Assembly: GCF_021134715.1 (NCBI RefSeq)
Contig: NC_060018.1
Span: 6,465,501 to 6,529,500, forward strand
Direction: 5' to 3'
DNA length: 64,000 nt
From: Daphnia pulex
Lineage: Eukaryota > Arthropoda > Branchiopoda > Diplostraca > Daphniidae
This document shows, piece after piece, positions 1-64,000 of this stretch; position 1 is the stretch's first letter, and each line of letters starts with the position of its first letter. The translations under genes and the position numbers were made by a program. The notes beneath the pieces were generated by a model that was given only the letters and a program-made list of their open reading frames with translations, ran no database searches and was not told the origin of the DNA.

Positions 1-2174
1 GATATTATGATTTATCTTACAAATAAAACGAAAACAAACTAACTTTTTTTTTAAAGAGAGGACTGTTCACCGTGCAAACAATTCAATCATAGCAAATATA
101 TTATAAATCTTGAAATTAATTCCCTATTTTGGATTTACCTTTTCAGTCAAATTTAGAATAATATATCAGATCATAAACTTGTTTCCAACGAATTTCTAAT
201 TTATTCACAATCCGTAAAATGTAAAACTCAATTAATAATATTTGTATGTAAAATTTCGTTCTTTATAGCGATGTTAGCAAGCACTGCTATGTCATTTTCC
301 ATAATTTCGAAAAACAATATTTCAAAGTAAACGACAGCAAACTCTTTCTATATTTCAAGAAAAATGGGCACCTTCAAATATTCTAACTTTGTAATAGGCT
401 GCACAACTAGTGCATAGAATCCAAGCCACGCATCCCTATTGATTTTCTCTACCTTTCTGACGACATGAATCAATACTGGAACTTTGTGCGATACATCTTT
501 TCTCGAATTCGCCGTGCGAGTTTCGTACCATTCAAATATCTAGTCCTATGGTCGAGTCTCATAACCGTCGTTCAATTTATCATGGTGTAAAATCAACGAA
601 ATAATGAATTGGCAGATCTTCCAATCATACTTTTCTTCAGAGATAGGCCTGCTCGGAAACACGATTAAAGAAATAAGTTGGCCTATACAAGGCTGAACTT
701 GTTATAGTTTATGAAAATATCGATATTGTGAACAATGAAGGAGTTATATAACTCCGGTGATCAACAGTATACAGCTAGCAAGAGATCTCGCATATTACTA
801 AGGAATTCATTACCCAATCAACGGATTTACGCGCATCACCGAATTGCAATTATATACGGTACATCTCTTCGGGAGCTATGATTAGATGGGACCTATAATC
901 GCTATATTGCGTCACCGTAAACCCAAGCCGGGAAACTTTACAAAACATTGCATTTAACTAAATCAAGGTTTCAAGTGGAATTCAGAGCTAAAAGGCTTAA
1001 GAGTGAATATTTTGGTTCTGCTGTTGGAACGTGAGAAATCTTATAATCTCTCCACTTTGAGCTGAATCAAATCATCAACTGATGATTGGTTTTTTTCTTT
1101 TTTTTTGGGGGGGGGGGGATTTGAAGGGGGTGGGAAGTGGGGGTTGAGAAACGAAGAAAAAACCAACCGAAAACAAAAAAAGTAACTCCGCCCCTTGGTC
1201 GTCTCATCCAATCACAGTGCTCTAAATTTCCGCAAACTTCAAATAACGAAGGTCTTCACCTCTAAAAAGAAGGTCCTGTGGATAGTGCTTGCCTGGGCAA
1301 TTCATAACAAACTAGAGATAGAAATTCTAAGAATTAGATTGCTAAATTACTTTCTGCTCTGGCAGATGTTATAACATATCATTATTAAAGATTGATTATT
1401 TTTAATACCTTTAACCAAACTATAAAATCTATTTTCCCCTATCTGCGTAAAAGCTTTTTTCTTTGTTATGGGTAAAAAAGTTCGATTTTTTTTTTAAACA
1501 CAACGAGGGTCCTGGAGGCCGTACCCATACTGACTCATCAACCTCTGCTGTTCCAATTTATCCACCAACTCTGGCTCCCTGGCTCGTAACCAAAAAATTA
1601 CGTTAACTTTTAAATCCGGACCCAAACCTACCCAAAATATAATGGCGTATGATGACTTCGACAATAAAAAAGATACGGTAGCGAATAAAATAAGGTAGCG
1701 GGTGGAGCAAAGAATACAATAAAACGAAATTAAATCATGTTATTAGTTCCCAAACTATAGGGGAAAAACAAACTTATGACCCATATCAAGTCCCAGCATC
1801 ATTCCCCACTAAATTTAAGACATTACAACAGCCATTGAGGATTGATTCGATTCAATAAACCGAAAAATTACGAAATAAAAGCTAAATTTTTTACTATTTC
1901 AGTCAAATCTTAACGAAATAATAAATGATTTTAGATCAAATTGAGAATAATTCAATTTATTTCACTTCAAATTAAATTAACTATTTTTATTTTATATGTA
2001 GGAGAAGAAATAAACATTTTCTACTTCAACATTATGTTACATGGAATTTTACTGGCTACTACCATATCCACATTCGTACAGGTAATCAAAATATTTAATT
2101 CACGCATGGGTTTCAATAGAATTATTCTAGTCATATTTACTAAACTAATACCTCTATTAATTTTTTATTTCCAG
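1..2174. other. Non-coding region upstream of adenylate cyclase
   Basis: This is AT-rich sequence with no open frame that looks like a protein. It holds a T-rich tract followed by a run of 12 G (1107-1118). It may contain the promoter and 5' exons of the adenylate cyclase that follows, but none can be fixed from sequence alone. Confidence 0.6.
1107..1118. repeat. Poly-G run (12 G)
   Basis: Twelve consecutive G follow a T-rich tract and are followed by a G-rich stretch to about 1143. It is a simple low-complexity tract with no evidence of function. Confidence 0.9.
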
Positions 2175-5100
2175 ACATACCACAACTTACAAAATCAGCT
2201 AGAAGGAAAATGCACAGAAGCAACAGTGACTCTAGGCGTGATCGCCAGCAACGATTCAGCTTTAAAAATCGCATGAAGCCAAGTTCTTTACAAGATGTGG
2301 TAACATACATTTTATTATGGCAACATACAGGATAAAAGAGACTAGCAAAAGATATTCGCAAAAACAGTAGCCCTATTCCTTGATCCCTGGGTAATTTGTG
2401 TGAACATTATTCGAGAAAATATTGGCATTCCGTTCGATCAGTCTTTCAAACAGTCTTTTCTTTCCCCGTGTTTTATTTGAAACACAAACGGATTACCTTT
2501 AATTTGTATTACATTTTTTAATTTTTACCACATGCTCTTATTCCAAATCAATACGTCCCGGTTTTACCTGTTGATGGAATTTACCTTTATATGAGGCTAG
2601 GATAAAGTCCATGGACATTCTATATAATCATCCGGCTTTAGAACAGTGCACAGGTCGTTTATTGTATAAACAAGCCATTTCAAAACAAGTCGACGCTATT
2701 CCTCGGATGTGTATTTTAGTTGAAATAACTATCAAACACATTTTTGACTGTACACAATCCATTGCAAATAATATTTTGTTTCAACTGTTTATAGGACAAT
2801 GATGTGGGGGGCAGAAGTGCCAGCTTACGCCACCATAAAACACCAACATCAGCAGGACAAGGAGCAACAAAAACCGGCGGGACAAATGGCGGGGGGGCTA
2901 CGGTGGCTTCTAGTGTCATTAGTTTAGGCTTTTCCATGTCATCCGTCAATGATCCGACCACCCCATCTGGAATGGGTCCATTAAGTGGACAGACCCCTAA
3001 GAAATCTAACTGGGAAGTAATTGAGCATTATCACAAGTCAGGACTTCATGGAACATCTTCAAATAGCCGAGGAAAGCAACAGGCAAGAAAATATCCGGAT
3101 CACTTTTTATTTATTATTATTCATTTCTTATTGTATGCATGCAAAATATGTAGTACTTTATGGTATTCGTCGTTCATTTGCATATTTTTCTTAGGAGGAA
3201 TTTGGAATAGCAGTGGCAGCCCCAGCAGTCAACAATGAATTTGTGCTGTTGGAAGACAACAGGCGCTGTTGGTGGAATCTGTATCAACTTTTGAAGCGTG
3301 TTTTTCGATCTCATCGTTTTAAAGACGTCCACGTCGAGGTTTTATATCAACGTTATTTTCTGCGGATGAATCAAACCAACTTGACAAGCTTGCTGGCTCT
3401 GCTTATTGCTACTGCACTCGTTTTTACAGCGCTCAACTACGCCATCGGCGGCAATCAAGGCCTTCTACAAGGCGTGATTATAGGCTTGTTTGCTCTTCTC
3501 TATGTCGGTCTGGAGTTGCTGGTGACCCGCTCCTTTCTCAATGAAGTCTATCTCATCGTATTCTCATACATAATATTGGCTTCATTTGTCGGAACGGAGC
3601 TTGTGCTAGCCTTAGACAATGCTAGGAAATCAGCTGTAGCCGGAGCTTGGTCCACCGTATTTTTCATTTACATCACCTATACCTTTCTGCCTCTTCATGT
3701 TCGGGAGTCGTCCATTTGTGGCTGTCTCCTGGGAGTCACACAACTAGCGTGTGCACTAAGTCTCAATTTCGAAGACACAAATATTTGGAAACAGGTATAA
3801 ACAGCACAGCTGAAGACGATAAGAGATGAAAGAGAAATGTTCCGGTATATTGCACGACTGCTGGAATTTAACTAAACGATATAGGCCTGTTTTATTTAAA
3901 ATCCCTTAGTACTTTAGCTACTTTTTCACTTGATTTCACTTTTTATACCTATAAGAAGAACACAAATATATTTCTTTTTGAAATCCCTTGTAGATATTGG
4001 CCAATGGGGTTTTGTTCCTATGCACAAATATAGCAGGAATATTCACCCATTACCCATGCGAAGTTGCCCAGCGTCAAGCTTTCATAGAAACGCGACAATG
4101 CATTGAGGCTCGAATTAATATTCAGCGAGAAAATCAACAACAGGTAATTCAGAGGCTATAATGTTAACTATATAACGTGATGCGTATTGCAAAGTCTAGC
4201 TACGTTTCCACAATATGGCATTGTGACTTAATAAAATACATGTAAAATACAGTTCTTCAAATTCCTTATTTCAGGAAAGATTGCTGCTTTCGGTACTTCC
4301 ACGGCATGTGGCAATGGAAATGAAAGCGGACATTGCTGGAAAGCCCAAAGATACAATGTTTCACAAAATTTATATTCAGAGGCACGAAAATGTCAGGTAT
4401 AAAACAGACTTATTGAAAAGAAAAAAATTATTCAAATGGAAATTGTTTGTTAATGACTTGTTTTTTTATTTATTATTTGCCAATTGGAATCAGTATTTTG
4501 TTCGCCGATATCTGTGGATTCACAAGTCTTTCTGACCAATGCACGGCTGAAGAGCTCGTCCGCCTACTCAATGAACTTTTTGCCAGGTATACGGACACTG
4601 GATTATCCGGATTTACAAAATCCAGAAAAAAAAATGGGATTTTAAGTTGATTAATTGAAAAAAATTAATTGAACTAAAATTAATCGTTTCAGGTTTGACC
4701 GACTCGCAGCTGAACATCACTGTTTACGCATCAAGCTGTTAGGTGACTGCTATTACTGTGTTTCCGGGTTACCAGAACCAAGACCTGACCATGCACATTG
4801 TTGCGTCGAAATGGGACTAGATATGATTGATGCAATTGCGTAAGAAAAGTTCTATCAACTTCAATGATTTTGGCAATCAAATGATTTTTTTTTGCAGGCT
4901 TGTAAGAGAAGTTACTGGTGTAAATGTAAATATGAGAGTTGGTATTCACACTGGAAGGTAAAACATACGAACCAACATTTATTAAAGAATTATTTAAATT
5001 TTTTTCTTAAAATAGAGTTCATTGCGGAGTTCTTGGACTAAGGAAATGGCAATTTGATGTATGGTCTAATGATGTGACTCTCGCAAATAATATGGAAAGT

Positions 5101-8100
5101 GGAGGGATTCCTGGGTAAATTATTCTTAAATCTAATATCCATTTTGTGTATAAGACAAGCTAAGATTTAAAAAAAAAACTTAAATCCGGTAAAGATCACA
5201 TAACAGTATCGAGTTAATATATTTTCGATTCAATGTTATTCATACACAAGGCGGATACACATTACCAAAGAGACGTTAAAATATCTCGGAAGCGACTATC
5301 GCGTAGAACCTGGTCACGGTGGAGAACGGAATGGATATTTACGGGATCACAACATTGAAACATTTTTAATAATTCCCAGCGATAAATATCGAGATGTAAG
5401 TGTATATTTTCACGACATCATAAAAATACGTGAAAATGAAAAATTTTCCTTTAACCCGAATTCAACCTCCTGGTTGGACTGAAAAAATAGAGTAGCCTTG
5501 GATTTTTTAACGTTAAAATTTTTCCAAGTGTAATTTCTTGATTAATTAAAAAAAAAAGTCGAATGAAATATTTTTATCTTTTCAGCACCACGCCAAAAAA
5601 ACCAGCAGCTACAATTCCATGAACGGAACGACATCAACGTCTAAAGAAATGCGCGTCATGGGTCATTCAGAGCACACGAAACAAAATATCCATAACAAGT
5701 AGGTTGCAACATTTATTGATTGAAAATTGATTTTCATGATCTATATAAGTAAGAACAATTTATTTCAATGCAATATTGGATTAACCAAAGACATTCTAAT
5801 CATTAGGCTAGGTTTTGGCGATAATCAGGAAAAGAAAGATCCAGAAGTCGAAGTAAATGACTATCTTGCGCGGGCTATAGATGCAAGAAGCATTGACCGT
5901 CTCCGTGCGGAACATTGCCGCCGTTGGTTACTAACCTTCCGAAAACCGGAAACTGAAGCCAAGGTTTTTATTCTTTCACATATAAAATTTTAAAATAATC
6001 ATTTCTTAATATTAATCCAATTTTCAATTGATTTAGTATGCCAAAGAACGTGACAGAATGATGGAAGCCTATTTTATTTGCTCGTTTTTCATCCTGGTTT
6101 CCATTCTGATTGTTCAGTCTATCGTCATCCCACAGTAAGAAAAAAATATCAAATATGAAGTAATTTCTAAAATAACTACCCATTTATAAATCAATATATT
6201 TTTTGCAGATCAAATGTGATGTTACTAACCAGCGCAATATGTGGTGGAATATTGTTACTGATTGTTATTATCGCCGTCGCCGAGAAATGCAGTGCAAGTT
6301 TACATTTCAGATTATAAATCGTTTTGATTTATTCAAAGCTAATTTTTTAATTTTTACAATAAAATTTTTATTTAGTGTCTACCTGATGAGCTGATGATGT
6401 TCTCTCGTCGTATAGCTGCCAGTCATCGTTTAACACAGCTGCTCTCAGCATGGGTAGTTCTTATTCTTTACGCTGTTGCATGTGCTCCACTGGTGAGTAA
6501 AGATTTTTTTGTAAATCTTGTTAATTAATTCAAACCATTAACTCAAATATATCGTCACATTGAATAATACTTCGATTTAAGGTACCTATTTCGGAAGAAA
6601 AAATGCCACCTTGCTTGATTCAATTGATACAATTAAATAGCTCCACAGTACTTAACCATGGAAGATTCAAAGATTTGTCGTTCCTCCCCAATGTATCTAT
6701 TTCTGAAAGCAGCACTGAAACCTCCAAAGAAGTATGCACATCCCCTTTTCCTCAGGTAATTTATAATTCATAAACTTTTTTTTTTATGTTTTAAAAATAG
6801 ATTAAATTATGAAAATTCTTTTTATTTCTCTTTTTCTACCATTTAGTATGTCACACTTTGTGTCATGCTGGCGATGATATCCAGTTCAGTATTCCAACCG
6901 ATGACAAGCTTGCTTCGCTTGGCTTTGCTGATAATCATGAGTTCAGTTTATCTTTATCTTGTGTTTGGAAGCCATGCAGCTGTTTTCGAATCCCAGGATA
7001 TTCTACTGTTGATGAGGTAAGATTTTCTCATTTATTTTTTGCGATAACATGATTGTCGAATACGTACCATTGTTTTTGTTTTTGTTTTAACTTGAGAAGA
7101 AAATTCGTTCAACAAAGTTATTAACGTTTGCATTTAAAATTAAAATGAAAAGTCTTCTTTTTTAATTTAGATTTTTTCCTGCTAATTAAATGTTGTAATA
7201 TTAATTTAATATTGTAACATTAAAGATTATCTAAATTTTTTCCGAACTTTTGGCGATTAGAAAAGAAAAGGATTTACAGACCTACTTTCGAACGGATGAC
7301 GCGAAAGGCAGAATGCTCTCTTTTGCGTGTTTTATCTTTGCGTCTTTTCCCGAAAAATTCTTCTTTTTATTCAATGCATCAATAATTAGACCCCCCCCCC
7401 CCCCCCGCAATAGTTGAGTGTATTAGAAAACAAAATTTTTGTTGGCTTGGTTATTCGTAAAAAACTCAGTCCAAATAAATTTTTGGCCGAATTGTAAATT
7501 TGGCAATTTGATTATGTTTCAAAGTCTCCCCCCTTTGATTTTTGAATGCGAGTATAGGGATCCGTCAGTAAGAAAATAATATAAGAAATCGTTCCCCCAG
7601 AAGTCTTTAGTTCGCACTATATCCAGGTTCATATGCTCACAGTTTTGTTATTACTAAAAGGGAACCGCCAGACTCAACCATATCTTTGGGTATGCTGACA
7701 GCTTTGATATTAGCTGCGTTTGTGGCTGCGTTTGTAATTCACGGGCAACAAATTGAGGCAACTTCGCGATTGGACTTCTTATGGAAACTGCAAGCAACTG
7801 GTACGTCTATTCAACTGGTGTTGGTGAATGTAATGAGCAGAAATATTAATTTCCAAAATAAATATCCAAATTTATAGAAGAAAAAGAAGAAATGGAACAT
7901 TTACAGGCGTACAACCGTAAACTCCTAGCGAATATTCTTCCAGTTCATGTCGCGGAGCATTTTATGTCTATGGATAAACATAATGACGTAAGATTTGATA
8001 ATTATAAATTTAATCTAGTAATGTGATATTAAAATTTCCCCTTTCTCCTGCAGGAACTTTATCATGAACAATGTGAAAGTGTGTGCATTATGTTTGCTTC

Positions 8101-8958
8101 AATCCCAAACTTTCCAGAGTTTTATGTTGAATTGGAGTCAAATAATGAAGGCGTCGAATGTCTTCGACTTCTCAATGAAATCATTGCCGATTTTGATGAG
8201 ATTTTAAGTGAAGACCAATTTAAATACATTGAGAAAATCAAATCGACCGGATCAACTTACATGGCTGCCTCTGGTATACATAGTGATCTATCTTCAAATT
8301 GGTCAGTCCGTTGTGTTAACTCAGCATTTCTAAAATATATATTATAGGTCTCACAAAAGCAACATGTGACATGAAGAATTTTAACCACGTAACGGCTATG
8401 GCTGACTACGCTTTACGGTTAAGAGAGCAACTGGATTACGTCAATGAACATTCCTTCAACAATTTCAAAATCCGAATAGGTAAATTTTGATAACCTTGCG
8501 AACTGAGCGCGAAACGTTTATCCGTGGCATCTAGTTACATATTACTCGCATAAAAAATGTTTATCATTATTCAGTGAACTGCTTATATTTTTTTTTTAAA
8601 TTTTGCTCAGGAATTAACATTGGACCGGTCGTAGCAGGAGTAATAGGTTCTCGGAAACCACAGTACGATATTTGGGGTAATGCAGTAAATGTTGCAAGCC
8701 GGATGGATTCTACTGGTGTACTTGACAAAATTCAGGTAATGTATTATATGCTTTGCTTGTTATCGTCAAATTTAGTAATGACCTCTATCATTTTGAAACG
8801 ATCAGGTAACGCAAGAGGTTTGCCAAATTTTACAACCAAAGAGTTACCCTCTGACATGTCGAGGAACAGTTAATGTAAAAGGAAAGGGTGAAATGGTTAC
8901 GTACTATTTGGACGGTTACAGTGTCGATCGTGTTCAAGTCGATGTCGGAACACGTTAA
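2175..8958 (+). CDS. Transmembrane adenylate cyclase, ADCY5/6 type
   Basis: Makes cAMP from ATP at the plasma membrane downstream of G proteins. Exons seen: 2175-2299 (tentative, Arg/Ser-rich N-terminus), 2795-3082, 3195-3794 (first membrane cluster), 3994-4143, 4275-4396, 4494-4586, 4693-4839, 4898-4957, 5016-5114, 5251-5395, 5586-5698, 5807-5963, 6037-6134, 6209-6293, 6376-6492, 6582-6755, 6847-7016 (second membrane cluster), then about 7627-7800, 7878-7987, 8054-8273, 8348-8479, 8611-8735 and 8806-8958. The C1 catalytic domain has FADICGFTS and [15 protein letters not shown] with both metal-binding Asp. C2 has QYDIWGN and [10 protein letters not shown]. The segments [29 protein letters not shown] and [12 protein letters not shown] match the ADCY5/6 branch better than ADCY1, 2 or 8. 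The start codon is unresolved (an in-frame ATG lies at 2210) and the 7016-to-7627 junction is out of frame unless a small exon is included. Two introns have GC donors. Confidence 0.93.
7391..7406. repeat. Poly-C run (16 C)
   Basis: Sixteen consecutive C lie inside the longest intron of the adenylate cyclase gene. This is a likely place for length variation or sequencing error. Confidence 0.9.
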
Positions 8959-11031
8959 CAGTCTAGAAAGTTAAGTATTACCCACACAAAAGAATAAAAC
9001 CGTTTCCCTTCATATATATTTAAGATTTTATTTAACTAGCGGGAATTTCGAGAAGATGAGATTGGTGATTTAATTCATCATTTATCTTTCGCATTCAATA
9101 AATAAATAGATATATATATTGTCACAAATTATATTTAACAAACTAATTTGAGACGCAATGTCACAACCCTATAGGTATACTGACCTTTATTCAGGAAAAT
9201 ATTTTATTATAAAAAAATTAGAAACATTTGCAGATTCACAATATATGTAATTTAAATTGCCACAGTCGCCGTGCTGGTTTTGAATCTTTTTGATTCTTAA
9301 ATAAAACTATCATCCAATAATGTGACACCCCACTGATATTTGTATCGGGTCACTTAATATCAATCCCTAAGCTCGTGAATGTAAGGTTAAACGGTAATTA
9401 ACACCAGTACCATTTTCTTATCAATACTTTTGCATTGCGTGGTGAAATCTATGCATTTATCGCGTGTGCTTTTGTTTGAGGGATTGTTACGTTTGTATTT
9501 TATTGTACCTTGCCAAATGTGTTTGATGTAAGCAAATGTTTCGGTGTTTTCACGTGCATGCTTCAAAAGTCAATGCGATACTACCCATTATATGAAATGA
9601 ACCAATAATTACTGCACACTTCAATTCATCGCCATCTTGGAAATTATCAAATTAAAAGAGGCGTACGAAAGCAACAAATTATTTAAAAAAAACCAACTTC
9701 TGATTATTTTTGAATCTGCCAACCTCTATCCCATAGGATCAAAATACTTTCATTCTTTGTTTTTACTTGTGACAAAATATGTTGAACCCCAAATATTTCT
9801 ATATAAATGAAATTGTGCAGAGTGATTTTTTTACTTGGAGTTTGTTACCTATTTTTGAATGCTAGGCAAATATGGATTGCCTTTTGTATTCAAAGAAAAT
9901 TGCCATAACTTTTGATTTGTAAATCAGATGTATTCCAACACCAATATAACATAAAATATATATTACATAATCAATTTTGAGTGAGTTCAATATACAGTCG
10001 TGCTTGAAAGCTTCTTTTCTTCTTGCTTGAAGCAGGCAAACTCTGCTCTGTAATTTTAATTGAATTTGAGGGAAGGTATAGCCTAGAAAGCTCTCTCTAC
10101 CTCTAATTGCCGTTCATTATAGTGGGAAGTTTAAAGAGAGAAAAAGGAGAAGAGAATGGAGTTTTAACAAGCAATCTACCACTCAACCGCACCGAAAAAC
10201 CCCCTTTTTTTCCGGAGGTCGTTTTCGGATTGTAATCCGGAAAAGGACTCGAAAAATCCGTACTAGGTCTATTCTACTCAGAATTGCGAGGCGATTCCAA
10301 ATTTAAATCCCATCTGTATCGATATACGATTACGATTACACCTTGTTAATGCTGTACAAAATTTATTCATACGAATAGTATGACATTCTGATGCTTAACA
10401 AAAGAATTTGATGTGATAGAGATATATGTATAGACAGTTTAATTCATAAGACTGCAATAGGGATTATTTGGAATGCAGACTCATTGAAATGTTATTTCTT
10501 AATTGTCATGGTACAAAAGAAATGAGGAAATTACATAATAAACTAATATGACAATACAAGCACATACATAGCACAATTTTTGCGACTTGACTTAGCTAGT
10601 TTGGTTCTTTCCATAAAATAGTTCGACATATAGAGGGAAATAATTCCACCTTGAAACAAAAATGTAATCCAATGCTCCAATGTCTCTATCCAACTCCAAA
10701 TGTCTATATCTACTTTCAGCACATCAATCGACCTTTTGAGATGAATCATGACTGATGGGGGAAAAAAAAGTTACATATTGAGCTTCCAACTTCCCAAGAG
10801 ATCATGGTTAATTTGAGATTTTTTCGCAAAGCTTCATCTGTTCCCGATGTTTCAGGAATAGAAATTTGAAACACAACAGTTCTGCAAGAATAGTATTATT
10901 AGATTTCAATTATAGGCCATTTACAGGAGACCTTATTGATTTCTCTCTGAATTTTCTTTCTGCTTACTATAATATAGAGTCACTCTGTCTATATCTAATA
11001 TCAAGGGGAAACTTTACAATAGTCCATAATA
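8959..11031. other. Intergenic region and probable 3' UTR of tincar
   Basis: AT-rich DNA between two convergent genes. It holds the 3' ends of adenylate cyclase (from the left) and tincar (from the right). The short open frames here have no recognisable protein character. Confidence 0.6.
8993..8998 (+). terminator. Poly(A) signal of adenylate cyclase
   Basis: AATAAA begins 35 bases after the stop codon at 8956-8958. It is the first canonical signal downstream. Confidence 0.6.
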
Positions 11032-13932
11032 CTACGGTCGTTGGTTTGTTTCGAAACCATGACCGGCAAACAGACAAGCTTGAATGGCGGGTCTCCTCTC
11101 TTCAGCCGTCGTTTGGTGTGATTGTACTTGATGTAGCCTAAGATAATTGAAACAAATAAGGTTAAAATGGGTAAAACAATAGACATCGCTTGACAAAAAC
11201 ATACCTTTGCATATGCGCTAGAGGCAAGCTGTTAAACGGAGAACGCTGTTGCGCATTATGTTGAAGTTGCATTGGAGGAACGTGGCTGCTCTTTCCAGGA
11301 AGAGAGGCAAATGTAGTCATTTTCGGCTTAACGTATCCATAGGGGTTGCATAAGTCCCGATTTGGTGCAATCAATGGAGAACTCCTGGATTGGATTGGCA
11401 GAATGTTTTGCCGCTGGTTGCCGGAACCGAACCCAGAATCGACTCCGCTGCTATCGCTACTACTACTGATCTCATGGATGTCGACTGGTTCCGTTTCTTC
11501 TGGTAGAGTTACCAAAGGTAGATCTCGTAACGTTGCGTAGTCGCCATCTTCTTCGGCATTTGGGATACGCATAAATGGTTTTCGAACTGGTCGAGTCAAA
11601 ATTGGTGAAAGCACAACGTTGGGGTTCATGGGGTGAACTGATAAATCTGAAGATGGAGTATTCTTGATGGCGGGTGATAGCTGCGACATGTTCATTTGCG
11701 CGGTAACTTCATTTTGTTGTGGTGTATGAACCCTGCGACTACTTTCGCTTATGCTGCAGCAACTGCTATTACTGCCGCTGCTCAAGGGCTCTGGTAAGGT
11801 GGGTGAAGAGGGAGTTTCCACTTCTGTGGGAGTTGGAATATTGCCTCCACCACGAAGCCAGTAAACTTGATTGGTGCTGTCGCCTCCTTTTTGAGTGTCT
11901 GTCGGTAGAGCCACCAGTTGATGGATTTTTTGTTGGACTTCAATATCCAAAACTCCATATGCTTTACCCCTTGATAGTATTAGAGTCGGGGCTTGAGATG
12001 AATCGTTGAGAAGGGCTTCCGACTCCTGAAAATATATTTAATTGAATAAATTATTACATAATCCATGGGTAATGGGGACTTTAACACGATCTTACCTCAC
12101 ACTTTTTCTTGCTGTTGGGTTTGAATTCAATTTCGGCAGCCAATGCCAAACACGAGGGTGAATTGAGCAGCGTTCGACCAACTGAAATTTTTAGTCGAAA
12201 ATCCCAGCTAGATTTTACAGTCAACAGCAGCCACAGGGCAACCCACAAAAAAGCATGGACGATCGATCCCGTTACTAATAGAAAATGACTATTAATTTTT
12301 TAAAATTCAATTAAAATGAATAGTAAATGAACGTACCAGCAACAAGCAGTACAGGTTGAGGATTCAACTTGTACATCTTGCTAAAATCATGCAGGAGAGG
12401 AGCTGCACTTGCAGCAACTGCTAAAAGAGTAGCTAGTGCCGCCAACTAAATTATTTAAAAAATAATATTTATTATTGGTGATTAAAATTAAAATTTGGTT
12501 AGGAAATTGTGACTAATTTGAATTAAACTCACATGAGGATAGAAACTCCACAAGTACGAGCGCGCGGATGGTAGCTCCCGAATGTACTTCTTCCGACTTT
12601 TTGTAAGAAAAACCGAAAGCTTGTTGAGAGCATACATGCTAAGAGGTGAACAGCCCAGCAGGAGAGTGCAGGATAGCAGCATCAACAGCATGACAGTGAT
12701 TGGTGGATCAAGAAGCAAATAATCCGAGAGCGATCCGCTTGCACCGGAGAAGGCTGCAGGCACTCCTGTCAATGCAACCCTTTATTTGAAAGAAACAAAG
12801 CATTAGCTGACCGCCCAAAGGATTAAGCCAAATAAAACAAAATAAAAATTACTTGTAAAGAACAGAAGCTCCACAAAATGCAAGAAGGGCGTGAACCCCG
12901 TTCGCTATAAGTTGAAGTGATATTAAAAAGGCAAGGCATTTATTTGCTCCCCAGAAGACATCACTGCAGCGAACGGCAAACGCCAACAAAGCGAACATGT
13001 AGCTGACAAACTCTGGGCTAGGGAAAGGAGTCTGTTCTATAAGGCGATCAGCAGATATGAAGGATCCTTTTTCTGGCCAAATTGAATTTCCCAAAAATAT
13101 CAGGTCCAAATCGCTATTCCAGATATGATCTAATATAAAAATCCATTACATGTAGTATAAGTGATTGAATAAAGAGTATGCGGGAAAAATTAAATTACCT
13201 CTATTCATCAGTTGGTCTTTGATCATTCGAGCTTCTAGAACAACTTTAGCAACCAAACTGCACAAGGCAGCAATGGCGTGCAAAGAAGGTCCAACAGGTG
13301 GACAATGTCTCCAAGCAGCTCCGCAAGCTGATCCCGTCCTAACTAGTGGATCACGGGCCCTTGAACGTGGAATATCAAGATCCATCTCTAAATCAATCTG
13401 CCTTCCCAGACGGTATCCGTCGTTGGCCAAGTTTCCTGTAAATACATTAATCATTTCATTAGTTTATACAATCATTTTATTGTGTGAATCAATAAGTGAT
13501 TGCTTACCTAATTTGAAGATGGAAGCGAATGCCAGGAAAGGGAGCAGTACTAAAGATGTAGCCTGGCGTGCGAACACATACAAAAATTCAGTTAGTGAAT
13601 TATTACTATATAAAATTTCAAATGCATTAACATTTACCTGAAGTGAGATGTAGAGATTCATTTCCCATACGCTTATACCACTGCTAAATTTAGAATCCAT
13701 ATATTCAACGAACAATTTTGATCCTTGCAGTACGATGTAGGCCTAATTAGAAAAACACATATTTTTCAAAACTGTTAAACATCACCGACTATAATGAAAT
13801 CAGAATAATATTTACATGGAACGCTGTAATGGCGATTCCGTACCACACCGAGGGTAGACTGTTCAAAGAGAGGCGGCAGCATGGTTTCTTGGAACTTTTG
13901 GTAAGTGGCTGCTGCGAATCAGTTCGAGTCAT
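11032..13932 (-). CDS. tinc: Tincar-like multi-pass membrane protein
   Basis: Drosophila tincar is a multi-pass membrane protein expressed in cardiac and eye tissue; its biochemical role is poorly defined. Ten coding exons were joined with all phases matching: 13816-13932, 13638-13742, 13508-13562, 13199-13435, 12853-13129, 12533-12779, 12337-12445, 12096-12274, 11205-12025 and 11032-11137, giving about 750 residues. The start MTRTDSQQPL is followed by hydrophobic stretches in most middle exons, such as FALLAFAVRCSD and PPITVMLLMLLSCTLLL, consistent with about eight membrane spans. The last roughly 300 residues are a Ser/Pro-rich, probably cytoplasmic tail. A splice acceptor (minus strand, just beyond 13938) lies six bases before the ATG, so the promoter sits beyond a 5' UTR intron. 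The identification is from remembered family resemblance. The gene model is sounder than the name. Confidence 0.78.
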
Positions 13933-16900
13933 TTTTCACTACAGATAAAAACAGGAAGTTAGAAACTGTTTATTTTAAAAAATTAGACCCACCCCCGCTC
14001 CACCCCCAAAAGAAAATAAACGAACAATAAACAAAACGTTTGGTTTGGTTACACTAAACGAAAGCTTCTGTCAACATTTTAACGATTTCTTCGTTAACTG
14101 GTGTTATTTTATATCTCACGTGTCTCACCCCCGAATCACTTTCTCTAAATCCGAACGCCATCACATTTCCCATTGTAACTTGACACTTGAATACTGCACA
14201 ACAGTTTACTTGTAAGTAAACAGCAGTTAAAACTTGGTAATCAAATGGAACTTTTTGCTATTTAAATATTTCACTATGAAAAGACGAGTGATTGCCTCGT
14301 CGTCAGTGATGCACCCAAAGTACTGCACTTGAGACCACCCCCTCACTCTATCTCAATCCCTACCCACTTTTACCGATCGTTACCCTACCCTGTCTCTCAG
14401 GATTGTAACCCTCCCTCCTCCTCCCTCTGCTCCTTCCACGGCGTCTCTCGCAAGTCGAATCGCTAAGTCTCTTGCAGCTTCACCGATGACTCATGCTTTC
14501 AACCCAACTAGTTTCCTACCAGGATCACCACTCAGTATTTACATATTAAAACATTTTAAACTTTACTTTTGAACATCATCTTTTTTAGAAAAAACACGTA
14601 TTACTCATTCACTCGTGAAAAAAGAACTAAATTTTGTTAATATTAAAGTTAATGGCTTAGTCTATTTACATTGGCTGTCGATGCCATTCGAAACGGCTGA
14701 GAAGGGAAATCCTACATAAATCACCAATAGGCGTGTTTATACCTACACAGGTATTTATAATGCCGTAAAACCCTAAGCCAATACAACTACCATTACTCAG
14801 TCTTTACCTTAATTCCGCGGATAGTTTGCAGCACACCAAAGGGGAAAAAACAACCCGCAACACTGAGGGACAAAGAGAATTTCGACTCAATCTAATGTAA
14901 CTTGCTTGGAATTACATAGAAATACAACGGGCCAGCACCAGATTCAATCGAATTTTACGAAAATCGGAAATGCTACTCTCAAAATCGTAACGGAGTGTAT
15001 AAGAGAAATCCAATTCGACGTCTGACACTGTTGACGTACCGCAGTAGACTGAAAAGTCTTTGACAAGGTTCCCCTGTGTCAGACACAGGCGTAGTAGTAC
15101 AGAGCGTGTGCTCTCGGCCTGAGGGGAGGCGGGGGTGAGGGAGGGATATGGGAGGGATGGTATCGAGTTATTGACAAACGCCATTGCTATTATGTGGTGG
15201 GTCGTGGAGGGCACGAACGGGAGGGGGAACAGGCACTCTTTTTCGAAGGCAAACAACATACGAAAAGAGAAACTTAAAACTTTTTGGGAAAAGTATCTCC
15301 TTTTGCCAAAGTGGCAGGTCCTGCGACTGCGACTTACAAGTCAGTTAAAGTTGCGTGTTTTCGTATCATTGTTATTCCGGGCAGTCAATATTAAATGTAA
15401 CTGCAATTTCATTTCAGCACACGAACACGATAAACAATTTAAAGGGGAATTAATTCAACAAAATAGTTATCAAATTTGCAATATAGTTGCGAATAAAATC
15501 GAGCCTTTTTCGTCCTCCCTTTAATTAGTTTCCCATAACTTGAATACATTTTGGTTGAATTGAAATGCTCGTACATGGCAATTACTTTTATTCGTCTACA
15601 AAAGCATGTTTTGTGTACTGATGCACGATTCTCCGATACATTTGATTTATGTATAGTATAAGTGTGTAAATGTTGCGTTTTGCAAATGGCTTCCTTTACT
15701 ACTAAGGAGTCTTCTTATAAAAACATAAAATTCTCAAACGCCAATTCGAAACAGGGAGTAAATCCGCGATCTAGCATCGCCAACACAAGTGATAAATCAA
15801 AGGAAAGCAGATTTCTTTCTTGTCGCAAGTATAATAGTTTGCAAAGGAGAAACTGTCAGTGTCACTCGCCACAGAAATGCGTGTGCCCTTCACATATTGT
15901 TCATATTAGAATGTAGCGTAGGCCTGAGCTCACATGTCGAAGGCAAGTAGCTCAAATTACGTTTCTTTTTTAAGAAAACCATTTACCGGTAGACCTGAAA
16001 TAAGCAAACCGATAACCCCCCAACTTCTGGTTCGTCTCAGATTCTTAAGTTGACACGGAAAAAGTGGACAACCAAAAAATGGACAAATGGAGGAGAAACG
16101 AGGAGAGAACCGGCTTTAAATGTAATAAATGCCTTTGCTGGCCAGCTGCTCACACTACCAAGCTGCCAGCATGCCGGGCACATTCAGAAATTTGTGTGTG
16201 TGTGTGTGTCTGCGCTTCTGGTTCATGGGCACAAGAATGAGAACTAAAGAAACCTGCGAACGGCGGGACGTATACCCGAAGACCGACGAAGAGCGAGGCA
16301 CACGCTGACCACCTGGACTCGAGAGTCACGTGACTGATCGAGAGGCCTCTCGCTCTACCTTTATTCTTTTCCCCTATAACCTACTCTTAAACTAATCTTG
16401 TAGTCACAGTCGCAAGTGACTTTTTAAACATTTCGTATTACATTACATCACCCCCTAGTTACTTCTAGCGAGTTTCTTTTTACACAATTTTGTTAAAATA
16501 AGAATGTTTTTGAATAGTTATGATACTAACGTATTACGAGATTTTCGTTCCTTAAAGATTAAAATAGCATTGCATTTGCGTATCATTATTTGATGAAATG
16601 ATGAAGACTGTATCAATGCAAATACAACTGTGTGGATACAAAGGTGCAAATATCGCATATTCCTTCAAGGGTAAGTGATGAGTGAAAGGTCTTTTATTTG
16701 TCTAGCCGGACGGAAACGAAAGAACCAAGGTTATTTTTTTATTTCATTCTATTTTTTTCCCCTTTTCATATTCGTTTCTTTCTTTGTTAACTCACACCTG
16801 CTCGGTAGCTTCGATCCCCCGATAGGTACCGGTAGGTAACCCCTGCTGGCGCTATCCTGCTTTCTTATTATTCGTGTATATATAAAAGAATCTTTCCGTT

Positions 16901-18227
16901 TTAACCCGCCATTGATTTTTCCCGGATTTTTAGGGGATATGTCTCCCAATAGCTTTTCTCGTATTTTTATCGAGTTAGTCGTCAGTTCAAATGGAAAAGC
17001 GTATTTCAAAAAATTTAGTTATCGAGGTTTAAGTAAACTACTGTTTATCGTCCTAAGTGTAAATTTTGGTTAAAAGGAGTAAAATCAACAGGAACTTAAC
17101 TTTTAAGCTTTAAAGAAAGAAATCCGCATTTTCAAACTTTGTTTAGTCAAGTATTTTCTAAATAATTTTAAAACATACGATACACGTATTTGTAAGAAAG
17201 ATTGAAATGAATCAATTCCGTGCTTACTTGATGACTTCCTTTTTCAGAACTTGATCACAGATACAGATACCCTGGATTTTGGAATGAATAACAATAATAA
17301 AAAAGTACAAACTTTTAAACGGTGCATCTAATTATCATAAGGCAAGAAAGCTGTTGTGGGAGGGGAAGATTTTGGAGTTATTTAGGCTACCAGCGAAGCA
17401 TCGCCGCCGACCACCTGCATCATTATTTTATTCTTTTTCTCGGCACATGTTTTGGCTTTCCATCTCTTAGGGAGGGTGGTGGATAGAGGGTCAACCTACG
17501 ACCCTTTTGGCCTTTTTTTCCTTTCGATGAGCCCTCTTGCACCAAAGATAAGTGGTAGGGTGTCTTGGAGAGTTTGCACCTGCCTTCTTCCAACCAATCA
17601 GCGTTCGACAAACATTTTTTCCGACAGCAGAAGCACAGCTGATATGCTTCTATGTTTTTCGAAATAATCGGAAATACTCAATCTGATTCTTTAGTCAAAG
17701 AAATCTTGGCTAGCTGTTATTTCAAAATAATTTGAGTTTTTGACGACTCGATTTCAGGTTTTAAACTTATAAAATATTGCTTTTTCATTCTAGCTAGGAT
17801 TTTACAAGATTTAAAAAAGTGGTTTTAGATCACGATTGAACTATCTGTCACGTTAAGCGTTGGTACTATAGACGTATAAAGAAGGAAGATGTATGCACAT
17901 ACCAAATTGCCGTGATTTCATTTTTACATCACTTTCAGCTGGTAGTAGTAGCGCCCTCAAGTGATGAGTTTGCAAATAGATGGAGCTTGCTAATAATATG
18001 AAGCTTACGAGTGTGTTAAAATGGAAAATAACACACTAAAATGTCATCTAATTGAGAAAAAAAAAGTTTGTTACATCAATTTACAAAAAAGTATAACAGT
18101 AGAAAAGAAAAGCACCTGGAATCCTGGATCATTATTAAGTGACTGAACTTTTTGCATGGGTATACTTCCTAAAAGTGTAAAAGATATTCATGGAGACAGA
18201 TACAAAATCAGTGAGGCTGAAAGATTT
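13933..18227. other. Long intergenic region upstream of tincar
   Basis: No convincing gene was found. The part from 13940 to about 15300 probably holds the tincar 5' UTR and promoter; it contains a pyrimidine-rich stretch near 14330-14460. Open frames of up to about 130 codons occur but lack family signatures or splice-consistent extensions. A short GT repeat lies at 16194-16209. Confidence 0.55.
16194..16209. repeat. (GT)8 microsatellite
   Basis: Eight GT units in a row within non-coding sequence. Confidence 0.9.
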
Positions 18228-18762
18228 TTATTCATTATCACATAATTCATTAGCTAAATCTTTCACTTCCCATGCCCATAAAATTTGGAGATAATGGCTA
18301 TTATCCAGCTTGGTCACTTTTATAGCTTCTATTAAGGGTGTTTGCGAAGATGATGTAATGGAACCAATAACTGAACAGTATGCACCTGTATCAAAGAAGA
18401 CACATACTTTCAATCAATACATCATATATAAGCTTTAAGGTTTATATTGTACCTTGCTCAATCCATGTAACCGGGAATGAATTCAAAGAAATTTTTACAA
18501 TACCACCAGACACATCTTTCAGAATGAAATGTGACATGTTGATAACGCTGAGAATAGTTCCTTGAAGCCAAACATTGTGCACAGTGTAATTAATTTGTTT
18601 CCCCGATATAGAACTTTCTAAGGGAATAAGCCATAGTTTAGCTTTGTTTTCATCATCATCGAGACAATCTGTGGATGTCAAACGTTTACAATCTTTCAGC
18701 TGACGACAAAGCAATTTAATTGTAGGTGCACTGAAAAAATCAGAAACAATATCGCTCTGCAT
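18228..18762 (-). CDS. RMI2: RecQ-mediated genome instability protein 2 (RMI2)
   Basis: RMI2 is the small OB-fold subunit of the BLM-TOP3A-RMI1 dissolvasome, which resolves double Holliday junctions in the nucleus. Two exons, 18453-18762 and 18228-18385, join in phase 1 to give 155 residues, close to the human 147. The order of motifs fits the family: an N-terminal helix (APTIKLLCRQLKDCK), a strand with VWLQGTI in the position of human VWMQGRV, then YCSVIGSI, EAIKVTKLDN (human QAVKMTDLSDN) and the closing WEVKDLA (human LEVEDLH). No RMI1-type domain is fused. It is divergent from CDK11, with 682 bp between start codons. A small generic OB-fold protein is the alternative, but the C-terminal match argues for RMI2. 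Confidence 0.85.
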
Positions 18763-19444
18763 TTTTTAATGTTAGCACGTTGAAACTTTCTCGTGAAACG
18801 TTATCAACAATATTCATTTGAAAATCTAAACTTACAGCAGACAGAGCTCTGCACGCACGATGGTTAACTTTTTTAAAACCCTGCTTGTTTGAAGGAAACA
18901 CTCGCGCGAAGCATCGAAAGAATAAGCGCCTCTCGCGGGCTATTGGAGTGACATTAGTCACATTACAATTCAAGGATTATATGCCTTTTTTACCGCGAAA
19001 TTAACGAACTTCTACCATATTGTCACGATCGGAATTTGTTTCACGATTTCTTCGTCTCGCTAATCTGTGCGAACACGAAGCTTCACATTTTGTTCCTGCT
19101 CGAAAGAAAGAAACTGTTTCGATTTCGAAATTGTACAAATGCCTAATGGCGCGAGATGCGAAAGTTCGTCGCACGAGGCGCTTGGAACACCCCCATTCAT
19201 TTTTTTTCTAGCCCACCAGCCCAGCCTCTGGCCTCTCCTATGACACATAGCAGTCTTACACAAGTCTGTAGTCTGCTGTTTACTGTTTAGTCACATGCGA
19301 TTGATCTAGCTTCAGTTTGGTTTTTTGAAGTTGTTCTGTTTTCATTCAGAATTTCACAATTTCTTCAATTAGTTTCTCTCTGGTTTCATTCTATCATTAT
19401 CGTTTGTGAGCCGGAGAAAAAATTGTAAACATCATTTGACGGTG
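18763..19444. promoter_or_regulatory. Shared divergent promoter region of RMI2 and CDK11
   Basis: This 682-bp gap separates the two start codons, so both core promoters must lie within it or within unseen 5' exons. It contains CG-rich patches such as CTCTCGCGGG near 18930. No clear TATA box was seen for either gene. Confidence 0.5.
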
Positions 19445-22015
19445 ATGTCTCGTAATGTTTCCGTTGATCCGCGTTACAGCGAAGGCGAACTGTCTGATAG
19501 TCCAGATTTCCAAGCTGTAAAAGAAATGGATGAATATGAATCAAGGTATGCTCCACACTGTGAAATGTTTCACTAACAATAACTAGTTGTCTGGTGTTCC
19601 AATCAGTTAATTTCTTTGTTTAATGTGTTATTTTAATAGCCTATCACTTTCTGAAGATGAACAGCTTTGCGATACACTATCAATCAAACCACCACAACCC
19701 CAAGCCGATTTTTCTGGAGAGGACAAAGCAAGAAGACACAAAGAGCAAAGCTCCACCTACATCCAAAGCCATTCACATCGAGGTTCTGGTAGAGCCATTA
19801 AAAGTAGTGTTTCAAAAGATGGGAAAAAAGACACTCACAACACCGATGGTAAGGATAGGCATGATTCAAAATATGAAGACAGGCATGTGAAGGACTCTAG
19901 AAAAGAAGATTTGCGAGAAAGGCTCGAACGAGATAGAAGATCCAGGAAGAACAAAGACATGGATGTATATTATGAAAATAGAGACTCCGATGGTAAAAGA
20001 CAACATGATGTCCGTGGGTCAAGAAGAAATGAACGAAAGCTTAAGCCTGATGATGCCAAATTTGATGATAAGCTTGAATTCAAAGATCATGGTTACAAAG
20101 AAATAAGCAAACGGAAAAAACAACAAACAGAGCGGAACATCATAATTAGCAGTCCAGAAGAAGTTCAAATAAAAATCGAGAGCAAGAAAATGAGCAAAGA
20201 AAATATTCTTGCTTCAAAAATCTTATCTGAAGAAAGTACTGATGATGGTAAAACAGAATTTTCAAAATGTTAAGTAAATCAAATTGTGTTAAGAAATACT
20301 TGATTTTCCCTAGACAGCAGCAGCTCTTCTAAGTCGTCAAGTATCCATAATGAAGGCTCTTCAATTGTTGGAGAAAACGAAAAACTCTCAAGTCCACATT
20401 CATTGCATGAAGATCGTGAAGAGCCAGAAGAAAAGCGAAGAAAAAGTGAATCAGGTTCTATCGAGGAGTTTAGCAGGACGGAGATAACGCATACGTCATT
20501 GAACGTCCCGGAACCTAAAGAAGAACTTCCCCCTTACTTACCGGCTATCATGGGCTGCCGCAGCGTGGGTGAATTCCAATGCCTCAACAAGTCAGTGAAA
20601 AGGGATTGTCAAAATATTGCTGTTTTTGCTTATGCTAGCTTTTTCTTCTGATCAGAATTGAAGAAGGCACGTATGGAGTAGTTTACAGAGCCCAAGACAA
20701 AAGAACCGACGAAATTGTTGCTTTGAAACGTTTAAAGATGGAAAGAGAGAAGGAAGGTTTTCCTATAACATCTTTACGCGAAGTCAGCACCTTACTGAAA
20801 GTAATATTTTCGTGACAAATTTCGAATTGAAAGTTACACTGATGATACATTTCTTATTCTTGTTGTAATGTTTCAGGCACAACATGAAAATATTGTAACC
20901 GTTCGCGAAATCGTTGTGGGAAGTAATATGGATAGCATTTTTATGGTGATGGACTACGTGGAACACGACCTAAAATCTTTAATGGAAGTGTTGAAGTCAA
21001 AAAAACAATCTTTCCTGCCTGGTAAGTTACTCGAAATTGTAAAAGGGGAATAAAAAGATGAAAACTGTTTTATTTTAGGTGAGGTTAAGTGTTTGCTGCA
21101 ACAGCTTTTGCGTGCTGTGGCCCATCTCCATGATAATTGGATTCTCCATCGTGATCTCAAAACATCGAATATTCTCTTGAGTCATTCGGGTATCTTGAAA
21201 GTGGGAGACTTTGGTCTAGCTCGAGAGTATGGTTCCCCTTTAAAGGCGTATACCTCTATCGTTGTAACTCTATGGTATCGGGCTCCAGAGCTGCTACTTG
21301 GAGTAAAAGAGTATTCAACGCCCATCGATGTTTGGTCCGTTGGTTGTATTTTTGGTGAGCTACTTACTCTTGATGCAATTTTTCAAGGGAAATTTGAAGC
21401 TGATCAGATTAACAAAATATTTAAGGTAAAATTTATAAAGAATATCAGTTTGTAACCGTTCTAATGCTTGTATCGTTGACTTCAGGAACTAGGAACTCCA
21501 AATGACAGTATTTGGCCTGGCTACAGTGAATTGCCTTTTGTAAAAAAGGCTTCATTTACAAATAATCCTATAAGCAATTTACGTAAGAGATTTTCATCTC
21601 GCCTAAGCGAACTAGGAGTGGATTTAATGCAAAAGTAATTTCTATCAAGTTATGCCATAGCTTTGCAACCTTACCTCATTTCTGATCATCGAATTGTTTT
21701 TTTTCCTCTAATCCTTCTAGATTTTTGACCTACGATCCATCGAAACGCATTACCGCTGAAGAAGCCTTGAATCACACTTACTTGAAGGAACCTCCCTTCC
21801 CAATACACCCGTCTATGCTCCCAACCTGGCCAGCAAAAAGCGAAGCAAATGGAGCTCGTAAAGCCCAAAGCCCAAAACCTCCTTCCGGTGGCAGAGCGTA
21901 TAAACAACTAAACGAAGAAGTAGACGTAGACTCCAACACAGGATTTCACATGGGGAATGCACAGGTTGATCGTAGAACGAATCTTTTAGGTCCCGGATTC
22001 AGCTTGAAATTCTAA
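19445..22015 (+). CDS. CDK11: Cyclin-dependent kinase 11 (PITSLRE kinase)
   Basis: A cyclin L-dependent Ser/Thr kinase acting in pre-mRNA splicing and transcription. Eight exons join in frame: 19445-19545, 19640-20247, 20314-20590, 20656-20800, 20877-21021, 21079-21425, 21486-21634 and 21721-22015, giving 688 residues. The N-terminal half is a charged Lys/Arg/Asp/Glu-rich region typical of the family. The kinase domain starts at [11 protein letters not shown] and has the glycine loop EEGTYGVVY, the name-giving PITSLRE helix, the catalytic [27 protein letters not shown] and [10 protein letters not shown]. The closing residues GPGFSLKF are a family hallmark. All catalytic residues are present. 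The related CDK10 lacks the exact PITSLRE helix and this C-terminus. Confidence 0.97.
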
Positions 22016-22042
22016 CTTTTCTATCTAAATGGGCTCGTTCAA

Positions 22043-22048
22043 AATAAA
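22043..22048 (+). terminator. Poly(A) signal of CDK11
   Basis: AATAAA begins 28 bases after the CDK11 stop codon. Confidence 0.55.
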
Positions 22049-22682
22049 TTGATGGCGTTTTTTTTTTTAATAGTATCAAATTGGACGTCCATGTTTTAGT
22101 TTCTTTTTCTTTTAGTTTTGTCTCTAAATTTACCAACAGATTGGTCTTTGAGTGGGCCATATTGAGTGGGCCATATCACGACATGAATTTAGAAAAGACA
22201 TTAATCTCCAACTAAATTATTGTTTACAACAGAACGGGAACGCCGCATTCATTACATTCATAAAAGATTGTGATTTGAACTATGTAACAAATATGATTCC
22301 CTTCGAAGTTAACATAAATGCTCAAGGGAAGAAACTTATTCTTGAAATGAAATATTAGCTGGATTTTTACATCATTATGATTGTAATATTTTTTTTGAGC
22401 GGGAATCGGGGTTGGAAGCATTTGATGATTTTGCCATCACGAGCTTTTAATGTAGTTTTTAAGTTTTAGGAATTTTTACTTTTAATCCTAACCTATTAGC
22501 TTTTTCTTTTAACATCCAAACTTAATGAAAATTGTGTAAGGCCATTCATTTGCGGCAAGATATTGTTAAGTATATTGTAACGTATAATTACGTACTGCAT
22601 TATGGATGCTTAAGGTGTGAATATTGTTCCAGGAAGAATTTCGCCGTCGCAATTATTGAACTGCTTGTTTAATACCCTCGTT
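22049..22682. other. Gap between convergent CDK11 and TBK1
   Basis: AT-rich, with no gene seen. It should hold the 3' UTRs of both convergent genes. Confidence 0.6.
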
Positions 22683-25600
22683 TTATTTGGGTTTCTGGAC
22701 GTCTATCAATCGCTCTATTCTGGAAAGCATATGTGAATTTTCTTCAGCTAGTTTAGACACGTCACCTTGGATCGCTTGAAGTTTTTTCAATCTAATAATT
22801 TGATTGAATTTTAAAATCAATGTTAATTACAACAGATTGCCATGAATAGAAGTAACTAACCCTTGACTGAAGTTTTTATTGTATTTACAATCGGCAGTTC
22901 CTGCAGTCATTCTAGGTTCTGCTGACGATAGGATTTCTCCTGTCGGAAAATTTTGCCGTCTTTTTATTGCCTCAACAAGCTCATGGAGTTTAGTCGAATA
23001 GGAAAATTGAAATCGCTCTTGATTTTTAAGCGTGTCAACCCAAAGCGCATCGATTGCTGACACATCCTTTGCTAGAATTTCAGCTTGAAGCACAACAGCC
23101 TGAGCCATTCTAAATAAGAAATGTAAAATAATTATTTTTCTCGTAATAAAAACACCGCCAATGTTCCATACTTGTACCAATCAGCTAACAAATCGGCAGT
23201 ATTAGTCACTGTAGGCACGCATTCGGCCGTAAAAAGAGATTCCAAACTTTTGAATGTTTCTGTCATTTTTATACGTTCTAGCAAGTGGAACTGCTCGTCA
23301 TTATAGGTGAGAACTGTAAAATAAAGTATCTTTAAATAAAAATAACACAAAATATACAAAAAAATTTGTTTTTACCTCTTGCTGCTCTATCACGTAGAAG
23401 ATGTTGCCAAGAATCTTTTAGGCGCGTCACGTACGTTGTTGATTTACCACAAATACCATTCAATACGGAAAAGCTACGATTAGTGCTTGCCCATTCTTTG
23501 GCTAGACTTTCATCTCGAACTACTCTCTGGCATAACTGTTTCACACTAGGACTAATGGACGTCATTTGATTAGATACATCGTTATAATGCGATCTGGCAA
23601 GTTGTAAAATATTTTCGAGAGAATTTGAGCTGATGTTATCATCATAAGGGAAAAGGCGAAACAAGTCTTTGGTGACAACGTGAATTTTCGACCATAAATG
23701 CAATTGTCGATTCCACGAAAAAAGTTGTTCTTCGCAATGAACATTCTGACGAGAAAGAGACTGGAGCTGATTGGTTAACCAATTCCTAAATAATTCGGAG
23801 GAATTTGTAGTTAAAATAAGTCTTAACAACTATACCATAAGAATATTTAAATAACATACGTTAAAGCGTCGACCGAAGCATGCATCAATGTATAAGAACG
23901 GGTGGCTTCTTCAATTCTTCGCCGGACCGCATAACCAACACTACAGCATTGCTTCGCAATAGAGGCATCTGTTTCCACAGACACAGTAGATGAAAAAGGT
24001 GGGCATTTTACTGAAAACAGAAAATATAAGCGTTAAAAAAGGAGAAAATCAAAATTTTTACATTCTATTTTAAGCTTACGCGATCCAACCTCTTTCAAGT
24101 AAAGAATGTTATTGTTTTCACGATTGAAAATGAATAAAGGATTTTCGAGGTTAGATTGTGGAAATTTGTCCTGGTCTGTCCACTGAGACGTTTTAGAGAG
24201 AATCAACTGACTTGAAACAGTCATCCCAGTTTGTTCTTCAATCAACCTACTAGCTTCTGAGCTGTATTAGAAAATAAATTATGCAACGAGGTTAATTTAA
24301 AAAAAATAAACTTCGGAATTTTTTTCAGACGTATAAAAGTTGGGATTGACGAAGTATAAATTTGATATTCCTACCAGTCGGTTGGTAGCAAATACAATCT
24401 GATGGAGTGAAGACTGTTGACGTGGAAGAAATGGACTGGTTTTCTGTTAGTCTAAAGAAACAAAAATCATCAGCATAAAAAAAAAAAACATAGCATGCAA
24501 CACATTTCTGAATTACAATTGCCGTCACTTCTTGGAAAAAACGATCGAAGTTCATTTCTCCGCCAAGAAGACCAGCGAATAGAGGAGTAACAATTTTTTT
24601 CAAACCCCTAAAAATAGGAAGGTTCAGTAAATTTTATGCAGCTCAAATTTTTGAATAAAGATTTACAAAAAAAGACATAACATACACACTCAACAGGCAC
24701 GAATCCGGCAACTCACGGGACCAAATAATTTCTCCATTCTGTTTAAGAAATTAAATTACTAAATTCCTCAGAACAGAAACTTGATTAAACGGAAATAGCA
24801 AACCTCGGTGTTTTGGACTCCTGAAATTACTCCAGACACTTTTTTTGCTGTAATGTAATACATGGTCTCTTTATTACGCCTGCCACCAAATGGTCGAAAC
24901 GGTAAATTTCCTGTTGCAACATGGTACAGCGTAACACCTTGAAAAATACAAATGCAATAGTAACTTATTTATTGAATGACATAAGTCTAAGAATAAAATA
25001 GCGCAAAACCCCCAAAAGATATCATACCTATTGACCAGAGGTCAACAGTCGCGCCGAACGTTTTCCCTACAGGCTTCCTCAGAACAGCTCTCTCATACAT
25101 GTCAGGGTGCTAGAAAATGTAAGAATTAAAAATTTATAAGGAATGCTGTATGGTTGATTAACCATTTCATACCAAATACTCTTCTGTTCCATACAATGAA
25201 ACAAACTGCTGACCATCTTCCAGTTCCCTTGCAGCTCCAAAGTCTGTTAGTTTATAGACTGTGCTCCCATCCAATGCAACAAATTTCATAATATTTCCAG
25301 GTTTTAGATCTCGATGAACCAGGTTATTATCTCTCAAGTGTTTCATTCCAGCAGCTATGTCACAAAAATACTATTAGTTAACTTGATGACAGAAAACAAA
25401 TAATAAGAAAAATATACTTAGATGTTCCAGTACAGACAAAAATTCATCTTCATTTAAGCCATCACTATTTTCAGGATCGTCTAATATATTGAAAAGGCTA
25501 CCACCAGTGCATAACTCCATGACAATTACTTTCCCTTTTCCATCTTGTTCCTCTTCAATAGCTAACAGCTTGACTATGTTTTCATGTTTAACTTTCTTTA

Positions 25601-25838
25601 AGACTTCAAATTCTCTCATTTGAACTTCATGAGGTCTCATGTGACTTAATTGATTAAATGTTTTAACTGCAACTGCTTCACCTGTATGCTACAAGATGAG
25701 TGTCTAAGTCATTGATCTTAATTTGAAATATTTAAAAAATACCTTATTAACTCCTTGAAACACAGCACCTGTTGCACCTTTACCCAAAACACTTGTCGTG
25801 CACCAGACATAATTGGATGACCCCCGTAAAAACGACAT
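22683..25838 (-). CDS. TBK1: TBK1 / IKK-epsilon family kinase
   Basis: A non-canonical IkB kinase used in innate immune signalling and autophagy; the single insect member, IKK-epsilon, also acts in actin and mRNA transport. Fourteen exons join with matching phases: 25743-25838, 25418-25688, 25173-25354, 25028-25109, 24804-24937, 24686-24738, 24502-24607, 24375-24451, 24080-24261, 23860-24010, 23376-23785, 23172-23313, 22861-23109 and 22683-22791. They give 747 residues (human TBK1 729). The kinase has [33 protein letters not shown] and the activation-loop [19 protein letters not shown] ubiquitin-like domain ([18 protein letters not shown]) and coiled-coil scaffold follow. The C-terminal helix [18 protein letters not shown] matches the adaptor-binding end of TBK1. 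The exon 7 donor (GTTGCA) is weak but is the only one that keeps frame. Confidence 0.96.
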
Positions 25839-26000
25839 TCTTAATACAACTCGACTTTCATTAAATTATACAAGACAAGATTTAAAAAAAATCAATTTAA
25901 TAACAATCAATTCCTGATAGCAGTTCGAAGAACAATTAAGCACAACACAACAAATACTGCTGTCATTAACACAAAAACACAAATGACTACTCTACTCTAC

Positions 26001-26135
26001 CATGGCCTACTCTATGGTTAAGGCCTGTAGACTTGTATCCACTGCCATGAAGGCGAGAGGCGTGGCCAAATTCCCTAGCCCTGTCCCTGTGAGAGCCAAT
26101 CGGGCGAAAAATGGAGGTTACAACTTCGCCATCTG
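26001..26135 (+). repeat. Left terminal inverted repeat of the 624-bp element
   Basis: It pairs with 26489-26624 in reverse complement. By eye the arms agree at well over 80% of positions, including a perfect block from GAAAAATGGAGG to the inner end at GCCATCTG. Confidence 0.85.
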
Positions 26136-26344
26136 GTGTTTTAAGATGTAAATTTCGTTGTAAACTAAATAACAAATTGTTAGATGCCACGAAATGCGTT
26201 TTTCCTACTAAGTTCAACTGCAGATGTTGAGGAAAACGACTAAATAGGGTAAAAAAGACATTTGCATAATTCCAGCAAAATTTTTCGAATAAATTATTCC
26301 GTGAAACACAACCTTTGTTATAAACTGCAAATTAAAAAGTTACC

Positions 26345-26410
26345 TCCCAACCAAGAATTGAACGCCGTGCCGTGGTGTGGTAGCTGACTTGGCTATCCAT
26401 ACGGCTACCA
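26345..26410 (-). repeat. tRNA-like (SINE-head-like) segment
   Basis: On the minus strand this reads GGTAGCCGTATGGATAGCC and continues with an A-box-like TAGCCAAGTCAG. About 25 bases on, GCGTTCAATTC resembles a B box or T arm, and TTTTT follows shortly after. The ends do not pair as an acceptor stem, so it is not a functional tRNA. It may be a decayed tRNA or the head of a SINE. Confidence 0.4.
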
Positions 26411-26488
26411 TTGCTATGAAAAAATACGTAGAAAAATTTATTATATCAAGCTACCTAACCATTCTAACGAGATAGCAGTATTGAACGA

Positions 26489-26624
26489 CAGATGGCGAAG
26501 TTGTAACCTCCATTTTTCGTCTGATTGGCTCTTGCCCGGGGAAAGGATAGGGAATTTGGCAGATCCTCTCGCCTTCATGGGGCAGGATTCAAGTTTACAG
26601 GCCTTAACCATTAAGTAGGCCATG
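26489..26624 (-). repeat. Right terminal inverted repeat of the 624-bp element
   Basis: Reverse complement of 26001-26135, with about one inserted base and scattered substitutions. The divergence suggests an old insertion. Confidence 0.85.
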
Positions 26625-27088
26625 ACTCTACTACAAGGAAAATGACAATGACTGGATCATTTATTGTGGGTTTTTTTTTTCAAGGATGGGAAGAGATGAC
26701 ATTCGGCCAATGCCATCTATCGGTTGAGGTTGATTTAACGAGCTATTTTTAGGGAGAAAAAAAATCTGTTGTAAGATGTCGTTCTTACCTGTCCAGTTGT
26801 TCAGCAAACTTTTAAAGCAATTTTAACTCCCAAAACTCCGTGAAAAACAAATTTTAAATTAAGATTAAATTTTAAAGTTATTCTGTAATTCTTTTTCTAA
26901 AATTATAAAAAATTTGAAAGTTGACATATTTCACCCAGTCGAAGTGTTATGTCCTTAATTTGCAGTAGTGATGGTATGTAGCGAGTTTACGAGTTCATTC
27001 GTAAAATGGAAATTACAGAAGTCTTTTTGTGAAATTAAGAATCAAGTTCGGAATAGAAAGCTTTCGGTGGTTTAATTAAACCTTAGTC

Positions 27089-27707
27089 ATGGAAAATTAT
27101 GTTAAAGGAACGAACGCTGATCCTGAGATTGAGTTGAGTGACTTACCTTTTAAATGTTTACCCCCCAATGTGACTTGGATGAAAGTGAGACCAGGCAGTA
27201 AAATGACAAACCTTATTGAATTTGCCTTAAAATCTATGGAAGATAATAAATCTCAAGTGTGGTCTGGAACTGGGGCAGCAATTGGAAAAACAATAAGTTG
27301 TGTTGAAATCATGAAAAGGAAAATTCAAAATTTACATCAAATATCTAAAATCTCATATCACAAGTACAAAAAATACATAGTAATCTTTAATTTTATTTTA
27401 ACTAACACTCTTCTCTAGATGTGAGGAATATTGGAATCCTAAGAGTGATGAACTTGATTCCCTTAGAGTTGTTCGGAATATTCCTTTAATACACATTTTG
27501 TTGTCAATTGAGCCATTGGATTCCAATGAACCTGGGTATTATCCATACAACAATACTTAATGAAATTGATATTAAGTTGTTTATTTGCTTCTATTGGACA
27601 GGTACCAGTCTTCTCAAGTTGATGTTAAAACCACTGAGGCTCCTGGAAAGATGAAGAAAAAATCAAGGGCAAGAAACAAAAATTACCACAATTTTGGAAC
27701 CAAATGA
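27089..27707 (+). CDS. RPP25L: RNase P/MRP subunit p25-like protein (Alba domain)
   Basis: Rpp25-type proteins pair with Rpp20 and bind the P3 arm of RNase P and RNase MRP RNA in the nucleus. Three exons, 27089-27363, 27419-27535 and 27602-27707, join in frame and give 165 residues (human RPP25L 163). The Alba fold is seen in MKVRPGSKMTNLIEFAL, WSGTGAAIGKTISCVEIMKR and LHQISKI, followed by VRNIPLIHILLS and PLDSNEPGYQ, all in family order. The C-terminus is a short Lys/Arg-rich tail (KMKKKSRARNKN), suited to RNA contact. Length and the closing segment separate it from the Rpp20 (POP7) branch. Confidence 0.92.
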
Positions 27708-27710
27708 AAA

Positions 27711-27716
27711 TTTATT
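27711..27716 (-). terminator. Poly(A) signal of MOB4
   Basis: TTTATT on the plus strand reads AATAAA on the minus strand. It lies 99 bases past the MOB4 stop and only 4 bases after the RPP25-like stop on the other strand. Confidence 0.55.
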
Positions 27717-27801
27717 GAAGACATGAAATATGATGAGTGTTCCTAGAGGGGATGAACAAAGTTGTTAAACTGCAATAACATCAAGCACACATTAAAGTTG
27801 T

Positions 27802-27807
27802 AATAAA
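27802..27807 (+). terminator. Poly(A) signal of the RPP25-like gene
   Basis: AATAAA lies 95 bases past the RPP25-like stop and 8 bases before the MOB4 stop codon on the other strand. Confidence 0.55.
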
Positions 27808-27814
27808 TGACTGA

Positions 27815-28750
27815 TTATGCCTCTGACTCAGCAGAATGGCCAATAAAATTGCCAGTTTCAGTTTCTTCAAAAATTGGTACAATCAATATTTCTTTAGACA
27901 TTAAGTTGTACTTGGTAACAAATTCCGTAAAGCGGCGACAAAGGAAAGTTTCATTCTAGAATTATACAATAAAATTAGTAACATCTTACTGAAATAAATA
28001 ACAAAAACTAACCTCAAATTCATCGAAGAGATTCCTATGATGAAAATAGGCATGAGAAAATATTCTATAAACTCGCCGACACACCGATCCTAGCTTGGCC
28101 ACAGAAGATTCTTTAATACTTATGCTAAAAATATAAATTGAAGTCGGTTAATAAAGTAAAACATAATACACGCTGCTATTTTAGTTAAACTTACCGACTT
28201 GGAAAATACTTATTACTGTTTAAAAGACAAGCAGCACCATCTAAGGTATGTCTGGTATAATCAATAGCAGGACATTCTTTCGGAGTTTTATGTGCAGCAC
28301 ACAAAAATATCCATTGATCTGTTGCTGTCATTTGTGTACAAGATTCAGGGTGACACTCATTTTGCAGCTTTACTGCTATACCATTCAGTTCCATGCAAAA
28401 TTGTCTGCAGCAGAAGGAGAAAAATATAATTCTCTTTCAATAGCACACACACATCGTTATTACTCACCTCAGATGTTCATATTTCCATACACCTTCATCT
28501 TGAGAATCTGGGGCTTTTAGAATTTCATCTATGGCAGTGAAATCTTTACGAATGAGTTGTTGAATATACTGCTGCACCGCTAACGTACTATCCATTTCTT
28601 CGAACATTTCTTCGGGCCAGCGGTAATACTCCTGAACATGCAAATCTTTGGTAAAGTTAATCTTAATACCAAGATCATTATAAAAATACAAACAATTGTT
28701 TTTGTTCCAGGTCGATTTCTCCTTTCCGTTCGGCATTCTACATCCGCCAT
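27815..28750 (-). CDS. MOB4: MOB family member 4 (phocein)
   Basis: A subunit of the STRIPAK phosphatase-kinase complex, involved in Hippo control, membrane traffic and synapses. Five exons, 28694-28750, 28468-28631, 28195-28404, 28013-28124 and 27815-27955, give 227 residues (human 225). The start chosen is [19 protein letters not shown], because RRNRPGTK is the conserved family N-terminus and a 62-bp intron joins it in phase to [18 protein letters not shown]. Zinc ligands are present in [10 protein letters not shown] and HAYFHH. The middle ([20 protein letters not shown]) is almost unchanged from human. The C-terminus ends in SEA as in human. An alternative ATG at 28736 is discussed under findings. 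Confidence 0.98.
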
Positions 28751-31700
28751 TTTACACTTAATTAGACGCTTTTGATTGAGATTGAATGTACACAACAACA
28801 CAGGGCGCCTCCTTTCTTTCACACAACTACGTCATCAACCTCCCTTTCCAACATGGTCTCCCACTGATGAGCTTTGAGGGGGACTGACTACACACTGTAT
28901 GTAGAGATGGCGCTAGTAGGCGCTTTCTGAATTCTGACACTTTATGCTTTATGCACCCTTCAAGTCTTCAACTCGCCATGTAAAACGGAAACGCAATGTA
29001 AAACCTGAAGATCAATTAGATGTGCAATTTTGATATTACGTTACTGGCTTTAGTGTCGAGTAGATCTATACCATAAGCTTCTGTTAATAAAAGAGAACGT
29101 ATACTAACCAACACGATAGATTTATAACTCGCTAATCCGACTTAAAATCTGTAATCGTTGCACACGTAAATGTAACTTAATTTCCCCAACAGGTTTCATT
29201 GTTTCATGGTGACCTGTAAGTTCCTAGTCTTACTGTCATTTAAACAATATAATTTTACGCTGTTGCATGTGAAAAGATTTAAGTATTGAATCGAGGAAAC
29301 CAATAATTTTGTTAGTTTCCATAAAACTCCGAGAGTAGTGATATTTCTCCAGATGGTAAAAAAGAAATTGAAGAAAAATCAAAATCGGTGTACACCCTTT
29401 TCAGTTCCGAGAATGGAAGCGGTGGAAGCCCCCCTCGAAATGATGTGCACGAAAAGAACTGCTGTGACCTAGATTGCCTTTTTGTTCAATTCGATACGAC
29501 TAACGGAAAAAATTCCGTATAGTCAGCAGTCTCATCCGTTACATGAATCATTCATTCTTTACTTTTTTGGGGTTTTATTTACTCTGCACTGCACTTGCTT
29601 GCTGTGATTTCACATTGGGGGTACGCGGATTTGGTTTTGATAACCACTTTTCTATTTGGATTTTTTCCCATCGAGTGCATCATTCCGCACTACTCGCTCA
29701 TCTGAGCGCAGGGTTCTGCTGGATTGTGTGCTGTGTACAAGTTCTCACTGCTTTGATAAGTTCAGTTCACGGTACTTACAATGTCGCTGCTGCTGTCACG
29801 CTTTCATGCACTGACGCAATAAAAAAAGAACTGGTCAAAGTGTCGTAAACTTCCTCAGCATTTAAAAGAATTCGTGCTCGAAGGTTGACTTCACAAACTT
29901 GTTTTTAGCTATCCATCGCATGTGTGTTTTTTTATCCGTTTCGAATTAACTGTTATATAGAGAAAAATACCAACTATGGGTATAATAGTTGGCAATTTTG
30001 CAATTACGATTTACCACCGCACAGACAGGCTGAAAAAAAAAGTTTAGTGGGCTCCGGAAGAGTAATAGAGGTCAACGATTGAGAAGAGGCTGGTGAAAAT
30101 GCAAATTGCTGGACCCTAAAAAATGAATGAAAGCTAGTTGCTGCTGGCCTCCGCCTCCTCCGCTATATATTCCGTCGTGTTTTGTCTCTTTTTTCTTCTT
30201 CTTCTTCTTTCCTTTCTTCTTTTTCATGAGGTTCTACCTTCTTTGAGCTTCCTAACGGATCGCCCCAGAGGTAAAAAACCAAAAAGGCTCAAAAAGAACG
30301 AAGCGGAGGAATGAGTATAACAAAAGTGGAGGGGAACGTTGACTTGGGATTGGGTTTGACCACTTTGCCTCAGGTGAATTTACTGCTATACCTGGTCTGG
30401 CGGAGGAGTCGGTAGTCTTCAGCTGGCAGCCTTACCAGTTAGTTCTGAACAACGAATACCTCTGTGTTGTGGGTGCTCGCCTCGGTTCTTCTTCTTCATA
30501 TTGCCGTACAATCTATACACTCATTTTTGGTGTGTTTTTATTTCTCTCGAAATACGGAAATTTACCGAGTAATGTAGATTGGCTGCAAGAATTCAACATA
30601 GACAAAAAGGGATTAAAAGATTTGCATCAGGTAAAAATTGTCTTCAATTTATTAACGAGTTTAAGTGTACTGTATACCAGTCGATTGTGTTTATTGAATG
30701 TTCAAGATAGAGAAGAAAGAAAAACGCCCGATGCTCACTGTGAGAGCACAAGTGTGTCTCTTCCCAAAAGAAAAAAAAAGGTACATTATAAGTGGGACCG
30801 GAAATGGTGGTGGACGTATATTCCCTCGCAGCTCAGCAGGCAAGAGCAACGCGCAGTATATATAAATATGATTTTCGTTCACGTTCAGCGCTGTTATAAC
30901 GAGGCTACTGAACTCACTTTTCCCAGGCATTATCGAACGAACCGGCGCGTGGAAAATTTCCGCTCATTTATCTCTAGCCAACCATTTCCAGACAATAGAG
31001 CGCTGGATGGTTTTAATGTGAAACCGAAGAAAATTGCTATCCTTCCTATTTCATTGAAAGAATGTTAAGGCGTATTAGTGAAAAATTAGTAGAAAACAAT
31101 TCCAACGTTATTGGACAAAGAATGATTTTTTACCAGCAAAGATTAGTGAGATCGGCAAGTAAATGCATCTGCCCATTTATGTTAGACTGATGGCGCACGA
31201 TGTTGACTCTTACAATTCGCGTGAACTTAAATTAAGCTTTTCCTGCATCCCTACAACATGACGTGGTTGACACTATTTTACTGCCCATATGGAAGGCAAA
31301 AGTAATTGTAATGTAGACAATTTAGAGGTACATTAATGTTAATTATACCTCGCTGTTATAACGCCACGCCATTTAAGTAAAGGTGTGAAGCTGTTTATTT
31401 AATCGGCTTTATCGTTTAATGTTTTCGTAGCCTAAAGTAATCCCTTGAGACATTTCAGTTCCCCGACTTTTAAATGTATAAATCACACCAAATAATCCAA
31501 AGGCTTTAATCCTATACTGCATCGTATTTAGTTTATACTGTACAGGATTGATATTAAACGGAAGAATGTTTCATTGACAACTCCATAAGCGGAAATGAAA
31601 GACAAAAAAAAATGTGACATTTACTTTTGCTTATTTTTTTGTTTATACGGATAAGGAGAAACACTTTTTCGGCAGCGTTGTTAACTTGATGGATGACTGT

Positions 31701-33378
31701 TCCCAAAAATCCGTTTGAATTTTTCGTTGATACAAGACAATGCAACAGCTATAAGAAACAGTAAAATAAAAGCTATGCATTCATTTTTTGTGTGGTGCAT
31801 TCACGTTTGTCGATTGTGGTTGTGACTGTAAACTCGGATGATTGTAAGAATGTTTCTTCTATATCTTTCTTCCAAGATCTCTTTCTGCTGTTGTATACGC
31901 AAGGGTCTAACCATTTCTCAGACACAGCCAAGTTGCGTGCTGGAACGAAAATAAGCAACAGACGAGTGCAAAGTTCCCCACGGGGCATGCTGTGGAGGAA
32001 CGCAGCTCGGCTATATAAACGTGCGTGAGCACTGTGCTGTGTATATGCGAGAGGCCTTGCGGTGCCGATGACCCTCCCTGCGGCAGCAACCAGGTTCTAT
32101 CCACGCCTTTTTCTTCTTCTTCGTTCTTCTTCTCTCTCTCAGCCGGTTATTCGACATACCTGCGCGTCGAGTGTATATATATGCATCATGCCCTAGGTTC
32201 CTCATCTTCTCCCACCCACTCATTGCTTCCTCTTGGGAAAAAACCTGTCTTGAAAATTTTAATGGTTTAAATCGTGCTTCCACTTCGACAAGTGGATTTC
32301 CCTGCCAGCGGCTTTTGCCGGCTCCGCATCTCATCTCCCGCATTTCGAAAGGGAAATATATTATACAGCAGACGGACTGTTTTATTTGTTGGTATAATCG
32401 GTACTGACCTTTCTTCTTCGTTTTAGTCGCCGAACAATTGCGCTCTAGTTTCTCTTCTGTCCAACACTTGTTACGGCTAATCTAAATACGCATTCTCTGA
32501 GAGTATATAACGAATCAAGTTGCAAATAAGTTGGGTCCATTATAAAAGCCATTCAGGGGCATTAATAATTTAACTTAAACTATTACGTAAAACAAACATA
32601 GCTGATATTTTAGAAGGTTATAAATGGGAAAAGAGATATAATTGCCATACGGTACGTTATTGCCTATATCCTTGTTTTTATCTGCACCAATTTTTCTCTA
32701 AACTGTGGTTAAAAAAAACTGACGGATACAAGCAATCTTCTGGTAACGGGATCGTAGTTTACCAGTTCCTGAAATTCATACAACATTTTCCCCTTTAATT
32801 CAGAGCAAAACCAAAAAAATTGCAAATATTTCCTAGAACCCATCGGTTATGGGATGCGCTCTATTGGTAGCTTTGTTCTCTATCTGCTAAGTATAAAGTC
32901 GCAGTTATAGTTTCCGCATCGAGAAATTTAATTTCGAGCTGTAATTCTTGGTTGTATTCAAGGGAAATAACATTCATTGATTATTGTGCGATGCAATGAC
33001 AATCGACAATGCAATAGCATTGCAATTCTCACAATAAAAATTTGTCATCGAACAAGGAATTAACATATAAAATTTGAATAGACTAATGAACGCCGTATCA
33101 CGTATTCAACATAAATATAGAACTGATATCGAAGCGTGATGCTGTAAAGTTACGTGATTTTCTCAAGTTCCAGTTAGGTTTCGTTCAGGCGCAAATGATT
33201 ATTATGTGAGCCTCTTTTATATTGTATTTTTATTCGATCAACTCCGACTATGTACATGTACGAAATTCGTTGACATTGTCTTTTGAACTCTTGCACTTCA
33301 AACATGTACCGTTTGTTTTAACGACATTCTTGTTTTCCCTCCCGGTTTTATTTTGTTGGTCGAAAACAGGTCCGAGAA
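28751..33378. other. Long non-coding region upstream of the LRR gene
   Basis: No recognised gene was found. It begins with the MOB4 promoter and ends with a splice acceptor at 33369, nine bases before the LRR start codon, so 5' UTR exons of the LRR gene should lie inside. It contains CTT-rich tracts near 30190-30225 and 32107-32140. A 199-codon open frame lies at 30469-31068. Confidence 0.5.
32012..32019 (+). promoter_or_regulatory. Candidate TATA box
   Basis: TATATAAA sits in a locally GC-rich setting (CTCGGCTATATAAACGTGCG). It is upstream of the LRR gene on the same strand and could serve its untranslated first exon. This is a motif match only. Confidence 0.25.
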
Positions 33379-36300
33379 ATGGGGAAAATGTCGCCGCTGT
33401 GCTCCGCGCTCAACATGTTACAGTTTATTATGGTCTTATTCACTTGGATCTTACTCGATTCGGTTCCCATGATGAGTTGCGACACTCTGAAGCCAACGGA
33501 TCCCTTCAGCGATGCCCTGCCACACCTCGATAACGACGACTACACCAGTGACAATCCATTCGAGAGGCCGTGCACGGAGGCCAAGCGCGGACTAGACCTA
33601 CCCTGCACTTGTTCCAGCGGTCCCGACAACGGGACCCACATCAATTGTGACCGAATGGTCTTCCCCGGTGACTTTCCGGTACTTCCCTACCGTTACCGCA
33701 TTCACGGCTTCTCACAGCGACTCACGGGATACCAGGCTTTCCCGGCCCAACTTTTCACGGCCAGCGATGTGCCCCTCAAGCGACTGGACCTGTCCCAAAA
33801 CGGCGTGGTCTTGATCACGGAAAAGCTGCTGGACGGGATTGGCGACACGCTGGAAGAGATCAACCTAAGTCAAAATTTGCTGGGCGATCAGCTCAACCCC
33901 ATCTTTTCTACCACCGAGTTTCATAATCTGAAGCAACTGAAACGTCTCGACCTCAGTGACAACGATCTGAAAGCTCTGGACGATTCCATTGTTAAAGGAT
34001 GCGATAAACTCCAGGTTTGCTTACAAATGTTTTTATTTCGATTGAACTTTTTTGTTTTTTACTTTCGATTGATTTGATTCAACTTTGGTTTTAAAAACAA
34101 ACTGACTCCAATTAAATTCTATTTATATAGGATTTGCGACTGGAACGAAACAGCCTGATGCGTGTTCCAAGCGGCACCTTGAAGGAAGTCAAAACTTTGC
34201 AGCGTTTGAATCTAGAGCACAACAATATTGGTAACTTCACCATATACTTTCTGTCTCACCTTAATTACATAGTTGTAAGGATGGAACGAATTACTATTTT
34301 GGGCATAGACTAATTTATCGTTGGGTGTTATTCGTCTAACTCTTTTAGTTTGAAAGTTGTAAAAAAAAGAAGAAATGAATTTTTAAAACAGAATTGGTTA
34401 AAAATGATGCTTACGGTACTTAAGTTTTAACAATAATCCGCGTGTCTCTGCTCCGATAAATTTAGTTCATTTAATACCGCGTATATCTATATAATCATGT
34501 CAGTCCAAACTGTTTTGTGTTTTCGACATATCAACATGTTCGGAATTCCTCTGTCTGCAACGTGAATTCGGATGGCATGGCGCATAATAGACCTCACATT
34601 CGACAGCTGGTGCATACGTGTGAATAACCTTAAGAATTCCACCCAGTTTTGTTTGTAACGGCTATCATTTTGAAAACGTGGTTTTACGATCGACTCTCTG
34701 CCCTTAAAAATAATAGGACCCACTGAGAGAGAGAAAAATACGTCAGACCAAATTATCATACGCGAATAATAAAAAAAAAAGTCTTTCGAAGTTTCGATAA
34801 GTTCACAGACACAATATCCCCTCAATTTTATTCAGGTCACCGGTTAGCACTGGATCTACAACAACTACTGATACAATCAAGGATATCCCATATAAATAGT
34901 GAATAGAATGGCTTTTTTAGGGCGACAGCACAATATCAAAGGCCATGGCATGGCAAAGGGCAGCGCTCATTCAGACTGCAGCTTAAGCATATCACTATAG
35001 GATACAGGAGTCTAAGGTTGTCACGAATATGTGAGAAAGCGACGCGCGGAAGGGAGTCGTTTCGTGGTCAGCTGTATCTAAGGTTAATATATAGTAAAAA
35101 GAAATGCTAGTATTACTACATATACAGTGAAGCAAAACCCAAAAAGACCGGGAATACCTGTTGTCAAAATTATATAGTAGCGAAGCTTCCGGGAAGAGCC
35201 CGGAATTCCGTTGTGCAGACTTCGTGCATTTTCTTTTTTGGGCTGATAGTCTTATAAGTGCAAAGCTTTGAACGAATGTTTTTTATGCATTATATAGTGT
35301 ATGTCTACTCCAGCAAAAGTAATAGGAATTTTATTTCTCGTCGTATTAGGTGCGATTGGAAATGAGGCGTTTGTTCAACAAACGTCGTTACGTTCGTTGA
35401 ACATGTCACACAACGTCATTGCCAATATCGACATGACCGCTTTGAAGGGTCTGTCGCAACTTCAAAAAATGGATCTGAGTTACAACAAAATATCTCGCCT
35501 TTCAGAAAGACTCTTTTCAGGTAATATTCAAAATCAATGAAAAGCTTAGATTATTTTTATAACTATTTTTCCTCTTGTCGTATGAATTACAGATGTATCA
35601 ATGCTGCAAGACGTTGATTTAAGTAACAATTTCTTGTCTTCCATTCCAACGTCATTGACCGGCTTACCCTCTCTCAAGAGGCTCTCGTTATCGGCCAATC
35701 TTATCCAGGTAATCTATCTAAAAAAAATATGTGTTTCACCATTCAAGATGTATTAACGAATTTTGTTTGATTGAAAATTAAAATCAGAACCTGGATAGCG
35801 GAGCGTTAGGAGAACTTCCAAGTTTAGAGTATTTGGACGTCTCTAGAAACAACATTGCCGAATTGCCCAATGGCACTCTGTCACGAATGAGCCGCCTGAA
35901 AACCCTGCAGTTTAGTGTTAACACGCTTCGCAAGGTAAAAACTAAATGCTTAATAAGACATGACAGCATACATCATATAATAATAATCCAGGGGGTGATT
36001 GGACAGCTAAGGAAAAAAATAGCTCAAACCAATCAACCTCAATACGCTGTGCAATTACCTTAGTAAAAACATTTTTCTTGTTTTTTTTTTATCGTTGGGC
36101 GATTAAACATAAAGCTAATATCTTAGTCAACAACGAAATTTCTCCCGAGAAAGTTTGTCTCAAATTCTTGTTTTTTTTTGTTATCAGGTGGAAGACGATG
36201 CTTTCCGAGGACTGGAACAGCTGGAAGACCTCTACCTGGACGACAACGGCATTCTGGCAGTGCCTCAGTCAGCCCTGCGCCACGTAACGAAATTGCGCCG

Positions 36301-39300
36301 GCTGTCGCTCTCCTTCAACCGAATAGCCGTCGTTTCAGGTCAGCTCTTCGGTTTCACCACCGAACTGCAGCACCTGTCGCTCTCCTACAACGTCATTAGG
36401 GAACTACCGGAAGAGGCTTTCCTGCCGATTAAGTCGCTGCGACGCCTCGAGTTGCGTGGCAACCAGCTCACCGCCGTACAGGCCAGCACTTTCCGCAGTC
36501 TGGCGTCGTCTCTGCAAGAACTGGACCTCGGTCGCAACCGGATCAACGAACTCGAAGCGCTGGACCTTCCCCAAGTCCAAACTTTGAAATTGGACTACAA
36601 CAATTTGACGTCGCTCAAGCGCGGCCAATTCTCCAAGATGACGCAACTCATCGCACTCAACGTCAGTCACAACGGGATCGATCTGGTGCCCAGTGGGATT
36701 TTCCGCGGTCTCTACCGACTTCGCCAAATCGATTTGCGCAGCAACAACCTGGCCACCCTGGCCGTTGGCATCTTTGACGGATTGGCCAACCTGCGAGCCG
36801 TTTACCTGCAAGACAATTTGATCCAGCTGATCGACTCGCGCACTTTCAGTCAGCTGCCGCAGCTGCGACTGCTCCAGCTCGGCCGCAACCAAATTTCTGA
36901 AATTCGCACCAACGCCTTCGACAATTTACCGCAGCTCAGGAAAATTGTGCTGGCCAACAACCAACTGGAGAGCGTGCCAAAGAGTCTCTCGCGAACGACA
37001 AATGCCACCATGCCGGTCGAGGTTCTCGATCTGTCCATCAACAAACTAACGGCCATTTCAAGTCGAGATTTCTTCTATTGGTCGAAATTGGAATACGTCA
37101 GTCTGGCGCGTAACAAGATCGTTTCGATCGACGAGCACGCATTCCAACAGCAGTCGTCCACTTTGAAAACGCTAGACCTGTCGCGCAACAAACTCAAGGT
37201 GCTACCAGCTGGCCTGGTCACTAGAGCCGTCAAGCTACGAGCCATCGACGTCAGCCGCAATTTGCTGGACAGGATGAGTGCGACAGTTTTCCAGAATTCG
37301 TCACAACTTCAGACCATTAATCTGAGTTACAATCGACTGCGATCGCTGCCCGAAAATCTCTTCCACGGTCTGACTCGACTCCATTTAAACTTGGAACACA
37401 ATCGGCTGAATTCTCTGCCGTCGGGCATATTCGATCGCTCCAAACTTCACGGATTGCTGTCCATCCATCTGGGACACAATTTCTTCGAAGAGGTGCCCAT
37501 AGATGCGCTGCAGAAGCAGTTCTTCCACCTGGAATACCTCAACTTGGCCAACAATCGACTGCGCGTCATCCCGGCCGACACCAACATTCTCGTCACCATC
37601 AAAACGCTGGACCTGTCGTTCAATCCGCTGACTGAAGAGTCCGTTCACAATGTCCTCAGCGAGCCCAAGAAAGTCAAGGATCTCAACATGGCCGCCACTG
37701 GCATTTCCCGGATACCCGTCCTGGAGACTCCGTTCCTGCGTCGGCTGAATCTCTCCTCCAACAAGCTGGACAGCCTCAACGAAACTGTTTTCCAGCGGCC
37801 CACTTTGCTGGAGATGCTGGACCTCTCCAACAACCAAATCGTGGGCAGCAGTGCTGGGGGTCTACCCAACAGCATCTGGTCGCGGATGATCTTTCTCAAG
37901 AAACTGATCCTGTCGGGCAATCCCATCAGCCAAATTGTCAAGGGCGATCTGTCTCATTTGTCGTCGCTGGAAGCGCTCGAGCTGGTCGATCTAGCCTCTT
38001 GCACTAGGATCGACAGCCAGGCATTTTCTAGCCTGCCCAATTTGCGCAATCTCAAACTGTACGGCCTACCGCGGCTCGAGTCGCTCCAGTCACGCAACAT
38101 CCTGCAGCACATCACGACGCTGGAGCGAGTCAACATTGAAATCACTGAGCCGACGCTGCAGGATCAACTGGCTCCCGCTTTTCTGCCCAGAATTCGTGAA
38201 ATCTACGTTCACGGTCGCGGAGTTTTGCGATCCATTTCACCGGCCACGCTAGCGGGATTGACCAGTCCTCAGATTCTCTTCGCTCTCCACGACACGGCCG
38301 TCACCAGTTTGCCCGCTTCGCTCCTCTTTCCGGTGCCCATGTCGACTGAGCTGACGCTGGATTTGTCCGGCACCAAGCTGCCGGTTTTCAGCCCGCAATT
38401 CTTGGCCGCCGCCGATAATCACCGCCATTTCCTGGAGCTGCGCGGATTGCGCCAGAATCCCATCATCTGCGACTGCAACGCCCGACCTTTCCGTCGATGG
38501 CTCAAGGCTCACGTGCCTCAAAAGGGATTCCGTTCGCGACGCAGGCCGCGTCAAGTGCCTCTTTTAGACGATTCGTCGAGTATTCTGGTTCGAGTGTCGG
38601 CCAGCAGTAGCCTCGGCCGGCCAGCTGTTCAACGCAACGAAACCGTCTCACCAGTCACCACCAACCAGCAAGCCAACGACTTGGTGGCGTTCAAATTTTC
38701 CAACATTGAACCAGCAGAGATCAAGAACACGACGACAATTCCGCCGACTCAACGGCCGCGTAGTAGTAGTACTACTACCCCCATTGCTGTGTCGCGGAGT
38801 ACACAAGAATTATTACCGGCCACTGTCTCAGATGGGGAGGTGTTTGTCGTTACCTTGGGCTATGAGGACGTCCAGAGCGACGACGAGAGCGACCTCAACC
38901 AACATCTCAAAGACGAGGTGATTCTTAGTTTGTCGCAAGAATTGGCCGATGTCCGGTGTAGCGGCCCGTCGGCTCTCATGGGCATTCGTCTAATTGACAT
39001 GGCCGAGGAAGATCTGAGCTGCGACGGACTCGGTCGTGGTGAAGTGGTCGTTCCATCTTCCGAGACTGAAAACACTCTCAAAGATACCATCGATGTGGTG
39101 GTGGCGGCCAGGCCTAGTCGCCCCCTATTTACACCGGCGTACTCTTCACCGGTGCCTAGTGCCACCACTAATCTCACAGAGGGCGAGCCGGAAATCATTT
39201 GGTACAGCGAGAACGAAGATTTGCATACCAGCAGCGATGCCAACATGCGCAGCAACATCGTCAATAAAGATCGTCGATATCCCGAGCTGAAATACGGCGG

Positions 39301-39823
39301 CAATGCTCGGGCGGAGAGCGCTGCCGGCAATCCCGGATTGCATCACATGGACGCTGTGATTATCGGAATTGTGGGAGGTGTCGTGGCTTTCGTGGCTTTA
39401 TTAATCATCATCATATGTTTGGTTCGACTCCGATCGGCTGCGCCGTATCGTGGTGGGCCCATGGCCGGAGCCTTGGCCATCAGGCATGATAAATGTACTT
39501 GTGTGGGTCCTAGTAGCGGGCATCCCATGTTGTGCCATTGTTTGCCGGGCTATCCTGGTCATGCCTTGCACGGTCCACCGTCTCTGCAGTCTCTTACCGG
39601 AATTCCGGCTCTACCTTCGTTGCCGTTACCTTTACCGCCCTGCCCTCCGTCGAGCAGCCGCGGTGTTACTGGGCGCAGTTCCATCTACAGCGTGCCCATT
39701 CCCAGGAAAATCGGATCGCCGCCGCAGCACCATCCGCGCTCGACTCTAGGTCTGGCCAGTCGCTCCAGCTTTTATCCACCGACACCTTATTACGTCACTT
39801 TCCCACCCGAATCGGAGACTTGA
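33379..39823 (+). CDS. Long leucine-rich-repeat transmembrane protein (chaoptin/artichoke-like)
   Basis: Probably a cell-surface adhesion or matrix-organising protein. Six exons, 33379-34014, 34131-34230, 35350-35520, 35593-35708, 35788-35934 and 36188-39823, join in frame and give 1,601 residues. A hydrophobic segment near the N-terminus (LQFIMVLFTWILL) fits a signal peptide. A Cys-containing cap (CTCSSGPDNGTHINCD) and then some 30 or more LRR units follow (consensus LxxLxLxxNxI). The repeats end in an LRRCT-like segment, NPIICDCNARPFRRWL. A Ser/Thr/Pro-rich and acidic stalk of about 370 residues leads to one membrane span at about 1445-1470 (VIIGIVGGVVAFVALLIIII) and a tail of about 130 residues rich in Pro and Cys. 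Chaoptin itself is GPI-anchored, so the span is a difference. The cap resembles insect artichoke, as I remember it. Orthology is unsettled. Confidence 0.9.
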
Positions 39824-40622
39824 TTGATGCTAGAACCTGGCGAATCATTTTTTCAAAAACAATTACAACTCTGTGAGTGAATGAAAATATGTTTGAGTGT
39901 TGACATTCGTTTTGTAATATTTTTACATTAAATTTGTTGATGGAGACAGGTGGATGTTGGGAATTTTGTTGCTCATTTGAGTGTCCTTAACAAATGTGTA
40001 CATGCAATTGTTACTTCGTGCGTCGTCATGAATGAGAGAGGAAACTGCTGTGTGATCGTTTGTAATCATTTTGAAAATTGACATCTATGCTCATGCTTGT
40101 AAATACACTGCATCCGTTCAGGACGATTTGAATCTTTATTTCGCCATAGAAGAGTCACATCTCTAGTTTTGACGAGGTAACAAACATTTTATTTCTTCCT
40201 AATGACTTGGAGAACTGCAATCTACCTAAAGAACGTTACTCTTGTTTTTTTATTATCTGCATTAAAATGAGTGAACCGCTAAAAATTTTTATAATTGTCC
40301 AGTCTTTTACACCACAAACTTTTCTATTCAACTTGTGTAATTCCCAACGATTCCATCGTTCCAACACTACCGTTTTTCAGATAATTATTTCTACCTTTTT
40401 TTGAAGTACCTTTACGGATTCATTTCCGAAAAGCAAAACAGCACCGAAAAAAGGAACACTTTGGCCAAAAGGACTTGTGAATCAGGTGTTTAAAGATTTT
40501 TAAAAAAGCCATGTATTCGGTCATCTTTCATTCGACAATGACAACTACAGACCTACAGTAAAAAAAATAATGATCATAGTATTATTGAACAAGCCAAACT
40601 TGGAAACGTATTGCGTGCCAAA
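39824..40622. other. Gap between convergent LRR gene and BUB3
   Basis: AT-rich, holding the 3' UTRs of both genes; no gene was seen. An ATTAAA-like signal lies near 39929. Confidence 0.55.
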
Positions 40623-42245
40623 CTATTTTGGTTTAACTTCGTGTTCTTGGACCTAAAGAGGATATTTTCAAGATTTAGTTATACTTATTTGAATTTAAAA
40701 ATAAACCAATAATAACCTTGCGTATGTAAATAGCATCTTCTGGGCTCCCAGCAGATGACGGTTCTCCTTGTTCATACATGTAAGAACTAGCAATAGCCAG
40801 AAGAGAACCATCAAAGCTAAACGAGAGTGAAGATATAGATGTGGGATATCGACGGTACTGACAAAGTCTCTTTTTGTTGAAGCCATCCTAAATTATTGTT
40901 TGGTAGTTGCTGGATCAGTTAAAATTTACAATCAAATTTATTTAAAAAAAAAACTTACCCAAATGTTAACATGACCATCAGATCCTCCAGTTGCAAAAGT
41001 GTTGAAGCCACAATGAAAACTATAAAAACATGGTTCTAGAATAGAGATTTACACTATCATATTAAATTTTTGCTTAGTAACCTGATAGCATTAACTGAGT
41101 AACAACACTCGATGTCTCCTTCCTTGATCCGATGACACTTGAAAGCATATTTTTTCTTTTGCACTTCTGGGCTAGGATCAAAGTATTCTACTGCTACTCG
41201 ACCTATTCCAAGTGTGCAAAAAAATTTAAATAAATAATGACTTGCAATAACAATAGCATTTCATATTTAAATATTTTTTTTTGCATATAAATTATTTTAA
41301 ATGTTAAACATGTGAAAACACTTCTTTACCTTCAATACTGCTCAAAACAAATCCCTGTCTACTAGGAAAGCATTTGATACACCTAGTCTGATATTTCAGA
41401 CTTGACTCCCTCTTTTGAAGAGCAGTGCTCATGTTTCTGAGATCCCAAACTAAAGTCCTTCTTCCAGCAGTACCTACAACCAATTTTTCTTCATTCAGAG
41501 CCATAGTGTAAACACTGTCCCCTTGCATATGTGTGCCTAAACATGCCTTTGATCTTGGATCCCAAGATTTGATGGAAGCATCCCTATTTATAATGGTATG
41601 AAATATTTATTAGTAAATGGTATGATTTTTGAATGACATAATCTTACCAGCTTCCACTAAAAACTTGGTTAACAGCTGTTGAATATTCAACACATCTTAT
41701 TGAATCCTGATGAATACCCAAAATGCTTTCTACATACACATAAAAAAACACACATTAAAATAACTTAGTTAGTGATTGAAACAAATACAAACATACCTGA
41801 ATTACTGTTCAGGTCACACAATTTCAAAACACCATCAAGGCCTCCACTCAAAGAATGTATGGTATCCTATATAATACTAGTTGCAATTAATTCATGCTGA
41901 TGAACAGAAACAAAAAAGTTTTATTTCAAGTTGACATCAATTTATTTACCTGAAAGCAGGCATCAAGGACAGCACGGTCATGATTGTAACGTAACCTTTG
42001 ATTGTTTGTGAAACAATCATACAATCGTACAGATCCATCCCAAGAAGAAACTAAAAGATACGGGGTTGAATTAGGGCAGAAACGAACTGCCGAAATCCTT
42101 AAAAATGCAAATTTGAGATGCAGTTTTATATAATTTGTTAATCAATGGTTGCCTGCTTTGTTTCTAAAACAGACTATGACATTTCTTGTAGCTCTTACCC
42201 ATCTCCTGGTGTAGATTTAAGTTTGATTTCAGAGGAATCTGCCAT
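40623..42245 (-). CDS. BUB3: Mitotic checkpoint protein BUB3
   Basis: A WD40 propeller that docks BUB1 and BUBR1 at kinetochores in the spindle checkpoint. The start [16 protein letters not shown] splices (exon 42199-42245) to [20 protein letters not shown]. Further exons encode [63 protein letters not shown] and [14 protein letters not shown], in family order. The last long exon ends at YIRK (40717), and the frame would then run into intron. A 30-base exon at 40623-40652, after a clear TTTAG acceptor, adds VQEHEVKPK and a stop, matching the position and ending of the human C-terminus. The donor there (GTTATT) is weak. RAE1 is the nearest paralogue; the [10 protein letters not shown] and HRIKEG segments favour BUB3. 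Confidence 0.95.
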
Positions 42246-43255
42246 CATAAATTTTTCTTCCAAAACCAGTGTTTCTTTTTTTTTAATGATACTGTAAATT
42301 ATTAGCAGAGACAATATTCAATACCCTTTTACGATTTTTTTAAACTGCAGATGTTTGATTTATTCCCAACAGACAAAAATAGATGATCCACAGACAGCGA
42401 TGCCAGATATAACGAATTTTAATGAATTGCGTGAATTTCCGTGAAATCGTGAATATTTGATATTTATATTGATAAATTGGAATTTCGATTCAAAACCAAT
42501 TTTAAGCTCCAAATTTAAAACTGGCGAGATGTTAAATACTTAAAAGATATAGCAGCTAGGCTAAAGCCTACAAGTTTACCTGTTACCTTACCGGCTTACC
42601 TGTAGCCATGGGCTGCTGTCGCTATAATGTTGAAAATGTTAAAAACGTCGCATATACATGCACTTTCTTAAATTTAAAGATTGCAACAACACTTATTTTT
42701 TAGAAAAAAATTTTCAATCCTTATTACCCCTTGGCTCTATTTGTGAAAATTAATGAAATTGTTGTGCATATTTCACAAAAGGGAGCTAGACACCTTTCTT
42801 TTAAAAAAATATTGACGTAAAATTGAATTGTCATGAATTGGGATGGTGCAAGTAGGTTACCGCTCGAGTAATCAGAATGAAATAAAACTGAAAAATACGA
42901 CTACGATTTTTTTTTTTAAATTTAAGATGAACTACGACGAGGCCGAGTTATCGCCGAAAACTGGGGACACATTAGTCAGCTGTGAGGCGCCGTATGTAGT
43001 AATAGCAAAAAATGTTGCCAAAATTTGTTACGGACTGCAATTTTTTTTTTTTTTTTTTTTGCGGTTAAAGCAATTTTAAGTGTGTTAAATTAACATCTAA
43101 GAAAAGGGGAGTGGGAGAGTAAAACGGTGTCTACTCTCTAACAACCGATCAGCTGTTTTTGACTTTTTGTTATTGTTCGCACTCACGTCAGTTCGTTCAA
43201 CAGATCGTCGCTGAGACATACAGTTTTTTAAATTGTTCTCCGAGAGCACTTCTCA
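42246..43255. other. Divergent promoter region of BUB3 and DTD1
   Basis: About 1 kb between two divergent start codons. It is AT-rich, with a long T run near 43041-43060. No gene was seen. Confidence 0.55.
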
Positions 43256-44039
43256 ATGAAAGCGGTGATACAGCGAGTATTGAGTGCCAAAGTGACTGGT
43301 AAAACTATCATTTTCTTCTCTAATTTAAAGCAAATAAAGTTTTTTATTTTTAAACAACGTCTTCGCCGGTTCACTATTTTTGTCGTTGCAATTTATCTTC
43401 CTTAAAATTGTATCTAAATTTCACGTAAATTGGAAAATGTTTTCAGTGGATGGAACTGAAGTTAGTTCAATAGGGAAAGGTGTGCTGGCATTTGTTGGAA
43501 TTTCTGTAAATGACACAGAAAAGGATGCAGAGTACATGTAAAATATTTCTTTTCTAGCTTAGCTATCCTATCTGGATGTTGTTCTAAAGTGTATTATCTT
43601 TTTAACAGAGCAAGAAAAATTTTAAATTTACGTATCTTTGAGGATGCAAACCAAAAGAGATGGGCTAAAAGCACGTCCGATCTCAACCTTGAAATATTGT
43701 GCGTAAGTCAGTTTACACTGTACCACAAGTTAAAAGGCAATAAGCCAGATTTTCACTATGCTATGGGCCCCAAAGAGTCAAAAATTCTATATGACAAAGT
43801 GCTAACGCTTCTAAAAACGATGTATGATCCTTTGTTAATTAAAGGTAATATTAACATTCTGATTAATATTTGTATGTATTTTTCAATTAATTGGTTGATT
43901 AATTTTATAAACCACGAGTATAGACGGTGTTTTTGGAGCTCATATGTGTGTACAATTAGAAAACGACGGTCCAGTAACTATTGAAATCGAATCAAACACC
44001 GTTCGTGAGAACTTAAAGGACACTAATGAAGTACCATAA
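43256..44039 (+). CDS. DTD1: D-aminoacyl-tRNA deacylase 1
   Basis: Hydrolyses D-amino acids, and glycine mischarged on tRNA, in the cytosol to keep translation chirally clean. Four exons, 43256-43298, 43447-43537, 43609-43844 and 43924-44039, join in frame and give 161 residues. The start is MKAVIQRVLSAKVTVDG. The two signature motifs are intact: SQFTLYHKLKGNKPDFHYAM, and NDGPVTIEIES, which carries the cross-subunit Gly-Pro pair that defines substrate chirality. The C-terminal extension of the human protein is absent, so the length is closer to bacterial and yeast forms. Confidence 0.97.
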
Positions 44040-44560
44040 AATTGCAACGTTCAAAAATACTGACTCAATTTGGTATCTCGTATCCATCATTCAATACATG
44101 ATTTCCAAGAGTTTGTTAATTTACGAAGTGCGGACCGAAACTGTACAGTATCCAAATAAGGAATAACAGCATACAAAAGTTTTGCTGAGAATTTTTTGGA
44201 TTTCCCGCTAATACTATGGACGTCGAGCAACGGTAAAACGTGTACGTGTATCTATCTTGTAGCTTATACTCATTAAATCAATCATAGATTTTAAAAATCG
44301 TGGATGACCAACTTCATCACGAAGTGGGAGGAGCTCACGGCTATCTGTACACGAAGTTACACGACTTCAAGGTATGTTTCATGGGCAAGTTGCATTTTCC
44401 CACCCCTTCATGACTATACTAGCGCCATCTACCAGTAAGCTGGTAAGAGCTAGCCTAGCAGTAGACTAGTACACTTTTCTGTGTATTGAGCGGTACTCCT
44501 TATTTGGATAGGTATAGGTTTTAGGCGTTTACCGTCGGGTTATTTAGCCAAATATTTATC
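44040..44560. other. Gap between DTD1 and PDCL3
   Basis: Contains the DTD1 3' UTR and PDCL3 promoter. An 84-base open stretch at about 44287-44370, bounded by an AG and a GTATGT, could be a non-coding first exon. Confidence 0.45.
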
Positions 44561-45547
44561 ATGGTGATTTATTCTTCATTCCCGTAATTTAGAATGTTCG
44601 TTAGTTAATGTTTTATTATGTAGGACCCCATGGAAGACACTCAATGGAACGATGTTTTACGTCAAAAAGGCATTATACCTCCCAAGCCTAAAGAAGCTGA
44701 AGTGACTGAGGAACAAATTGAAGATATGCTTGAAAGTGTTGTTAAGAATTATACCTCAAATGGTATATTATTGTTATAAACATTTTTTTTATCTTGTTTT
44801 TAACTTATCAATTTTAATAACTGTAGAAAAAAGACCAGAAGAATTAGAACTTGATGATTTAGATGATCTCGAAGATGAATTAGATGAGAAAGTTTTCTTG
44901 GAATATCGTCAGAAGAGAATGGCTGAAATGAAATCATTATTACAGGCTTCTAAATTTGGAGAGGTTTTAGAGATTACTGGTAAAGACTACATTCAAGAAG
45001 TAAACAAAGCAGGTGAAGGAATATGGGTCATATTACACCTTTACAAACAAGGGTAAGGAAAAACTTGAAAATTTACATTATGATTAAAATGTTAATACTT
45101 TACGTTTATAATAGAATCCCCTTGTCTTCCCTAATGAATGATTATATTCGTAATTTGGCCCACAAATTTCCAACAGTGAAATTTGTAAAAAGCTTGGCAG
45201 GATTGTGTATACCCAACTACCCTGATCAAAATTTACCAACTATATTTGTTTACCTTAATGGAGAGCTGAAACGCCAGTTCATTGGAACAAGTTCTTTTAA
45301 TACTGGACTTAAACAGGATGGTAATTACATTTTCCTAGTTTTATAAGCATTTGACTTGGAAATAATTAAACAATCAGTTTTACTATGAACAGAACTAGAA
45401 TGGATACTTTCAGAAACTGGTGCTTTCAAGACAGAGCTTGAAAATGATCCTCGACCAAAAATTCGTGATGCTCTATTCTCACAGCTAAATTGTGGCAATA
45501 GTCGAGCACAGGAAAGAAATAATGACTCTGACAGTGATTATTGGTAA
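44561..45547 (+). CDS. PDCL3: Phosducin-like protein 3 (viral IAP-associated factor)
   Basis: A thioredoxin-fold co-chaperone that works with the CCT chaperonin on actin and tubulin folding. Exons 44624-44762, 44827-45052, 45115-45320 and 45393-45547 join in frame. [20 protein letters not shown] corresponds to human residues 3-22, so coding must begin upstream of 44624. An ATG at 44561-44563 followed by GTGATT gives a 60-bp intron directly after the start codon and yields 242 residues (human 239). The acidic N-terminal helix region, [50 protein letters not shown] and the acidic end NDSDSDYW are all in order. If that first exon is wrong, ATG at 44630 is the fallback. Confidence 0.95.
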
Positions 45548-45606
45548 GTCCAATTTGAAACATTCATAATTTCGGAATTACGTATTCATAAGATTAAAGA
45601 AGATAG

Positions 45607-48600
45607 CTAATTCGAATTAGTATTTGTGTCAGCTCGTTTGCGCATGGAAAGAAACTAATTAAAAATAACAATAATAAAACTAGTTCCAAATGCAAAATGA
45701 TGAATCAAAGGAACATACCTTACTAACGGAAGCTATAGAAGGCCCAAAACTCTCAGTTACTTTAAGTCGCCTTGCTATCCATCCAGGAAGGGAAGACTGA
45801 GAACTTGAGCGCGCATATCGAAGGTCTGCCAATACAAGAGCAGCGTAATCCTTGCTATGTCGAATCGCTCTTCCTATTGACTGGTTTACAGCTTTAAAAC
45901 ACAAAGCTTCGTAGTAAAGTTGTCCCGGTAGTCTTTTTTCCCCTTCTGGAAGCAAAGTCATCTGCAATAAATCAAAATAATGGTAGTTTTTGTCGTTCAA
46001 AAAGAGTACAAATATTTTAGTAGCCTGGGAATAAAGTACGGCATGTTTTAATCAATACATTTTACAATAAATACCATGTTTTTATTTAAGTAATCCATTT
46101 TCTCTTTTAACGCCGCAGATTGTATGTTGGCGTAAGGAAGACCGACTACAATAACACAGCGAGCCAAATCGTCGCTGAAGTTGATTCCTTCACTCAACTT
46201 TCCGCCTATTGTTTTTTATCAGTTAATTAAATGTTTTTATGCTGAAATAGAACAACAATTGTGCCTTGTACACGAATAAAGCTTACCAACAACACAGAGC
46301 AACATAGCTCCATTCTTCCCACCTGCGTTTGTTGGATTAGCAAACTGTTTTATACATCGAGAGTATTCGTCTAATACACGATCAACTTCTTTGGCTTCTT
46401 TAGGCTCCCGAAACAATTTCTTACGATTTTCGATTTTAGAAACGTAATTGTTTTTCTTCAAATGATCAACTACTTGCTATCTTCCGTCAGAAAAGTAATT
46501 AAATACAATAGAAAACGGTAATAAAACTATAAATTTAGAACTCACACTTTCGAAATCATATGACGGAAGAAAACAGACAACACCTCCTGAAACAACCTTC
46601 ATAGAACCACAAATTTAAAATTCTTAGTTGAAAAAAATAAATAAAATTATAATAGGGATTGTATTATAATAACCTGATTGATGTTCAATAGTAAGTTGGC
46701 TAATTCGTCAAGTAAACGGCTTCGGTTACCCCAAGAAAAATCCAACTCTTTGTTAGACGGACCTCGCGTCAGTACCAATGGTAAAACATGGTCAGGAGGG
46801 ATAATATGGTCACATGAGAATGACATAATCCGGTTCTGTGGGGCACCAGCAGCTCCAAAAAGCTGAAACTGAAATTCGCTGCTAGGTTGCATTGTACCAC
46901 CAGCGACAATAACAGCTCTAAAAATCAATCAGATAAAACTATTAATATTAAATCAAGCGATTTCGCATAAGGAGGTATACCTAGGTTGAGTGACAAAATC
47001 TTTAAATAGTGATCCAGGATTTAGCAAAATGTACTTTAAACAACTAGCTGAACTAAGAACTTTCTTAACACATAGAATTCTTCCATCTTCGTTTGGATTG
47101 ATAAGACATCGCATAAATTCCAGGATTGGTAACAAACTCGAGCCCCCTTCTTTTGAATCCACTGCTTCCACGGGGTTGGGCGCATTCTCACTTTGGGCCG
47201 CTGCAAAATTCAATTTCCCCAAAAAGGTTTTCAAACCCCCAACCGGAGTGACTTCAGCTGTCGCGGGTTTAAAATAGATCAACTTTTGAGGTAATTTGGT
47301 TTTCTCGCAAAATTCCACAAGAGTGTTTATGTTTAGATGATCAAAACCAGCTTCAATGCAGAATTTTGAACAGTCAAAAATCTTTTCGTCTTCATTTGTC
47401 TTTTCAGCTTCAGCTTGATTTGTTTCTGGTTTTCCTTGAAGATTTAAACTTTTCATGAGACATGATAAGAAGAAAATAAGTTGTTTAATAGGTAGCAAAT
47501 TTTTTGCGGAGAGACGACTATAAAATCTCTGTTGGTATTGCAACAGTTGCCAATGTGCGTGACTTATTTGATGACCCCAAATGGAAATACTATGAATTGA
47601 ACTTATAGTCTCAAGTAAGTTGTGAGCCTCATCCTAGAATAGAATTCCCATAAAAATTACTTTAATAAACTATTTAAACAACTAAAGAAAGTACTTACAA
47701 TAATCACAACGTTATTATGAAGCTTCAACCCACACGCTTCTCTTGTGTGTTTTTTTAGTAGCGTTGAATAAGGAACGACGACCAACTGGAAAAAATAAAA
47801 TGACAATTAATTATGTTGAACAGTAAGGTGTTTTAAACACGTAATTTACACATAAATTTATTCAAAAATACCTGTGCGTCACAAATAGCATTTCGTGCCG
47901 CATAATAAGGGCATGCTTTTTTCTTTTTCCCTGACAGTATTAAACTTTCAACATCAGTTACTTCCGTTAATGACAAATCTCGAACGTTTTGTACGAGTTT
48001 ACTGTCAAGAAAAGGACATGAAGATGATTTTCTTGTTTTTTTAATTGGTTGTCCATCTTCAGATTTGGAGGTTGTACTTGATCCTTTTTTCTGCATTTCC
48101 AAGCACCTAAAAATTCACATGTAAAAAAGAAATCCACTTTTGAACTGTGACAATAACAAAAACTAACCTTTCATTCATTAGAGTACTGCTCTTAAGGCTT
48201 GTAACTTCTTCATTGATGCAAAGTTGCTGACGAGAAGCAAGAGAAATTAATCTTATGGAATCCCCAAATGGACTCTTTTTGACTTCACGAACAAACTGAG
48301 AAATTTGAGAGTGTGTACGACTAGCAAATATAATCTTGGTGCCTTCAAACTAATTGGGGTATTTTGAACATCTCAGTTTACAAAAAAGCATAATTTGCAC
48401 TATACCACAAAAATACCATTTCTTCAGCTTGTGATTCTTCAACAGGTTCTTCACCATCACTTTCTATGTCCCCAATCAGGACGTTGTCATCTTCAACATC
48501 AGTTGAATCACTTATTTGGGATTTCTTTGAATTCGTCTTTGATGATTGACTGTCAGGTACTAAATGGTTCATAGTAGATGTGGACATATTTTGAACTCTC

Positions 48601-49090
48601 TGTTTTAATTTTTGGATTCTCTCTTCTCGTTGATTAATTTTCTTTAGTTCAGATTTGATTTCATTTTGCTCATGAGAAATTGCAACATTTTTTTTAGCTA
48701 AAGTAAACCAAGTAGGTTCAACTTGTGCATCAGTTGCCTGCTTCAAAGCTGGATTTTCATCTTCAACACCTTTACTGAGAATCTTCAATTTTTCTTCTAG
48801 TTGTGACTTTTGATGACACTCATGATCAGCTAACCAAGTTAGAGCTCCACAAATCAGACTTAGTGATTTACCCTTAATATAAAAATTGGAAACATTATTT
48901 TGTTATTTGCAAAAATAAGAGGACTGAATAAAAACAAGATTTAATTAAAAAACCTAAGACATACTGTTCCTGTTGGGCTTTCAAATATACCCAGTTTCCC
49001 TTGCTCAATACATTTGTACAGACTTTTCATAAAATCTAATTGAATAGGATAAGGTTCGAACGGAAATCGGAAACCCTCGGGAACATCCAT
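45607..49090 (-). CDS. DDX11: DDX11/CHL1 iron-sulfur DNA helicase
   Basis: A 5'-3' DNA helicase of the XPD family needed for sister-chromatid cohesion and for unwinding fork-associated structures. The first exon (48965-49090) starts [20 protein letters not shown] and ends SPTGT; the next (48417-48872) starts [16 protein letters not shown], so the Walker A motif spans an intron. Exons 48168-48349 and 47872-48106 carry [13 protein letters not shown] and the four cluster cysteines (QQLC, ERC, SSCPF, ACPYY). [14 protein letters not shown] is motif II and [14 protein letters not shown] is motif VI. The frame at 45719-45961 appears to end in intron; the true last exon is 45607-45654 after a TTAATTAG acceptor and adds 15 residues. 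The Lys/Glu-rich insert after motif I and the cysteine spacing separate it from FANCJ and RTEL1. It converges with PDCL3, with 59 bp between stops. Confidence 0.94.
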
Positions 49091-49272
49091 TGTAATAAAA
49101 CTGAAATGGACTACTGCTAGAAAACGTATGCATTGGCGCTTTTTGAAGTTTTCTACTTTTCAGAATTCAAGTAATCCAGTACCGATGCTGAGTTGCAAAA
49201 TCTACCAAATTTGCCTTAAAAACAGAGGGAGGACTGGAAGGAGGAGGGAAATTCGGAAAATTGAGGGGAGAC

Positions 49273-49340
49273 CAGAGCAATAGATACCTGGTCGGTTCTC
49301 GGCCGTGTTGGCTTCCCTATCCCGGTTTCAGGGTAAACGT
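49273..49340 (+). repeat. Left terminal inverted repeat of the THAP element
   Basis: 68 bp, reverse complement of 50934-51001 with a single C/T difference. The outermost 56 bases are identical. Confidence 0.95.
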
Positions 49341-49518
49341 GGTCCGATTTGGAAAAATTGATGAGCGCCTCTAGTGAGTGTGTCAGGTACTACGTGAAGC
49401 CAGCCAATCAGGAAGGGTCTATGAAAAACTCATTGACCAATCACAGCTTACTTTTCTACAAGAAGTGAACAAAATAAAAAGGTAGAAGTATCCAACTGTC
49501 AAACCTCTAGGTCTTTTC

Positions 49519-49634
49519 TAAGTGTCCCAACATTCTTACATTTTATTGTTTGGTTGTGTAAATTGTTTATTCTTTGTAAGTGTCCAAACATTCTTACATT
49601 TTATTGTTTGGTTGTGTAAATTGTTTATTGTTCC
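49519..49634. repeat. 58-bp tandem duplication
   Basis: Two nearly identical units start at 49519 and 49577 (TAAGTGTCC, then ACATTCTTACATTTTATTG). They sit inside the element, beyond the stop codon of the THAP gene. Confidence 0.9.
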
Positions 49635-49648
49635 GTTGACATAATACA

Positions 49649-50740
49649 CTACTTCTTGTTTTGAAAATGTACACTTTTCACATTATAATTTTCATTTGGT
49701 AGTCGATCCATCGAAATGCAAAAAATCGTTTGTTTAATTTGATCAAAATACCATGTCCAATTCTTTGGTACCATTGATGAAGTTACTAGTGACTGAAATG
49801 TCACAAAATTAGACTTGAAATTAGTAGAGCTTGCTTCCATAGAAGGTGATGTAACTGTCGAATCATCAATGACAACAGCAACATTTTCGTTCATTACATC
49901 AGGAAGTGGATCAAAAATTGCTTCTTCAGCAGCCTGGTGAGTGTCCATTGATTCTTGAATAGTAGAGGTAGCTTCCATAGAAGGTGATGCAACTGTCGTA
50001 TCTTCCATGACAACAGCAAGATTTTCCTTGATTGAATCTGGAAGTGGATCAAAAATTGCTTCTTCAGCAGCCTGGGGAATGTTGATTGATTCTTTAATAA
50101 TTTCCATGGAGGGTGCTATCAGATAAAATTTAAAGCAATTGCTCTTATAAATAAAATGTAACGAGAACTATTATCAATACCTGTACTGTCAAATTTTTTT
50201 CTCTTAGACGTAGTAGGTATTTTGTCTACTTTTGGTCGTTTCCTTACTGATGCATTGCTAGCATTTGTTTCCACTACAATACATATTTAAGAATTGCGTT
50301 ATTTGATATTAAACAAAATAAACATATTTAAAAATACCATTAAGGTTATTTCTCCATTTGAAACCATCAACATTTTGCATTGCTTGTCGACTAGGTGTAT
50401 CTAAAATGAAAATGGTTCAGTTTCTGTGCTTTACAGATTATACAGGAAATGTAATATCAATACCATTTATCAGAAAATGTTTGGGAATTGCTCCAGCATT
50501 ACGATTCCTACGTTTGAAAGGATGGAACACGTTCAAAATTTAAATCCCTGATTTGAAGTCACTTTCGTCAAAATGACGGGAGCAAATACGTGAGGTGCTC
50601 GTCAAATAACTACATGGAATTAGTTCTCGCCATTTAGATAATGAAGTTTTAGGAATTGCAAACAGGGTAACCTCGTTTTCTTTTTGATTTCCTTTGAAAT
50701 ATGTTGATTTACAACCAGGAACAGCACACCTGCCAACCAT
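49649..50740 (-). pseudogene. THAP-domain protein of the transposon, interrupted by one stop
   Basis: Four exons, 50464-50740, 50338-50400, 50181-50273 and 49649-50115, have matching phase-1 junctions and near-identical donors (GTATT), and form a 300-codon frame. Exon 1 starts MVGRCAVPGCKSTYF and has the THAP pattern: two Cys at the start, an invariant Trp in KWRELI, then CSRHF. FKRRNRNAGAIPKHF follows in the place of the closing AVPxxF motif. A TAA at 50540-50542 breaks the frame between CSRHF and FKRR. Exon 3 is basic (VRKRPKVDK, TSKRKKF). Exon 4 has a 46-residue unit twice, including AAEEAIFDPLPD. No transposase catalytic motifs were recognised. Unless the stop is read through or spliced out, only a 66-residue partial THAP peptide is made. 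Confidence 0.75.
49833..50108 (-). repeat. 138-bp in-frame tandem duplication
   Basis: Matching landmarks recur exactly 138 bases apart: GCTTCCATAGAAGGTGATG at 49833 and 49971, and GGAAGTGGATCAAAAATTGC at 49902 and 50040. It encodes two 46-residue units in the THAP protein's last exon. Confidence 0.9.
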
Positions 50741-50933
50741 TTTTACAGAAATTATGGTTAGGCTTCATTCACGTAATACACGATAATGGCCGCCGTATTC
50801 ACATATTACACAAAAATGGCCGCCGAAAGTATTATTTGAAAGTCAACGTCTTATCACTAGATGGCGCTGTTTCATTTTTACCACTTCACAACTTCTGACA
50901 AGCTCCGCCCTAAAATGTCTGAAAATCGGGGAT

Positions 50934-51001
50934 ACGTTTACCCTAAAACCGGGATAGGGAAGCCAACACGGCCGAGAACCGACCAGGTATCTATTGCTCT
51001 G
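50934..51001 (-). repeat. Right terminal inverted repeat of the THAP element
   Basis: Partner of 49273-49340. It lies about 190 bp upstream of the THAP start codon and may hold its promoter. Confidence 0.95.
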
Positions 51002-51343
51002 GGGAGACGTGAAATCATTGATCACGACTAACCGCTGATAAAAAGGCAAAAAGCCCTTCTAAGAAATTATAAGTAGGTTAAAGTTTTTATAAAATATAAT
51101 TGGAATTAGAATAAAAGACTTTTCGAGGGTTGGAAGGTCTAAAATACCCAGTTTTTTGCAATCGTAATATTCTGATTTTTGGTAATAACTAATAAACAAG
51201 ATGCAATTTGGTAATAAATAAGAATAGTCACGTAAAATAATTGACAAGTGTATTATTAATCAACCGAGTTTTTCTACTTACGTAGAAGTCGAATTACAGT
51301 TTTTTTTTTTCAGTATACTAAACACAATAGAAACATTCGCACA

Positions 51344-54300
51344 TTACAACCACGGATGCCAAGCTGGATCCATCCGGCACAAATTGTCATTACTATTGGC
51401 AGCGGCGACCAAAGTGCTGACTTTAGACTCATTTCCATCAAAGGTTGATAACCCTTGTAGCCTATTTATTATCGCATTAACGGCTTTATTTACCAAACCA
51501 ATCAAAATTTCTCCCTCCACCTGACCACTTCCACCAGTGTCCTTTTCCTTCTCGTCGGCAGTTTTCTTCTTGTGCCATGCTATCATCTCATCTCGCAAAA
51601 CTGCTTTCAGAATAGCAGCGACTTTGACACTCGGTTGAACCAAGCAACGAGCCGCAGCAATCATACTTGCGGTAAGAGGACCGGCCACTCCAATCATTGT
51701 CAAAAACTCAACCATGTTTGGCGTTAGACGGAAAGGCACAGGTCTGTTGGCATCGAGTTCTCCGTTTGAGTCTTCAACATCAAACTTAAAGTATGATACA
51801 CTTAGAAGGCCCGAATCTTGATGAATGTACAGCATATCTGCATTGAGTCGTGTGAGGTGTAGCACGTATTCGGCAAGATTGACCAGAGCCATTTGCAGCG
51901 TCAGCATTTTTCGGAATGTCCAATAAAATGTGGCTGACGGGAACGTGACGTTGGCCCATTCACGCAACAGAGTTCGTGGAACCATAATCTGCTGTACGTC
52001 TTTGTGAATATCTCGTAAAACTTGGTGGCTAGCCTATTTACAAAGAAAAGTTTGAAAATTTGACCATCAAAATAGAATAAGGGAGACTGCTTACCTGACT
52101 TCCTCTTGCTTGAATGGTGGCTAATCTTTCATAGTATTTAGCGATGGGCATATCATGTTCAATGTTTCGTTTAACACAACGTAGCCTGTAAATATCGAGT
52201 AACGTAGCACTGGATGGGTTGTCTTCTACTAGTCTCATTTGTGGAGAAACAGCCACAACACGAGGTACAGTGAAGTTCAGGAATCTCTTTGACGTTTCCT
52301 TATGCTTGTTCAAGTAGTTGTTTAACATTCTAAGCAGTTGCAAAACACGTTCCTCTCTTCTAGCGTCGCCGAGACCTGCATCGTTCACAACCAAGTATGG
52401 GTAGATCTTTCCATTGTGTCCTCGAATGTAGAGACGCCTGGCTGCCGTGTTATGCTTTTGAACGATTTCCACGCGCGGCAAGAAACGGGCTATCCGGACA
52501 TAGTAATGCGTGTGCTAAAACGGGAAAGCGTAGTAAATTCAGAATTTATATAAAAATAGAATGATAACACAGGAAATCGATCGAAGTAACGAAAACCAAA
52601 TCAGATCTTATCAGCAACCGTCATCGAATAGCTCGACCAATATGGGAGCAGTCCTTGTTAATAAGTTTTTCATCATTTTTGGCGGACATTTCTTATTGGG
52701 TTTCATAAAGTGAGAAGAAATTTTGTTTACCTTGGGAAGCAAAAATTCTCCGGGAAGTTCTACTTCCGCTGTTTGTAGATTAAAGTTGCTGAGGAACCGA
52801 CATTTTTCTTCGATAAGGAAAGACCTAAATAAATCACACAAATTGGAATATATAAATTAGGCTGAGGAAACTTTTTCATGGCAAAATATAATGAATGTAA
52901 TTTCCGAAAAGTATAATTTCATACCTGGGCAATAGTTTAGTTTTGGCTTCCAAAATCTTGATCCACTTTTTCAATTTGTGAATAAGATTGTGAAGCTTCA
53001 TGGCGCCGGGCAAAGTGAAGTCGAAATCAGTTGAAAACTGAGTTTTCATTCGTTGAAACACTGGATCCTGAGCTGTGGCTTGAGCTCGACGTGCTAAACT
53101 TTCGGATGCAGCACTGCTAAAAGAACCACTTGCAGAATTGGCAATGTTTTCAATGCCTATTCCAAAAGTCGCCACCAGTTTTTTCACGAAGCTCAGCGTG
53201 TGCGGAGTGATTGTGGCTTCGGCAACGGATCCTCGATTTTCGAAAGCGATGGCATAACATTTTGCGAGACCTTGTCGCAACTGACGTAGTACTTCTTCAT
53301 ACCTATTAAGGCAAGCAAAACAAAAAAATGTCAATTTCAAATTTTGAAATTTAATCTAAGAATATTTAATTAGATGATGTTCTTACCAATTTTCTCTGAA
53401 CCAAACCATTTGATCGACGATGCCTTCAAGAGAAGACAAAACAGTGGGATGCAAGTCTCTCTGCATGTGCATGATCCGTGAGCAACGCCACATAGGTTCG
53501 GTAGCCTTGATGGGGCCAGCTCCTTCCATCCCAGCAGCTGGAGTGCTGCTTTGAGGTGCGCCATTGGTGACATTAGCACTAGTCTCGGTGGAAGCTTGAT
53601 TAGCAGCCAATTCCGCAGATTTATAGCGCTCTCTCTGCTCGATTTTCAGCGTCAGGTATAAAGTGCGGATGGGAAAGTACACTGCTTGTGGAAACATCCG
53701 ACCAACTTGACTCAACAAGTTGAGCACTAACTTCCCTTCATCACGAACAAGGCACACCAGAAGTTGAGGAATCCAAGGTAACCATTGCACTGGCGGAACT
53801 CCAACACAATATTTGTCCAAGGATTCAGCTAATGAAAGCTTGTCATCGTCGTACGTCAAAAGCCAAAGCACCTTGGCCAGATATTTCCTTGATTTGGATT
53901 CGTTTTGGTGACGACACGCATGTAAGAAACACGTAATTGCAGAAACTCCGATCCCGATGTTGCGAGAGTCTTTGGTGAAAACTTGTTCCAAATGGTCACC
54001 CCATAAGGCCCAAGCTTTAACGAGCGTGTCATGCATTTGTACAGCGGCTGAAAAAGCTTTGTTAGCATCGTCTGCTCTGCCAATCTGAGCTAATAACATT
54101 CCTTTTAATGCGTAGAGCTCCGCCGTCATTTCTTTGGCAAAGTATTTCAAATTCGTTGATTCTATGACTTCGAGTCCTTCTTGTAGTTCATTTTTCCCCA
54201 ATACGTTGGCAGCTTGAAGGTAGCATTTGACTTGTTGTCTGATTTTTTGGAAACAATCGACAATCGGAACGCTGGGAATACTGTAGATCCTAGCTAACGA

Positions 54301-57300
54301 ATCAAGGCACACACCCGTTAAATTATGCTTTCGAGCCACTTTGCCGAAATGAATGATAGCCTGGGCAGAGGCGTGAACTCCAAGCATAGATTGAGCGCTG
54401 GCCTGTTGATCGCTTTGCTGATCATAATGGGACACGATGAACTGATAGTGATGTTGCCTCCACGTGAATACATCGCTCCAATGACTCAAGTCGTCAGCGA
54501 TGACCGGTAATCTATTTCTCCATGTTTTGACGATGGCTTTAACATCGTGCAGAGTTCCGGGACGAGACTGAAGAAGGCCTTGATGAATCTGGGCTGCTTC
54601 CTGAAGTTCAACTACTTGCTGGGCGGCTTGAAGAGTTGTCAGGTGAACGTGAGACACTATTGCGGGCAGACGTCTCCATTCGCGAATACAAAGACTACTG
54701 GCAAGTTCTACATAGCGTTCAACCATGTTGGGATGTTGTTCCTCTGGATGACACATGGCTAAGAAACCACGGTATAAATTGACCTTCCAGGCATACTCCT
54801 TCGGACAGGCTTGTTCCAGCTGAGTTAATGCATCACGCACAACAACCCAATTAGGTGTACGCCAGGCACTTTCTAAAACAAGTTGGTAATTCAAGCATTC
54901 GGGAGACAACCCGAATTCTTGAAGCAGTTCCCATTGATTTAATTCTTTTCCGCAACGGATCCAGTGTTCTTCCAGCAACCTGTACTCGCTCTGAAGGGAA
55001 ACAGGAGCAGGCGTGTTAATGAATTCTTGACGAACTTTGGTCATAGCAAGCTCGTAAGTTCCTTGGGCTTGTTCGAAAAATCCTTGTTGTTCATAAGCAA
55101 CACCAATAATTGTTTCCGGAAGATGAGCACGGCGTTGCCATAAGCCACTCCATAAGTCTTCTTCTTTTAGCGTGCTGATAATACAAGAACATTAATTTTT
55201 ATTTTTCTCATCAAACGAAATGCGGATTGAAGTTGATACCTGTACATTTCCGAGAGAGCATCAAGAGTTTCTTGGTGAGAAAGTGCTCCAGGTTCTAGAT
55301 CGTACTCGGCACCAATTTCCTTTTGCTTGACCTACGTAATAAATAGATAAACCATTAAATTCGTCCTCTTAGAATATATTAGATTTTCTTACTTTTGTAT
55401 GGGCAGGGGAGTTAGAGGTATCAAACGCTAGTTGCTCCAGCATCAACGTCATTCGATGCCATAGATTGTGAGATTTACCCAGGTACTTCAACAAACAGGG
55501 TTTAATGCGAATGGGTGGACTACAAAGCGAAAGAGCTTCCGCGAAAGTGTTGATGGCACTCGGTTGGCAGTCTTTTTGAATCACATGTGCGCCACTGCAC
55601 AAAAATGGCACTAGTTCGACAGAAAGCGCTTGCTGCTGCCTCTCACCGAGAACTTTCCAAATACGAGGAAACAAATCCAACCAGAGAACTTCAGCTAGCG
55701 ACGTATCCATGTGGGCCAACTGTGCAACGGCTTCCAAAAACTGTGACGACGTCACTTCCTTGCCGCTTTCAAGAAATTTGACTTGGCGATTCACCAAAGT
55801 GGCTAGGCCGGTTTTGTTCATCCCAGAAGGCGTGAGAGGATCGTTAGGGGCGTTACTTAAATCCATGTCAATATCGTCTTCCTTGACGTGAGCGAAAACG
55901 TCTAGTAATTCTTCAGGCTCCTCCTTGATGTTTCCTGTGACACTGAAGGTTTCTCTCTCACTGGCATCCGCTGTAGCGATGACGGAGGTTACACCAGGAA
56001 GTAAAGCAGAGGCAGGAGCAGTATGAATAGGAGTTCCAGAAACAGATGTTACCAAAATCAATTCTAAGCATTGCTTGATCCAGTAATGGGCTGAAATGGC
56101 TTCCCAATTTTGGGAACAAACTATGTACAGGAGTCGATCGTGTAGACGCCGTCGCATACTCGTATCGAGAACTTGAAAAAATTTTGCTCTCGTTGCTGGC
56201 TGAGGACAACGAAGTCCAGCGAGGAATGCTGGTTCCAATTTCGACACCAATTCTGAGCCTTTAAGGGATTCTTCACAGTAGACGAAGTTGATCAGCTCGA
56301 GAAAAGCAATATTCAGTTCCACGTCATCTGGAAAACGTTTCTCCAAACACTGCATCATTTTAACAAGAAGAATAGATTTTTCACGCAAACTCGGTCCTTG
56401 GTTGATGGCGATAGGGGTTTTCGTTTTCATCCACTCGTCTAGCATGCGAACAATCGACCGCACCACTTTGGATTCACTGCTCTTTTCTAATAGACCGACT
56501 AGAATAGAACCAATGAAAGCCTTTCGCATTTCAACACCCATGACTCCAACACGATTTTTCACCAAATCCAGGCTGAGGATGAGCAACTCGCACGAACTGA
56601 AACCGCTCTCAGGTACAGTAGTGGTAGCATTAGCCTGGCGATCATTAGTAGCAGGTATTAAATGTTCTCGAGTCATTCTTTGCAAAGCTCTCATGAAAGA
56701 CGTTATCAGCCGATCGATGTAGCAAGGGTTGTTGGTGCACGCAGCTTTAAGCAGCATCAAGGTTCCAAGTAGAGACGTTGACGGTGCGGTAGTGTTTCTC
56801 TCGTATGCCCCTAATCCTTCATAAATGGCTTTCGTAACGGCAGCGTATAAACCTTCAAGCTCTTCATGCTTCGAGGCCACATTTGAGTTGGTTGGCTCAG
56901 TTGGAAACACTGACATAAGACGAGAAAGAAGTCCATGAAGGCATCGAATAACCTAAAGAAACAAAATATCCCAAAATATTAGAAAATTGTTACAAGACAT
57001 ATTGGGTAAGATTTAATTACTTTGGGATTCGTGCAATTCATGAGTGAAGAAAGCCCGCGTTGAAGTGGTTTGAAGCCTGCCAGGATTTGTTCCTTCCGCA
57101 AAATACTTAACAGGAATGTTAGTAAATCGAGAGCTGTACAAATATTGGTGAAATTTGGAGCAGAAGCGGCTGCTGCTGCCGATGCGGCCGCAGTAGCGGC
57201 TGCGGGAGAATCGGCAGTCTGAAACAGTCGATCGAACCAAGCTAGTTTCAGTTCACAATTTGGCCAAACATCGGGTTTTAAAGCCATCTTCAGAAGAGCC

Positions 57301-60300
57301 ACACATCGTTTAGATAACTGCTCGCCCGAACTGTTGGCGGTCGAGGTTGCATCGTTCACCTGATAAGAGATTGAAAAAACATTTTAGCACGTATACTAAC
57401 TCAAAAACATACACACAAAGCATACCTGACACGCCAGTCTTAATAAAAAGTTTGCTATGGCATCACAGTGAGTTTTCTCAATCGGTTTACTGACTTCCAG
57501 CATTTTCCCTGAAGAAGAAGATGAGGCAAGTCGTGGCTTCTTTGCTTCTGGAAGTCCGTCATTTCCTGATCGTTTTACGGATCCAGATGGCATGGTCTCA
57601 TCGCAGGACTCACCTCCTGAATCAGCTTCATCCTTCATACGCTGAAGCTCCCACTTGAGGACAACTTCGGCCAATTCGACGGCTAACTTCTTGTGCTCTA
57701 GCGTGGCCGTTGGAGTAAATCCCAGGCGCTGAATCGAGGTTATCATGTACTGCACCAGATGATGTCGAACTGGATAATACACTTTGTAATGACGCACCAG
57801 CAACTGGAGAATGTGCACCAGTTGAGCAATTGTGTGACCCTCTTCAACAATGATTTTCTTCGTCCAGTGGGTAAGCATGGTGTTTCCGTCCTCCATGCGA
57901 AGAGGCATAGCTGGCGTTAGAATCTCCAGTGCTTGTCGGACAACATTGCGAGCTTCAACAGCGTGGGCCTTCAACAAACTGTGGAAAACTTGCAGCACAA
58001 TTCGTTTGTGAATGGCGAACTTTGCAATGATGTGACTCAACAGCAAATGGCCATGGTAACGGGTGGTTGGATCAACACAGTTCTTGCTCAACAGACACGG
58101 CCATGCAAAAGTCATAAGGCGACGTAGTTTGTTTCCCTGGCGTTTATTGGCGGCGTCGTGAATATGTTGCGAAGCTTGTTCAACCAACAAACAGCTCAGC
58201 TGAAGCAACAGGATTCGAACAGCGTCCGAAGTTCCAAAAGGATTGTCTGGATCAATCACTTTATTGATGAAAACACTGACAACGCTTTCACTGTTATCTT
58301 GGTCGGGGGTCGGTGGCGTACCAATGAGAATTTCTCCTTCTCCTCGCTCGAAACTGACGGCAAATCCTGGAATTATGATGTGTTGGAGAATTTTGGCTTT
58401 AAGTTCTTGTCCCAAGTTGGGATTTCGGAAAAGCTCGACAAACTTGAAAAAAGACGCTCGCTTCCAGTCAGCTCCATATGATTGGCCGACTGTTTTTTCC
58501 AAAAATTCTTTCAAAAAGTAGAAATCGGGAATCGTGCGATCGCACAACGCGCGCATCAAATGGAAGAGTAATTCAACTTCTTCAGGGTGCTGCTGAAAGT
58601 AATACAGTAAAATTTTGGCCAGTTGACGTTGCTCCTTTCGCTCAGCGATCGAAAGGCTCGTAGTTTTCTTTTCCTCGTAGCGACCCGAACACCAAGCTTT
58701 AGTCAGCACGGTTATTAAATCGGGCTGTTCAGATATCCACTGGTCGTCCTTGCAGATCATGATGCGCAAGATTCGAACCGTCACTTGCAGTGCATGAGGT
58801 TTGGGTGTTGTAGACTCCGAAGGCAGACCGCCAAGCACAAAATTAACCAATCGATTTGTGTTGGCCTTAATAGCGTCACGAAACGGTTTGCCTTCACTGT
58901 GGCGAACAAAATGTTCAAGGAACCGATTCCAATCAGCATCGGCAATGATATCTTCCCGTAAAAGTAAATCAATTGTTTCGGTAGGATATCGCAGAAGAAA
59001 CTTGATTAAGGGCTCTCGGAAAGGACTGCCCGGTTCTAATCCTAAGGCACGTTCTGTTTGCAGCACTAATTTGCACAGGATTTCCAGGAATCTTGCCGAA
59101 GCAGCTGGAATCTGATGAAAAAGTCCAATGATGCCAATTGCAACCTTCACTTCATTGCTGCACAAGCTGCTGCTGCTGAAAGGTCCGTGGCTAGTCTGGG
59201 TAGCAACTGGACGATTTCCTCCGGTTTTAAACGCCACGATCACTACTTCGAGCCACTTGCGTAAATGCTGAAGAAGTTGTTCACAAAGCTTTTCGTTGAA
59301 TACGTGGGGGAAAAGTTGAGTCGTGTGAGACAAGCGCAATATGACATTGGTAGACAAACTGCGATAATCGCCCAGCAAGAGTAACAACGGACGAACGGCG
59401 GTATGTACAGTCTCCATTTCGATCTGAGTGCCCACCAGTATCTTCTTCATACAGGAGAATGCCGTTTCTTGAAGTTCAGCATTGTTACAACTCAAAGCTT
59501 TGAAGATAACATTCAAGATCTTGTCTCGGCACTGAGTGATGTAGTGGCAAGCGGCTAACGCTTGCAAAGCGGATTTTCTCAATGGGGTCAAGTTGCTCAC
59601 GGACTTGTAGCAAGGTAATTTCAGAAGAACAGTGTCGTCCACCTCGCACAGCGATAGTAGTTCGTGGAAGAAAACCTTATGCTCGACAATATTAAGATCA
59701 ATGGTGAACAGTCGGGGTTTCAGCGTCGTGCAGAAGGTGTTACCGTCCATTAACCCAATTTGGGCGTTGACTGGCTGGTGTCTCAGTAAATGCTTTTTAG
59801 GCGGAATCATGTCAGCCAACACTTCCTTGTGTGGTTCCATGATGGCCGTTGGTGTTTGGTTTGTTATCCGTGCCAAAACCTGCAATAGGTGCATGGCTTG
59901 CTCACGTACAGTTGAATTTGGACTGGTCACTTGTCGTACGAGTTCATGGGTCACGTCATGCAGACTTTTCTTTTGCGCAGACAAAATTTCCGGAGAAGGA
60001 GACGATTCTGGCAGCGGAGTAGCGCATAAAAGAAGCATTTTCTCCAAATTGGCTTTGGCCATGTCAATAGCGCCGCTCGACACTTCTCCAGTGAGATCCA
60101 TCATGACGAACAAGAGGGCCTTTAGGAATACATACTGATGTTCGAGAACCCACTTGAATGCCATTCGTTCAAACAGGAACTTGATGGCAATGCAACCGCC
60201 CAATTTTGCATACCAAGCTCTGTCGTAGCAAAGGCTGCACATTCGTTCTGCCAGATATTCCATTAGAGGAAGTTTACAAGCTCTCTCTTGGGAACCGAGC

Positions 60301-63300
60301 ACAATAGATGCAGTGTCAAGCATCAACACTAGCGCCAAGTGTCCAGGTTTGCAAAGTTCTTTTTCTTCGTGGCCCATAATCGTAGCCAATGCATCAACCA
60401 ACACGAGTGGATCCATGCCTAAAATCCGTTGGGCAGAGCGACCAGGAACAAGCATAGGAAACGGCCCCGCCTGCTGGACGACGGCAACAAGAGTGTAGTG
60501 TCGGACTAGAGATACCATAGTGGGCAGAACTGCTTGCCTCAACTCCTTTATGGCTGCTGCGACGAACATGGCAGTAACCGCCGTTTGATGTACATGTCTT
60601 GCTTGCTTGTCACTGCACTGGAACGAAGGACTTTGCACAGGATGAATATCTCCTTCCAAGAACGAATGATGAGATAATAAACGCTGCATTGTGAGACGAT
60701 CGTCATCCAGGTGAAGTGAAGATAGCAGAAAGCAACGAACTACTTCCCAGCATTGCGTTCGGTAAAATGGCTCGGTACTACTTGATTTCAAAGCAGAAAA
60801 CGCTGTCTCCATAATCTTCTCGACGGGCAGGGAAACGGGCTGTTTCAATTCTTGGAAGTGGATAACGATGCAAGGACCAGACTCTTTGTCCCAATAGTCT
60901 AGTCGTTGCGGTTCAACCATCATTTTACGATTACCACCTCCAAACTTACCAAGGACTCTAAAGGCAACGTGTGCGATCTGGTCGTTTGGATTCCTCAAAG
61001 TACGCCATAATGCTTGCATCAACTCAGCTCTTACTGGCTGAATATGCTCGTAAAGAAAATCTGGTTGAAGATTGTCGACACAGAGTTCTAAGGTTCTTAA
61101 ACCTTGGCTCACCAAAGTCTGTGAACCATTCAGCGAAGACACAAGAGGATCCTATAAAAAAATTGGAAACAATAAATAACAAATTTAGAAAAGAAAGAAT
61201 AATAATAAAAAAAAAACTCATAATTTTATTACCATAAGCATCGGGAGGTAAGGAAGGAGTGAAGATAACCGCACGGGAACAGTCAGGCAAAGTTCCACGA
61301 AGAGATCCTTCATATGCTGCTTGTGAAGTCCACTTTGAAGACTGTTTAGACTTTGAAGAAGATTCGGAAGCAATGGCAAAAATTCTTGATAAAGGAGGTC
61401 ATGACTACCTCCGCCGATGGATCGAAAAAGTGCCCGCAGCAGGAGGAAATAGTTGTAGGGCTCTTTAGCACTCAAAGCTAATTCCATAGATTTGTTGACA
61501 ATGTGCGGTAGATGTGGCTTTAACATTTGTTCATTCTCCGCAGCAAACAAAGAAACGCTACCAAACACAAGTTTGAACAACTTCAAATAAAGATTAGAAC
61601 GCTCCATGTTCAATCCCATTTCTTCCATGTGATTCAGCAAATATTCGACGAGGATGGTGGCGAAAACAGCGGAGGTGGAAGGGTTTGCAAGAAATGAATT
61701 TGCAACTACCTGCAAAGCGCTATTGCGGTAAATGCGCTCTACCACGTAGTCAATTGTTGTGGCAAATACTTCCTTGAAAGTCTGCGGATTCATCATGGCG
61801 AAAACACCAGCAAAATGTTCCAATACTTCTTTTTCTTCTTTAGAGCGAATAGTTTGTGCTGGAACAGTCGGCCGAGCAGCGGAAGCCCCACCGACCGGAA
61901 AGCCAACGACGGTGCTATTAAGACTGCCAGAGGTCTCCGCTCCGACCGCACTCGGAATATTTAAGGCGTACACATCAAGTGCTTTCATCGCCCACTGCAC
62001 CAAACGGATGAATATCACCGTTTCTTTAGGTTGCAAATTCTTGCCTGTAGTAGCAACACTAGTCGTAGTATCGAGTGGAGTTTTGCAGGCCGCACATCCC
62101 CAGGTGATGGTTTTCACACCGCACACAAGCGTTTTAACTAAGCTTCGACATTCAGTGATGCTGAAGACAGGTCCCGCAACTCGAACAGCAAACTTCATCG
62201 TTTTCTCTTTTTCATCTAGAAGAACTAAAGATGACCGAGTATCTTCCGGTTTCGTTTCATTCGCAGATGACGGTGAAGATGACGGTGGTGCAGCTCCATT
62301 CTGTGACCAACTTAACGAAGGAGAAGAAGGAGGCTCAGTACTAGGGGTTGCATTTGTTCCACTGTTGTCTTGCTTGTTCTTTGTCCCAGCTAAAATAGGC
62401 AACTGTAATTTCACGATGCTTTTGAATTTTAAAACAAAAACTTCAAGCATTTCTATCAGCAACTCTCTTCCAGGTCCATTTTCAACATCTGAACGTTGTC
62501 GTATGCACTCCACCAAATTCAGCAATAACTTGCAAGACATAGTCTGAATGCTTGTTGGAAGCGATTCGTCATGAACGTTTTTTGAGAATAGATGAACTGC
62601 ACGAGCAAGGTCAAGCATTGGAAGGTGTTGTCGAACATGATGAACGAGGTCAGCTAACGTACTATAGGCTAAAGGTCTTAAAGATTCATTAGTTGTCCAA
62701 CCTTTGCCAAACAGTAAATTTTCGTCAAATAAGCGCTCCATGAATGGAATGAAATGAAGACGGAGGTCAGTTGCCAGGATGTGCCTTGATGCTATCAGCA
62801 ATTCTTTCCTCAAATGAGCAACTTCCATGGGGCACAGACTTAAGAGTCCCAGTATACCCTTAACCATTAGAGTAGCTTGTTGAGCAACAGCTTCTTGATA
62901 AATGCGAATGATGTAGGCCAGGAAAGATAGCGTTTTGATTTGGGCTCCAATGAAGTCTACAAAAATTTCTTTGTTAAATGCAGGATTTGCCTTGTGCTGG
63001 GCTGATGGCTGAAGGGTAATTGTAGTCATGATGAGAGGTATAAACTCTGCTACATCTTGATGAACATTATGCTTGTAAAGTTGATACATTAGGACCACAA
63101 TTATTGGGAGTTCCTGCAAAACTTTCAACGACAACACTCCTTTTGGTATCAAATTATATGATATGTTGTTTCCATCAGGAGTTCGTGTTTCTGTGAGAAC
63201 AACAGTGGCAGTAAATGTTTCAGCAAGTACTGCTTCAATGTTTAATTCACTTAAATCTTTAACTTTGATGGGGCTCCTTGGTTCAAATATCTTGTTTAGT

Positions 63301-63797
63301 TGATTCGGTAGGTCACGGTAGATGCCTTTGACAAATTGTAGAAAAGTTTGGATCTCCACACTATATTGGGGACGGTACTGTTTGTGAAGTTCAATTATGA
63401 TTCGAAGACATATCAGCACATTATCTTCATTTTCTCTCTCAAGTAATCTGAACATGAGGTTAAGTGATTGTTTCACATATGGCCTTAAGTGTTCATTGGT
63501 GGGAAGACGATGAAACATTTCCAAAATCAATTTTCGGACTTGCTGAATGTTGTACTCTGCAATGAAGAGTGGTTCACTGTCTTGCAGTATCTTGAGAAAA
63601 TTTTTCATAGCATGATCCAAGAATGCTGGATACTGTGGGGAACTGACAATGACTTCCAAATTTTCACTTAGCTCTTGGGCTGCTTTTAGTTTGTTCTCAT
63701 CCTTTGCCCCAGGATCGGAGAGCATTGAAACAAAAGAGGTAAAAGTATTCATTTGGGCCACAACATCCAACCCAGGTACCGCATTAGAAGGCCCCAT
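51344..63797 (-). CDS. TRRAP: TRRAP / Nipped-A, scaffold of SAGA and NuA4 complexes
   Basis: A giant PIKK-family pseudokinase that binds activators and recruits histone acetyltransferase complexes. Ten coding exons join in frame: 61233-63797, 57426-61151, 57021-57359, 55393-56952, 55240-55331, 53387-55174, 52925-53302, 52731-52824, 52095-52514 and 51344-52033, giving about 3,883 residues (human about 3,860). The start MGPSNAVPGLDVVAQMNTF follows a 5' UTR intron. HEAT-like helices fill the first two-thirds, the FAT region spans roughly 53.4-56.9 kb, and the kinase-like and FATC parts are in the last two exons, ending DPAWHPWL. At the catalytic loop the sequence reads LNADMLYIHQDSG, without the Asp and DFG of active PIKKs. 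Low-complexity linkers lie near 62.3 and 57.5 kb. Few, very long exons are notable beside its neighbours. Confidence 0.98.
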
Positions 63798-63802
63798 TTT
63801 AT

Positions 63803-64000
63803 CTAAATGAATGAACAACATTGAAAAATTGTTCAAAAAAAAATGAAAAAGCTCAGACTCCTCACCTGTAGTTGACGAAGTCGTGTGGTAACGTCAATTC
63901 AAATGTAGCGTCTCAGGTAGGGTTCAAAAACAATTTATATAGGCTACTCAAGATTGACATTGTTTAAAGAAGGTATTATAGATAATGACAAGCTAGAAAA
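63803..64000 (-). promoter_or_regulatory. TRRAP 5' UTR exon, intron and promoter area
   Basis: On the minus strand, CAACTACAG followed by GTGAGG (donor near 63865) and TTCATTTAG before 63802 define a 63-bp intron in the leader, leaving five bases before the ATG. The leader exon extends from 63866 to somewhere before 64000. No TATA box is obvious. Confidence 0.6.

Follow-up and report, generated by a model that had tools for sequence, protein, structure and literature searches.

A non-autonomous P-superfamily element in Daphnia pulex and the host-gene DNA carried by its sister copies

Introduction

The P element of Drosophila is 2.9 kb long, has 31-bp terminal inverted repeats (TIRs) and makes 8-bp target-site duplications (TSDs) (PMC7776569); zebrafish Pdre2 also makes duplications of 8 bp (PMC10983969). 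A mixture of lengths is described for Galileo, a P-superfamily member in which most duplications are 7 bp and a few are 8 bp (PMC4168063), so a 7-bp TSD is known within the superfamily. For D. pulex, P families named PelementA1.1 to A8.1, together with NA9.1, were already published in 2010 (PMC2884549). They share host and superfamily with the family described here, which, compared by description only, may be one of them.

In Pack-TIR or Pack-TYPE elements, TIRs enclose a copied fragment of a host gene. PMC8277862 counts 370 animal Pack-TIRs in 100 genomes, mostly hAT and TcMariner and four of them multicopy, and adds one multicopy gene-carrying family in fly populations; multicopy gene-carrying TIR elements are described there as rare in animals. 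According to the same source, P elements in Drosophila captured genes when their transposase was artificially activated. Our literature search, which covered titles and abstract openings, returned no report of P-element captures in Daphnia.

The window analysed in this work is a stretch of 64,000 nucleotides of the D. pulex genome, located on the contig that we call C2. We describe a small transposon inside it, its full-length relative and its sister copies, some of which appear to have captured host genes.

Results

Structure of the window element

The element, 1729 bp long and without assigned strand, occupies 49273..51001 and was delimited by its TIRs, its TSD and its copies in the genome. 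An inverted-repeat search placed the left TIR (68 bp, plus strand, starting CAGAGCAATAGATACC) at 49273..49340 and the right TIR (68 bp, minus strand, one mismatch relative to the left) at 50934..51001. The computed arms were 69 nt, the extra nucleotide being a chance pair in the flank, and the true TIR is 68 bp. The tips are CA/TG, and a perfect, unstranded 7-bp duplication, GGGAGAC, lies directly outside them (49266..49272 and 51002..51008). A preliminary description made from the letters alone had reported these repeats with their single mismatch, the CA tips and the duplicated 7-mer, and all are present.

The surroundings of the insertion are compact. Between 49000 and 51400 the element occupies a short spacer separating two neighbouring genes, both on the minus strand. 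To its left a helicase-like gene begins, with its ATG near 49090. It may be of the DDX11 type; a PDB search with its first exon gave no match. The other neighbour is the end of a gene with matches to PI3/4-kinase and FATC domains, presumably TRRAP-like. Taken alone, the window element is ordinary.

Its gene, on the minus strand, is broken. Exon 1 (50464..50740), identified by PF05485 and by homology to exon 1 of the full-length copy on C7, is interrupted by a TAA at codon 67 (50540..50542), where the C7 copy has GAA. The stop lies upstream of the AIPKHF motif, which is AVPF-like, and thus before the conserved AVPF-type proline, so that the THAP exon is not intact; the open part still matches PF05485 (THAP) with E=9.6e-11. 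Homology to the full-length model places exon 2 at 50338..50400 and exon 3 at 50181..50273. The exon 4 remnant (49649..50115) holds two 45-aa repeat units and then an early stop directly after QNKK. The remainder of exon 4 is missing, as is every later exon, including the catalytic ones. The four-exon THAP gene proposed earlier is therefore real as regards its THAP domain and does not hold as a working gene, given the nonsense codon. A 200-aa D. pulex protein, LOC124209183, corresponds to exons 2-4 of this element type. It starts past the codon-67 stop, its record lists no THAP match, and it may stem from either the window copy or one identical copy, both of which lie on C2.

The codon-67 stop is found in 12 of the 31 copies with both ends paired, among them C3:6007971, which belongs to a different subfamily. 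In that copy (L016, C3:6007971-6009918) codon 67 is TAA and its sister copy L014 has GAA; either recurrent mutation or gene conversion would account for the second occurrence. The number of 45-aa (135-bp) repeats in exon 4 also varies, from 2 in the window copy to 4 in L023 and 6 in L018, as counted by eye.

A full-length relative and the superfamily

The preliminary description had called for longer copies with an RNase H-like domain. One full-length copy was found, at C7:3952755-3957776 (5022 bp, duplication TAAAAGG). Its gene model has 9 exons, with all introns GT-AG, and encodes 1264 aa with no internal stop. Three Pfam matches are above cut-off: PF21787 (TNP-like RNase H N-terminal, 9.9e-20), PF21788 (TNP-like GTP-binding insertion, 3e-14) and, at the N-terminus, THAP (PF05485, 6.2e-12). 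The C-terminal piece of the RNase H domain, PF21789, which holds the catalytic E, reaches 18.9 bits against a cut-off of 24; NQDPVE, at an exon end, is our by-eye candidate for this residue. The RNase H exon matches the Drosophila P transposase structure 6p5a with E=8.6e-10, in an alignment that covers both D regions as well as the D(2)H region. A search with the C-terminal 705 residues, in which the 7990 candidates sharing most words were scored, found three proteins, the best from Daphnia sinensis, named P transposase and 40% identical over 41%.

As the preliminary description had supposed, the transposase of the longer copy is thus of P type and not a non-P one. RNase H with the GTP-binding insertion, an N-terminal THAP domain, CA tips and 7- or 8-bp TSDs occur together in this family, as is expected of the P superfamily. 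Membership in the superfamily is well supported by the sequence because the C7 copy carries an apparently intact P-type transposase gene. PF12017 (Tnp_P_element) is absent from the Pfam matches of the full-length protein at E<=0.01, and the family is thus not closest to that model. Five other loci (L041-L045, on C11, C1, C8, C3 and C10) do match PF12017; other P-like families are therefore present in the genome.

Comparison with described relatives places these features in context. Like the Drosophila P element and its KP-type derivatives, the Daphnia family has THAP, an RNase H domain with GTP-binding insertion, CA tips and internally deleted copies. It differs from Drosophila P in its mostly 7-bp TSD (7 bp in 25 of 31 copies versus 8 bp in 3), its 68-bp TIR, its 5.0-kb length, the array of 45-aa repeats in the transposase and the unmatched PF12017. 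A complete THAP domain within a truncated protein, a trait of the KP type, is absent from the window copy and present in the sister copies L008 and L010. Galileo resembles the family in having THAP with a P-type transposase, 7-bp with occasional 8-bp TSDs and a palindromic target motif, and it differs in its long foldback-like TIRs and its TSD consensus GTATTAC (PMC4168063), whereas nothing beyond a T at -2 and an A at +2 stands out at the Daphnia sites.

Copies, duplications and empty sites

A 26-base TIR pattern (up to 3 mismatches) found 148 ends genome-wide, and none when read backwards; at least nine end pairs were spaced 283-284 bp. Sixty-six of the 148 ends were read for pairing, and 40 of 138 candidates were scored in the element copy search. 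The TSD count covers the resulting 31 paired copies, none of them miniature. All 31 start with CAGAGC and end with GCTCTG, and 28 have a perfect direct duplication: 7 bp in 25 and 8 bp in three (C1:3185917, C3:1643679 and C5:2206984). Three have none (C6:6595980, the outer copy at C7:1474233, and C10:2796204). Four single ends (C5:4072357, C6:6922036, C8:7015429 and C10:6366182) stand outside this count, as does L029, a diverged copy on C2 that has CCGCCAT on both sides and an altered right tip ending GCTCTT. The flanking 7-mers are thus duplicated in other copies, as the preliminary description had anticipated. Since 28 of 31 paired copies are duplicated and the pattern yields 148 ends versus 0 reversed, the TIRs and TSD are not due to chance.

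Two copies nested inside sister copies serve as empty sites. Joining the flanks after removal of exactly 7 bp restores the sister sequence, with 71 of 73 bases matching the window copy in the first case; in the second, 73/73 match L031 and 68/73 the window copy. Removal of 5, 6, 8 or 9 bp leaves 42-55 matches of 73. The 25 seven-bp sites form a weak palindrome, with T at position -2 and A at position +2 relative to the centre; none of 5000 random draws from flanking DNA was as palindromic, and 3 of 5000 reached their information content. A nested insertion of another kind was seen in a 7.2-kb copy (L024, C3:11859307-11866555), where a 1290-aa open frame looks, by eye, like a non-LTR reverse transcriptase.

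The window element itself and three other copies (together L001-L004) show no difference in any of the 1729 bp and have four different TSDs; one identical copy lies 20.5 kb from the window copy. Because three identical copies occupy other sites, the window copy moved recently, and since the identical copies carry the codon-67 stop, amplification needed no intact THAP protein from this copy type. Compared with C7, the window copy lacks about 3.1 kb, all catalytic exons included; the deletion breakpoints of sister copies L011 and L017 were aligned alongside. The shared sequence is 92.4% identical over the 5' 1195 bp, 86.5% in the repeat region and 97.7% in the last 256 bp. Judged from the first two values, the C7 copy is a relative and not the direct progenitor of the window copy.

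Host-gene DNA in sister copies

Eight sister copies (C11:2607746, C6:6595980, C7:939611, C4:454516, C1:3185917, C7:1474278, C9:1283860 and C10:2796204) carry, between the TIRs of the family, 1.5-2.4 kb of two convergent host genes, one URB1-like and the other OSCP. The captured DNA is 96.8-98.6% identical to a parent at C11:2687996-2690371 (L066:483-2858), about 77 kb from the copy on the same contig. No TIR was found within the 4.3 kb examined at the parent locus, which runs on into the flanking exons of both genes on either side. It contains part of the first gene, named URB1-like because an upstream exon matches PF16201 (E=1.2e-12); its last exon gave no PDB match and no convincing Pfam match. 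The larger part of the OSCP gene (PF00213) lies there as well; once spliced, this part matches ATP synthase subunit O of D. pulex with 100% identity.

The junctions are informative. The captured stretch ends at one parental base, L066:2858, in all eight copies, and in the four aligned to the full-length element (L060, L064, L022 and L021) it rejoins the transposon at one base after a filler of about 27 bp. The left junction varies between structural classes. A shared right junction with differing left junctions suggests that a single capture took place and that additional deletions came later. A perfect 7- or 8-bp duplication surrounds the whole unit in six of the eight copies. Compared along its full length, the C11 copy is 99.3-99.8% identical to three of the other seven. 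Within one capture element, L021 (C10:2796204-2800071), about 1 kb of sequence almost equals its own reverse complement; this segment is repeated at dozens of sites at least (40 of 237 candidates scored).

A second capture, carried by C5:2206984 (L026, C5:2206984-2208832), matches a NUDT9-like gene on C10 (L070, C10:9416900-9419100; 1q33, E=1.2e-19; PF00293, E=5.5e-5) with 91% identity along about 1.19 kb. No TIR was found within the 2.2 kb examined at this parent. The captured DNA retains introns and was therefore copied as DNA, not from mRNA. Part of it is also found at C10:6365592-6365909 (L030), beside a single TIR end. For the filler of the C8 copy, a search of 766 bases gave matches to dispersed repeats or gene-family pieces and no one clean parent.

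At the level of sequence, then, sister copies do hold host-gene DNA whose parental loci lie elsewhere. A host fragment between TIRs, with a separate TIR-less parent, is a property of these sister copies and not of the window copy.

Discussion

We regard it as very probable, close to certain, that an internal deletion gave rise to the window element, a non-autonomous P-superfamily member moved by cut-and-paste in trans by a P-type transposase. The earlier proposal that this is a young, non-autonomous member of a P-related family in a crustacean is borne out by the identical copies and by the transposase of the full-length relative. Transposase made elsewhere would bind the ends and excise the element, and a staggered cut of 7 bp, sometimes 8 bp, at insertion would produce the TSD. 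Supply in trans is presumed, the source possibly being the C7 copy, the only full-length candidate seen, or a close relative. Internal deletions and captures may both arise from faulty repair, by template switching, at excision or replication gaps; C3:1643679, which looks chimeric, with C7-like 5' and window-like 3' sequence, would fit such switching. Three observations stand against this explanation: the copies without a duplication (3/31), the sub-threshold PF21789 score and a C7 copy too diverged to be the direct progenitor.

THAP domains occur outside P elements too, and Kolobok makes TTAA duplications. It could be argued that another THAP-bearing superfamily, such as Kolobok, is only P-like in appearance here, given this wider occurrence, a 7-bp duplication that differs from the Drosophila P value and the absence of PF12017 among the matches of the full-length protein. 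We give this almost no credence: in the full-length relative the TNP-like RNase H and GTP-binding insertion domains are recognised and the solved P transposase is matched, no TTAA duplications of the Kolobok type are found among the 31 paired copies, and Galileo, within the P superfamily, has duplications of 7 or 8 bp (PMC4168063). The Pfam domain match of the full-length protein largely rules a non-P superfamily out. Because Galileo has them too, duplications of 7 bp are no sign of the separate lineage suggested in the preliminary description; the short protein, offered as a second such mark, is the leftover of an internal deletion and no separate kind of transposase. The short THAP gene might instead be kept as a repressor that binds the ends and cannot cut, for which the KP protein of Drosophila P elements is the precedent (PMC7776569). 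In favour of this, an open frame of 302 aa that includes the complete THAP exon survives in two sister copies, L008 (C10) and L010 (C2), and dN is below dS over exon 1 in most lineage pairs. We nonetheless consider this role unlikely, since 12 of the 31 copies, the window copy among them, stop at codon 67 with THAP incomplete, the stop carriers include the identical L001-L004 and also L005-L007 (no difference in about 1060 bases compared), and within the stop-bearing subfamily the very few changes are all nonsynonymous (dN 0.005-0.009, dS 0). Stop-bearing and open copy types cannot be told apart by age, because L008-L010 are likewise young (0-1 difference). For the window copy, the codon-67 stop rules out an intact THAP repressor.

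A different objection concerns the host-gene pieces, which might be coincidental later insertions or assembly chimeras. Our analysis used a single genome assembly, and among the eight URB1/OSCP copies, C6:6595980 and C10:2796204 have no duplication. Such an origin is hard to reconcile with the common parental end base in 8/8 copies and the common rejoining base in 4/4 of those aligned, with the perfect duplications around the whole unit in 6/8, and with a continuous parent that lacks TIRs, and we hold it to be very improbable.

The host-gene captures, which lie outside the window, are the most interesting result of this work. As far as sequence can tell, P elements have captured genes here under natural conditions, and transposition spread one of these captures. 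It is likely that this D. pulex P family is Pack-type, with at least two intron-bearing captures, one amplified to eight places, and it may also have crossed Daphnia lineages. The surveyed Pack-TIRs are mostly hAT and TcMariner (PMC8277862), whereas the eight-copy case in Daphnia belongs to a P family. On the possible crossing of lineages, a D. magna protein (P0006) and the L023 gene model share 139 of 146 N-terminal residues (95%), and the host OSCP protein, a single yardstick at the protein level, is 86% identical between D. pulex and D. magna. The contrast may be taken as a lead for horizontal transfer between Daphnia lineages.

The family, which sits in an established model animal, is useful because an apparently intact transposase copy occurs in it together with several non-autonomous copies of identical sequence and with captures whose parents are known. 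In the eight-copy case, capture by faulty gap repair may be examined through one shared junction, several shifted ones and a known parent.
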